A stretch of 44,240 nucleotides of DNA from an uncultured Desulfobulbaceae bacterium (GTDB lineage Bacteria > Desulfobacterota > Desulfobulbia > Desulfobulbales > Desulfocapsaceae): contig CAISPV010000013.1 in the NCBI GenBank assembly GCA_903887485.1, forward strand, positions 1-44,240. The letters are read 5' to 3'. Positions 1-44,240 of the stretch are shown here, piece after piece. A model generated the notes under the pieces. The model was not told the DNA's origin. It was given only the letters and a program-made list of their open reading frames with translations, and searched no databases. How positions within the stretch are numbered: position 1 is the stretch's first letter; the number at the start of each line of letters is the position of its first letter. Both the position numbers and the translations under genes were made by a program.

Positions 1-702
1 CCACGCAGCATTAACTGCCATCTTTCAGCAGTTCGTGGATTTTATGATTACCTCACAGATGAGGAAAAAGTACCATTGGACAATCCAGTTGCCAGAGGAC
101 AGATGCTCCGTGAGCCCCATCCTCTTCCGAGATACCTTCATGACAACGAACTCCAGCTGTTTCTCGAGAGTGTCTCAAGTGCAAGAGACCTTGCCATCTT
201 TATGTTGATGCTGCGCTGCGGTTTGCGTGTCCAGGAGGTGGTTAACCTGACCCTTGACGTTATTGATTACAGGCGCAGCCGGATTCTGGTCAAAGCCGGC
301 AAAGGTGCCAGGGATCGAATCGTGTATATCAGCAATGATGCAGCAGTGGCACTGGCAAAGTACTTGAGAATGAGACCAAAAACTGGTGAGAAGCAGATCT
401 TTCTGGCTGAGAAGGGGCGCTGCAGAGGAAAGCCGATCTCTGTCCGTGCAGTACAGAAACGGGTAGAGCATTATGCTCAGGAAAGTGGTGTGGCCGTAAC
501 TTGCCACAGGTTCCGGCATACGATGGCCACCCAATTACTGAATGCTGATGCTGATATCGTTTCGATTCAGGAACTGCTTGGTCATTCCAAAATCAAGACT
601 ACCCAGCGTTACAGTAAATTATTGAACCTAAAAGCCCAGCGTGATTATTTCAAAGCTATGGAGGTGGTGATGAGACAGACATTGACAAATCAACTGGAAT
701 GA
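1..702 (+). CDS. Tyrosine recombinase/integrase, 5'-truncated by the window edge
   Basis: Site-specific recombinase of the phage-integrase/Xer class that cuts and rejoins DNA through a catalytic tyrosine. The frame is open from base 1 with no start codon: the first 25 codons match the end of a SAM-like core-binding domain, so the gene begins upstream of the window. Counting from the internal TTG at 76, the catalytic set is complete: Arg51 (GLRVQE), Lys76 (GKG), His144 and Arg147 (HRFR), His170 (LGHS) and Tyr179 (QRYS). It ends QLE-TGA at 702. It is not an integron integrase: no extra helix is visible between the two Arg boxes. An imperfect palindrome follows 20 bp downstream. It is probably part of a mobile or accessory segment extending to the left. 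Confidence 0.9.
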   Translation, partial: PRSINCHLSAVRGFYDYLTDEEKVPLDNPVARGQMLREPHPLPRYLHDNELQLFLESVSSARDLAIFMLMLRCGLRVQEVVNLTLDVIDYRRSRILVKAGKGARDRIVYISNDAAVALAKYLRMRPKTGEKQIFLAEKGRCRGKPISVRAVQKRVEHYAQESGVAVTCHRFRHTMATQLLNADADIVSIQELLGHSKIKTTQRYSKLLNLKAQRDYFKAMEVVMRQTLTNQLE

Positions 703-721
703 AAAACTGCGGTACAATTCC

Positions 722-804
722 GCTCCGCCAAGGGCCAATTCCTCCGACGAGCATTTGTTGGGCCCATTCTCAGAATTGACCCTTGACGGAGCTACCATCG
801 GAGG
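722..804. repeat. Nested imperfect palindrome downstream of the recombinase gene
   Basis: Arms at 722-741 and 773-792 are inverted over 20 bp with two mismatches. A second pair, 741-747 (CCTCCGA) and 798-804 (TCGGAGG), is offset from the first. The position 20 bp after the recombinase stop suits a terminator or a recombination site, but there is no T-run typical of an intrinsic terminator. Function unknown. Confidence 0.4.
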
Positions 805-977
805 AAAAACTTGACATCTGGGTACTAAATGACCAAAAGTAGAGACAGGTAACACTACAATTTAAAAGAAAAAACAGGATCTATTACGTATATAGACTGT
901 TAATCTCTGATTTTCAAAAGTCAAACCACCTCCTATCAATCTCGAATGATAACCAGTAAAGCCGCATAACGACTCTC
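805..977. other. Intergenic stretch without a recognisable gene
   Basis: AT-rich DNA between the palindrome and the decayed calcium-repeat fragment. A segment at about 812-850 reads like the ends of some IS elements (AAATGACC plus AAAAGTAGAGACAGG), but no transposase or matching second end is visible. Nothing else was found in it. Confidence 0.3.
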
Positions 978-1133
978 TCAGAAGTGTCCCTGTTTTGCCG
1001 ACACTGTTGCAATCAATACTGTCTGTGGATGTTCTTGCCCCCTCTCACATCTGGTCGGTTCATTCGGACAGAGTTCTTCGTCATCCGCGCCCTTATCACC
1101 ATCAGTATCAATCACTATTGTGACAATTAAGCC
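978..1133 (-). pseudogene. Remnant of a calcium-binding (thrombospondin type 3-like) repeat protein
   Basis: In one minus-strand frame about 50 codons stay open to a TGA at 978-980. They encode IDTDGDKGADDEELCPNEPT, which has the acidic DxDxDxxxDxxxxCP spacing of thrombospondin type 3/calcium-binding repeats found in large secreted bacterial proteins. There is no start codon or ribosome binding site, and the 5' end runs into the structured repeat at 1129. I read it as the decayed end of a larger gene, possibly cut by arrival of the repeat. The similarity is by eye over a short stretch, so the call is tentative. Confidence 0.35.
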
Positions 1134-1234
1134 GCAGTAAAAAATTAACATGGCTATTTAGTTGTTTGAAGCGGCATAAGGAGCCGTAACGAAATAGACA
1201 TAAATGGCCATGTTATTTCGTAACGGCTCCTAAA
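1129..1234. repeat. Structured ~106-bp repeat, copy 1
   Basis: Nearly identical to 11090-11196 (about six differences plus a 2-base indel). It contains an 18-bp inverted repeat with one mismatch (arms at about 1176-1193 and 1212-1229), a short GCCGC/GCGGC stem around 1131-1175, and a third complementary pair linking the loops of these two stems (about 1148-1160 with 1201-1213). The stop codon of the DUF1566 gene (1230-1232) lies inside its right edge. It may serve as a transcription terminator, or be a MITE or REP-like element. Confidence 0.75.
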
Positions 1235-1730
1235 TTCCGGCGCGAACACAACGAACGCGATAGCTGTTGGTCTTAATGTACCAATTGTCATCGCCATTGG
1301 CGAAATTGACAATCCACGCGCTCGTCGCAGGGGGATTGGTGACGGTGGTAGCCGACCAGTAGGAGGACGGCTGACAGGTAAAGACCGGATCAATGGCAGG
1401 ATAATATCTGTTCACATCAACTATGGATTTCAATTCGCGGATATTGGGCAGCCGCCAGTCGGTTTTGGAGTTCAGGGACAGATTTTCACAATAGGCAAGG
1501 GCATTCTGCCAGTTGCGGGGCGTGGCGTCATCGCTTTTCTGCCACTCCAGGCCGGTTCCCTGGTCAACAACCGTGTTGCTGCCGGCTGTATAGGGGCCGA
1601 TGGCATAAACGGGTGGACAGAGAGAGAAGAACAAAAGCGTAAGGATGATGCCCATGATGCGCCGTAGGCCTCTTCTCTGAGTAGTACGCCGGGGATGCCA
1701 TGTATCCGGCCGGCTCTGTTTCATTTCCAT
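1230..1730 (-). CDS. Secreted DUF1566 (Lcl C-terminal) domain protein
   Basis: Exported protein of 166 aa made of a DUF1566/Lcl_C domain (PF07603-like), which is found in many bacterial envelope and secreted proteins and lacks a defined biochemical role. The ATG at 1730 is chosen because AGGAG lies 5 nt before it; the longer open frame upstream is antisense to the neighbouring gene. A basic N-terminus and hydrophobic segment (about residues 25-40, ending PVYA) form a signal peptide with a long n-region. The domain signatures TDWRLPN, SSYWSAT and VRCVRAG are clear. It is a paralogue of the gene at 1861-2475, separated from it by a REPIN. The stop codon sits in a 106-bp repeat. Confidence 0.8.
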   Translation of the reverse strand: MEMKQSRPDTWHPRRTTQRRGLRRIMGIILTLLFFSLCPPVYAIGPYTAGSNTVVDQGTGLEWQKSDDATPRNWQNALAYCENLSLNSKTDWRLPNIRELKSIVDVNRYYPAIDPVFTCQPSSYWSATTVTNPPATSAWIVNFANGDDNWYIKTNSYRVRCVRAGI

Positions 1731-1760
1731 ATCTTCTCCTGCAAACATTAATGGGAAATA

Positions 1761-1824
1761 TCGCCCGCAGGGGCGGGCTCCTACGGATACAATATGCCAT
1801 GTAGGAGCCCGCCCCTGCGGGCGA
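1761..1824. repeat. REPIN 1 (paired REP palindromes)
   Basis: Arms 1761-1784 and 1801-1824 are perfect 24-bp inverted copies separated by 16 bp. Each arm is itself a small hairpin (GCCCGC, 4-nt loop, GCGGGC) preceded on the REP-sense strand by GTAGGAGC. The 5' GTAG foot is the feature recognised by RAYT transposases in other bacteria. It lies between the two DUF1566 genes. Confidence 0.85.
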
Positions 1825-1860
1825 TCATCCGAGCACCCCAAAGAATCAAAAGACAAATTT

Positions 1861-2475
1861 TCAGAGTCCGGCGCGGACACAACGAACGTAATAAGGATTG
1901 CTCTTATCGAGCCAATGATCGCCGCCATCGTTGAAAAAGATCCCCCACGCATACACCGGGTCATCCACATAGATGGAAGCCGACCAGTAAAAGGACGACT
2001 GACAACTAAAAACCGGATTAACAGCCGGAAACGACCGGCCATAATCAACGATGGAATCCAGCTCGAATCTGGTCGGCAACCGCCAGTCGGTTCGACCTGC
2101 AAAAACCAGTCCGTTGCAGTAGTCAACAGCACCCTGCCATTTGCGTTTGGTGCCGTCATCGGACTTCATCCACATTAAGCCACTATTCTGATCGGTAACG
2201 GTTTGATTGCCATTATCCTGATAGGCAGGCGGCGCTCCCTGATACTGGCCATCCTGACCATACAGGGGTTGCCCGGCTACCGGGCAGCCCCTTTCATTGC
2301 CGCTGGCATCGTAGCATTTTGTCTGGCCGGTATCCGGCAAGGGGTTCCAGGCCGCGGCCGGAGCCATGCCCGGCACCACAAGAAACACAAATAACAGCAA
2401 TACACTCCCCAGCCGCCGCAACCTGCGCCCGCAACTCGCCTTCATCTTCCGATTCCCCCGCCCTGTCCTTTGCAT
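1861..2475 (-). CDS. Secreted DUF1566 (Lcl C-terminal) domain protein, paralogue
   Basis: Exported protein of about 204 aa with the same C-terminal domain as its downstream neighbour: signatures TDWRLPT, SFYWSAS, YAWGIFF and VRCVRAG. A hydrophobic stretch after several arginines (LGSVLLLFVFLVV, ending APAAA) is a signal peptide. Between it and the domain lies a linker with paired cysteines (TKCYDASGNERGCP), absent from the neighbour. The ATG at 2475 follows GGGAG; a GTG at 2490 and an ATG at 2445 are possible alternatives. Tandem arrangement suggests local duplication followed by divergence. No reverse transcriptase is nearby, so it is not a diversity-generating retroelement target by context. 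Role unknown. Confidence 0.8.
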   Translation of the reverse strand: MQRTGRGNRKMKASCGRRLRRLGSVLLLFVFLVVPGMAPAAAWNPLPDTGQTKCYDASGNERGCPVAGQPLYGQDGQYQGAPPAYQDNGNQTVTDQNSGLMWMKSDDGTKRKWQGAVDYCNGLVFAGRTDWRLPTRFELDSIVDYGRSFPAVNPVFSCQSSFYWSASIYVDDPVYAWGIFFNDGGDHWLDKSNPYYVRCVRAGL

Positions 2476-2547
2476 CCCTGACTCCCTCACGCTATGATAG
2501 ACAATGATATTTTCTCATCATATTCCATTCCGCCTGCTCGTCCCTTA

Positions 2548-2643
2548 TCGCCCGCGGGGGCGGGCTCCCACAAACACCATCTTTACCGGAACGATGATCA
2601 TCCCTCGCCAGCATATCATGTAGGAGCCCGCCCCCGCGGGCGA
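2548..2643. repeat. REPIN 2
   Basis: Arms 2548-2571 and 2620-2643 are inverted over 24 bp with one mismatch (GTGGGAGC in one, GTAGGAGC in the other), with a 48-bp spacer. The central palindrome is CCCGCGGGGGCGGG-like, slightly different from the other copies. It lies just downstream of the RAYT gene stop and upstream of the DUF1566 gene. Confidence 0.85.
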
Positions 2644-2673
2644 TAACCACACAACCCATGAAAACCAAAAAAC

Positions 2674-3126
2674 TTACACCCACACCGCATCCCAATGAGG
2701 GTAATCATTGACATTGCCCACCAACCCTGCCCGCAAGGGATTGGCCACGATATACCGCGCCAGATTTTTTATATCCTCTTCCTTACGGACCGCATGATCA
2801 TAATACCCTTTCTGAAAAACCGGCAGACCAATCCTTTTGCTGGTTAAAGATTTTAGAGCCTGAATGGTCTCACCAAGATTTTTCAGCTCCCCGAGCTGCA
2901 TCATCCAGTGCAGATGATCCGGCATCACCACAAAACACAAGGTTGCGGCAAATCCCGCCCGCTCATGTTCCATCATAACCTGAATCAAGGTTCTTGCCGC
3001 CAGAAAATCTCGAAAGAGAGGCTGGCGGCGGCTGGTAACCGTAGTAATTACATATATTCGCCCTGGTTCGGAAACACGGCCTTTGCGTAGATCTTTTGTG
3101 TGCGGTTTTTCGGTAATATGCGGCAT
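2674..3126 (-). CDS. REP-associated tyrosine transposase (RAYT, Y1_Tnp family)
   Basis: Single-strand DNA transposase of the IS200/IS605-like Y1 group that is domesticated in many genomes and tied to REP sequences. The 150-aa protein shows the HUH metal motif as His71-Leu-His73 (MPDHLHW), the FQKGYYDH box, and the catalytic Tyr125 in ARYIVANPLRAGL, the standard RAYT layout and length. ATG at 3126 starts the frame; the ribosome binding site is weak (AAAAAGAAA). Four REPINs with a GTAG or GTGG foot lie within 1 kb on both sides, which is what a resident RAYT with its own REP family looks like. No terminal repeats mobilising the gene itself were found. Confidence 0.92.
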   Translation of the reverse strand: MPHITEKPHTKDLRKGRVSEPGRIYVITTVTSRRQPLFRDFLAARTLIQVMMEHERAGFAATLCFVVMPDHLHWMMQLGELKNLGETIQALKSLTSKRIGLPVFQKGYYDHAVRKEEDIKNLARYIVANPLRAGLVGNVNDYPHWDAVWV

Positions 3127-3154
3127 ATATTTTCTTTTTCGGCTGGTGCGGTTA

Positions 3155-3226
3155 TCGCCCGCAGGGGCGGGCTCCTACAATTCTGCGGGCAAGATTACCT
3201 CTATGCAAGCCCGCCTCTGCGGGCGA
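3155..3226. repeat. REPIN 3, one arm degenerate
   Basis: The left arm 3155-3178 is identical to the arm of REPIN 1. The right arm 3205-3226 keeps the central palindrome but has lost the GTAGG foot (reads ATGCAAGC) and carries a change in the loop. It lies upstream of the RAYT gene. Confidence 0.75.
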
Positions 3227-3344
3227 TCAGGGCTGCCGACATATCGGCAGATGTTCGTATTTTGCCATTTTTTGTCATTATCCACCTCAAAAGAGCGGGA
3301 TGGTTCGTATCCCCGATATGATGAACTTCGTGGCCAGACCGGTA

Positions 3345-3413
3345 TCGCCCGCAGGGGCGGGCTCCCACATGGCATCACCATCATATCAGGTGGGAGCCCG
3401 CCCCTGCGGGCGA
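3345..3413. repeat. REPIN 4
   Basis: Arms 3345-3368 and 3390-3413 are perfect 24-bp inverted copies with a GTGGGAGC foot, 21 bp apart. It lies immediately downstream of the rmuC stop codon on the minus strand and could also act as a transcript-end hairpin. With REPIN 3 it accounts for most of the gene-free stretch 3127-3423. Confidence 0.85.
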
Positions 3414-3423
3414 TTTTTCCCCT

Positions 3424-4785
3424 CTACCTCCCGTCCTCACCAACAGCACCATCTTCTTCCAACACATCGAGCGCCAGCAAGGCCGCCGCCTCACCCACGG
3501 GAAGCTCCTGCACATCCTTCAGCTTTCTGCCGACGGCCCTTGATCGCACCTGCACCTTCTCTATGGTCTCCGAGGCCTGCTGCAGCTTCTTCTGCACTGC
3601 CTCCAGGACATCACCATATCTGCCCCACTCAGTCTTGACCGCGGCCAAGAGGTTCCAGACCTCACTCGATCGCTTTTGGATGGCCAGGGTGCGAAAACCC
3701 ATCTGCAGACTGCTGAGAATAGACCAGAGGGTCGTCGGCCCGGCAATTACCACCCGGCATTCGCGCTGGATGGCCTCAGTCAGCCCGGTGCGGCGGATGA
3801 CCTCGGCAAAAAGGCCTTCGATGGGCAGGAAGAGGATGGCAAAATCGGTGGTCCTGGGTGGATTCAGGTACTTCCGGCAGATATCCCCAGCACAGGCCTT
3901 GACCCGGCCCTCCAGCTGTTTGCCGGCCGCCTCCACCCCGGCCAGGTCGCCCAGTTCCTGGGCATCGAGCAGACGCTGATAATCCTCAATGGGGAACTTG
4001 GCATCAATTGGCAGCCAGACGACCTCACTGGCCTCCGTTCCCTGCCCCGGCAATTTAATGGCAAACTCAACCCGCTCGCCGCCATCCTTGGTGGCCACAT
4101 TAACGGCAAACTGATCGGGATTGAGCACCTGTTCCAGCAAGGCGCCTAACTGCACCTCGCCCCAGGTGCCGCGGGTCTTGACATTAGTCAGCACCTTTTT
4201 CAGATCACCCACGCCGGTGGCCAGGGTCTGCATCTCGCCCAGGCCCTTGTGCACCAGCTCCAGCCGTTCGCTGACCTGCTTGAAGGATTCGCTCAGGCGC
4301 TTTTCAAGAGTCCCCTGGAGTTTCTCGTCCACGGTCTGCCGCATCTGCTCAAGCTGTTTGGCATTATCAACCTGCATACTTTGCAACTTCCCTTCCACCG
4401 TCACCCTGATGGCCTCCAGTTTCTTCTCATTGGAATCGGCAAGCCTGCCAATCACCGTTGACATGGACTCAAGCTGGGCCTTCTGGATACCGGCAACATC
4501 CTTCATCCGTTGCACCACGGAATCACCAAAGGTCGCGAAGGCGGCAATAAGTTCCTGCCGCTGCTCGCGCGCCGTCCGGCTCAACTCCTCACGGCCTTTG
4601 GCCATCTCCTCGCGAATCATGGATTCGGTACGCCCCTGGCCCTTCTCAAAGGCATCAAGACGAGATAACAGCACGGAGACATCAATCTGCTGCGGTACCT
4701 TTTTCAGAATCAGAAAGAGAAAAAACAGCACGGCCACCAGCAAAATGATGGGGACAAGGGGGGCATACATCAGGATTTCCGTCAC
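3424..4785 (-). CDS. rmuC: DNA recombination protein RmuC
   Basis: RmuC family protein of 453 aa, linked in E. coli to limiting inversions at short inverted repeats; the core resembles a restriction-endonuclease fold. An N-terminal membrane helix (about residues 8-28) is followed by a long coiled coil (about 35-200) and the conserved core (TRGTWGEVQLGALLEQ, then LPIDAKFPIEDYQRL and FLPIEGLFAEV). The start is a GTG at 4785 with AGAGG about 7 nt upstream; a downstream ATG (residue 6) is possible. It is a single gene, divergent from the potassium channel gene. Given the palindrome-dense DNA next to it, the location is suggestive but probably coincidental. Confidence 0.93.
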   Translation of the reverse strand: MTEILMYAPLVPIILLVAVLFFLFLILKKVPQQIDVSVLLSRLDAFEKGQGRTESMIREEMAKGREELSRTAREQRQELIAAFATFGDSVVQRMKDVAGIQKAQLESMSTVIGRLADSNEKKLEAIRVTVEGKLQSMQVDNAKQLEQMRQTVDEKLQGTLEKRLSESFKQVSERLELVHKGLGEMQTLATGVGDLKKVLTNVKTRGTWGEVQLGALLEQVLNPDQFAVNVATKDGGERVEFAIKLPGQGTEASEVVWLPIDAKFPIEDYQRLLDAQELGDLAGVEAAGKQLEGRVKACAGDICRKYLNPPRTTDFAILFLPIEGLFAEVIRRTGLTEAIQRECRVVIAGPTTLWSILSSLQMGFRTLAIQKRSSEVWNLLAAVKTEWGRYGDVLEAVQKKLQQASETIEKVQVRSRAVGRKLKDVQELPVGEAAALLALDVLEEDGAVGEDGR

Positions 4786-4959
4786 AAAGAACCTCTTTCA
4801 ATCAATAATATCGTGTTTTTGTTTCTCGGCACCGCATGGAAACAAGGATGCCTTTAACTTAAACAAAAGCCCCCTTTTTTCAAGGTTTCCTTTCATCAAA
4901 AACGGGGTATAGTGAAGGGTAAAACAGACCCATCTCAAAAACAGAACAACAAGAGACAT

Positions 4960-5946
4960 ATGCCTAAATCAGTAACAGCCCTGATCATGCTGGTCGTTAT
5001 CCTGTCGTTCGGAACATTTGGTTACATGTTCATCGAACACAGCAATTTTATGGACAGCCTCTACATGACCATGATCACCATCAGCACCATTGGCTACGGC
5101 GAGGTCTTTCCCTTGGACACCAAGGGCCGGATCTTCACCATGGTGCTCATTCTGGTCGGGGTGGGTTTTGTCATGTTTATGTTCAGCAAGATTACCGAGG
5201 CAGTAGTGGAAGGTGAACTGCGGGCTCTTTACGGGAGATTGAATATGAAAAAAAAGGTCTTGGGACTCAGCGATCATTACATTATCTGCGGATTTGGCCG
5301 CATTGGCCGGGTCATCTGCAACCTGCTCAAAGAGGCGGACAAGCCCTTTGTCGTTATTGAAAACAATCCCGAGGTCATTCAGGAACTGGCTGAACTCAAT
5401 TATCTTTTCCTTGATGGCGAGGCCTCAAGCGACGACATGCTGCTCCAGGCCGGGGTCGAACGGGCCAAAGGACTTATCTCCGTGGTTTCCACTGACGCCG
5501 ATAATGTCTATATCACCCTGTCGGCCAGAGGCCTGAACAACGACCTTTATATCATGGCCCGCTCCAGCGGCACCGATGGCGGGGAGACCAAACTACTGCG
5601 CGCCGGGGCCAATCGGGTCATTTCGCCTTACTACATTGGGGCCTGCCGCATGGCCCAGCAACTCCTGCGGCCAACCGTCACTGATTTTATCGACCTGACC
5701 GTCCACAGCGGTGAACTTGGTCTGCGCATGGAAGAACTGACCGTCTCTGATCATGGCAAGATCGCGAACAGCACAGTAAAGGATTCCAATATCCGCCGTG
5801 ATTACAACCTGATTGTCGTGGCCATCAAACGCGATCAAGGCGAGATGCTGTTCAATCCCAACCCCAACAGCATGATCTTGACAAACGACACCCTGATTGT
5901 TCTCGGGGACTATAGCAAAATCAAGGAACTGGAAAAGATGATTTAG
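4960..5946 (+). CDS. Two-TM potassium channel with RCK (TrkA-N/TrkA-C) domains
   Basis: MthK/Kch-like ligand-gated potassium channel subunit in the inner membrane. It has TM1 (about residues 5-23), a pore helix, the selectivity filter T43-I-G-Y-G47, and TM2 (about 60-80). A Rossmann RCK domain follows (CGFGRIGR, first glycine near residue 111) and then a TrkA-C domain (about 240-325). Residue numbers assume the ATG at 4960, which has an AAGAGA site 4 nt upstream; a GTG at 4912 preceded by GGGG would add 16 residues. It is a monocistronic plus-strand gene whose 3' end overlaps the convergent CYTH gene by 4 bp. Confidence 0.92.
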   Translation: MPKSVTALIMLVVILSFGTFGYMFIEHSNFMDSLYMTMITISTIGYGEVFPLDTKGRIFTMVLILVGVGFVMFMFSKITEAVVEGELRALYGRLNMKKKVLGLSDHYIICGFGRIGRVICNLLKEADKPFVVIENNPEVIQELAELNYLFLDGEASSDDMLLQAGVERAKGLISVVSTDADNVYITLSARGLNNDLYIMARSSGTDGGETKLLRAGANRVISPYYIGACRMAQQLLRPTVTDFIDLTVHSGELGLRMEELTVSDHGKIANSTVKDSNIRRDYNLIVVAIKRDQGEMLFNPNPNSMILTNDTLIVLGDYSKIKELEKMI

Positions 5947-6413
5947 AACTTCCAGGTGGAGAAAGGGTTTTTAACCAGACTCGCATTGGCATAACGACGG
6001 TCTGAACTGACCTCCGCCCCAACCCATGGCGGTTTTGCAAACCTCTGCCCCTCTTCTTCCAGCTCGATCTCGGCCACCAGCAACCCCTCGTTTTCACCAA
6101 AAAATTCATCAACCTCCCAGACAAATCCCTGATAATTGATCGTGTACCTCTTTTTTTCAATGATCGGCTGCTCACAGAGTTCTGCCAGCAGGACCTTGGC
6201 GTCTTCCACCGGGATCGGGTATTCATACTCCATCCGGCTGATCCCGCTGGTTTCCCCCTTGATGGTCAGGAATGCTGTATCGCCAGCGATCCGCACCCGG
6301 ACGGTCCGCTCTTTACCGGAGCAAAGATAGCCCTGACAATAGCGGATTCCTGCGGCCATGTCTCTCCACTCATTGCCGGTTACCAGAAATTTTCGTTCAA
6401 TCTCAGTCCCCAT
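5943..6413 (-). CDS. CYTH domain protein (class IV adenylate cyclase/triphosphatase fold)
   Basis: Protein of 156 aa consisting of a single CYTH domain, a tunnel fold that binds inorganic or organic triphosphates with divalent metal; stand-alone bacterial members are often tripolyphosphatases. The ExExK signature is at the N-terminus (Glu4, Glu6, Lys8 in EIERKFLV). Further charged strands typical of the family are VRVRIAG, TIKGE, YEYPIP, KKRYT and WEVDEF. It is the last gene of the minus-strand operon, 30 nt after the small Cys-rich gene, and ends 4 bp inside the convergent channel gene. Exact substrate cannot be told from sequence. Confidence 0.9.
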   Translation of the reverse strand: MGTEIERKFLVTGNEWRDMAAGIRYCQGYLCSGKERTVRVRIAGDTAFLTIKGETSGISRMEYEYPIPVEDAKVLLAELCEQPIIEKKRYTINYQGFVWEVDEFFGENEGLLVAEIELEEEGQRFAKPPWVGAEVSSDRRYANASLVKNPFSTWKF

Positions 6414-6443
6414 GCAACACCTTCTTTGCTGTTTCCATGGACC

Positions 6444-6683
6444 TCAACTGATAATCCCGGTCTCAGTAACAACCGTATGCCCCTGCTCTTTGGCCAGTCG
6501 CCCCTTGATCCAGCCGGTACGGATAAAGTATTGCTGACCACAATCCCGCCACTGGTCACAGGTGTCTTCCGTGGCCTTCACCGGATAGGACGCAAGCCCC
6601 TTGACCACCTTGCAGACCCCGGAATCAGTCTCCTGCAAGCTGAAATTCCGGCAACTCAAACAGATCTTTTTTTGTAAACGCAT
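6444..6683 (-). CDS. Small cysteine-rich protein of unknown function
   Basis: The protein has 79 aa and is unrecognised as a named family. The ATG at 6683 is chosen because AAAGGAG lies 6-7 nt upstream; a longer open frame to 6737 would overlap bioD and lacks such a site. Five cysteines are spaced CLSC near the N-terminus, then C24, C42 and C48 (MRLQKKICLSC, GVCKV, DTCDQWRDC), suggesting a metal or redox role. There is no signal peptide or membrane segment, so it is probably cytosolic. It lies 44 nt after bioD and 30 nt before the CYTH gene, likely in the same transcript. Confidence 0.75.
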   Translation of the reverse strand: MRLQKKICLSCRNFSLQETDSGVCKVVKGLASYPVKATEDTCDQWRDCGQQYFIRTGWIKGRLAKEQGHTVVTETGIIS

Positions 6684-6727
6684 CCTATTCTCCTTTCGCA
6701 ACTTTCGTAACGACTCCAGGTCTTTTG

Positions 6728-7441
6728 TTATCGGCAAGATGCTATCTGCCCAGTCAACGAACTGAAATCCAGACTTCTTTTCTGCCGGCTATACTCCTCG
6801 ACCGCAAACAGATCCACAACACAATCATGATGACCGTATCGCCGCAGGTACCTTGAAAAAATCCGGGCGGAATCCTCGGCAATCACCGGATCACTCTCCT
6901 GGTAGCGATTATAGATAATCCCCAACACGGTCAGCCCCCGGTTGCGGGCCAGTTCGAGGACAGACAGGGTATGATTGATCGACCCCAGATGGGGGGTGCT
7001 GACCACAATCAGGGGACAGGCCTCCTGCTCCAGATAATCAAGAAAGGTAAGCTCTGCGGTTAAAGGAACAAGCAGACCGCCGGCCCCTTCCAGCAACACC
7101 AGCTCATACCGGGCGGCAAGGGTCCGGGTGGCCTGACGGATAACGGCTGGATCAATCACCTGTCCGGCAAGGGAGGCCGCAAGATGCGGCGAGCAGGGCT
7201 TGGCAAAGACATAGGGACAGGTCAGGCCCTGGCGATCCTCAGGCTGGAGTTCCTGATCCATCAAGCGCCGATGAGTCAGAATATCTTCAGCCATACCGAC
7301 ACACCCGGTCTGCACCAGTTTCTGGGTGATGACCCGTTTGCCCTGCCCCAGAAGATACCGGCCCAGAAGTCCGGTGGCCACCGTCTTGCCGATATCGGTA
7401 TCAATACCGGTGACCGCGATGACCGAGTGTTCAGCCACCAT
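6728..7441 (-). CDS. bioD: Dethiobiotin synthetase BioD
   Basis: ATP-dependent carboxylase that closes the ureido ring of dethiobiotin from 7,8-diaminopelargonate and CO2, the penultimate step of biotin synthesis. The 237-aa protein has the deviant P-loop GIDTDIGKT (residues 12-20), the substrate segment QKLVQTG, the SPHLAA segment and the EGAGGLLVPL loop. Its start overlaps the stop of the upstream arsC-like gene (TAATG), so translation is probably coupled. No other bio gene is in the window; placement in an operon with a phosphatase/arsenate reductase and persulfide enzyme is unusual. The C-terminus has an extra basic tail with no assigned role. Confidence 0.93.
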   Translation of the reverse strand: MVAEHSVIAVTGIDTDIGKTVATGLLGRYLLGQGKRVITQKLVQTGCVGMAEDILTHRRLMDQELQPEDRQGLTCPYVFAKPCSPHLAASLAGQVIDPAVIRQATRTLAARYELVLLEGAGGLLVPLTAELTFLDYLEQEACPLIVVSTPHLGSINHTLSVLELARNRGLTVLGIIYNRYQESDPVIAEDSARIFSRYLRRYGHHDCVVDLFAVEEYSRQKRSLDFSSLTGQIASCR

Positions 7442-7872
7442 TATTTCCGTAGCAACGGCTCAATCTGCCCACGATAGAATTCATAGAATCTGGCCTTAAT
7501 CGCGTCCCTGACCTGATAAAAGGTCTGCATGACATGCTCCGGCGTTCCCTGTTCCTGGGAAGGATCAGCAAAACCAAAATGAAGGCGGGACTTTACTTTG
7601 CCGATAAAGACCGGACAGGATTCATTGGCGCCGCCGCAGACCGTGATGACAAAATCCCACGCCTCGCCCAGGTACTGGTTGACATGGACAGGGACATGAT
7701 GACTGATATCAACCCCTGCTTCCTGCATCACGGCAACCGCCTGAGCATTGACCCGACCTGTCGGCTCTGTGCCGGCCGAAAAGACCTGGAGCCTGTGGTC
7801 AAAGGATTGCAAAAATCCATGCGCCATCTGGCTGCGGCAACTGTTACCGGTACAGAGAATCAATATCTTCAT
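7441..7872 (-). CDS. arsC: Thioredoxin-type arsenate reductase / LMW tyrosine phosphatase family
   Basis: Low-molecular-weight phosphatase-fold protein of 143 aa. The P-loop CTGNSCRS (Cys7 nucleophile, Arg13) is followed by the two resolving cysteines Cys79 and Cys86 in VCGGANESCP, matching the C10-C82-C89 relay of thioredoxin-coupled ArsC (pI258 type), and by the DPS loop (FADPS). This favours arsenate reduction over a plain tyrosine phosphatase. I chose the ATG at 7872; a GTG two codons upstream is also possible, and neither has a clear ribosome binding site, so it is probably coupled to the gene 17 nt upstream. No arsenite exporter or ArsR regulator is nearby. Confidence 0.87.
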   Translation of the reverse strand: MKILILCTGNSCRSQMAHGFLQSFDHRLQVFSAGTEPTGRVNAQAVAVMQEAGVDISHHVPVHVNQYLGEAWDFVITVCGGANESCPVFIGKVKSRLHFGFADPSQEQGTPEHVMQTFYQVRDAIKARFYEFYRGQIEPLLRK

Positions 7873-7889
7873 GGGCACGGCAACAGCAA

Positions 7890-9092
7890 TCAGGCCGCTT
7901 GCCTCCGGTCAACCCGCTGGACCCCGGCGCTGACACCCACCTTGCCGTAATTACTGGCCCCGCACTCATTCTTGCCCAGATCCATCACATCAGCCTCTTC
8001 CTCACTCACCTCAAGAAAACCAATATTGACCTTGCGGATCTCCCCATAGACAGGGGGTTGCGGCCGCATATTCTCCTCAATAAACTCAGCAAATCTCTTC
8101 TCATTAGGCAGACGGAAGGCCACCACATGCTGTCGTAATGTCCCCAGGCTCTCCATGATAATTTGCGCATCATTGGCCTCGCTCCAGGAGGTATAATGAC
8201 CGGGTAGCACCTGGATATGATCAGGCAGATCCCGCAGACGCAGCATGAGGCTCAGATAGAGCTCCCGCGCCCATTCCGCCCACCGTCCACCGAGATCAGG
8301 TCGGCCGGCGGTACTGATAAAGACGGTATCCCCGCTGAGCAGATATTTATTGTCAATGAGATAACAGGAACTACCCATGGTGTGCCCCGGCGTATGCAGG
8401 ACCCGCACCTCCGGGCCTTTTTTGGAAAAGGTGCAGACCTGACCGTCAACAACCGGTTCATAGGGGAAGGTGGCGCCGGTAAAATCAAGCTTGCTCGCCA
8501 GCACCTTGCAGCCTTTTTCTTTCGCCAGTTGCTGGCTGCCGGAGATATAATCAGCCTGCCTATGGGTCTCAAAGGAGCGGATGATCTTGCTGCCATGCTG
8601 CTTGGCCATGGCCTTATAGACATCAATATTGCGGGAAGGATCAAAGACCATGGCCTCATCCTTATAGATCAACATATAGCTGCACGAGGCCTTGCCCGGC
8701 CGGACAAACTGGTACAGCGTATATTTTTCATCGTCACTACTGACTTTTTTGGGCACCAGGGCATTGCCCCAGCTCACGATGCCCTGCTGCAGATAGCCTA
8801 CATCGGTAAAACCATGCTCGCAGAGAAGATCAGCCACATATTTTGCCGAACCCTCCTTGGCACAGACGATCCGTATCTTCTGCCCTTTCGGCACCAGATT
8901 GATGTTCCCCTGGGCGTCTTCCATGAAATTAAAATAGGGGATATTGATATAAGGAAAGAAGTTCGGGGCTTCAACACTGAAATTGGTAAAGTCCTTGGCA
9001 TTCCGAACATCAAGCAGAACAAAATCAGGATGGCCGCTCAACCAGTCAAACAGTTCATTGGCGGTATATAAAAACGGGGTGACACTCTTCAT
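7890..9092 (-). CDS. Rhodanese-MBL fusion, persulfide dioxygenase-like
   Basis: Protein of 400 aa with an N-terminal rhodanese domain (about 1-115, active-site Cys77 in VCAKEGSA) and an ETHE1/CstB-like metallo-beta-lactamase domain (about 125-320), followed by a family-specific tail. The usual THxHxDH metal motif reads THRQADY: His177 and Asp181 are kept, but the positions of the second and third His are Gln179 and Tyr182. The remaining ligands His237 (HTPGHT), Asp255 (SGDT) and His299 (PGHY) are present, so the mononuclear iron site known in ETHE1 (His, His, Asp) is intact while a second metal site is not. Likely role: oxidation or transfer of persulfide sulfur. The ATG at 9092 follows GGAG; an ATG at 9107 lacks one. 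It is the first gene of the five-gene operon. Confidence 0.85.
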   Translation of the reverse strand: MKSVTPFLYTANELFDWLSGHPDFVLLDVRNAKDFTNFSVEAPNFFPYINIPYFNFMEDAQGNINLVPKGQKIRIVCAKEGSAKYVADLLCEHGFTDVGYLQQGIVSWGNALVPKKVSSDDEKYTLYQFVRPGKASCSYMLIYKDEAMVFDPSRNIDVYKAMAKQHGSKIIRSFETHRQADYISGSQQLAKEKGCKVLASKLDFTGATFPYEPVVDGQVCTFSKKGPEVRVLHTPGHTMGSSCYLIDNKYLLSGDTVFISTAGRPDLGGRWAEWARELYLSLMLRLRDLPDHIQVLPGHYTSWSEANDAQIIMESLGTLRQHVVAFRLPNEKRFAEFIEENMRPQPPVYGEIRKVNIGFLEVSEEEADVMDLGKNECGASNYGKVGVSAGVQRVDRRQAA

Positions 9093-9230
9093 ATTGGTCT
9101 CCATCATTACAGGATCATTAAGAAAATACGTGCAGTGGGTTCATAAAATAGACTCAATAATAGGTAATCACTTAACCTTTTTTCCGCAATTGCTTTTTTC
9201 AACACAAGCCGCCCACCTCTCCGCATCAAC

Positions 9231-9262
9231 AAAAAAGGCAGCCCCATTGCCGAGGCTGCCTT
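9231..9262 (-). terminator. Intrinsic terminator after the DRE-TIM aldolase gene
   Basis: A perfect 9-bp stem (9235-9243 with 9254-9262) and a 10-nt loop are followed on the minus strand by six T (9231-9236). It lies 25 bp after the aldolase stop and separates that gene from the persulfide operon. Confidence 0.85.
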
Positions 9263-9287
9263 GTTCAGAACATGTTTTTCGAAAAGA

Positions 9288-10238
9288 TTACAGGCCGGAA
9301 GCGACGCTGGTCATCTGGTCATAAAATTCGGTGACCTGATTTTTCTTGTCTGATTCCATGCAGGCCATGGCCGCCCTGGGATGCTGGTTGAGAACCCCGG
9401 AAACCATGTAGGGGATAAAATAGCCCCAGTCGATCTTCTCCCGCCAGGGCAGGATCTGCTCCTCAATCACCTTGATCAAGGGGCGAACCTGGAACTTGGG
9501 ATTCTTCAGGAAGGAAAGCAGCAGTTCCAGCGGGCAGTTGCCGGCGCCGCGGCCAATGCCGTAGAGGGTGGCGTCGAGATAGTTGATCCCGGAGATGATG
9601 GAGGAGATGGTGTTGGCAAAGGCGAGTTGCTGATTGTTATGGGCATGGATACCGATGGTTTTCTCCGGCATCCGCTCCATGTACATCCTGGCCAGCACCT
9701 CAATATCCTCGGAATAAAAGGCGCCGAAGCTGTCCACCAGATAGATGATGGGAACCCGGCACTTGGCCAAGTCGTTGAGTCCCTCTTCCAGGTCGCGCGG
9801 CCCCACGGTGGAGACCGCCATCAGGTTGATCGTGGTCTCGTAGCCTTTATCAATACAGTGATGCGCCAGGGCGGCAGCCTTGTCGATCTGGTGGACATAG
9901 CAGGCCACCCGGATCATATCCAGCGAACCTTCCGAACGAACCGGGATGTCGTCGTAATCGATCCGGCCAATATCGGCCATGGCCGAGAGTTTGATCTTCT
10001 TTTCCGAATCGCCGATGATGCGCCGCAGGTCTTTTTCGCCGCAGAAGCGCCAGGGGCCAACCACATTGCGGTCAAAGGCGGATTCCGAACTGAGGTAGCC
10101 AATCTCCATATAATCGACCCCGGCCTCAGCCAGGGCATGGTACACCTGCTTAACAAAGGTGTCGTCAAACTGCCATTTGTTCATTAAGCCGCCATCGCGG
10201 ACAGTGCAGTCAATAACTTTAATTTCCGGTCTGAACAT
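9288..10238 (-). CDS. DRE-TIM metallolyase, 4-hydroxy-2-oxovalerate aldolase-like
   Basis: TIM-barrel aldolase of the HMG-CoA lyase/isopropylmalate synthase/HOA superfamily, 316 aa. The metal-binding signature DCTVRDGG is at residues 10-17, and the C-terminal metal histidines are in GIHAHNN. The branch is the HOA-like stand-alone aldolase group rather than homocitrate or isopropylmalate synthase, because the length is about 300 and no regulatory domain is present. The substrate cannot be assigned. It starts at an ATG with AAGGAG about 8 nt upstream and ends before a clear intrinsic terminator. The KDPG-aldolase-like gene lies 132 bp upstream on the same strand, so the two may act on related 2-oxo acids, but there is no acetaldehyde dehydrogenase partner. 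Confidence 0.85.
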   Translation of the reverse strand: MFRPEIKVIDCTVRDGGLMNKWQFDDTFVKQVYHALAEAGVDYMEIGYLSSESAFDRNVVGPWRFCGEKDLRRIIGDSEKKIKLSAMADIGRIDYDDIPVRSEGSLDMIRVACYVHQIDKAAALAHHCIDKGYETTINLMAVSTVGPRDLEEGLNDLAKCRVPIIYLVDSFGAFYSEDIEVLARMYMERMPEKTIGIHAHNNQQLAFANTISSIISGINYLDATLYGIGRGAGNCPLELLLSFLKNPKFQVRPLIKVIEEQILPWREKIDWGYFIPYMVSGVLNQHPRAAMACMESDKKNQVTEFYDQMTSVASGL

Positions 10239-10308
10239 GGGGAATTCTCCTTTTAAAAGACATAGGCAGTTATTTCAAAATAACGATATCAAGAGTGGAA
10301 TATCGTGA

Positions 10309-10350
10309 GCGGCATAAGGAGGCGTAAGACAGCAGGAACAGCTCCTGAAC
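10309..10350. repeat. Partial, diverged copy of the structured repeat
   Basis: GCGGCATAAGGAGGCGTAAG followed by AGCTCCTGAAC matches the centre and end of the 106-bp repeat with the inner part replaced. It lies in the 132-bp gap between the two aldolase genes. A short palindrome (GTTATTTcAAAATAAC) precedes it at about 10269. Confidence 0.4.
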
Positions 10351-10370
10351 ACAGTTAATAAAGATGGGAA

Positions 10371-11000
10371 TCATACCCGATCCTGGGCAGCGCGGCAATG
10401 CTCAATGAAGGTTTTTACGTTTTGCCCGAGCAGGTCAAGGTTCTTCTCCCGCAGGGCCTTGCCACCAAAAAGGCTGGTGGAGACCCCCACCGCCGCTGCG
10501 CCCGCGGCAAAATAGTCCTGGAGATTGGCAAGAGTGACCCCGCCGACTGCCGCGAGCCTGATCCGGTCAAACGGCCCCAGCAGATCATGGATGTAACCGG
10601 GGCCACCCATGGCGCCGCAGGGGAAGACCTTGACCATATCCGCCCCGGCGGACCAGGCGGCGTACACCTCGGTAGGGGTCAGCGCCCCCACGATAATGGG
10701 GATGCCTGCTGTCTTGGCATAGTCGATCACCCTGGTATCCAGATTAGGGGTCACCAGAAACATGGCCCCGGCGGCCACGGCCCGCCAGGCTTCATCGAGA
10801 TTGCGGATGGTGCCCATGCCCAACAGTCTGCCAGCGGGCACGGCCGGACGATATTTCTCAACGATTTTTTCAGCGCCCGGGGTGTTCATGGTCACCTCCA
10901 TGGCCGTAAGTCCGGCAGCAAAGGAGACCTGCATGACCTCGCCAAAAAATTCACCTTCCACCCCCCGCAGTATGCCGATTACCGGAACATCAAGCTCCAT
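10371..11000 (-). CDS. eda: KDPG/KHG aldolase family protein
   Basis: Class I aldolase of the 2-keto-3-deoxy-6-phosphogluconate/4-hydroxy-2-oxoglutarate family, 209 aa, splitting the sugar acid to pyruvate plus an aldehyde. The Schiff-base lysine is Lys124 in MVKVFP. The catalytic glutamate (Glu35, AMEVTMNT), the arginine in ILRG (Arg12) and the loops GMGTI and VTPNLD are in place. The ATG at 11000 has GGAG about 8 nt upstream. No other Entner-Doudoroff gene is in the window, so the physiological substrate is uncertain. It precedes the DRE-TIM aldolase gene on the same strand with a 132-bp gap that contains a repeat fragment. Confidence 0.88.
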   Translation of the reverse strand: MELDVPVIGILRGVEGEFFGEVMQVSFAAGLTAMEVTMNTPGAEKIVEKYRPAVPAGRLLGMGTIRNLDEAWRAVAAGAMFLVTPNLDTRVIDYAKTAGIPIIVGALTPTEVYAAWSAGADMVKVFPCGAMGGPGYIHDLLGPFDRIRLAAVGGVTLANLQDYFAAGAAAVGVSTSLFGGKALREKNLDLLGQNVKTFIEHCRAAQDRV

Positions 11001-11089
11001 GAGACACTCCTTTTCATTTCAGATTTTTCAAAAAGTTACACTCTCAATCCGGCAATTTATTGAATGCCGAATGCCGAGTACCGAATGCC

Positions 11090-11196
11090 AAGCCGCTGTA
11101 AAAAATAACATGGCAATTTAGTTGTTTGAAGCGGCATACAAGGAGCCGTAACGAAATAGACATAAATGGCCATATTATTTCGTAACGGCTCCTAAA
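11090..11196. repeat. Structured ~106-bp repeat, copy 2
   Basis: Same orientation and nearly the same sequence as 1129-1234. The 18-bp inverted repeat (arms at about 11140-11157 and 11175-11192) is fully kept; the loop-to-loop complementarity is slightly weaker. It lies about 75 bp downstream of the hrpB stop on the minus strand, as copy 1 lies at the end of a minus-strand gene. Together with the adjoining bases it fills most of the gap 11001-11269. Confidence 0.75.
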
Positions 11197-11269
11197 CAAT
11201 CACAGGATTGAGGAATCCTACTCCAAAGGACACAAAGCGCACGAAGGATTTGCAGTTCACAGCCTGCTT

Positions 11270-13813
11270 CTATTTTCGGGGTTTGATCCGGCTGGTGGGC
11301 TGGGCCTGCCATGGGTCGTCCGGCCAGTGATGTTTAGGATAGCGGCCTCGGAGTTCCTTTTTTACCTCATGGTAGGCGCCTTCCCAGAATCCGCGCAGAT
11401 CCTGGGTAATCTGCATGGGCCGCTGGGCCGGAGAAAGCAGGTGGAGCAGTACCGGCACCGTGTTGTTGCCGACCCTCGGGGTGTCGGCCAGCCCGAACAT
11501 CTCCTGGAGGCGCACCGCCAGCACCGGCGGCTCGCCTGGGGTGTAGCGCAGCTTGATCCGTGAGCCGCTGGGCACCGTGAGGTGGGTTGGGGCTTCTTGC
11601 TCAAGCTGGCTCTGCTGCCGCCAGTCGAGCAGGGCGGCGAGGATGGCGAAGAGATCGAGTTTCTTGAGATGTTCCGCGCTCCGCATCCCGGTGAGACAGG
11701 GGCCAAGCCACTGCTCAAGGCTCTCGAGCAGGCAGGCATCCGAGACATCCGGCCAGCCCGCTTCCGGCTGCCAGAACCGCATGCTTTCGAGGCGCGCCTG
11801 CAACTCCCTCGCCTTATCACTCCAGGGCAAGACGGCGAGACCACGGCTGCGGATGCCGAAAAGCAGGGCGGCCAGCACCGCCTCGGCAGAGGGTTTTGCC
11901 AGAGTGACGGTTTCCAGAACAATCTCATCCAGCCGCAGGAGACGCTGGGCCTTCACCGTACCGCTCTGCTCTTCCCAGTACACCTTCTGCTCCCACTGCA
12001 GCCGGGATGCAAACAGGGACAGCAGGGCTTCTTTGGTAAGGGGGGCGGCAAGAAAGATGCGGCCCTCGATCCGACCCGCGTCCAGTTCGGCCACTGCCAG
12101 ATACTCGTGGACGGCGAGCCGGTCATGGGCGGGGAGAACGGCGCCGCGGCCGGAGGTCAGCTTGTACTGCCCCCTGCCCTCGGCCCGGCGCTGGGCGATC
12201 CGATCCGGGAAAGCCAGGGCCAGGAGTTCGCCCGCAATCGCCGATAGCACTACTGTGTCCCCGGCCTTGTTCCGGGTTGGTTTTGGGAGATGATCCCGGA
12301 GCTGCCTGCTGGTCTGCACCACCCGGCGGCAGGCATCAGTGTCCGCATCCAGAGATTGGGCGGCTGCCCGGCCATCGGTGCGGAAAGCAGCCAGGGCATG
12401 GAGCCGGTCTTCGATATCCGCCGAACGCTCCCTCCCCTTAATAATGTCGCGCTCGGAAAGCAGGGCCGTGAGATCGCAGGCCAGACCGGTGGCACCATGA
12501 TCAACCGCGACCAGCAGCATGTGGCCGAGGCGCGGATGGGCCGGGAGTTCAGCCATTTTCCGACCAAGGGGGGTGATGTGGCCCTGATGGTCCAAGGCCC
12601 CGAGGGCCCGCAGTACGGATTGCGCCTGGGCAAAATGGCCGGCCGGCGGCGAATCGGGCCAGCGTAGGCCGGCAGGATCATGCACCCCCCAACGGGCCAA
12701 GTCGAGTGCCAGCTGAGTCAGGTCGGCGGCCAGGATCTCCGGCGGGTCGAAGGGCTTGAGGCCGTGTTCCTCACCTGTGCTCCACAACCGGTAACAGTGG
12801 CCCGGGCCAAGGCGTCCGGCCCGACCGGCGCGCTGGGTGGCCGAGGCCCTGGAGATGCGCTGGGTGGTCAGGCGGCTGAGGCCGCTGTTGGGGTCGAACT
12901 GCAGGGTCCGTTTCCAGCCGCTGTCCACCACGGTATGGATGCCCTCGATGGTGACGCTGGTTTCAGCGATGGGCGTGGCCAGGATGATGCGCCGCCGCCC
13001 CTCCCGGTCCGGCTGCACCGCGGCGGTCTGGGCCGCAAGGCTCAGGTCGCCGTAGAGGGGATGAATGGCGATTTCGGCAGGAAGCAGGGCCGCGGTCAGC
13101 AGCGCCTGGGTCTGCCGGATCTCGGCGGCACCGGGGAGAAAGGCCAGGATATCGCCCGGCTGTTCGGTCAGCCCCCTGTGGATAACAGCAGCCACCTGCT
13201 GTGCGATCTCGCGGGGGTAGGGTTGGGACAGTTGTTGCCCGGCCCGGCTGTATTCCACGCCTACGGGATAGGTTTGGCCCGCGCCCATGACCACCGGGGC
13301 GTCATGAAGCAATCGGCTGACGGCCCCGGTGTCCAAGGTGGCAGACATGACCAGAATCTTGAGATCCTCCCGCAGGCCGGTCATCACATCAAGGCAGAGG
13401 GCCAGGGCCAGATCGGCCTGCAGGCTGCGTTCGTGAAACTCATCGAAGATGACCAGCCCCACCCCAGCCAGTTCGGGATCGTCCTGCAGACGGCGGGTGA
13501 ACACCCCAACGGTTACCACCTCCACCCTGGTGGCCGGGGAGACCTTGGACTCAAAGCGTACCCGATAACCCACGGTCTGTCCGACATCCTCGTCCAGTTG
13601 TCGGGCCATGAAGGCGGCGGCCAGACGGGCCGCAAGCCGCCGCGGCTCCAGCATCAGGATGGTTCGCCCCGCCAGCCAAGGCTCAGCAAGCAGGGCCAGG
13701 GGCGCCACCGTGGTCTTGCCCGAACCGGGCGGGGCGCTGAGCACCACGGCCTCACGGCTGGCCAGCTGCGCCCGCAGTTCCGGCAGGATCGCATGGATGG
13801 GAAGTTTGATCAT
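11270..13813 (-). CDS. hrpB: ATP-dependent helicase HrpB
   Basis: DEAH-box helicase of the HrpB family, 847 aa (E. coli HrpB is about 809). Walker A GSGKTT is at residues 30-35, the DEFH box at 124-127, then motif III MSATL, motif V-VI with QRAGRAGR, the helicase-associated domain and the HrpB C-terminal domain ending in a KHHWPDDP motif. The ATG at 13813 is chosen because AAAGGA lies 7-8 nt upstream; an in-frame extension to 13849 has no good site. The gene is monocistronic. The cellular substrate of HrpB is not settled in the literature; it is thought to act on RNA. The base composition is high-GC compared with the accessory genes. Confidence 0.95.
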   Translation of the reverse strand: MIKLPIHAILPELRAQLASREAVVLSAPPGSGKTTVAPLALLAEPWLAGRTILMLEPRRLAARLAAAFMARQLDEDVGQTVGYRVRFESKVSPATRVEVVTVGVFTRRLQDDPELAGVGLVIFDEFHERSLQADLALALCLDVMTGLREDLKILVMSATLDTGAVSRLLHDAPVVMGAGQTYPVGVEYSRAGQQLSQPYPREIAQQVAAVIHRGLTEQPGDILAFLPGAAEIRQTQALLTAALLPAEIAIHPLYGDLSLAAQTAAVQPDREGRRRIILATPIAETSVTIEGIHTVVDSGWKRTLQFDPNSGLSRLTTQRISRASATQRAGRAGRLGPGHCYRLWSTGEEHGLKPFDPPEILAADLTQLALDLARWGVHDPAGLRWPDSPPAGHFAQAQSVLRALGALDHQGHITPLGRKMAELPAHPRLGHMLLVAVDHGATGLACDLTALLSERDIIKGRERSADIEDRLHALAAFRTDGRAAAQSLDADTDACRRVVQTSRQLRDHLPKPTRNKAGDTVVLSAIAGELLALAFPDRIAQRRAEGRGQYKLTSGRGAVLPAHDRLAVHEYLAVAELDAGRIEGRIFLAAPLTKEALLSLFASRLQWEQKVYWEEQSGTVKAQRLLRLDEIVLETVTLAKPSAEAVLAALLFGIRSRGLAVLPWSDKARELQARLESMRFWQPEAGWPDVSDACLLESLEQWLGPCLTGMRSAEHLKKLDLFAILAALLDWRQQSQLEQEAPTHLTVPSGSRIKLRYTPGEPPVLAVRLQEMFGLADTPRVGNNTVPVLLHLLSPAQRPMQITQDLRGFWEGAYHEVKKELRGRYPKHHWPDDPWQAQPTSRIKPRK

Positions 13814-13922
13814 GGATATTCCTTTGTTGCTCAATTCTTGCATAAGCAATAATACCCTTTACACGGAGAACTTCCCTGCAAAAAAAATTGAACTTCCATC
13901 CATTCGACCGCAGCAACCCAGC

Positions 13923-13977
13923 CTGTACCGAATGCCACGCCGGCATCGTCCTAAAGGCTATGCCGGTACGAAATGCC
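13923..13977. repeat. Palindromic fragment upstream of hrpB
   Basis: A 7-bp stem (CCGGCAT with ATGCCGG) lies inside a larger imperfect palindrome, GTACCG...CGGTAC. The 12-mer TACCGAATGCCA at 13926 also occurs at 11079, on the other side of hrpB. The rest of the gap 13814-14117 holds the terminator at 14011 and no gene. Confidence 0.35.
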
Positions 13978-14010
13978 ATAAATAAGCTACTGTTCCTGTT
14001 TCTCTGAAAC

Positions 14011-14046
14011 AAAAAGGGATGCCCGAAAGAACGGGCATCCTTTTTT
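14011..14046. terminator. Bidirectional intrinsic terminator after the exosortase cassette
   Basis: A perfect 9-bp GC-rich stem (14017-14025 with 14032-14040) with a 6-nt loop is flanked by A5 on the left and T6 on the right. On the minus strand it ends the exosortase cassette; on the plus strand no transcribed gene precedes it. Confidence 0.85.
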
Positions 14047-14117
14047 GTTTGGAAAAATAAGACTGGTTTCAGTTTGGATTATTCGTCTTCATCTATATTG
14101 GTTTGAGACGGCAATAA

Positions 14118-14582
14118 TCATTGGCCAGCAGGCTTTACCCTGCTGTCAGCAACAAACAACTCTCCCATATCCCTATAAACAGCCATGAACCAGAACAGGA
14201 AGGGAAGTATCCATTGCCCTCCTGTTCTCCATAGTTGACTGAAGAGCAAATGAGCTATTGTTGTCGTTTGTGGGTTCGGGAAGTTTTTCCAGGCAAGGAT
14301 ACTGGCGATATCAATAAGAATGAAAACAGCAAGCCCGATGAGAATGATCGTGATCCTCCTGGTCAATTTGATCCTTGGAGTTGCCAGCATTAGTGTCAGA
14401 AAAGGTATCGTATTCCGACAACTTGTATAATCTAAAACAACAGCATGTTGAGCACATGAAAGCAGAAAAGAGCATACGAGACGCAGGAGTCCCTGATACC
14501 CCCTTTCTATCCATCCAATGAACATAAAGAGAACAAGGGAAATAACGAGCAGTTTACCCAGAAACAGCAGTTTTTCTTTCAT
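14118..14582 (-). CDS. Exosortase-associated integral membrane protein
   Basis: Membrane protein of 154 aa with about four hydrophobic helices (about residues 8-24, 30-48, 76-96 and 120-138) and no signature of a known enzyme. Its first 29 nt overlap the end of the exosortase gene, a strong sign of coupled expression. Small membrane proteins of this kind accompany XrtH-type exosortases, and I infer the same partnership here. Two invariant-looking segments are GYQGLLRLVCSF and YTSCRNTIPFL; the latter could face the membrane surface. It might assist substrate positioning or membrane assembly of the exosortase. Confidence 0.7.
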   Translation of the reverse strand: MKEKLLFLGKLLVISLVLFMFIGWIERGYQGLLRLVCSFLLSCAQHAVVLDYTSCRNTIPFLTLMLATPRIKLTRRITIILIGLAVFILIDIASILAWKNFPNPQTTTIAHLLFSQLWRTGGQWILPFLFWFMAVYRDMGELFVADSRVKPAGQ

Positions 14583-15099
14583 GCCTCACCACCATCTCGA
14601 TCCATAGCAACCACATCAAGGCAATCAGAATAAGAAAGGCCACCTGCCAGACATAATCATGGACGAACTCAGCATACTTGGGGAAAAGCTCAGTTAGCCA
14701 TGCAAGAGAGAAGAGCCTCAGGGTGTTGGCCAGAATCAGGAATGGAATTCCGGCCAGAATCGCTATCCCTTTTGCTTTCAGCGCCGATGGATAGACCAGC
14801 ACAAAGGCAACAAAGACAATCATGGCTGACATGGCCGTGCATTCCGCGGTCATGATCCATTCACCATTCTTCAGAGTGATATGGATACCATTGTGTACAA
14901 CTTGCAGACCAGAGGCCTCTATCAGGCCGCCTACGATCTTGACCATGAACTTCTGGAACGGGATTGTGGGCTCAGGGAAGAACCAGAAAGGGGTATTGTT
15001 GCCAATCAGCACCAGGAGCACAAACAGGACAAAGCTCCAGAAAGGGAAGCGGGGACGAGTGTTGGCTCCGCTTCCCTTGGTATCTGGCTTTTTGGTCAT
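14554..15099 (-). CDS. xrtH: Exosortase (XrtH-like)
   Basis: Integral-membrane cysteine transpeptidase that recognises a C-terminal sorting signal and processes envelope proteins. The 181-aa protein has the three catalytic residues of the family: Cys87 (AECTAMS), Arg128 (ANTLRLFS) and His147 (FVHDYVW), each at the end of a membrane helix. The short length without the long 8-TM core fits the XrtH subgroup better than EpsH/XrtA; the subtype is an inference. It starts 6 nt after the LamG gene stop with no strong ribosome binding site, so it is probably translated by coupling. Its only visible substrate is the protein encoded directly upstream. Confidence 0.85.
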   Translation of the reverse strand: MTKKPDTKGSGANTRPRFPFWSFVLFVLLVLIGNNTPFWFFPEPTIPFQKFMVKIVGGLIEASGLQVVHNGIHITLKNGEWIMTAECTAMSAMIVFVAFVLVYPSALKAKGIAILAGIPFLILANTLRLFSLAWLTELFPKYAEFVHDYVWQVAFLILIALMWLLWIEMVVRHERKTAVSG

Positions 15100-15105
15100 G
15101 GGTGC

Positions 15106-15909
15106 TTATGCTGACGGCTTTTTACGCCGACGCAGCAGATACAGACCGGTCAGAACAGAGGGAATCAGCCACAGACCATTCATGACAGGGACTTTGGTTG
15201 TAACCGGTGGTGGGACTGGGGCGCCACCTGTGTATAAAGTAGTAATTTCATCAGATGATAGGGTACGATTATAGATAAAAATATCATCTAATTTACCACC
15301 AAAGTAATCATAGGCATATATGGATTTCCTGCCTATATCAAAAGGAACAGAGTAGTTCGGTGTTACAGGGCTAAAGGAAGTTGTGTGATCCAATATTCCA
15401 TCTATATAAAGAGACAAGACGCCAGAACCTGCCGTCAAGACTACTTGATGCCAAGAATCTGAACTTAATGTATTGGTTGATGCTATACTGCCACTGTAAA
15501 TGCCAGCAGCAATCATTCTTTGATTGCCAGTTCCAATAGTCAAAATTTCATAACCATAATAATTATCTGCTCCAAAACTTATGATGCGAGGATTTTGATT
15601 TCCGCCAGAAAAATTTATCCATGTTGATATTGTAAGCTCATTTCCCAACTTAAGAGGGTCAGTATTTGCGACATTTATATATGCACCATTATTGAAATAA
15701 TAAGCACTATCAGCATTACCGTTTCTGTCTGTGGTTAAAGTAGCACCATTCACAGTTCCATTATTCCCATTTCCACTCGAATCATCAGCATTGCCATTAA
15801 ATTCATAAGCGGCTACAAGACCGTTTGTAATTATTGGAGTAGCTCCAACAACAGATACACCAAACATCATCACCCCAACAGCCAATCCTGCCAAAAGTTT
15901 CCTCTTCAT
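15106..15909 (-). CDS. Secreted LamG-domain protein with exosortase sorting signal
   Basis: Surface protein of 267 aa: signal peptide (MKRKLLAG to VVGA), a LamG/concanavalin-like domain (about 30-225; GLVAAYEFNGNADDSSGNGN, WHQVV, LYIDG, GKLDDIFIYNRTLS), a proline linker, and a C-terminal tripartite signal VPVMNGLWLI, hydrophobic helix, RRRKK. The signal has the spacing of PEP-CTERM (VPxP...RRR) but with Met in place of the second Pro; it can also be aligned to the IPTL-type signal. The ATG at 15909 has AAGGGG 4 nt upstream; the open frame extends further without support. First gene of the three-gene exosortase cassette. The domain suggests carbohydrate or matrix binding. Base composition is lower in GC than its neighbours. 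Confidence 0.85.
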   Translation of the reverse strand: MKRKLLAGLAVGVMMFGVSVVGATPIITNGLVAAYEFNGNADDSSGNGNNGTVNGATLTTDRNGNADSAYYFNNGAYINVANTDPLKLGNELTISTWINFSGGNQNPRIISFGADNYYGYEILTIGTGNQRMIAAGIYSGSIASTNTLSSDSWHQVVLTAGSGVLSLYIDGILDHTTSFSPVTPNYSVPFDIGRKSIYAYDYFGGKLDDIFIYNRTLSSDEITTLYTGGAPVPPPVTTKVPVMNGLWLIPSVLTGLYLLRRRKKPSA

Positions 15910-16255
15910 TTTTCCCCTTTTTAAGCTTGATGGTCTCGCAAAAAATCCCCAAATAGGCATTTTCTCAAAAGACTCATAATCTTCCATTCCTGCCTCCCAA
16001 CAGGTTTGACCTCTATCATTTGCTTATGTCAAAAAACCATCAAAAAAACAAGCAAATATTGGTCCAAAAAGATAATAGGTGTTTGTGTAACTTGTTATTG
16101 TGTTTTATAACAGTATGTTGTGTGAATATTCTTAAAAAATAAATATGCGCTGAGGGATGTGGCCACTGGGTGAAATGGCGGATTGTGAGGTTGATTGGGT
16201 GCTTTAACGCAGGGGATTTGAAAGAAGGGGATGGGTTGCGCAGTTATATTAATCG
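15910..16255. other. AT-rich intergenic region upstream of the LamG gene
   Basis: Holds the 17-mer TGATGGTCTCGCAAAAA at 15928-15944, identical to the start of the palindromic element at 16256, and therefore probably a leftover end of the same element family inside the 5' leader of the LamG transcript. The rest (16020-16250) shows no gene or clear structure. Confidence 0.4.
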
Positions 16256-16261
16256 TGATGG

Positions 16262-16391
16262 TCTCGCAAAAAGTCAAAAAGCCTGTCATTTCGAGCGACA
16301 GCGAGAAATCTTTCTTCTTAACCACTGGGTACTATTAAGATTTCTCCCAATGGTCGAAATGACATTGTGACAGTCTGGACTTTTTGCGAGA
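16262..16391. mobile_element. MITE-like palindromic element 1 (~130 bp)
   Basis: Perfect 14-bp terminal inverted repeats (16262-16275 TCTCGCAAAAAGTC and 16378-16391), with inner imperfect complementarity (TGTCATTTCGAG...GAGAAATCT against AGATTTCTCCCAATGGTCGAAATGACA). No coding capacity. The same end sequence occurs at 15931. Confidence 0.65.
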
Positions 16392-16519
16392 TTGTCAATC
16401 GTAACACTTTATTGAGTTCTGAATTGGCCAGAATATGTTTTGAAAAATTGTCAGCACTCAAGATGTTGAAGCTGAGTCTGAGATCCGTGAGTACATAGAA
16501 ATATCCTATAACCGGAGGC

Positions 16520-16650
16520 TCTTGCAAAATGACCAATATGTCATTCCCGAGTGCTTTTATCGGGAATCCATTGTTGTAAATTAAGCCTGTTATGGATTCC
16601 CGCCTGCGCGGGAATGACGGTTTTTGAATTTAATTCGTCATTTTGCAAGA
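16520..16650. mobile_element. MITE-like palindromic element 2 (~131 bp)
   Basis: Perfect 14-bp terminal inverted repeats (16520-16533 TCTTGCAAAATGAC and 16637-16650), similar to those of element 1 in length and sequence. The inner arms TCATTCCCGAG...CGGGAATCCA and TGGATTCCCGCCTGCGCGGGAATGA form a second hairpin. The same size and design as its neighbour 128 bp away suggests one family. Confidence 0.65.
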
Positions 16651-16830
16651 GGCTCACCGGCAACGTACACAGAAAAGGTTAGGGTTTTATTCTCCGGCTG
16701 CTTTTGAGAGAAAATATTTTACTGTAATGAACGTGGCAAAGAGGTTTGGTTTTCACTATTGACGACTGACCTCAGAGACAAACCTGCTGTTTTTTCCTGA
16801 TACGCATTGCTCATTTTCCTCTTGACGCCT

Positions 16831-16846
16831 ATCTGAAAACAGGATA
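16831..16846. promoter_or_regulatory. Possible TetR operator upstream of the efflux operon
   Basis: Just before the tetR start (CTATCTGaaaaCAGGATAG, 16829-16847) is a near-perfect inverted repeat with one unpaired base, of the size of TetR-family operators. A TTGACG...TAGACA pair at 16822 and 16845 could be a promoter, but it would leave almost no leader. Weak evidence. Confidence 0.3.
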
Positions 16847-16856
16847 GACAGGCGGA

Positions 16857-17540
16857 ATGAACATTCATTCCATCACAACATCGTCCACACAGACAGATCC
16901 CGGCAACAAACGGGAACGCATTATCCACGCCACCATCAGGCTCATCTCCGAGTATGGCTTCCATGGCACGCCCATCTCCATGATTGCCCAGGAAGCCGGA
17001 GTTGGCGCGGGGACCATCTATCGCTATTTCAAGGACAAAGACACCCTGGTTCTCGAGATCTTCACGCAGGTGAACGGGGCTTTCAAACAAACCCTGCTCC
17101 ACGGATATGATGAGGGCCACCCCGTACGCGACCGCTTTCTCCATCTCTGCCGGGGCATCTTCCAGTACGGTATGAAAAACCCGTACGAGTTCAAATTTAT
17201 CGAACAATTCTATAATTCACCTTACGGCACCACCCTGCGCCGGGAAAAAATATTCTGTAATTGCGGCGACACCGGTCAGGACCTGCCGCTGGAGCAGGTG
17301 TTTGCCGCCGGTCAGGCCCAACAGGTGATCAAAAAGCTGCCGCTGGCGGCCCTCATCGCCCTGGCCATCGGCCCCATTGTCTTTCTGGTCAAGGACAGTA
17401 TCGCCGGCCTGATTCAACTGGACGAAGCTACCATCAACAACACCCTGGCCGCCTGCTGGGATGCAATACACCAAGAGACAGGCGCCGACCGGCAGCCCGT
17501 CGTCACCCCTTCCTCTTTTACAACTGAAGAAAAGCCATGA
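16857..17540 (+). CDS. TetR-family transcriptional regulator of the efflux locus
   Basis: Helix-turn-helix repressor of 227 aa. The TetR_N domain is at about residues 18-64 (RIIHATIRLISEYGF, ISMIAQEAGVGAGTIYRYF), followed by an all-helical ligand domain. The ATG at 16857 has AGGCGGA just upstream. Its stop overlaps the start of the adaptor gene (ATGA), so it is the first gene of the efflux operon and very likely controls it, responding to a pump substrate. The C-terminal domain is not of a named type that I recognise. Confidence 0.92.
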   Translation: MNIHSITTSSTQTDPGNKRERIIHATIRLISEYGFHGTPISMIAQEAGVGAGTIYRYFKDKDTLVLEIFTQVNGAFKQTLLHGYDEGHPVRDRFLHLCRGIFQYGMKNPYEFKFIEQFYNSPYGTTLRREKIFCNCGDTGQDLPLEQVFAAGQAQQVIKKLPLAALIALAIGPIVFLVKDSIAGLIQLDEATINNTLAACWDAIHQETGADRQPVVTPSSFTTEEKP

Positions 17541-18667
17541 CAAAGCGTATTCTCCTCACCATCCTTGCCCTGATCATTATCGGCGGTTCCCTGGCCGGTA
17601 TCAAAGTCCTGCAGATCCGCCACATGATCGCTTTGGGCAGCAAAATGGTCCCGCCACCGGAGACCATCTCCACGGCACCAGTCCAGCTTCAATCCTGGGA
17701 GTCGGTGCTCTCGGCGGTCGCCTCGCTCGATGCCGTTCAGGGAGTGACCGTGGCTGCCGAACAGGCCGGCAAGGTGGTGAAAATCTCCTTTACCCCCGGT
17801 GATTTTGTCGAAAAAGGCGCCCCGCTGGCCCAGCTTGACACCAGTGCCGAAGAGGCCCAGTTACGGGCCATGGAAAGCAGCAGAAACCTGGCCCGCACCA
17901 ATCTGCACCGTCTGGCTGAACTGGCCGACAAGGGTCTCATTTCCAAGGCCGAATATGATAACGGTGAGGCCAGCTTCAAACAGACGGAGGCCCAGACCGA
18001 AAACATCCAGGCCATCATCCAGAAAAAAAATATCAAGGCCCCCTTTTCCGGCAGACTGGGCATCCGGCAGATCAATCTTGGTCAGTATCTGAAAGAGGGG
18101 CAGGAAATTGTCTCCCTCCAGGTCCTTGATCCGATTTTTGTCAATTTCATGCTGCCCCAGCAGGAACTCAGCAAAATCACAACCGGAATGGTGCTCCGCA
18201 TAAACGGTGATGGAGCCCAGGACAAGCAGTTGACCGGTAAGATCACGACCATTGCCCCCCAGGTGGACGCCCAGACCCGCAACATCAAGATCCAGGCGAC
18301 AGTAGCCAACAATGACGAACTCCTGCGCCCCGGAATGTTTGTCAACGCCGCCATCGTGCTGCCGGAACAGGCCAAGGTGTTCACCATCCCCGGCACTGCT
18401 GTTCTCTATGCCCCTTACAGTGATTCGGTCTTTGTCGTGGAAGAAAAAAAGGATGAGAAAAGCGGCAAGGAGCTCAAGGTCCTGCGCCAGCAATTTGTCC
18501 GCCTCGGGGAGAAACGCGGTGATTTTGTCGCTGTTCTCTCTGGTCTGAAAGAGGGAGAGACCGTGGCCAGCACCGGGGTCTTCAAACTGCGCAATGGTCA
18601 GGCCGTGGTGATCGACAACAGTCAAACGCCGGCCTTCGAACTCAAACCCAAACCGGAAAACAATTAA
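17537..18667 (+). CDS. RND efflux periplasmic adaptor (membrane fusion protein)
   Basis: Periplasmic adaptor of 376 aa, anchored by an N-terminal helix (about 5-24) with no lipobox. Order: barrel-sandwich/lipoyl half motif (VTVAAEQAGKVVKISF and APFSGRLGIRQINLGQYL), an alpha-hairpin (about 105-155), beta-barrel (VNFMLPQQEL, LRPGMFVNAAIVL) and membrane-proximal domain. This is the MexH/VexC-like class that pairs with RND pumps of the type at 24800, and it lacks its own permease next to it because the AcrAB-OprM cassette intervenes. ATGA overlap with tetR. It could serve either permease; pairing with the distal one is an inference from domain type and operon design. Confidence 0.9.
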   Translation: MTKRILLTILALIIIGGSLAGIKVLQIRHMIALGSKMVPPPETISTAPVQLQSWESVLSAVASLDAVQGVTVAAEQAGKVVKISFTPGDFVEKGAPLAQLDTSAEEAQLRAMESSRNLARTNLHRLAELADKGLISKAEYDNGEASFKQTEAQTENIQAIIQKKNIKAPFSGRLGIRQINLGQYLKEGQEIVSLQVLDPIFVNFMLPQQELSKITTGMVLRINGDGAQDKQLTGKITTIAPQVDAQTRNIKIQATVANNDELLRPGMFVNAAIVLPEQAKVFTIPGTAVLYAPYSDSVFVVEEKKDEKSGKELKVLRQQFVRLGEKRGDFVAVLSGLKEGETVASTGVFKLRNGQAVVIDNSQTPAFELKPKPENN

Positions 18668-18787
18668 TCTTTTAGGCCGTTGGTCTTTCATGATTATGAA
18701 ATAAATAAGCTTTGTTCCGGTACCCGCGCCAGCAACACCCGAGCCATTAAATTAGCAAGTCACTCAACCTTATTGAGGTATATATTG

Positions 18788-19990
18788 ATGAAAGCCACTT
18801 ACAAAATCAAACTGGTTGCCCTGACGGGAGTTCTGACCGCCATGCTCATCATGACCGGTTGCAAACAACAATCCTCTGTGGGAGGGCCACCGCCTGCCAC
18901 CACCCCCGAGGTAGGGGTCATGACCGTAGCCACCGCCCCAGTCACCTTGACCATGGAGCTGCCGGGACGGATATCGCCCTACCTGATTGCCGAGGTCCGT
19001 CCCCAGGTGGGCGGGATTATCCAGAAAAGACTGTTCACTGAAGGCTCTGATATGAAGGCCGGGCAGGTACTGTATCAGATAGATTCCGCCACCTATCAGG
19101 CTGCCTACGCCAGTGCCAAGGCTTCTCTGGCACGGGCCGAGGCCAATCTGGCCACGGTCCGGCTCAAGGCGAATCGCTTCCGGGAACTGGTGGCGATCAA
19201 AGCGGTGAGCCAACAGGAGTACGACGATGCCGGCGCCCTGCTCAAGCAGGTTGAGGCCGATGTGGCGGTCAGTCAGGCAGCCGTCGAGACCGCTCATATC
19301 AATCTGGACTACACTAGTGTGAAGGCACCGATATCCGGTCGGATCGGCCGCTCGACCGTGACTGACGGGGCATTGGTTACGGCAAGCCAGACGGCGCCGA
19401 TGGCCACGATCCAGCAGCTTGATCCCGTTTACGTGGATGTGACCCAGTCCAGCGCTGAGATCCTCCGCCTGAAGCGGAATCTTGCCAATAGCGAGATCAA
19501 GGGAAAGAATGGTGACCAGGCCAAGGTCAAGCTGCTGCTGGAAGACGGCAGCAGCTATCCGCAGGAGGGAACCCTGAAATTCAGCGAAGTGGCGGTGGAA
19601 CAGGCGACCGGTTCCGTCACCCTGCGGGCGCTCTTTCCCAATCCGAATCAACTGCTGCTCAGCGGCATGTTTGTCCGCGCCATTCTCGAAGAGGGAGTGA
19701 AGGAAGAGGGAATCCTGGTACCGCAGCGCGGCGTCACCCGTAATCCGGCTGGTAATGCCATGGTCATGGTGGTCGGCGCTGAAGAAAAGGTGGAGCCGCG
19801 GGTCATCAAGGTCGCCCGGACGGTCGGCGACAACTGGCTGGTCAGTGACGGGCTGAAGGTGGGCGACCGGGTCATCCTCGAAGGGATCCAGAAGGCGCGC
19901 CCGGGAACTCAGGTCAAGGCCGTACCCTTCGGCAGTAAACCGGATACGTCCCCTGCCGGCACTCCCCAACCTGCAGCCGTTAAAAAGTAA
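18788..19990 (+). CDS. acrA: AcrA/MexA-type periplasmic adaptor lipoprotein
   Basis: Adaptor lipoprotein of 400 aa linking an AcrB-type pump to an outer-membrane channel. The signal peptide ends in the lipobox LIMTGC with Cys25. Hallmarks: EVRPQVGGIIQKRLFTEGS, an alpha-hairpin with heptads (about 95-170), KAPISGRIGRSTVTDGALV and the beta-barrel LLSGMFVRAIL. The ATG at 18788 has GAGG 9 nt upstream. There is a 120-bp gap after the preceding adaptor gene; the next gene follows after 12 nt. First gene of the nested AcrAB-OprM-type cassette. Confidence 0.92.
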   Translation: MKATYKIKLVALTGVLTAMLIMTGCKQQSSVGGPPPATTPEVGVMTVATAPVTLTMELPGRISPYLIAEVRPQVGGIIQKRLFTEGSDMKAGQVLYQIDSATYQAAYASAKASLARAEANLATVRLKANRFRELVAIKAVSQQEYDDAGALLKQVEADVAVSQAAVETAHINLDYTSVKAPISGRIGRSTVTDGALVTASQTAPMATIQQLDPVYVDVTQSSAEILRLKRNLANSEIKGKNGDQAKVKLLLEDGSSYPQEGTLKFSEVAVEQATGSVTLRALFPNPNQLLLSGMFVRAILEEGVKEEGILVPQRGVTRNPAGNAMVMVVGAEEKVEPRVIKVARTVGDNWLVSDGLKVGDRVILEGIQKARPGTQVKAVPFGSKPDTSPAGTPQPAAVKK

Positions 19991-20002
19991 AGGAGCCCTT
20001 CC

Positions 20003-23000
20003 ATGCCAAGGTTTTTCATCAATCGTCCCATCTTTGCCTGGGTCATCGCCATCATGGTCATGCTGGCCGGTCTCCTGGCAATCAAGACATTGCCGGTCTC
20101 CCAGTATCCACCGATTGCGCCGCCGCAGATAGCCATTAATGCCACCTATTCCGGGGCCTCGGCCCAGACCGTGCAGGATACCGTCACCCAGGTCATTGAG
20201 CAAAAACTGAACGGTATCGATAACCTGATCTATATGTCCTCCACCAGCGACTCTTCAGGGGCGGTGACCATCACCCTGACCTTCAAGGCCGGAACCGATC
20301 CGAACATCGCCCAGGTGCAGGTGCAGAACAAGCTGCAACTCGCCGTGCCGCTTTTACCTCAGATCGTACAAAAGCAGGGGATTTCGGTGGTAAAATCTAC
20401 CAGAAACTTCCTGTTGATTGTCGGACTCGTTTCAGAAGACGGCTCCATGGACCGTAACGCCCTGACCGACTACATGGTCTCCAACCTTCAGGATATCATC
20501 AGCCGCCTGGACGGGGTAGGTGAACTGATGTTGTTCGGCACCCAGAACGCCATGCGAATCTGGCTGAACCCGTCCAAACTGAACAACTTCCACCTGACCA
20601 CCAATGACGTCATCGCGGCGCTGCAGGCCCAGAACGTCCAGATATCCGCCGGACAGTTCGGCGGCACCCCGGCGGTGCCAGGGCAACAACTCAACGCCAC
20701 CATCAACGCCCGGGCCCTGCTCCAGAACACCGATCAGTTCGACGCCATCATCCTGCGCACCAATAGCGACGGCTCCAACGTCAGGCTTAAGGATGTGGCT
20801 GAAAGCAAGATAGGCACCGAAAACTACGATATCCAATCTTTCTACAAGGGAAAACCGGTAGGCGGCATGGCAGTCCGATTGGCAGCCGGAGCCAACGCCC
20901 TGGAAACGGGCGATCGGGTCAAGGCCAAGATGGCGGAGCTGTCGAAATACTTCCCTGCCGGCATGCAGGTGGTTTATCCCTACGACTCAACCCCTTTCGT
21001 CAAGATTTCCATTGAAGAAGTGATTCACACCTTGATTGAAGCGGTTTGCCTGGTCTTCATCATCATGTTCCTCTTCCTCCAGAACTTCCGGGCCACCCTG
21101 ATCCCCACCATCGCCGTGCCGGTGGTGCTTCTGGGAACCATGGGAGTATTGTCTGCCACCGGTTTCTCCATCAACACCCTAACCATGTTCGCCTTGGTCA
21201 TTGTCATCGGTCTGCTGGTGGACGACGCCATCGTCGTGGTGGAGAATGTGGAACGGATCATGACCGAAGAGGGGCTGTCACCCCATGACGCCACCATCAA
21301 ATCGATGGGCCAGATCAGCAGCGCCCTCTGGGGTATCGCTACCGTGTTGACAGCGGTTTTTCTGCCCATGGCCTTTTTCGGCGGCTCAACCGGCGTGATC
21401 TACCGTCAGTTTTCCGTCACCATCATCTCCGCCATGATCCTCTCAGTGCTGGTGGCCATGATCCTGACCCCGGCCCTCTGCGCCACCCTGCTCAAACCTA
21501 TCGAAAAAGGACACCACTCTGGCGAGACCGGCTGGTTCAGTTGGTTCTTCCGCCGTTTCAACACGTTATTCGACTATTGCCGAGCGAAGTATGAGGGGAT
21601 CGTTGGCCGCTCCTTCGGTAAACCGGTACGTTACCTGATGATCTATAGCGCCATTGTTGCGGCCATGGTCTTCTTTTTCCTGCGTCTTCCCACCGCCTTC
21701 CTGCCGGATGAGGATCAGGGCTTCATTATCTGCCAGGTACAACTGCCGGCCGGAGCCACCCAGGAACGGACCATCCAGGTCTTACGGCAGATGGATCAGC
21801 ATTTCCTGAAAAATGAATCGAAAACGGTGGAGGGAATCATCACCGTGGCAGGATTCAGCTTTGCCGGTCGTGGTCAGAATATGGGACTGGCCTGGGTGAA
21901 GCTGAAGGACTGGAAATTGCGCCAGTCTCCTGATCTCAAGGCGCCGGCCATTGCCAAGCGTGCCATGGGCGCCTTTTCCCAGATCAAGGACGGCATGGCC
22001 TTTGCCTTTTCACCACCGGCGGTACTTGAACTGGGTGTGGCGAACGGTTTTGACTTCCAACTGCAGGATCGTGGCGGACTGGGACATGCCAAGCTGATGG
22101 AGGCGCGCAACCAGTTGATGGGGTTGGCCATGAAAAATCCCAAGCTGATTGCGGTACGCCCCAACGGTCAGGATGACTCGCCCCAATTCAAGCTCGATAT
22201 TGACGATATCCGGGCCAGCGCCATGGGGGTATCGCTTACGGATATCAATACCATCCTCTCCACTGCCTGGGGCAGTTCCTATGTCAACGATTTCATCCAG
22301 AACGGTCGGGTGAAAAAAGTCTATCTGCAGTCAGACGCCAAGTACCGGATGCAGCCGGAAGATATCAACAGCTGGTATGTCCGTAACGTCAAGGGTGAGA
22401 TGGTGCCCTTTTCAGCCTTTGCCGACGCTCGCTGGCAGTACGGCTCGCCCCGCCTGGAGCGATATAATGGCATTCCTTCCGTTGAAATCCTGGGGCAGGC
22501 CGCGCCAGGGATAAGCACCGGCGAGTCAATGACCGAGATGGAGAAAATGGCAGCCGAGCTGCCGCCCGGTATCGGCTATGAATGGACCGGTCTCTCCTAC
22601 GAGGAAAAGAAAGCAGGCGCCCAGGCCCCGGCGCTCTATGCCATCTCGCTGCTGGTGGTATTCTTGAGTGTGGCGGCGCTGTACGAGAGCTGGACCATCC
22701 CCTTTGTCAATCTGCTGATGCTGCCGCTGGGACTGGTAGGAGCGGTAACGGCGGTCAAGCTGCGGATGCTGCCCAACGATGTCTATCTCCAGATCGGTCT
22801 GCTCACCACCGTGGGCCTTTCCACCAAGAATGCCATCCTGATCATCCAGTTCATCAAGGAGCAGATGCATCAGGGCCATGAGCTGGTTGAGGCGACGCTT
22901 ACGGCAGTCAAGATCCGGCTGCGTCCGGTCATCATGACCTCACTGGCCTTCTTCTTCGGCACCCTGCCGCTGGCCTTGACCCGCGGGGCCGGGGCTGCGG

Positions 23001-23173
23001 CCCAGAACGCCATCGGCACCGCCGTCACCGGCGGGCTGCTCTCGGCGACCTTCATCGATCTGATCTTCATCCCGTTTTTCTTTGTCCTCATCTCTCGAAT
23101 CTTCACCAAGAAACAACCGCAGCAGGCCCCTGTAAGAGCTGACATTGCCGGCAACTCCCCTGAGGTGAACTGA
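20003..23173 (+). CDS. acrB: RND multidrug efflux permease, AcrB/MexB type (HAE-1)
   Basis: Trimeric inner-membrane drug/proton antiporter of 1056 aa with 12 predicted TM helices and two large periplasmic loops. The proton relay residues fall where they do in E. coli AcrB: Asp407 and Asp408 in [15 protein letters not shown] and Lys942 in [12 protein letters not shown]. The N-terminus [17 protein letters not shown] and the [10 protein letters not shown] loop are typical of the AcrB/MexB subgroup. AAGGAG 6-7 nt before the ATG. Directly follows acrA and overlaps nothing; oprM-like follows after 1 nt. Confidence 0.96.
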
Positions 23174-23174
23174 C

Positions 23175-24614
23175 ATGAAACAGATGAAACCAATGACGAC
23201 AGCCGCCCTGTGCCTTTCGCTCGGCGTCTCCCTCTTCCTTAGCGGCTGCGCGACCATGGCCCCCGAATACACCCAGCCGATGGCGCCTGTTTCGACTACC
23301 TGGCCAAACGGACCGGCCTATCAAAAGAGCGCTGACAACCCGCCCGGCAAGAAAGCGGCCGACATCCCCTGGCAGGAGTTCTTTGTCGATCAGCAGTTAC
23401 AGAAGGTGATCGGCCTCGCCCTAGAAAATAACCGTGACCTGCGTATCGCCGCCCTCAATATCGAGAGGTCACAGGCCCAGTACCAGATCCAACGGGCCGA
23501 TCTCTTCCCGAAGGTGAACGCCACTGCCGGCGGCAGCGGCCAGCGCATCCCGGAGACTCTCTCGACCACCGGCCAGACCGAGACCACCCATCAATACAAC
23601 GTCGGTCTGGGTGTCAGCTCTTACGAACTTGACCTGTTCGGTCGGGTCCAAAGCCTGAAGGATCAGGCCCTGGCCCAATATCTCGCAAGCGAACAGGCGC
23701 GGCGCACGGTCCAGATCAGTCTGATCGCCGAGGTGGCCGCCAACTACCTGAACCTGGCTGCCGATCGCGAACGGTTGCAGCTGGCCCAGGATACCCTGAA
23801 GGCCCAGCAGACCACCTACCAACTGATGCAGCGCCGCTTTGAGCTGGGCGCTTCGTCCGAACTGGATCTGCAGCAGTCGCAAACCCGGGTGGATGCGGCA
23901 CGGGTGGATATCACCCGCTACACCACCCTGGTGGCCCAGGACGAAAACGGCCTCAACCTGGTGGTCGGTTCCACGGTTCCCGCTGCACTCCTGCCGCCAT
24001 CGCTCTCCGACACCCTGACGGCGATGAAGGATATTCCCCTGGGCCTGCCGTCCGAGGTGCTGCTGCAGCGCCCCGATGTCCTCCGGGCCGAGGATCTGCT
24101 CAAGGGCTTTAATGCCAATATCGGCGCGGCCAGGGCGGCGTTTTTCCCGCGCATCACCCTGGTCGGATCTCTTGGTGTCGGCAGTGATGAGCTTTCCGGG
24201 CTCTTCCAGTCAGGATCGGGAACCTGGGCCTTTGCACCGAAAATTGAGCTGCCGATCTTTGATACCGGCGCCCGCGGGGCGCAATTAAAAGTGGCGGAAA
24301 CAGATAGGGATATCGCCGTTGCCCAGTACGAAAAGACGATCCAGACCGCCTTCCGGGAAGTCGCCGACGCCCTTGCCCAACGGGGAACCATCGACGAGCA
24401 GGTGGCGGCGCAGCAGTCACTCACCGACGCCACAGCCAAGAGCTACCATCTTTCCCAGGTTCGCTACGAAAAAGGAATCGACAGCTATCTGACGGAACTG
24501 GATGCCCAACGCTCACTCTACAGCGCCCAGCAAGGGCTGATCACCTCCCGTTTGACCCGGTTACTGAACCGGGTAACCCTATATAAAGTAGTGGGAGGGG
24601 GAGCTGCCATATGA
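23175..24614 (+). CDS. oprM: Outer-membrane efflux lipoprotein, OprM/NodT family
   Basis: Outer-membrane channel of the RND pump, 479 aa. Signal peptide with lipobox LSGC (Cys25) and two internally repeated OEP domains (coiled hairpins about 90-200 and 290-400), with the family marks ELDLFGRV and LPIFDTG. Ends the AcrA-AcrB-OprM cassette; starts 1 nt after the acrB stop. A 185-bp gap with no gene separates it from the second permease; that gap holds an inverted A/T-rich tract but no obvious terminator, so transcription probably continues. Confidence 0.95.
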
Positions 24615-24799
24615 GACGGGAAGAATTTTCAGCAGATTTTTTTCGAAACCAACAAACCGAAACCACGAACCTTGAACCGGTGTAATAAACAGAGGGAAGA
24701 TCTTTCAGACCTGTAATTTTTTAGTTTTTTAACTAACAGACGGGACTTGACAACTAACAAGCTGCTTAATCTCAACAAACCAATACTCCGTGCCGTACC

Positions 24800-27700
24800 A
24801 TGAACTTCACTGATATCTTTATCCGTCGTCCTGTCCTTGCCCTGGTGATCAGTCTGGTCATCATTATTGCCGGACTCCAAGCGATTAAAACCGTTAATGT
24901 CCGTCAGTATCCCCGCAGTGAGAATGCAACGGTGACAGTCACCACCGTCTATGTCGGGGCCAGCGCCGAACTGGTGCGGGGGTTCATCACCACCCCGCTG
25001 GAACGGGCCATTGCCGCTGCCGACGGCATTGATTATCTCCAGTCCAAGAGTTCCCAGGGGGTCTCCACCATCAGCGTCCGCCTGAAACTCAACTACGACG
25101 CCACCAAGGCCCTGGCCGAGATCAGCTCCAAGGTCGATCAGGTCCGGGCCGACCTGCCACCTGAGGCGGAGGTGCCGATCATCAACATTGAATCGGCAGA
25201 CAGCCAGTTTGCTGCCGCCTACCTGAGCTTTACCTCGGATGTCCTGAAGCAGAACGAGATCACCGACTATCTGGCGCGGGCCATCCAACCGCGCCTTTCC
25301 GCTCTGGCCGGGGTCCAGCGGGCCGATATCCTGGGGGGCCGCACCTTTGCCATGCGCATCTGGCTCAAACCGGACCGGATGGCGGCCTACAACATCACGC
25401 CGGTGCAGGTACGGCAGGCCCTGGCCGCCAACAACTATCTGGCCGCTCTCGGCCACACCAAAGGATCTCTGATCCAGGTCAACCTCACCGCTGATACCAA
25501 CCTGCGCTCCATCCAGGAGTTCAAACGCCTCATCGTCCGCAGTCAGGATGGCGCCGACATCCGCATTGAGGATATTGGCGACGTAGTGCTCGGCGCTGAA
25601 GACTATGACGCCGAGGTCCGTTTTTCCGGAAAGACCGCTGTATTCATAGGCATCTGGCCCCTGCCCAACGCCAACTCCCTGGATGTCATCGAGCTGGTCA
25701 AAAAAGAGATGTCGGCCATCCAGAAAGACCTGCCCAGCGGCATGCAGGCCCGGATCGCCTATGATAGCACTGATTACATAAACAACGCCATCCACGAGGT
25801 CCTCAAGACCCTGGGTGACACCATGCTCATTGTGGTGGTAATCATCTTTCTTTTCCTCGGCTCCTTCCGCTCGGTCTTTATCCCGGTGGTCACCATTCCC
25901 CTGTCCCTGATCGGGGCAGTCTTTCTCATGCAGGTCTTTGGCTTCACCATCAATCTACTGACCCTGCTCGCCATTGTCCTTTCTGTGGGCTTAGTGGTGG
26001 ACGATGCCATTATCGTGGTCGAAAACGTCGAACGCCATATCCGCAAAGGCCTTAAACCCTTCGATGCCGCCCTTGTCGCCGCCCGCGAACTGGTGGGACC
26101 GATCATCGCCATGACCATCACGCTCGCCGCAGTCTATGCCCCCATCGGCCTGCAGGGCGGACTGACCGGCGCGCTGTTCCGCGAATTTGCCTTTACCCTG
26201 GCCGGGGCCGTGACCATCTCCGGCATCGTCGCTCTGACCCTCTCGCCGATGATGTCGGCCAAACTCCTGAAACCAGGCCTGGCCGAACATGGTCTGGCCG
26301 GACGGATCAGCCGCGGCTTTGATCAGATCAGGGATCGCTATGGCCGCTGGCTGGATCAGACTCTTTCGAGCCGACCGGCAGTCTATCTGGTCTGGATCGT
26401 CATCAGTCTGCTGGCAATTCCCATGTTCAGGATGTCGCCGGTGGAACTGGCACCCGCTGAAGATCAGGGCGTAATATTCGGTATTCTCGATGCCGCAGCC
26501 AACTCCACCCTTGATCAGACCAGCCATTACGCGGCAGCTGCCAACCAGGTCTTTCTCTCTGAGCCGGAAACCAAATTTACCTTTCAGATCACCATGCCCT
26601 CTTCCGGGTTTGGCGGTATGGTAGTCAAACCCTGGGCGGAACGGAAACGCACCGTCTTCCAAATCCTGCCCGAGGTCCAGAAAAAGCTCTCTACCATCCC
26701 CGGTGTCCGCATGTTCCCGGTCATCCGTCCTTCCCTGCCCGGCGGCGGTCAGTTCCCGGTGGAATTTGTCCTGGCCTCGACTGCGGAACCGGAACAGATC
26801 CTCGAGTTTGCCCAGAAATTGCAGATGAAGGCCATGACCAGCCGCAAGTTCGCCTTTCCGCCGCTCATTGACATGAAGATCGATCAGCCGCAGTCCGAGC
26901 TTGTCATCGACCGCGACCGGGTGGCCGATCTCGGACTCAATCTGCAGCAGGTAGGCGCTGACATCGGCTCCATGCTTGGCGGCAATTTCGTCAACCGCTT
27001 TGATATCGCCGGCCGCAGCTACAAGGTCATCCCCCAGATGCAACGGAGCGACCGTCTCAACCCTGAGCAGTTACGCAATATCTACATCACCGGACCAAGC
27101 GGGCAGTTGGTGCCCCTGTCAAGTGTCGCCACCATCCGCAATTCAACGACGGCCCGTTCCATGAACCGCTTTCAGCAGTTGAATGCCGTGATCATCAGCG
27201 GCGTCTCCGTGGTCCCTCTTGATGAGGCCCTGCGATTTCTTGAAGATGAGGCCGCAAAAATTCTTCCCCAGGGCTACGTCCTCGATTATACCGGTGAATC
27301 CCGGCAATTGCGCACAGAAGGCAACCGCTTCCTGCCGGCATTCGGCCTGGCAGTGGTCCTGATCTTCCTGGCGCTGGCCGCCCAGTTCAACAGCTTCCGC
27401 GATCCCTTCGTCATCCTGGCCGGTTCCGTGCCCCTGGCCCTGTTTGGGGCCCTGATCTTCACCTTTCTGAAGATCCCCAACCCCAATATCCCCTTTTGGA
27501 CCAAGGGCTGGACTACCACCCTGAACATCTACTCACAGGTGGGGTTGATCACCCTGGTGGGGCTGGTGGCCAAAAACGGGATTCTTATCGTCGAATTTGC
27601 CAATAAACTCCAGGAAAAAGGCCATTCCAAGCTTGAGGCCGTGCGTGAGGCCGCCCTGACCCGTCTGCGCCCCATCCTGATGACCAGTTGCGCCACCGCC

Positions 27701-27880
27701 GCCGGTCACTTTCCCCTGACGCTCGTCACCGGGGCCGGGGCCGCAGCCCGGAACTCCATCGGTCTGGTGCTGGTCGGCGGGATAGTCATCGGTACCCTTT
27801 TCACCCTTTTTGTGGTACCCTCAATCTATATGCTGATTGCCCAGGATAAAAAGATGAAAGGCCAGGAGGAGAACGTATGA
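24800..27880 (+). CDS. RND efflux permease of the second pump (MexI-like)
   Basis: RND transporter of 1026 aa with 12 TM helices, of a different subgroup from the acrB product at 20003 (start MNFTDIFIRRPVLALVISL, loop QYPRSENATV). The proton relay is Asp401-Asp402 (GLVVDDAIIVVENVE) and Lys925 (LVAKNGILIVEFAN). An insertion of about 15 residues before the last helices (PNPNIPFWTKGWTTTLNIYS) is a feature of this subgroup. It likely pairs with the adaptor at 17537 and the TolC-type gene that follows with an ATGA overlap. No clear ribosome binding site is visible, although CGTACC precedes the ATG. Confidence 0.95.
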   Translation: MNFTDIFIRRPVLALVISLVIIIAGLQAIKTVNVRQYPRSENATVTVTTVYVGASAELVRGFITTPLERAIAAADGIDYLQSKSSQGVSTISVRLKLNYDATKALAEISSKVDQVRADLPPEAEVPIINIESADSQFAAAYLSFTSDVLKQNEITDYLARAIQPRLSALAGVQRADILGGRTFAMRIWLKPDRMAAYNITPVQVRQALAANNYLAALGHTKGSLIQVNLTADTNLRSIQEFKRLIVRSQDGADIRIEDIGDVVLGAEDYDAEVRFSGKTAVFIGIWPLPNANSLDVIELVKKEMSAIQKDLPSGMQARIAYDSTDYINNAIHEVLKTLGDTMLIVVVIIFLFLGSFRSVFIPVVTIPLSLIGAVFLMQVFGFTINLLTLLAIVLSVGLVVDDAIIVVENVERHIRKGLKPFDAALVAARELVGPIIAMTITLAAVYAPIGLQGGLTGALFREFAFTLAGAVTISGIVALTLSPMMSAKLLKPGLAEHGLAGRISRGFDQIRDRYGRWLDQTLSSRPAVYLVWIVISLLAIPMFRMSPVELAPAEDQGVIFGILDAAANSTLDQTSHYAAAANQVFLSEPETKFTFQITMPSSGFGGMVVKPWAERKRTVFQILPEVQKKLSTIPGVRMFPVIRPSLPGGGQFPVEFVLASTAEPEQILEFAQKLQMKAMTSRKFAFPPLIDMKIDQPQSELVIDRDRVADLGLNLQQVGADIGSMLGGNFVNRFDIAGRSYKVIPQMQRSDRLNPEQLRNIYITGPSGQLVPLSSVATIRNSTTARSMNRFQQLNAVIISGVSVVPLDEALRFLEDEAAKILPQGYVLDYTGESRQLRTEGNRFLPAFGLAVVLIFLALAAQFNSFRDPFVILAGSVPLALFGALIFTFLKIPNPNIPFWTKGWTTTLNIYSQVGLITLVGLVAKNGILIVEFANKLQEKGHSKLEAVREAALTRLRPILMTSCATAAGHFPLTLVTGAGAAARNSIGLVLVGGIVIGTLFTLFVVPSIYMLIAQDKKMKGQEENV

Positions 27881-29289
27881 ACCTCATTCAAAACAAGAAA
27901 GGAATTTCCATGAAAAAACAATTATGCCTGGCATCCATTATGCTGACGGCAGGACTTGCCGGACTCTTATTGACTCACACCTTGCAGGCAGAGACTATCA
28001 CGACGGCCACGACAGAAAATGGAAACAAAGAGCCTAGCGCCGCCGTAATCAATAATGGTGAAATTCTCACCATTGCTAAAGTGGTGGCCATTACCCGACA
28101 GAATCAGCCAACAATCCTGGCGGCCAGGGGAAATGTCAATGCCGGCCAGAGCCGGGTTGGTCAAGCAGAGGCCCCCTATTATCCGCAGGTCAACGGTAGT
28201 GGCAGTTACAATCGTTTGTCGCCGGGAATCAATTCATTCGGCATGACCGATAACAATCCCTATAACCGGCTGGCGCTCGCTCTCAATGCCAGTCAGATGA
28301 TCTGTGACTTCGGCAAGACCACCACCAAGGTCGAAATCCAGAAGACCAACCTCGACTCGGCCCGGGCCGATCTGAACGCGGCCGATGATAGCGCCGTCTT
28401 CAATGCCAAACTGGCATATTACAACATCCTGAAGATCGCCCGCAACAAAGAGGTCGCCACGGAAACCGTCAAACAGTTTGAGCAGCATCTGGCCCAGGCC
28501 AAGGGATTCTTCGAGGCCGGGACAAAGCCCAAATACGATGTCACCAAGGCCGAGGTGGATCTCAGCCATGCCAAGCTCGTGCAGATCCAGGTGGACAACA
28601 GCCTGCGGCTGGCCAGGGTTGTTCTTAATAACGCCATGGGCCTGCCCAATGCCCCTGATTATAAGATCGAAGACACACTCACCTCGGCCAGATTTACCCT
28701 CCCCTACGAGCAGGCCCTACCCATGGCCCTGGATCATCGCCCCGATCTCAAGGCCATGGTCCTGAAAAAACAGGCCGCCCTGCAGTCCGTTGATCTCGCC
28801 CGCAAAGGTGATGCCCCCAATCTCTCAGGCAATGCCGGCACCGCCTACACCGGCGACGTAGACACCAACGGCCAGGGATGGAGCGCCGGCGTCGCCCTCA
28901 CCGTCCCGATCTTCAACGGTCACCTGACCCGTCACCAGATTGACGAGGCCCAAGCCAATGCCGACATCATGGCCGCCAATGTGACAACCTTGCAGCAGAG
29001 CATCCACAAGGACGTGGAGCAGAGCTACCTCAATCTCCAGGAGGCCGAAGAGCGGATCGCCACCACCAAACTTGCCATCCAGCAGGCCGAAGAGAATTCC
29101 ACGATCGCCTCCGGCCGGTACAGCGCCGGGGTGGGAAGTCCGGTGGAGGTCACCGATGCCGACATCCTGCTGGTCCAGGCCAAGGCCGACCATAACCAGG
29201 CCCTCTATGACTACCGCATAGCCCAGACCAGCATCGAACAGGCCATCGGCGTGGGCGGGGATAATGGCCAGGCCACAAAATCCGAGTAA
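27877..29289 (+). CDS. TolC-family outer-membrane channel
   Basis: TolC-like outer-membrane protein of 470 aa without a lipobox: signal peptide ending LQA, then two OEP repeats (about 60-250 and 265-455) rich in alternating helices, with the marks GQSRVGQAEAPYYPQ and GVALTVPIFNGH. It starts inside the permease stop codon (ATGA), with AGGAG 6 nt upstream; a second start at 27910 (MKKQLCLASI) also has a good AAAGGA site and would give a shorter n-region. Third component of the tetR-adaptor-RND-channel operon. Confidence 0.93.
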   Translation: MNLIQNKKGISMKKQLCLASIMLTAGLAGLLLTHTLQAETITTATTENGNKEPSAAVINNGEILTIAKVVAITRQNQPTILAARGNVNAGQSRVGQAEAPYYPQVNGSGSYNRLSPGINSFGMTDNNPYNRLALALNASQMICDFGKTTTKVEIQKTNLDSARADLNAADDSAVFNAKLAYYNILKIARNKEVATETVKQFEQHLAQAKGFFEAGTKPKYDVTKAEVDLSHAKLVQIQVDNSLRLARVVLNNAMGLPNAPDYKIEDTLTSARFTLPYEQALPMALDHRPDLKAMVLKKQAALQSVDLARKGDAPNLSGNAGTAYTGDVDTNGQGWSAGVALTVPIFNGHLTRHQIDEAQANADIMAANVTTLQQSIHKDVEQSYLNLQEAEERIATTKLAIQQAEENSTIASGRYSAGVGSPVEVTDADILLVQAKADHNQALYDYRIAQTSIEQAIGVGGDNGQATKSE

Positions 29290-29290
29290 A

Positions 29291-29358
29291 GGAAAGCCTG
29301 AATACAACTCAGGCATCTTTCCGACCGGCCACTCAAGCGCCCTATCGGAAGGCTTTTT
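29291..29358 (+). terminator. Stem-loops at the end of the efflux locus
   Basis: Starting 2 nt after the TolC-type gene stop, GGAAAGCCTGA (29291-29301) pairs with TCAGGC and CTTTCC (29309-29322, three bases bulged). A second region ends AAGGCTTTTTCT at 29349-29360 and can pair with the AAAGCCT at 29293. Likely a transcript end; the exact fold is uncertain. Confidence 0.45.
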
Positions 29359-29457
29359 CTCTGTTTGGACAGATTAACCGGGTCGGGAAAATATCTCTTT
29401 GCAGGAGAGTGATTGCAGGGTGAGTGATTCAGCAGGCCGGGTTGATCGGATTGCCTG

Positions 29458-30774
29458 TTACAGCACCCGGAGTTTGCCGGTTTTCCAGAGAGCGACAGCG
29501 CTGTAAGTCCTTGCCCAAAAATTTGCTTTTTCTTCCGCAGGGTACTTGAAAAAATCCTGTGTCCAATTGAATGACGGATTTTGATACATGTCGCGGAGAA
29601 TGTTGCCGATATGTTTCGGTTTCCAGTGAGCATAAACCAGAAAATCGTAGACAAACCCAATAAGTTTTTTGGGCTGGAGCGCCGAAGGATTGGGGAAATG
29701 AAGAATATTCCGTGTCCAATCCGGGATGTGTTCCTCTTTTTTTGCATATTCCAAGGCCAGTCCGCGGGGAATGTCTTCCTGGCCGTCAAAATCACGGTGA
29801 AACAGAAAAAGATCGGAGGCCTTGTATTCGGCGATAAAATCGATCAGTGTCTCGTTCGAACAGGGGATGAATCCGGAAAATCTCCGGGCATGATCGGCCG
29901 CCTTTTCCAGGTTCCACATGCAATCTAATACAAAATCGATATCGGGTGTTTCGGTTATTTTTTGTCCGTCAAAGTAGGTGCCAATGACATCAACCAGAGG
30001 AGGTTGATGATAATTTCCGTACTTTTCCTGGTTTTTTTTGTGCAGGCTGAAAGGACTGCGAATTGCCCGCATAAAAGGCGAACCTTCGCTCCAGGTATTG
30101 TCAAAGTTGATACAGTGATCAGCGCTATCGGAAATGGTGACCGGCAAAAGTCCGGCGGCTTCATTGCCTTGAAAGGTCTTCATGGCCAGCAGTCCGATAT
30201 ATTCCGCAAGCTTGCCGAGCCCGCTGAACACATGGGCTGCATCCAGGGAGATCCCATACCAGCGCCTGATGTCATGGGGATCAATGTAATTGCAGGCCTT
30301 GATGAGATCGCCTTCCACAAAACCTATTTTCCGCAGCTCTTCAGTCGCTCTCGTTCCCATGATATTTTGAAATAAGAGGTGACAGCCGGAGGGAGTATAA
30401 TCGAGCAGATAAGGAATGCCTTTTGACCGGAAGAGCTCCTCGACAAAGCGCATCGAAGGGACCATCTGCTTGAAAAGTTGTTTTTGAGCTTCCTTGTCCG
30501 TATAGAGTTTGTAGTTCTCCGCTGCAAGAAAGATTTCAATATCTAGCGGCATGAGGACTGAGCCGGACCTCTCTCCGACAATAGGAAGATGAACCTGAAG
30601 CCCCCTTTCCAGGGTAAATTTTTCAAGTTGATCAACCGTGGCTGCTATTGCCGGGAAAATGGTCTCATGCGTCTCTGCCGCCAGCTCATTGCCCGCGGCA
30701 ATAACGTAGTGCCCGAACTGATAACAATTTCTCAGCCGGTCGATTACCCGGCCATAGTATTCTTGCCCATTCAT
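29458..30774 (-). CDS. Uncharacterised protein with primase-polymerase (AEP)-like motifs
   Basis: Protein of 438 aa that I do not recognise as a named family. Three spaced motifs resemble the archaeo-eukaryotic primase superfamily: LDIEIF (Asp78, Glu80) for the first metal pair, then SGCHLLF (Ser129, His132) after a helix ending VEELFRSKGIP, and NFDNTW...RSPFSLHKK (Asp225, Arg239, His245). The spacing (about 52, 93 and 20 residues) is compatible with AEP catalytic cores. The ATG at 30774 is chosen because the longer frame begins with TTG at 30843; its ribosome binding site is weak. Possible DNA or RNA primase, or an inactive relative. Lies 206 bp downstream of yaeQ on the same strand. Confidence 0.6.
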   Translation of the reverse strand: MNGQEYYGRVIDRLRNCYQFGHYVIAAGNELAAETHETIFPAIAATVDQLEKFTLERGLQVHLPIVGERSGSVLMPLDIEIFLAAENYKLYTDKEAQKQLFKQMVPSMRFVEELFRSKGIPYLLDYTPSGCHLLFQNIMGTRATEELRKIGFVEGDLIKACNYIDPHDIRRWYGISLDAAHVFSGLGKLAEYIGLLAMKTFQGNEAAGLLPVTISDSADHCINFDNTWSEGSPFMRAIRSPFSLHKKNQEKYGNYHQPPLVDVIGTYFDGQKITETPDIDFVLDCMWNLEKAADHARRFSGFIPCSNETLIDFIAEYKASDLFLFHRDFDGQEDIPRGLALEYAKKEEHIPDWTRNILHFPNPSALQPKKLIGFVYDFLVYAHWKPKHIGNILRDMYQNPSFNWTQDFFKYPAEEKANFWARTYSAVALWKTGKLRVL

Positions 30775-30980
30775 ATGTTTCTGCGGCTCCCTTCCCTTGT
30801 CAGCCTGGAATAGCATAAAGGTATTTAAATAAGCCAATCTCAAAAACCAAGGACAAGACCCTGCCCTGCTCTGTTCTTCAATGAACCGGACAAAAATTTG
30901 CCCACCATACCAAAAGTCTACGCCTGCAGATACCCAACTGTCAAGCCTACCCCCTGTTTCTCCCTGGCAAGTTTACTTGA

Positions 30981-31517
30981 TTATGCAGCCTGCAATGACA
31001 CCCAAGACACCTCACATTCCGCATGTTCAGCGGCGACATAGGCAGTATCACCGGTAATGGTGACGGAAAGATTCATGGTCCGCTTCACCAGCGCCGCCAA
31101 TTCCTGGATACTTCCCCACGGAAGCTGAAGAACCGCCACCGGCAGCTCATTGAACTTTGCTCGTCCCTGGGCCCACCAGGTATCCGATTTTGAATTAAAG
31201 CTGTAAATCTTAACTGCCGGCGAAATCCGGGTTGCTTTTCGTATTCTGTCAACAGTTGGCTCCCCCACATCGATCCATAATGATATGCGATCATCCAAGG
31301 TGCGGGCCCATATATCGGGCTCTTCCACTGCGCACAGTCCTTTCGTAAACACCAGATACTCCTGGGCATTCAAACAAAAGGCCAGAACACGAGCCATCAT
31401 CCGCTCAAGTGTTTCAGAAGGGTGTTGAGCAACCGTTAAATTGAGCGTGTCATAATAATCCCGGTCGGTATCCGCTAAGGTAATTTTTAATTTATAAATT
31501 GTCGGTTTCAATGCCAT
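30981..31517 (-). CDS. yaeQ: YaeQ family protein
   Basis: Protein of 178 aa of the YaeQ family, close to E. coli YaeQ across its length (MALKPTIYK, DRDYYDTLNLTVAQHPSETLERMMAR, LVFTKGLCAVEEPDIW, LWIDVGEP, IKSDTWW-like region). Published structures assign the fold to the PD-(D/E)XK nuclease superfamily; the biological role is unclear. The ATG at 31517 has CGGAG about 12 nt upstream. A gene remnant overlaps the start by 7 nt, as though a longer upstream gene once was coupled to it. It and the AEP-like gene are on the same strand. Confidence 0.93.
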   Translation of the reverse strand: MALKPTIYKLKITLADTDRDYYDTLNLTVAQHPSETLERMMARVLAFCLNAQEYLVFTKGLCAVEEPDIWARTLDDRISLWIDVGEPTVDRIRKATRISPAVKIYSFNSKSDTWWAQGRAKFNELPVAVLQLPWGSIQELAALVKRTMNLSVTITGDTAYVAAEHAECEVSWVSLQAA

Positions 31518-31627
31518 AACTCGTTGATCTCCGGAAGATGTTCCCACGCCATGCTGTTACGGGCCTTTGCTGCAAATTCGTTTTTGGTTAAAAGAATGAT
31601 TCCGGCATCAACAGCGTAAAACGTGGC
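31511..31627 (-). pseudogene. 3' remnant of a gene that once preceded yaeQ
   Basis: Open minus-strand frame of 38 codons (FYAVDAGIILLTKNEFAAKA, then ARNSMAWEHLPEINELWH) that ends at a TGA overlapping the yaeQ start codon and is cut upstream by an in-frame TAG at 31628-31630. No start codon. The overlap is typical of coupled genes, so I read it as the C-terminus of a lost gene. The family is not recognised. Confidence 0.3.
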
Positions 31628-31673
31628 CTATTCGGCTTCCGCTGGAACGACTGGTTAACATATTGTTATAATG

Positions 31674-32393
31674 TTATTTATTTAAAAAATATGGCAATGT
31701 AATATCATTGATATTGGGTGGGTTACCTATGTCAATTTCTTCCAGTTTTATATTTTTATGTCGATCTACCATGGAGACTAGACAATGGTACAAGAATTCT
31801 ATAAATAAATTTGCTATATTCAATACTTCAGAGAACAACGTTTCTTTTGCAACTTTTGCATCTGATTTGCCTGTGTACTCCAGAATTGTTCTTAATCGTA
31901 TAATATCAGAAATGTAGAAAAAACTGTTTCCTTGGCTTTCTGACAGGTATATTTCTGGTATAAGGTCGGACATCATCGAAGGTATTTGGTTATTAACTTC
32001 ATCAGTATCGTAATGAAATGCAAGTTTGTTTCGAATGTTTTTGATGAGATTGTCTTTTCCAAAATATGTCTTCAATTCCTTTAAACTTCTCTGCGCCTCA
32101 TCTGATAATAGTATTTCGTATTCCTTAGCTAATCTTGATTGAAAGTATGCTTTCTGAAGGAACATCCAACATTCCCACAATTTGCCAGATAATAGACTCG
32201 TAAAAAAAATGCTTTGTGAATGTTGTGCTTTTGCAGCAACACTGTTTTCGGCCTCTTTGTTTGACAAAATAAGTAGTTTTATTAATATGTTAACCTCATT
32301 TAGAATCGTACCAGCTTGGATAAAAAATACCTTTTCAGTTTCAGAAAATAATTCAAGATCATCTTTGGAGAAAAGTACTTTATATAAGTTCAT
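31674..32393 (-). CDS. AT-rich hypothetical protein with a HEPN-like R-x5-H motif
   Basis: Protein of 239 aa, mainly helical, cytosolic, not recognised by family. Residues 120-128 read IRNKLAFHY, an Arg121-x5-His127 spacing like the RNase motif of HEPN proteins, with hydrophobic helices around it; this is suggestive but common by chance. The coding sequence is markedly more AT-rich than its neighbours, which suggests transfer. It lies 156 bp upstream of yaeQ on the same strand; the gene remnant lies between. The ATG at 32393 has no strong ribosome binding site (a TGAGGTTAACAG-like tract lies nearby). Could be a toxin or abortive-infection type protein, but this is only an idea. Confidence 0.65.
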   Translation of the reverse strand: MNLYKVLFSKDDLELFSETEKVFFIQAGTILNEVNILIKLLILSNKEAENSVAAKAQHSQSIFFTSLLSGKLWECWMFLQKAYFQSRLAKEYEILLSDEAQRSLKELKTYFGKDNLIKNIRNKLAFHYDTDEVNNQIPSMMSDLIPEIYLSESQGNSFFYISDIIRLRTILEYTGKSDAKVAKETLFSEVLNIANLFIEFLYHCLVSMVDRHKNIKLEEIDIGNPPNINDITLPYFLNK

Positions 32394-32964
32394 TGCTGTT
32401 TCTTGAGGTTAACAGTGTAATAGACAGAATAGGCCAATATTGTGCTTTGCAAATTCTGCCTATTGATTCTTTTCATTCTGTTCTTCATTTTTTTGGAATG
32501 TCACGCTGTTCATATCTGTTCAATATATTCACATAGCTTTTTGACGTTACCTGATGCAGCAGAAAAACACAAATATCTTCAAAGACATATTGTGTTTTCC
32601 AGGTAACCCCTGGACACATTTGATCACCATGGAATGAAGGAAAACGCGAAACACTACCAATGAACCGGGATGAATCGTGAATCAAACTCGTCCAGAGCAG
32701 GAAGGTGCTGAATCATACCGCCGCCGACAGCAATCCTTATTTAGAAGAACAGGGGCTAAAAAAAAGAAACACAAGACAGAAGATGCCCCTCTCCTTCATT
32801 GCTCGCAGCGAACAATCCCTGTCACGCCATAGCGCCTCCCTGCCATATGTATCATTGATTACTTTCCCCTTCTTTGTTCCCCTCTTTGGCCTTGACAGAG
32901 ATCTTTTTTCGTTGTAAAAATTTTTCCCTTATCATAATTAAACAGTCTCATTCGTTCCTGTCTC
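32394..32964. other. Gene-free region between the AT-rich gene and the glt operon
   Basis: No supported coding region was found on either strand: short open frames lack start sites and known motifs. It contains a first promoter-like pair, TTGACA at 32892-32897 and TAAAAA at 32915-32920 (17-bp spacing), which may be a second promoter of the glt operon. The rest shows no recognisable structure. Confidence 0.4.
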
Positions 32965-32993
32965 TTGACAGTTCGGGGAGCCAACAATACTGT
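32965..32993 (+). promoter_or_regulatory. Sigma70-type promoter of the glutamate synthase operon
   Basis: TTGACA at 32965-32970 and TACTGT at 32988-32993, 17 bp apart, 60 bp before the start codon at 33053. A good -35 with a fair -10. Transcription would begin near 33000. Confidence 0.45.
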
Positions 32994-33052
32994 GTTATTT
33001 CAACCTCTGCCCATACAGGCAGTTTACATTTCATTCATCAGGAGAACAATGC

Positions 33053-34195
33053 ATGTGTCGTTTAGCCCTGAAAACCGCCATTGAACCTTTTTCACCCTAT
33101 GAGGTTCTCACAGCCATGGAAGCCATGCAGGAAGGCTATGATGGCTCCGGGCTTGGCCTGTTATTGCGCGGGCTGCACTTTGAGCATTACAAATACGACT
33201 CAAAGCACCCTGTTCTTTCCGGGATTGCCCACAGTGAAGCCGCCTGGCAGCGTCTGAACAGCATCATGGCGCAACGTGGCTATGAGCTGAAATATGACCA
33301 CGAATTTGAGACCCATCCCGAGATGGTCGAGGCCAAGGATCGCTACCGTTATTTTGTCCGGGTCTACAAGATGCCCCCGGCCTTTGAGGGCAAGAGCACG
33401 GAAGAGATCGAAAACGAACTGATGCTCACTCGCCTCTTCCTGCGGGCCAACGGGGAAGAAAACGGCAGCGACCTCACCGCCTTCTCCTTCTGGCCGGATG
33501 TGGCCATGATCAAGGAAGTGGGCTGGCCCATGGAGATCGGCAACGCCCTGACCCTCCATGACAACCGGATCACCTCCCGGGTCTGCATGGCCCAGGGCCG
33601 GCAGAACACAAACTACGGCATTAACCTCTATGCCTGCCACCCGTTCTTCATCCAGGGCATTGCCACCATGACCAACGGCGAGAATACCGCCTTTGTGCCC
33701 ATCCGCGACTGGCTGCTCGGCAAGCATTTCCCCGGTTACATGGGGTATCAGAGTGACTCCGAGGTCTTTGCCCATATCCTCCATTACACCCTGAAACAGC
33801 TCAAACTGCCCTTGCAGGCATATAAACACATCATCACCCCGCTCAAAAATGCGGAACTGGACAAACATCCTCAGGGCGTTTTCCTGAAAGGGTTGCGTGA
33901 TGCCTGCCGCCGGCTGATCATTGACGGCCCCAATGCCGTTATCGGCACCCTGCCTGACGAGACCTGCCTGCTGGTCATGGATCACAAAAAGATGCGGCCT
34001 GCCACCGTCGGCGGCAGAGACGGAGTCTGGGCCTTTGCCTCCGAGATGTGTGGCGTTGCGGCCATGGTCCCTGACCGTGACCCATCCCTTGATTTTCAAC
34101 CTATGCGTGAACATACAATTATTGTACCACCCGAGAGAAAGGAACTGACAATATGGTCTCAGCTCGATCCGTATCCGTTGGCCCAAGTAGCTTAG
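33053..34195 (+). CDS. Glutamate synthase glutaminase domain protein (class II GATase)
   Basis: Stand-alone glutamine amidotransferase class II subunit, 380 aa, releasing ammonia from glutamine for the synthase. The N-terminal nucleophile is Cys2 (MCRLALK), exposed after Met removal. Features: DGSGLGLLLRG, the RYFVRVYK strand, and the GRQNTNYGINLYACHPFF and NGENTAF loops. It corresponds to the first third of bacterial GltB. The start has AGGAG about 8 nt upstream. It overlaps the next gene by 43 nt. Located in the cytosol with its partner subunits. Confidence 0.88.
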   Translation: MCRLALKTAIEPFSPYEVLTAMEAMQEGYDGSGLGLLLRGLHFEHYKYDSKHPVLSGIAHSEAAWQRLNSIMAQRGYELKYDHEFETHPEMVEAKDRYRYFVRVYKMPPAFEGKSTEEIENELMLTRLFLRANGEENGSDLTAFSFWPDVAMIKEVGWPMEIGNALTLHDNRITSRVCMAQGRQNTNYGINLYACHPFFIQGIATMTNGENTAFVPIRDWLLGKHFPGYMGYQSDSEVFAHILHYTLKQLKLPLQAYKHIITPLKNAELDKHPQGVFLKGLRDACRRLIIDGPNAVIGTLPDETCLLVMDHKKMRPATVGGRDGVWAFASEMCGVAAMVPDRDPSLDFQPMREHTIIVPPERKELTIWSQLDPYPLAQVA

Positions 34196-35793
34196 GCTAC
34201 ACGGACCTCCCCTGGATAATCCAGCACCGGGAAGACCGGTGTACCCTCTGCGGACGATGCACGGCTGTCTGTCCGAAAGAAGCAATCTATCTGGCCTACC
34301 GGCGGCAGAGGATGCCGAAGCTTGACGTCCTCAAAAAGGCACGCGGCAATGAATACCGCACCTTTGTCGGCATCCGTCAGAAGACCAACATGGCCAATGC
34401 CTGTATCGGCTGCTCCATGTGTACCATGGTCTGTCCTAACGAGGCGATCATGCCGGTGCCCAATACCAATGAGCACCGCACCCTCTTCTTCCACAACCAG
34501 AAGGGGCAGCCCCAGACCCGCGGCGGCCGGAGAAATGTCAGTGGTCCGAATCTGCTCGACCGGATCATGTTTGACCGCATCTCCATGCTCACCGATCCGG
34601 CCCTTGATGCCGGACGCCATGAATTCAATCTGACCACTACACTCGGTCGGACACTTCCTCCGGAGGAATTCCTCAAACGCCAGAGCGAAGGCGGCTGGAT
34701 TCCCCCGACCCGCGAGATCTTCCCCTTTGTCATCGGCTCCATGTCCTTCGGCGCCCTCTCCCCCAACATGTGGTTGGGTCTGCTCCAAGGCGTGGCCTAT
34801 TGCAACGAGGTGTTAGGGATTCCGGTGGTCATGTGTACCGGTGAAGGCGGCTGTCCGCCATGGGTCTTGAAAAGCCCCTATCTCAAATACATCGTTCTCC
34901 AAATCGCATCCGGCTATTTCGGCTGGGACGAGATCATCCGCGCCATCCCCGAGATGCAGTGCGACCCGGCGGCCATCGAGATCAAGTACGGTCAAGGCGC
35001 AAAACCAGGAGACGGCGGACTGCTCATGTGGTTCAAGGTTTCCAAGCTGATCGCCCGGCTGCGCGGGGTACCTGAGGGTGTTGACCTGCCTTCGCCACCT
35101 GTGCACCAGACCCTCTACTCGATTGAAGAGAGCGTCATGAAGATGATCCAGACCATGTCCACCGCCTTTGGCCACAAGGTCCCGGTCTATCCCAAGATCT
35201 CAGCCTCCACGTCAGCCAAATCGGTGCTCAACAATCTGGTGCGTAACCCTTATGCCGGCGGTCTGCTGATTGATGGTATTGACGGCGGCACGGGAGCGGC
35301 CTACAATATTTCCATGGACGCCACCGGCCATCCCATCGCCTCCAACGTCCGCGAGTGTTATCTCGATCTGGTGGCCCAGGGCAAACAGAACGAGATCCCC
35401 ATCTTTGCGGCCGGCGGTATCGGCAAGAACGGCAATGTGACCCAGAACGGCATGGCCCTCATCATGCTTGGCGCCTCCGGCGTCCATATCGGCAAATATA
35501 TCATGCAGTCAGTTGCCGGTTGTCTTGGCAACGAGAAGAGCCGTTGCAACGTCTGCAACCTGGGTATTTGCCCCAAGGGCATCACCAGCCAGAACCCGAA
35601 ACTGTATCGCCGTCTCGACCCCGATCTGGTGGCCGAGCGAGTGGGCGAGGTGTTCATGTCCATTGCCACCGAGGCCAAAAAGATCATGGCACCTTTGGGC
35701 CGATCCCAGAGTCTGCCCGTGGGCATGTCCGACGCCTTGGGTATCAGCGACAAAGATGCTGCCGACCGGTTGGGGATTAGATACGTCTGCTAA
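34153..35793 (+). CDS. Glutamate synthase FMN domain protein with two 4Fe-4S clusters
   Basis: Central synthase subunit of 546 aa. An N-terminal ferredoxin part (Cys30-33-36-40 and Cys84-87-90-94, two CxxCxxCxxxCP motifs) precedes the FMN-binding TIM barrel (about 180-520; GSMSFGALSP, CTGEGG, IKYGQGAKPGDGG, IDGIDGGTGAA). A 3Fe-4S loop begins at Cys465 (CNVCNLGICPKG). It makes glutamate from 2-oxoglutarate and ammonia with electrons supplied by the next subunit. This matches the archaeal-type split GltB layout, with extra ferredoxin clusters. The ATG at 34153 has AAGGA upstream and lies inside the previous gene. Confidence 0.93.
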   Translation: MVSARSVSVGPSSLGYTDLPWIIQHREDRCTLCGRCTAVCPKEAIYLAYRRQRMPKLDVLKKARGNEYRTFVGIRQKTNMANACIGCSMCTMVCPNEAIMPVPNTNEHRTLFFHNQKGQPQTRGGRRNVSGPNLLDRIMFDRISMLTDPALDAGRHEFNLTTTLGRTLPPEEFLKRQSEGGWIPPTREIFPFVIGSMSFGALSPNMWLGLLQGVAYCNEVLGIPVVMCTGEGGCPPWVLKSPYLKYIVLQIASGYFGWDEIIRAIPEMQCDPAAIEIKYGQGAKPGDGGLLMWFKVSKLIARLRGVPEGVDLPSPPVHQTLYSIEESVMKMIQTMSTAFGHKVPVYPKISASTSAKSVLNNLVRNPYAGGLLIDGIDGGTGAAYNISMDATGHPIASNVRECYLDLVAQGKQNEIPIFAAGGIGKNGNVTQNGMALIMLGASGVHIGKYIMQSVAGCLGNEKSRCNVCNLGICPKGITSQNPKLYRRLDPDLVAERVGEVFMSIATEAKKIMAPLGRSQSLPVGMSDALGISDKDAADRLGIRYVC

Positions 35794-35877
35794 GGGAAGA
35801 AGGGCTGCGAGTGTTAAGTTTTAAAGAACAGTTTTCGCAATAATTTAAATCTTAAATCTGATTTTGAGGAGTTCTCT

Positions 35878-38244
35878 GTGAGCACGATTGTTGTAAAAGG
35901 TCTTGACGAAAATGGCCATCGTATCAGTTCCATGGATTTTGAGCATCTGGTACGGAATGCCGCGGACAAGACAAATCACCTCAGTCTGGAGACCTTTGGC
36001 CAGCATAATATCGGCATACGACTCCACCGCGCAGACGGTCTGACCATCGAGACCAAAGGCCCTGCCGGTCAACGTCTGGGTTGCATGGGTATGCCCGGCA
36101 CGTCCATCATCTGCCATGGATCGGCTTCAGATGACGTGGGCTACCTTAATATCGGTGCCGAGATCACTGTCCTTGGGGATGCAACCAACGGGGTGTGCAG
36201 CGCCATGGCCAACGGCAAGGTGTACATCCGCGGTTCTATCGGCGCCCGTGGTCTGACCATGACCAAATGGAACCCTGACTACCAACGCCCGGAACTGTGG
36301 GTCCTCGGGTCCACCGGTGACTCTTTTGCCGAGTTCAACTGCGGCGGCATCGCCGTGGTGTGCGGCGTTGATGCCAAGAATCCAGCTAATGTCCTGGGCT
36401 ATCGGCCCTGTGTCGGCATGGTTGGCGGCAGCATCTATTTCCGCGGCCCCATCGATGGCTCCTTCCCGAAAACCAGCGCCCGACTTGACCGGCCTTCGGA
36501 TGAGCAATGGCAGTGGCTCATGGAGGGAATGAGCAAATATCTGGAAAAGATTGGCCGCACCGACTTGCTGCCCACCCTTTCCGTTCGTGACGAATGGCAG
36601 ATGCTCCTGACCGTCACCCCGCAAGAACGGGCCCTGATGTTTTCCGGCCCCATGCCCATGGCCGAATTCCGCAACAAGTTCTGGAACAAGGCCTTCGGTG
36701 GCGGAGACCCGCTGCGTGACCTGGCGCCTGGCCTTGACCGCAGCCCCATTGAAGCGGTACCCACCGGCGATCTGCGCCGCAAAAAGCCCTTCTGGGCCAA
36801 CCGCGAGTCCGCCGCCCCCTGCACCTATTACTGCCCGGTCCACATCCCCACCGTCGATCGTCTGCGTCTCATCCGTGAAGGCAAGATCGACGAGGCCTAT
36901 GAGATGCTCCTGCGCTACACCCCGCTGCCGGCATCGGTCTGTGGGGCAGTGTGCCCGAACCTGTGTATGGAAAACTGTTCCCGATCAGGAGTTGATGAGT
37001 CCATTGACGTCCAGCTTCTTGGCCGTGCCGTTGCCAATGTACCTGCGCCAACTATGGCCGCACCCATCGGCAAAAAGGTGGCCATCATCGGTGGTGGTCC
37101 TGCAGGCATGAATACAGCCTGGCAGCTGGCTTTAGCCGGAGTTGAGGCCCATATCTTTGAACAGGACAAACAGATTGGCGGTAAACTGGCCCAGGTTATC
37201 CCCTGGGAGCGTCTTTCCAAAGCCGTGTGGGATCAGGAGATCAAACGTTTTCTCGATACCCCCAACATTCATGTCCACTTGAGTGTGGACATGAACAAGG
37301 AAAAATTCCTGGAACTGCAGAGTGATTTTGATTATGTGGTAGTGGCAGTCGGTACCCATGAGCCGCGCCGCATCCCCTTCCCCGGCAATGAACGGGTTAT
37401 TCCCGCCCTGCACTTCCTGAAAAATGCCAAAAGTGCCGCCCCTGACCAGGTAGGCAAGGAAGTAGTCATCATCGGCGCCGGCAATGTCGGTTGCGATGTT
37501 GCCTGTGAGGCCTACCGCCTTGGCGCCGAGAAGGTGACCCTGGTTGATATCCAGAAGCCACTGGCCTTCGGCAAGGAAAAAGAAGCGGCCGAGGCCTTGG
37601 GCGCGGTCTTCCGCTGGCCGGTCATGACCCGCGAAGTGACCGAACAGGGTCTGGTCATGGATACCTGTGAGTTGATACCGGCCCAGACGGTGATTATTTC
37701 CATCGGTGACGTGCCCTCACTGAAATTCCTGCCGGAAAATGTTGAGACCGTCACCGTCGGCGGCGCAGCCTGGATCAAGACGCAGGATTCGCACCTGACC
37801 ACCAACGCCAAGGTGCTGGCCGTCGGCGACGTCGAGAAACCGGGTCTGGCCACCAACGCTCTGGGGGCCGGCAAGACTGCCGCTGAATTCATCCTTGCCG
37901 ACTTTAAGGGTGTCCAGTGGAAGCCCTTTACCCAGCACCCCATCACCCAGCAGGCCCTGACCATCACCCATTATGTGCCGGATGAGCATATGCGCATCCA
38001 CACCGAGCAGGCCCAGGCCGAGAGCTGCCTTTCCTGCGCCTCCTGCCGAGACTGTCATCTCTGTGAGACCATCTGTCCCACCGGGGCCATCACCCGGCGC
38101 GAGATAGAATACGGTCATACCAATGGCTATGAATCAGGACTGGATGGCAGTTGGGAATACACCTCCGACAACAAGAAGTGTATTGCCTGCGGTTTCTGCG
38201 CCGACACCTGTCCCTGCGGCATCTGGATGCTACGAACCTTTTAG
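35878..38244 (+). CDS. GXGXG domain fused to GltD-like NAD(P) oxidoreductase with 4Fe-4S clusters
   Basis: Fusion protein of 788 aa. Residues 1-240 form the GXGXG (alpha/beta-helix) domain that closes GltB in other bacteria (IGARGLTMTKW, EFNCGGIAVVCG). Then comes a GltD-type oxidoreductase: Cys cluster from Cys355 (SVCGAVCPNLC), FAD motif GGGPAG at 405-410, NAD(P) motif GAGNVG at 533-538, and a C-terminal ferredoxin pair (CLSCASCRDCHLCETICP from 717, CIACGFCADTCPCG from 768). Start GTG at 35878, with GAGGAG about 8 nt upstream. Electrons from NAD(P)H flow via FAD and Fe-S to the FMN subunit. Ends before a strong terminator. Confidence 0.92.
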   Translation: MSTIVVKGLDENGHRISSMDFEHLVRNAADKTNHLSLETFGQHNIGIRLHRADGLTIETKGPAGQRLGCMGMPGTSIICHGSASDDVGYLNIGAEITVLGDATNGVCSAMANGKVYIRGSIGARGLTMTKWNPDYQRPELWVLGSTGDSFAEFNCGGIAVVCGVDAKNPANVLGYRPCVGMVGGSIYFRGPIDGSFPKTSARLDRPSDEQWQWLMEGMSKYLEKIGRTDLLPTLSVRDEWQMLLTVTPQERALMFSGPMPMAEFRNKFWNKAFGGGDPLRDLAPGLDRSPIEAVPTGDLRRKKPFWANRESAAPCTYYCPVHIPTVDRLRLIREGKIDEAYEMLLRYTPLPASVCGAVCPNLCMENCSRSGVDESIDVQLLGRAVANVPAPTMAAPIGKKVAIIGGGPAGMNTAWQLALAGVEAHIFEQDKQIGGKLAQVIPWERLSKAVWDQEIKRFLDTPNIHVHLSVDMNKEKFLELQSDFDYVVVAVGTHEPRRIPFPGNERVIPALHFLKNAKSAAPDQVGKEVVIIGAGNVGCDVACEAYRLGAEKVTLVDIQKPLAFGKEKEAAEALGAVFRWPVMTREVTEQGLVMDTCELIPAQTVIISIGDVPSLKFLPENVETVTVGGAAWIKTQDSHLTTNAKVLAVGDVEKPGLATNALGAGKTAAEFILADFKGVQWKPFTQHPITQQALTITHYVPDEHMRIHTEQAQAESCLSCASCRDCHLCETICPTGAITRREIEYGHTNGYESGLDGSWEYTSDNKKCIACGFCADTCPCGIWMLRTF

Positions 38245-38267
38245 TTCTTTATTACAGAGTAAACCCC

Positions 38268-38306
38268 AAAAGCCCTGCAGGAAAATATCCTGCAGGGCTT
38301 TTTTTA
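38268..38306 (+). terminator. Strong intrinsic terminator of the glt operon
   Basis: Perfect 11-bp stem AGCCCTGCAGG (38271-38281) with CCTGCAGGGCT (38289-38299), a 7-nt loop, A/T pairs at the base and a T-run of seven. It lies 24 bp after the last glt gene stop. Confidence 0.93.
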
Positions 38307-38486
38307 TTAGTGACACAGCTCTATGAGACTTGCCTCCGGGTCATCATATTTCCCTCGCATTCAACCTAAAAATAAATATATAATTCTACAACAAGCAACG
38401 CATGCCTTTTTCCTGATTTTTCAATCAAGATGGGGATGCAAAAGCGGGCAACATGGCAGCCCCACACTCACATGGAAATCCTCATC

Positions 38487-39482
38487 ATGATGAATTCATT
38501 CAGTAAAACTGAAATTTTCAAAATAGTTGCGCCATCGCTGCTGGCCATGTTGCTCTTTATCTTTACCCTATTTGGTATCGCCCTACCGGCTTCCCAGAAA
38601 AACCTGCTGCACCAGAAGCAGTTGATGCTGGTCGAGTTGGTGCACACCGTTTGCAGTACCTTGGAGCATTATGATGCCCTGATCAAGGAAGGAAAGATAT
38701 CTCTTGCCGAGGCCCAGGGTTTGGCAAAAGAACAGATCAGGACGTTGCATTACGGGCCGGCTCACAAAGACTATTACTGGATCAATGATCTACAGCCCAG
38801 GATGATCATGCATCCCTACCGTCCGGATCTGGAGCAGCAGGATTTGTCTACATTTTCCGATGCATCCGGCAAGCATCTCTTTACCGAGATTGTTCAGGTG
38901 GTCAAAAAGGATGGCGCCGGATTTGTCCCCTATATGTGGCAATTCAATGATGACCCGCAACATGTTGGCTCCAAACTTTCATACGTCAGACTATTTCAGC
39001 CATGGGGATGGGTCATCGGCACCGGGGTGTATCTGGATGATGTTCATGCCGAAATTGCCAAAATTTCTAAAAAGTTAATTTATATCTCCCTGGCAATTCT
39101 GTTTTTTATTGCCGGCATCTCGTTTTTTATCATTGATCAGCAAGTCAAGAATCTCAGACAACGACAGCTTGCCGAGACCGAGGTGGAGCGATATCGTCAG
39201 AATCTGGAAAAACTTGTCGAAGAGAGGACAGAGGAACTGCAGTTGGCCCAGTCAAAGATTAAAATACTCAATGGTTTTCTTCCCATCTGCTCAAATTGCA
39301 AAAAAATCCGAGATGACAAGGGGTACTGGAATCAGATTGAATCGTATATCAGAGACCACTCTGAGGCTGAATTCACCCATGGGATCTGCCCGGTCTGCGC
39401 GAAAGAACTGTATCCCGACTTAGATTTATCAAAATTATTTCCTGCGGAATCAACAGGGACAGAAGGGCAAAAAAATCCATGA
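38487..39482 (+). CDS. Cache-domain sensor protein with C-terminal Cys-ribbon tail
   Basis: Membrane sensor of about 331 aa: TM1 (about 9-31), a periplasmic single Cache domain (about 35-190; QKNLLHQKQLMLVELVHTV, HKDYYWINDLQPRMIMHPY, GAGFVPYMW, WGWVIGTGVYLDD), TM2 (about 195-215), a coiled coil (about 220-255), and a short C-terminal domain with CxxC pairs Cys268/271 and Cys301/304 (LPICSNCKKIRDDKGYWNQI). It has no kinase, GGDEF or methyl-accepting domain. The tail is often found on desulfobacterial signalling proteins; its output is unknown. The start is uncertain (38430, 38472 or 38487). Confidence 0.82.
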   Translation: MMNSFSKTEIFKIVAPSLLAMLLFIFTLFGIALPASQKNLLHQKQLMLVELVHTVCSTLEHYDALIKEGKISLAEAQGLAKEQIRTLHYGPAHKDYYWINDLQPRMIMHPYRPDLEQQDLSTFSDASGKHLFTEIVQVVKKDGAGFVPYMWQFNDDPQHVGSKLSYVRLFQPWGWVIGTGVYLDDVHAEIAKISKKLIYISLAILFFIAGISFFIIDQQVKNLRQRQLAETEVERYRQNLEKLVEERTEELQLAQSKIKILNGFLPICSNCKKIRDDKGYWNQIESYIRDHSEAEFTHGICPVCAKELYPDLDLSKLFPAESTGTEGQKNP

Positions 39483-39502
39483 CAACTGCATCGCCCCACA
39501 AA

Positions 39503-41080
39503 CTATTCTGGCGACAGGTGTATTTCAACCGCCTTGATCGCGTCCGCCGCAGAACTCGTGATGCCGCCGGTATAGCCTGAGCCTTCGCCTATCGGGTACA
39601 AATTTTTGGTATTTACTGATTCATATTTTTCATTGCGTTGAATCCGGACAGGAGAGGAAGTCCGTGTTTCCGCACCTAACAAGATCGCCTGACTGGAAAC
39701 AAATATGGGGACCTCTTCTTTCCATTTATGAAAGGCGGCCATCAGCTCCGAAACCACAAATTCGGGAAAGATCTCTCTCATATCAGCAGCAACGGCCCCC
39801 ATCTTATAGGAAATTTCATGCAAACCGGCAGTATTGCTCTCACCCAGAAAATGCAGAAGATTCTGGGCCGGAACTTCCCATCTCCCCCCGCCGGCGTTAA
39901 AAGCCTTGCGCTCAATATCTTTTTGGAACGCGATACCCGCCAAAGGGCTGGAAGACTGATAATCATCGACATGACAGCTCACCACCAGCGCCGCATTGGA
40001 AAAAGGTGATGACCGGTGCGAATAGCTCATGCCGTTGAGAACCAGCATCCCTTGCTCAGATGAGGCATTCACGACCTCCCCGCCAGGGCACATGCAGAAG
40101 GTATAAACTCCCCGCCGAATCTTTCGATTGGTATAATTCAAGGAATAGGTGGCAGCCCCCAGGCCGGGAAAGTTCGTATATTTGTCGCCATAGCGCATCA
40201 GATTAATGGTTTCGACAGGATGCTCAATCCTCACCCCCACCGAAATCGGTCGCTGCTCCATGGCAACACCTTTTTCATGCAGCATCGCCAAGGTGTCCCG
40301 CGCCGAATGGCCCAAGGCAATATAGATACTCGAAGAAAGATATTCCCTCTCCCCATTGATGGTGATACCGACGGCCTTCCCTTCCGCAATCAAGAGGTCT
40401 GTCATCTTTGCGCCATACAGGATCTCCCCGCCCCGCTCCAGAATATAATTCCGGATATTGCGGACGATGGCGCATAATACATCGGTGCCCAGATGAGGTT
40501 TGCTGATATACCCTATTTCTGCAGGCGCCCCGAATTTAATAAAGGTCTGCAACACCCGGTTGATAAAGCTCGTATTATTATCTCTCCGGGAAAAGAGTTT
40601 GCCGTCCGAGTAGGAACCGGCGCCCCCCTCACCAAACTGGATATTGGATTCAGGGTTGAGATCCCTCTCTTCTATAAACCGTTGCACATCAAGAGAGCGC
40701 TCTTCGATCTTTTTGCCTCGTTCAAAGATCAGCGGCTTAATCCCATACTCAAGAAATTCAAGGGCCGCAAACATGCCGGCAGGACCGAAACCGACGATGA
40801 TCGGTCTTTCCGGCATGGTTATTCTCTTTTTCTCTCCCCTGATTGGCTCTATGTATGCGGGGAAGTGCTGCCTATGTGCAAAGCTGTCAGGAACCGTAAC
40901 GACGAGTGAAATTTTGTAACAAAACTGTTCAATATTTTTCAGCTCAAGGGATTTACTGAGAATCTTGACGATGTCGACATCCCCTACGCCTATCCCCATC
41001 TGTTGCGAGGCGGCTTTGAGATACGCCTCAACCCCATCTTTTTCAATGGGAATTTGCAGATTGTTCACGATCAGATTCAA
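39503..41080 (-). CDS. NAD(P)/FAD-dependent dehydrogenase, COG2509 type
   Basis: Flavoprotein of 525 aa of the uncharacterised COG2509 family. A short N-terminal domain (about 1-85) typical of this family precedes the FAD motif GFGPAG at 97-102; further hallmarks are FGEGGAGSYSDGKL, IALGHSARD, FCMCPGGEV and the C-terminal GEGSGYTGGITSSAADA. It is chosen to start at a TTG at 41080, with GAGGG about 8 nt upstream and an in-frame stop just before it; the first ATG would remove the N-terminal domain. The physiological substrate is unknown. It is convergent with the Cache sensor gene (20-nt gap). Confidence 0.85.
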   Translation of the reverse strand: MNLIVNNLQIPIEKDGVEAYLKAASQQMGIGVGDVDIVKILSKSLELKNIEQFCYKISLVVTVPDSFAHRQHFPAYIEPIRGEKKRITMPERPIIVGFGPAGMFAALEFLEYGIKPLIFERGKKIEERSLDVQRFIEERDLNPESNIQFGEGGAGSYSDGKLFSRRDNNTSFINRVLQTFIKFGAPAEIGYISKPHLGTDVLCAIVRNIRNYILERGGEILYGAKMTDLLIAEGKAVGITINGEREYLSSSIYIALGHSARDTLAMLHEKGVAMEQRPISVGVRIEHPVETINLMRYGDKYTNFPGLGAATYSLNYTNRKIRRGVYTFCMCPGGEVVNASSEQGMLVLNGMSYSHRSSPFSNAALVVSCHVDDYQSSSPLAGIAFQKDIERKAFNAGGGRWEVPAQNLLHFLGESNTAGLHEISYKMGAVAADMREIFPEFVVSELMAAFHKWKEEVPIFVSSQAILLGAETRTSSPVRIQRNEKYESVNTKNLYPIGEGSGYTGGITSSAADAIKAVEIHLSPE

Positions 41081-41169
41081 AAGAAGGCCCTCATCTCTCT
41101 TATTTTCAGGGACTCAGGAAAAAGGGATATACCTGAATAGCATCTGGCTTGGGGACAGATTATTCCTCT

Positions 41170-41400
41170 TCATCTTTTCTTCATCAACAATGCCATTATT
41201 TTTAAGATTAACAGAATCCACGGGAATCCATGCAAGAAAAAGTCAAACCAGTCTAACGGCTTGATCAAGTTTCCCCGTATCAGCATTGATATCTTTTCAA
41301 CAATATGGGGCGGGGAAAATGGCGCAAGCCCAAGCGTTGCACACAATACGATAATCAGCCCCCAGTTTAATTGGTCCACTACCGATAATATACTTTTCAT
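41170..41400 (-). CDS. Small two-helix membrane protein
   Basis: The protein has 76 aa and two hydrophobic segments (about 12-29 and 55-72) around a short polar loop, ending in KKR. Layout (WGLIIVLCATLGLAPFSPPHIVEKISMLIRG, then WFDFFLHGFPWILLI in pieces) resembles a widely distributed short inner-membrane protein often listed near transporters as 'RND transporter', without a demonstrated function. The ATG at 41400 has GAGGATGAAGAA upstream. Lies 90 bp upstream of the FAD gene, on the same strand. Confidence 0.72.
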   Translation of the reverse strand: MKSILSVVDQLNWGLIIVLCATLGLAPFSPPHIVEKISMLIRGNLIKPLDWFDFFLHGFPWILLILKIMALLMKKR

Positions 41401-41495
41401 CGTTCTTCATCCTCACAACCGAGATAACCGGCTTGCCCTGCTGTTGACTGCTCTTCACCCTGTCCTCTCAATGTCTCCGGGCTACACTCTAACTC

Positions 41496-42197
41496 TTAAC
41501 CCGAGGGAACATCAATCAGAATAAAGTCAGAGGAATCTTGAGCCTTAATGATCAGTAACTCATCCATATCGATCCGAGCCTGATCCTTGACACTTAGATC
41601 CTGGCCATTAACCACGATATGACCATCGGTCAGGTAGATGAAAATCCGGCGGTCAGCAAGGGCCTGGTGAATGACTTCCTTCCCGGCCTCCAGATTGCAG
41701 CGATAAATGGTGGCATCCGTATGAAAGGTGACTGTCCCGGAGACACCCTGGCCAGACGCCACAGGGAAGAGGCGGTTCTGCCAATCACCGACTGCATACG
41801 TCTTCTGGTCATATGTTGGTACCAGACATTTTTTATCGGGAAAAATCCAGATCTGGTAGAAATGGACAGGCTTCTCAGCGAGGTTGAATTCAGAATGGGT
41901 CAAGCCGGTGCCCGCCGACATGCGCTGCACATCACCCGCCTTGATCACGGCCTTGTTCCCCATGCTGTCTTCGTGGGTCATCTCACCATCAAGAACGATG
42001 GTCACAATCTCCATTTCCTCGTGCGGGTGGGTGGGGAAACCCGTCCCCGATGCAACGATGTCATCATTAAACACCCGCAAGGATCCAAACTGGATGTTGT
42101 GCGGATCAAAATAGCTGGAGAAGGAGAAAAGCCAGTATGTCTGCAGCCACCCCAAATCAGAAAAATGACGCCGGTCGGCCTTGATTATTTCGATCAT
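41496..42197 (-). CDS. Pirin family protein
   Basis: Bicupin iron protein of 233 aa, the YhhW/pirin group; several bacterial members are quercetin 2,3-dioxygenases, and others act on transcription or metabolism. The metal ligands match human pirin: His57, His59 (THPHEEME), His101 and Glu103 (GTGLTHSE). The second cupin lacks ligands, as usual. ATG at 42197 begins the frame; the upstream region contains GGAGATGGATG. Single-gene unit between the small membrane protein and the ELWxxDGT gene; no neighbour hints at its substrate. The gap 42198-42442 holds no gene. Confidence 0.92.
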   Translation of the reverse strand: MIEIIKADRRHFSDLGWLQTYWLFSFSSYFDPHNIQFGSLRVFNDDIVASGTGFPTHPHEEMEIVTIVLDGEMTHEDSMGNKAVIKAGDVQRMSAGTGLTHSEFNLAEKPVHFYQIWIFPDKKCLVPTYDQKTYAVGDWQNRLFPVASGQGVSGTVTFHTDATIYRCNLEAGKEVIHQALADRRIFIYLTDGHIVVNGQDLSVKDQARIDMDELLIIKAQDSSDFILIDVPSG

Positions 42198-42442
42198 CCA
42201 TCTCCTCCGTTTTCGCGTTTATTTTATGCCAATCAAAGACAGCATTATTGCCAGAAGTACGCCGGAAGGCCAAGAGACTTCTCTGTTTTCCCGTTGACAA
42301 AACTTATCATGAAGTCTCCATCTTCAGCACGCAGCTGAAAACAAGAGCGGCCAACTGATCAGCCAGGAGGAAGACTTCCCAACAGGAGGGACAAAACCCT
42401 GCAGGGAAGTGGTAAAAAGAGAGGCCCCGAGGTGTTACTTTA

Positions 42443-43897
42443 TCACTTGTGGGGGTGGGTGATACCGGGCAAAAACATTGGCCAGTAAAACTTATACTGC
42501 AACTCGCCATACCGGAACAGGGCATCGCCAGCCCCTTCCGGCGCACTACTATTATACGTGGCCCCGAAGAACAGAGCATCGTTCATAACAAGAAATTCAC
42601 TCGGCCAACTGGAATCACTACCAGGGACAATATCCTTAACTAGCGTCGCGTTACCGACGGTACCGTTCGTTTTCCATAGTTCCGTCCCGTTGGTCACGTT
42701 TTCGGCACTGAAATAGACTTCTCCCTGAAAAGCGATAAAATAGCCCGGCCAACTGCTGCCTGATCCAGGATTAATGTCTTTCACCATAACCGCACCATCG
42801 GTATCGTCACTTCTCCACAGTTCCGATCCGTGGGTCCCATCATCTGCAGTAAAGTAGAGGATCCCATTCACATCCGTGAGACCATAAGGCTCAAAATTGA
42901 GATCCGTGCCGGGATGGATGTCTTTTACCAGCGTTGCGTTGCCAGGAGTGCCGTCGCTCTTCCATAATTCCCGGCCGTGTGTATCATCCTGGGCACGAAA
43001 AAACAGGGTTCCGTTAACCACGGTGAAATAACAGGGATAACTTGATCCCGAACCGTTAATCACATACGGGGTCTCATTGACATTCTTCACCAGGGTTGTG
43101 CCGACTTCCGTCCCGTCACTGCGCCACAATTCATAGCCGTTGGTTCCCTCATTACCCTGGAAATAAAAGTAGCCATTCAAGATCACAGGGGTTTGAGTGC
43201 TATCGACTGCGACCCCGCCAGATATATCGGGCCAGATATCCTTGACCATCGTGGTCCCTCCCTCCGTACCGTTGCTCTTCCACCACTCATCGCCATGAAT
43301 CGCGTCATTGGCGACAAAGAAGAGCGTATCGTTCATAACAAAAAGGTATTCGGGCCGCCCCCCATTGTTTCCCGGCACAAGCTGAATATCTTTCACCATG
43401 ACCGTATTCGCGGCAGTACCGTCTGTTTTCCACAAAGCCGGACCATTGCTAACTGTATCAGTGCCGCCAAAAAATACCGTGCTGCCGATAGACGCCAGAT
43501 GGCACGAGTAATCACTCACCCCATCACTGGAGCCGGGATAAAGATCCTTGACCATTGTAGTTCCTGCACCCGTACCGTTACTCTTCCAGAGCTCCCAGCC
43601 ACTGGCCGTTTCATAGGCACAGAAATAGAGGGTACCGCCGACATCAAGCAGCCCTTGAGGTACCGATTTATCAGTCCCGGTAGTAAATTTTTTAACCACC
43701 GTCGTGCCACTGCGGGTACCGTCGCTCTTCCACAAGGCGCTGCCGTTCAAACTGTCATAAGCGGAGAAAAAGAAAACGCCGTTCATCTCGGTCAGATAAC
43801 GGGGTGAAACCTCCTTTACCCGACTCACCACCAACTCTGCCTGCACTAAAGACGGCCACCAGATCAACAATAAAATCAGAGGAATAACTTTTTTCAT
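42443..43897 (-). CDS. Secreted ELWxxDGT-repeat protein
   Basis: Exported protein of 484 aa with an N-terminal signal peptide (KKVIPLILLLIWWPSLVQA). About eight repeats of 45-50 residues follow, each with a core like ELWKSDGT or ELWKTNGT and a following GTTLVKDI-type strand, the pattern of the ELWxxDGT family (predicted propeller or solenoid, usually extracellular). The last repeats keep the pattern and the protein then ends in a short non-repeated tail without a sorting signal or anchor. The repeats at the DNA level are similar enough to allow slippage. Function unknown; adhesion or polysaccharide binding are possible. Confidence 0.85.
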   Translation of the reverse strand: MKKVIPLILLLIWWPSLVQAELVVSRVKEVSPRYLTEMNGVFFFSAYDSLNGSALWKSDGTRSGTTVVKKFTTGTDKSVPQGLLDVGGTLYFCAYETASGWELWKSNGTGAGTTMVKDLYPGSSDGVSDYSCHLASIGSTVFFGGTDTVSNGPALWKTDGTAANTVMVKDIQLVPGNNGGRPEYLFVMNDTLFFVANDAIHGDEWWKSNGTEGGTTMVKDIWPDISGGVAVDSTQTPVILNGYFYFQGNEGTNGYELWRSDGTEVGTTLVKNVNETPYVINGSGSSYPCYFTVVNGTLFFRAQDDTHGRELWKSDGTPGNATLVKDIHPGTDLNFEPYGLTDVNGILYFTADDGTHGSELWRSDDTDGAVMVKDINPGSGSSWPGYFIAFQGEVYFSAENVTNGTELWKTNGTVGNATLVKDIVPGSDSSWPSEFLVMNDALFFGATYNSSAPEGAGDALFRYGELQYKFYWPMFLPGITHPHK

Positions 43898-44026
43898 AGC
43901 ATGCTCCTTGGTAAAAAGAGAAAAATGAAATTAGACCTTCCTGTATGAGAACCGTAACCTTCCTTCGCTGTCTTACAGCAGATTTGATTTTTTTCTGTTT
44001 ATGTCCAGATATTTCTTTTTATGATC

Positions 44027-44056
44027 AGGATAGCAAACTGACTATCTGAAAGTCAA
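44027..44056 (-). promoter_or_regulatory. Sigma70-type promoter of the ELWxxDGT gene
   Basis: On the minus strand TTGACT (44051-44056) and TATCCT (44027-44032) are 18 bp apart. A leader of about 120 nt would follow, containing a short hairpin (GCTGTcttACAGC). Two interrupted inverted bases also flank the -35. Confidence 0.4.
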
Positions 44057-44106
44057 TGTGTCGGATGTTGGAATTGCAAAAAAGCATTTAAAGGATATAT
44101 AAGGCT

Positions 44107-44240
44107 ATGTTCCCTTTAAGTGTTGAAACTGCCCCAGAGAAATGGCGAGCAAAGACTCTGGTGAAATTTGGGGATGTTGCTCAAGAGAACGCCGCCACCC
44201 CAGATAATTCGACAGATACTTTGTGGCTACACCATGAAAG
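44107..44240 (+). CDS. Start of a gene, possibly type I restriction specificity subunit (partial)
   Basis: Open plus-strand frame from the ATG at 44107 to the window edge, 44 codons (MFPLSVETAPEKWRAKTLVK, then FGDVAQENAATPD and LWLHHE). The W...VKFGDV segment resembles the first strand of HsdS/type I restriction DNA-recognition domains. AAGG lies just upstream. A search with the full gene is needed before the name is used. Nothing in the window on its left belongs to a restriction system. Confidence 0.4.
   Translation, partial: MFPLSVETAPEKWRAKTLVKFGDVAQENAATPDNSTDTLWLHHE

Follow-up and report, generated by a model that had tools for sequence, protein, structure and literature searches.

The window, by which we mean the whole 44,240-nucleotide stretch of an uncultured Desulfobulbaceae genome (a relative of sulfate reducers) analysed here, carries on its minus strand an open reading frame of 438 codons that begins with an ATG at 30774 and whose stop ends at 29458. 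The start codon is preceded by a purine-rich stretch, and an alternative TTG start upstream of the ATG would extend the product to 461 aa. The reading frame and its segments LDIEIF, SGCHLLF and RSPFSLHKK are just as the original prediction had described them. This ORF is a real gene under purifying selection: when the window copy was compared with nine of its 15 full-length relatives (Nei-Gojobori method), dN/dS was 0.055–0.095 in six of the nine pairs (three of these six having dS above 1.5), the remaining three pairs being saturated. The features of the locus are:

29458–30774, minus strand: coding sequence, 438 aa, divergent AEP-like (primase-polymerase-like) protein of subfamily A (from the ORF, its relatives and dN/dS)
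30529–30558, minus strand: motif I, V73-LMPLDIEI-F82, with putative metal ligands D78 and E80 (DxE) (from conservation; strand 73–80 in the low-confidence model)
30370–30390, minus strand: motif II, S129-GCHLL-F135, with putative nucleotide-binding His132 (from conservation; strand 130–137 in the low-confidence model)
30100–30108, minus strand: motif III, N223-F-D225 (CINFD), with D225 as the presumed third acidic metal ligand (from conservation, the residue not varying among the A, B and C proteins aligned)
30034–30069, minus strand: motif IV-like stretch, R236-AIRSPFSLHK-K247 (8/12 identical to Sulfolobus solfataricus PriS)
29869–30585, minus strand: putative AEP catalytic core, about residues 64–302 (from VIA-align to LigD-Pol 2fao)
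29467–29826, minus strand: C-terminal helical domain, about residues 317–436, resembling the helix bundle of pRN1 PrimPol (PriCT-1-like; from VIA-align)
30915–30944, minus strand: sigma-70-like promoter match upstream of the gene, TTGACA-N18-TAGACT (consensus match only)
30981–31547, minus strand: YaeQ family gene (PF07152, E = 3.6e-69 in Pfam), the first gene upstream in the same orientation

The promoter match is weak, since five such sites occur in the region compared to 3.0 (sd 1.9) expected. Among related loci, YaeQ lies directly upstream of the A-type gene in L002 and two genes upstream in L003, and was not seen in L004. Downstream of the 438-aa gene, genes encoding an RND pump and an outer-membrane efflux protein end on the opposite strand. 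Elsewhere in the window, three ORFs of 239, 380 and 484 aa (31677–32393, 33053–34192 and 42446–43897) had no Pfam match at the thresholds used. Searches of the window's own assembly, which is 97.7% complete, returned no match for LigD-Pol, DNA_primase_S (PF01896) or Ku.

That the protein is unrecognised, as had been proposed, was borne out by every collection searched. Pfam, including PF01896 and LigD_Prim-Pol (PF21686), gave no match for the window protein, two other members of its subfamily (A), five members of subfamily B and two of subfamily C; NCBIfam gave none for the window protein, one A, two B and one C; and PHROGs and PADLOC gave none for the window protein, two B and one C. Against PDB sequences, the protein alone and two family profiles yielded non-AEP matches only, with E-values of 0.77 or worse, and no description of the family appeared in the titles and abstract openings of the best-ranked papers in a literature search. 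Relatives were sampled by a single scan of genome contigs seeded by A, together with the genomes of one phylum. The contig scan returned 26 stretches matching the pattern, 16 of which are relatives at 68–97% identity that make up subfamily A with the window gene; all 16 come from entries titled as Desulfobacterota-type MAGs, and one (L017) is cut by the contig end. Matches were found in 11 of 257 genomes of the class (own genome included) and in 9 of 395 drawn from the phylum. Within the window's genus the family is present in only 4/17 genomes, hence we describe its distribution as patchy.

Members of A are 437–438 aa long. Subfamily B (L024, L025, L026/L033, L028 and L034, with L027 and L029 partial) comprises proteins of 473–487 aa that are about 22–27% identical to A, while subfamily C (L035–L038) comprises proteins of about 502 aa that are 35% identical to B and occur in four of the five genomes of their class. 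Judged by profile–profile alignment, the three are clearly homologous to one another (hhalign E-values of 1.4e-19 for A–B, 4.5e-23 for A–C and 7.4e-72 for B–C). The B and C proteins (L024–L028, L034–L038) end in Cys-bearing tails of the form NC.S..EKG..., possibly a metal site, which A does not have. No relatives of A, and none matching a combined A and B profile, were found in viral contigs, and plasmids and phages yielded no relatives of A, B or C. Other Desulfobacterota genomes carry helicase-fused AEPs of 700–830 aa that match PF01896 (L045–L063) and which we take to be of the TOTE type; at L059 and L061 the AEP-containing ORF is shorter.

In the available text of PMC10345425, the AEP motifs are defined as hhhDhD/E (motif I), sxH (motif II) and hD/E (motif III). 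The window protein contains M75-P-L-D78-I-E80, with Pro76 where a hydrophobic residue is usual, followed by G130-C-H132 and F224-D225. A loose regular expression for the generic AEP triple also matches 8/139 other six-frame ORFs longer than 300 aa, and the bare triple is for this reason weak evidence. An alignment of seven A and four B proteins, with 23–25% identity from one group to the other, contains 48 invariant columns, including D78, E80, H132, D225, R236, R239, P241, F242, S243 and K247, and an alignment of five A, five B and two C proteins contains 40, including D78, E80, D225 and R..R.PFS...K, with the motif II His excepted. Loss of the motifs in homologues had been named in the original prediction as the observation that would count against it. 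Motif I, motif III and the Arg/Pro/Phe/Ser/Lys stretch did not vary among the aligned members of the three subfamilies; the motif II His is retained in all 16 full-length A and all five full-length B proteins but replaced by Asn in all four C proteins.

The loss of this His in C, together with the contraction of motif II in A compared to B (SG.H versus SGRGHH), could indicate that these proteins have kept an AEP fold while catalysis was lost or changed, leaving a factor that binds nucleic acids or nucleotides. We consider this improbable, as all three acidic positions are invariant across the aligned subfamilies and A is under purifying selection. Moreover, the motif II His is also missing from the PolpTN2-like and RepB'-like AEP families, and PolpTN2 is nevertheless active, according to the available part of PMC5862659. 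We regard catalytic activity of the window protein as likely.

A further resemblance to a known AEP lies in the motif IV-like stretch. The segment RAIRSPFSLHKK agrees with S. solfataricus PriS at 8/12 positions, a score reached by none of 20,000 shuffles and none of 576 other ORFs (some of which are AEPs of other families), although the test is post hoc, having been chosen once the resemblance was noticed. The corresponding comparison with P. horikoshii PriS (6/12) does not discriminate, because 261 of 20,000 shuffles and 8 of 576 ORFs do as well or better. In archaeal PriS, as described in the portion of PMC5862659 available, the motif IV Arg lies in a flange strand and belongs to an H-R-H set whose last His falls at Arg+6 (231/237, 318/324). 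The window protein matches this with H132, R239 and H245, the last at R239+6, so both the PriS-type H-R-H and the Arg+6-His spacing are present in A; in B the last of the three positions is Tyr, and in C the two His positions are occupied by Asn (in motif II) and by Tyr (the last). The order of motifs I–IV is likewise that of PriS/Pri1. There are also clear differences from PriS/Pri1: motif I of the window protein is DxE rather than DxD, 11 residues separate the motif III Asp from the first Arg compared to three in PriS, the Cys cluster found between motifs I and II of Pyrococcus PriS is missing on reading the sequence, the window protein carries a fused C-terminal helical domain, and there is no significant profile match.

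Profile comparisons with known AEPs covered the LigD-Pol, PriS and TOTE-type families. Against LigD-Pol the family profile gave P = 0.023, in register at motif II but not at motif I, and against PriS it gave P = 0.028 over nine aligned columns that constitute motif II (SGRGYH). Subfamily A alone gave P = 0.43 against PriS, with R236–K247 aligned exactly to R203–K214 of the PriS piece. Scores at least as high were obtained by 1/84 decoys for LigD-Pol and 2/84 for PriS, the decoys being single six-frame ORFs rather than profiles. No meaningful, in-register alignment was obtained with the TOTE-type AEPs or with a set, largely overlapping with these, that a different bacterial AEP had seeded. The profile link to known AEPs is thus suggestive through its register, the scores being sub-significant and within the range of the decoys.

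Structure prediction started from a shallow alignment of 16 rows, and the AlphaFold models are of low confidence, with pLDDT 50.1 and pTM 0.45 for the whole protein and pLDDT 50.7 and pTM 0.54 for the core (residues 50–305). Ten-residue blocks in the C-terminal part (321–400) reached pLDDT 75–91, except 361–370 (58). It had been proposed that each motif sits in matching secondary structure; this holds for motifs I and II, which fall on strands 73–80 and 130–137 (local pLDDT around 30–60), but not for motifs III and IV, which fall in coil and helix. Foldseek returned no significant match, with best E-values of 1.4 (whole model), 1.0 (core model) and 0.46 (viral structure library). Its top ranks were mostly unrelated folds, with AEPs at ranks 2, 25 and 33 for the whole model and at 6, 8, 10, 11, 19, 34 and 41 for the core, and the 50 top rows from the viral library, all non-significant, included an AE_Prim_S_like protein at rank 13, a TOTE primase at rank 18 and a PriCT-1 protein at rank 33.

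We took a second look at the Foldseek candidates using VIA-align, in which Z-scores of 4–6 are middling and can arise by chance, and a difference of no more than 1 between rows is treated as a tie. For the whole model 14/108 chains scored at least 2 and rows 1–3 were all AEPs, headed by LigD-Pol (2fao, Z 4.6 over 120 residues); pRN1 PrimPol scored 4.0 (9aam) and 3.9 (3m1m), with residues 317–436 placed on pRN1 residues 256–370. For the core model 108/517 chains scored at least 2 and rows 1–7 were all AEPs, comprising LigD-Pol 2fao (Z 5.9, 145 residues), human Pri1 (5.3, 5.1 and 5.0), P. horikoshii PriS (5.2) and S. solfataricus PriS (4.9 and 4.8); PriS and Pri1 chains as a whole span 4.6–5.3. 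The first non-AEP row was aprataxin at 4.6 (aprataxin rows 4.4–4.6), so that only LigD-Pol stands clear of it, by 1.3, the rest being tied, and HINT, AAV Rep and MobM rows followed at 3–3.6. The fold comparison suggested in the original prediction does not count against it: AEPs lead both lists, from models that are poor (pLDDT 50).

Since HUH replicase/relaxase and HIT/aprataxin rows appear in the core-model list, both folds were considered. They were set aside because their Z-scores are equal or lower and because, on reading the window protein by eye, we noticed neither an HUH nor a HIT (HxHxH) motif. More generally, the protein might have some other alpha/beta or RRM-like nucleotide-binding fold in which AEP-like motifs have converged by chance. 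Low-confidence models, the tie between aprataxin and most AEP rows, the 8/139 ORFs caught by the bare regular expression and profile scores within the decoy range are all compatible with this. It does not readily account for the seven best core rows all being AEPs, for the clearance of LigD-Pol above aprataxin, or for a PriS-like 12-mer combined with the Arg+6-His spacing where no HUH or HIT motif was seen, and we rate it as slightly less probable still than an AEP without catalysis. Subject to the quality of the models, in which most AEP rows for the core tie with aprataxin, we consider an AEP fold, with its N-terminal alpha/beta unit and RRM-like palm, very likely. What makes the AEP reading persuasive is that two parts of the protein independently match two AEP modules, in the order in which these occur in pRN1 PrimPol.

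Among the known AEP groups, LigD-Pol/Prim-PolC is the best structural match, and shares with the family an apparently chromosomal location and, for B, repair genes as neighbours; unlike it, the window protein does not match PF21686 and has an extra C-terminal domain, and no ligase gene was recognised alongside family members, except for a LigD-Pol fragment in L064. The resemblance to pRN1 ORF904 PrimPol (Prim-Pol proper) resides in the helix bundle matched by residues 317–436, but no plasmid relative was found, the window protein is too short to include a helicase domain, and Pfam detects no PriCT domain in it. Human-type PrimPol is similar by description only, in having a DxE motif I (title of a work cited in PMC10345425) and, in the available text of PMC5862659, a motif IV Arg; it differs in its zinc finger, which was not recognised in the window protein. 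The same available text describes bacterial PrimPol-PV1 AEPs as nearly all encoded on mobile elements, and PriCT domains as exclusive to element-encoded AEPs. Compared to PrimPol-PV1/Prim-Pol proper and to this rule, the present family appears to lie off mobile elements, among neighbours that look chromosomal (mostly by eye), and yet to end in a PriCT-like domain, provided that the weak structural match is real.

The subfamilies differ in what surrounds them. Subfamily A has no conserved neighbour, repair gene or otherwise, and neighbours vary even within the genus. In B, a gene matching PF01261 (AP_endonuc_2) lies directly beside the AEP gene in 5/7 loci (L065, L066, L067, L069 and L070; Pfam), and a UDG-superfamily gene takes its place in the other two (L064 and L071). 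The 9.1-kb contig of L064 carries the UDG gene, AEP-B, two Ku genes and a LigD-Pol fragment, while L071 (G088:C468) is a compact cluster of an AEP-B end with UDG-superfamily, flavoprotein-like, NUDIX and PolX-type polymerase genes. SbcD and SbcC genes are present in L066; in L069 there is an SbcC fragment, along with another PF01261 gene, its second, which we read as Nfo. In C, a divergent PF01261-like gene lies directly upstream in 4/4 loci, the three tested passing the Pfam cut-off narrowly (31.4–33.6 bits compared to 31.1).

The TIM barrel encoded beside AEP-B was compared with an Nfo-like protein from one of the host genomes. Of the nine Nfo metal-ligand positions, eight fall in the same column in 5/5 copies, and the first His has a counterpart only in a local motif displaced by six columns. 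In NCBIfam, the one copy tested scored best with CbiR, ahead of nfo, both below their cut-offs; CbiR is a cobamide phosphodiesterase. We considered identifying this protein as endonuclease IV proper and rejected it on account of the displaced first His and the CbiR score, and since CbiR rather than nfo scores best we claim it only as an AP-endonuclease-superfamily hydrolase. Among the 17 family-bearing genomes, which were those searched, close homologues (at least 44% identity) occur in five and always beside AEP-B, and weaker PF01261-type matches occur in all 17; by sequence, the partner of AEP-B appears to be a subfamily of its own. Non-homologous end joining was rejected as the general role of the family, Ku being present in only 5/17 family-bearing genomes. 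A fusion of ribosome-hibernation (PF02482) and cold-shock (PF00313) domains is encoded near A in L005, L007 and L010 and near B in L066 and L069 (Pfam-tested in L007, L010 and L066, by eye in L005 and L069).

At L005, an antitoxin-like gene followed by a PIN-domain gene (PF01850) occupies 4616–5286, shortly upstream of the A-type gene. This arrangement and the patchy distribution would suit a replication protein inherited from a mobile element that has since been lost. We think this very improbable, given that searches found no relatives of A, or of A and B combined, in viral contigs and none of A, B or C in plasmids and phages, and that no integrase, terminase, relaxase or replication helicase was recognised among the neighbours, most of which were read by eye. 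In some Desulfobacterota, then, this is apparently a chromosomal gene and not a mobile-element replication gene.

The main rival to gap filling, and one that does not exclude it, is a replicative or damage-tolerance primase, for example one that reprimes DNA synthesis in the manner of PrimPol. Consistent with this are the C-terminal helical domain and its VIA-align resemblance to the pRN1 helix bundle (the PriCT-1 module being tied to primer synthesis in the available part of PMC5862659), the PriS-like H-R-H signature, and a DxE motif I as in human PrimPol (title of a work cited in PMC10345425). However, the same catalytic core serves Prim-Pols of repair, and the neighbours of B are excision-repair and end-joining genes, among which we recognised neither a replicative helicase nor any gene of replication (most ORFs being read by eye). 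The proposal that the gene lies outside known replication genes was correct, with the neighbours of B pointing to repair rather than replication, and we regard such a primase as the less likely alternative to a gap-filling polymerase.

The reading of the protein as a divergent primase or PrimPol is thus upheld by conserved motifs and by AEPs heading the structural lists, its activity being inferred. We propose that A, B and C constitute an undescribed and very divergent family of the AEP superfamily, to which the primases that begin DNA strands in archaea and eukaryotes belong, and that they are probably repair polymerases; and, taking fold and function together, that the 438-aa protein is on balance an AEP with a nucleotidyl-transfer role in DNA maintenance. 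D78, E80 and D225 would coordinate two metal ions, with H132, R239 and H245 binding the incoming nucleotide, while the C-terminal helical domain may act like those that aid pRN1 PrimPol and PriL-type partners in primer initiation. The protein would most likely synthesise short lengths of nucleic acid where DNA is damaged, filling gaps and possibly priming, and B probably does so after strand opening by the glycosylase or AP-endonuclease-superfamily enzyme encoded next to it. For B itself we put a repair role at even chances; for the window protein, to which the role would be extended from B, it is a more tentative suggestion.

The closest functional precedent is mycobacterial Prim-PolC, which according to the available text of PMC5663958 fills short gaps in base excision repair together with LigC, endonuclease IV being the best end-processing enzyme in the reconstituted reaction. 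Carrying this role over to the window protein from relatives that are around 25% identical is the weakest link in the argument. It is conceivable, though we hold this with less conviction than a repair role as such, that the family forms, in Desulfobacterota, a self-contained module of base-excision type, in which a glycosylase or AP-endonuclease-superfamily partner opens the strand and a Prim-Pol with a fused PriL/PriCT-like domain refills it. By the same speculative reading, the version in A would stand alone, in a genome with no detected AEP of LigD-Pol or PriS type and no detected Ku.

Bacterial AEPs in the literature cited, as far as the available portions extend, comprise LigD/Prim-PolC-type repair enzymes, proteins of mobile elements and proteins linked to CRISPR. 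If our interpretation is correct, the AEP superfamily would be widened by a divergent chromosomal family with a PriS-like nucleotide-binding signature, and the partnership with AP-endonuclease-superfamily enzymes and uracil-DNA glycosylases would suggest that Prim-Pol gap filling in excision repair extends beyond the LigC-type systems of mycobacteria.
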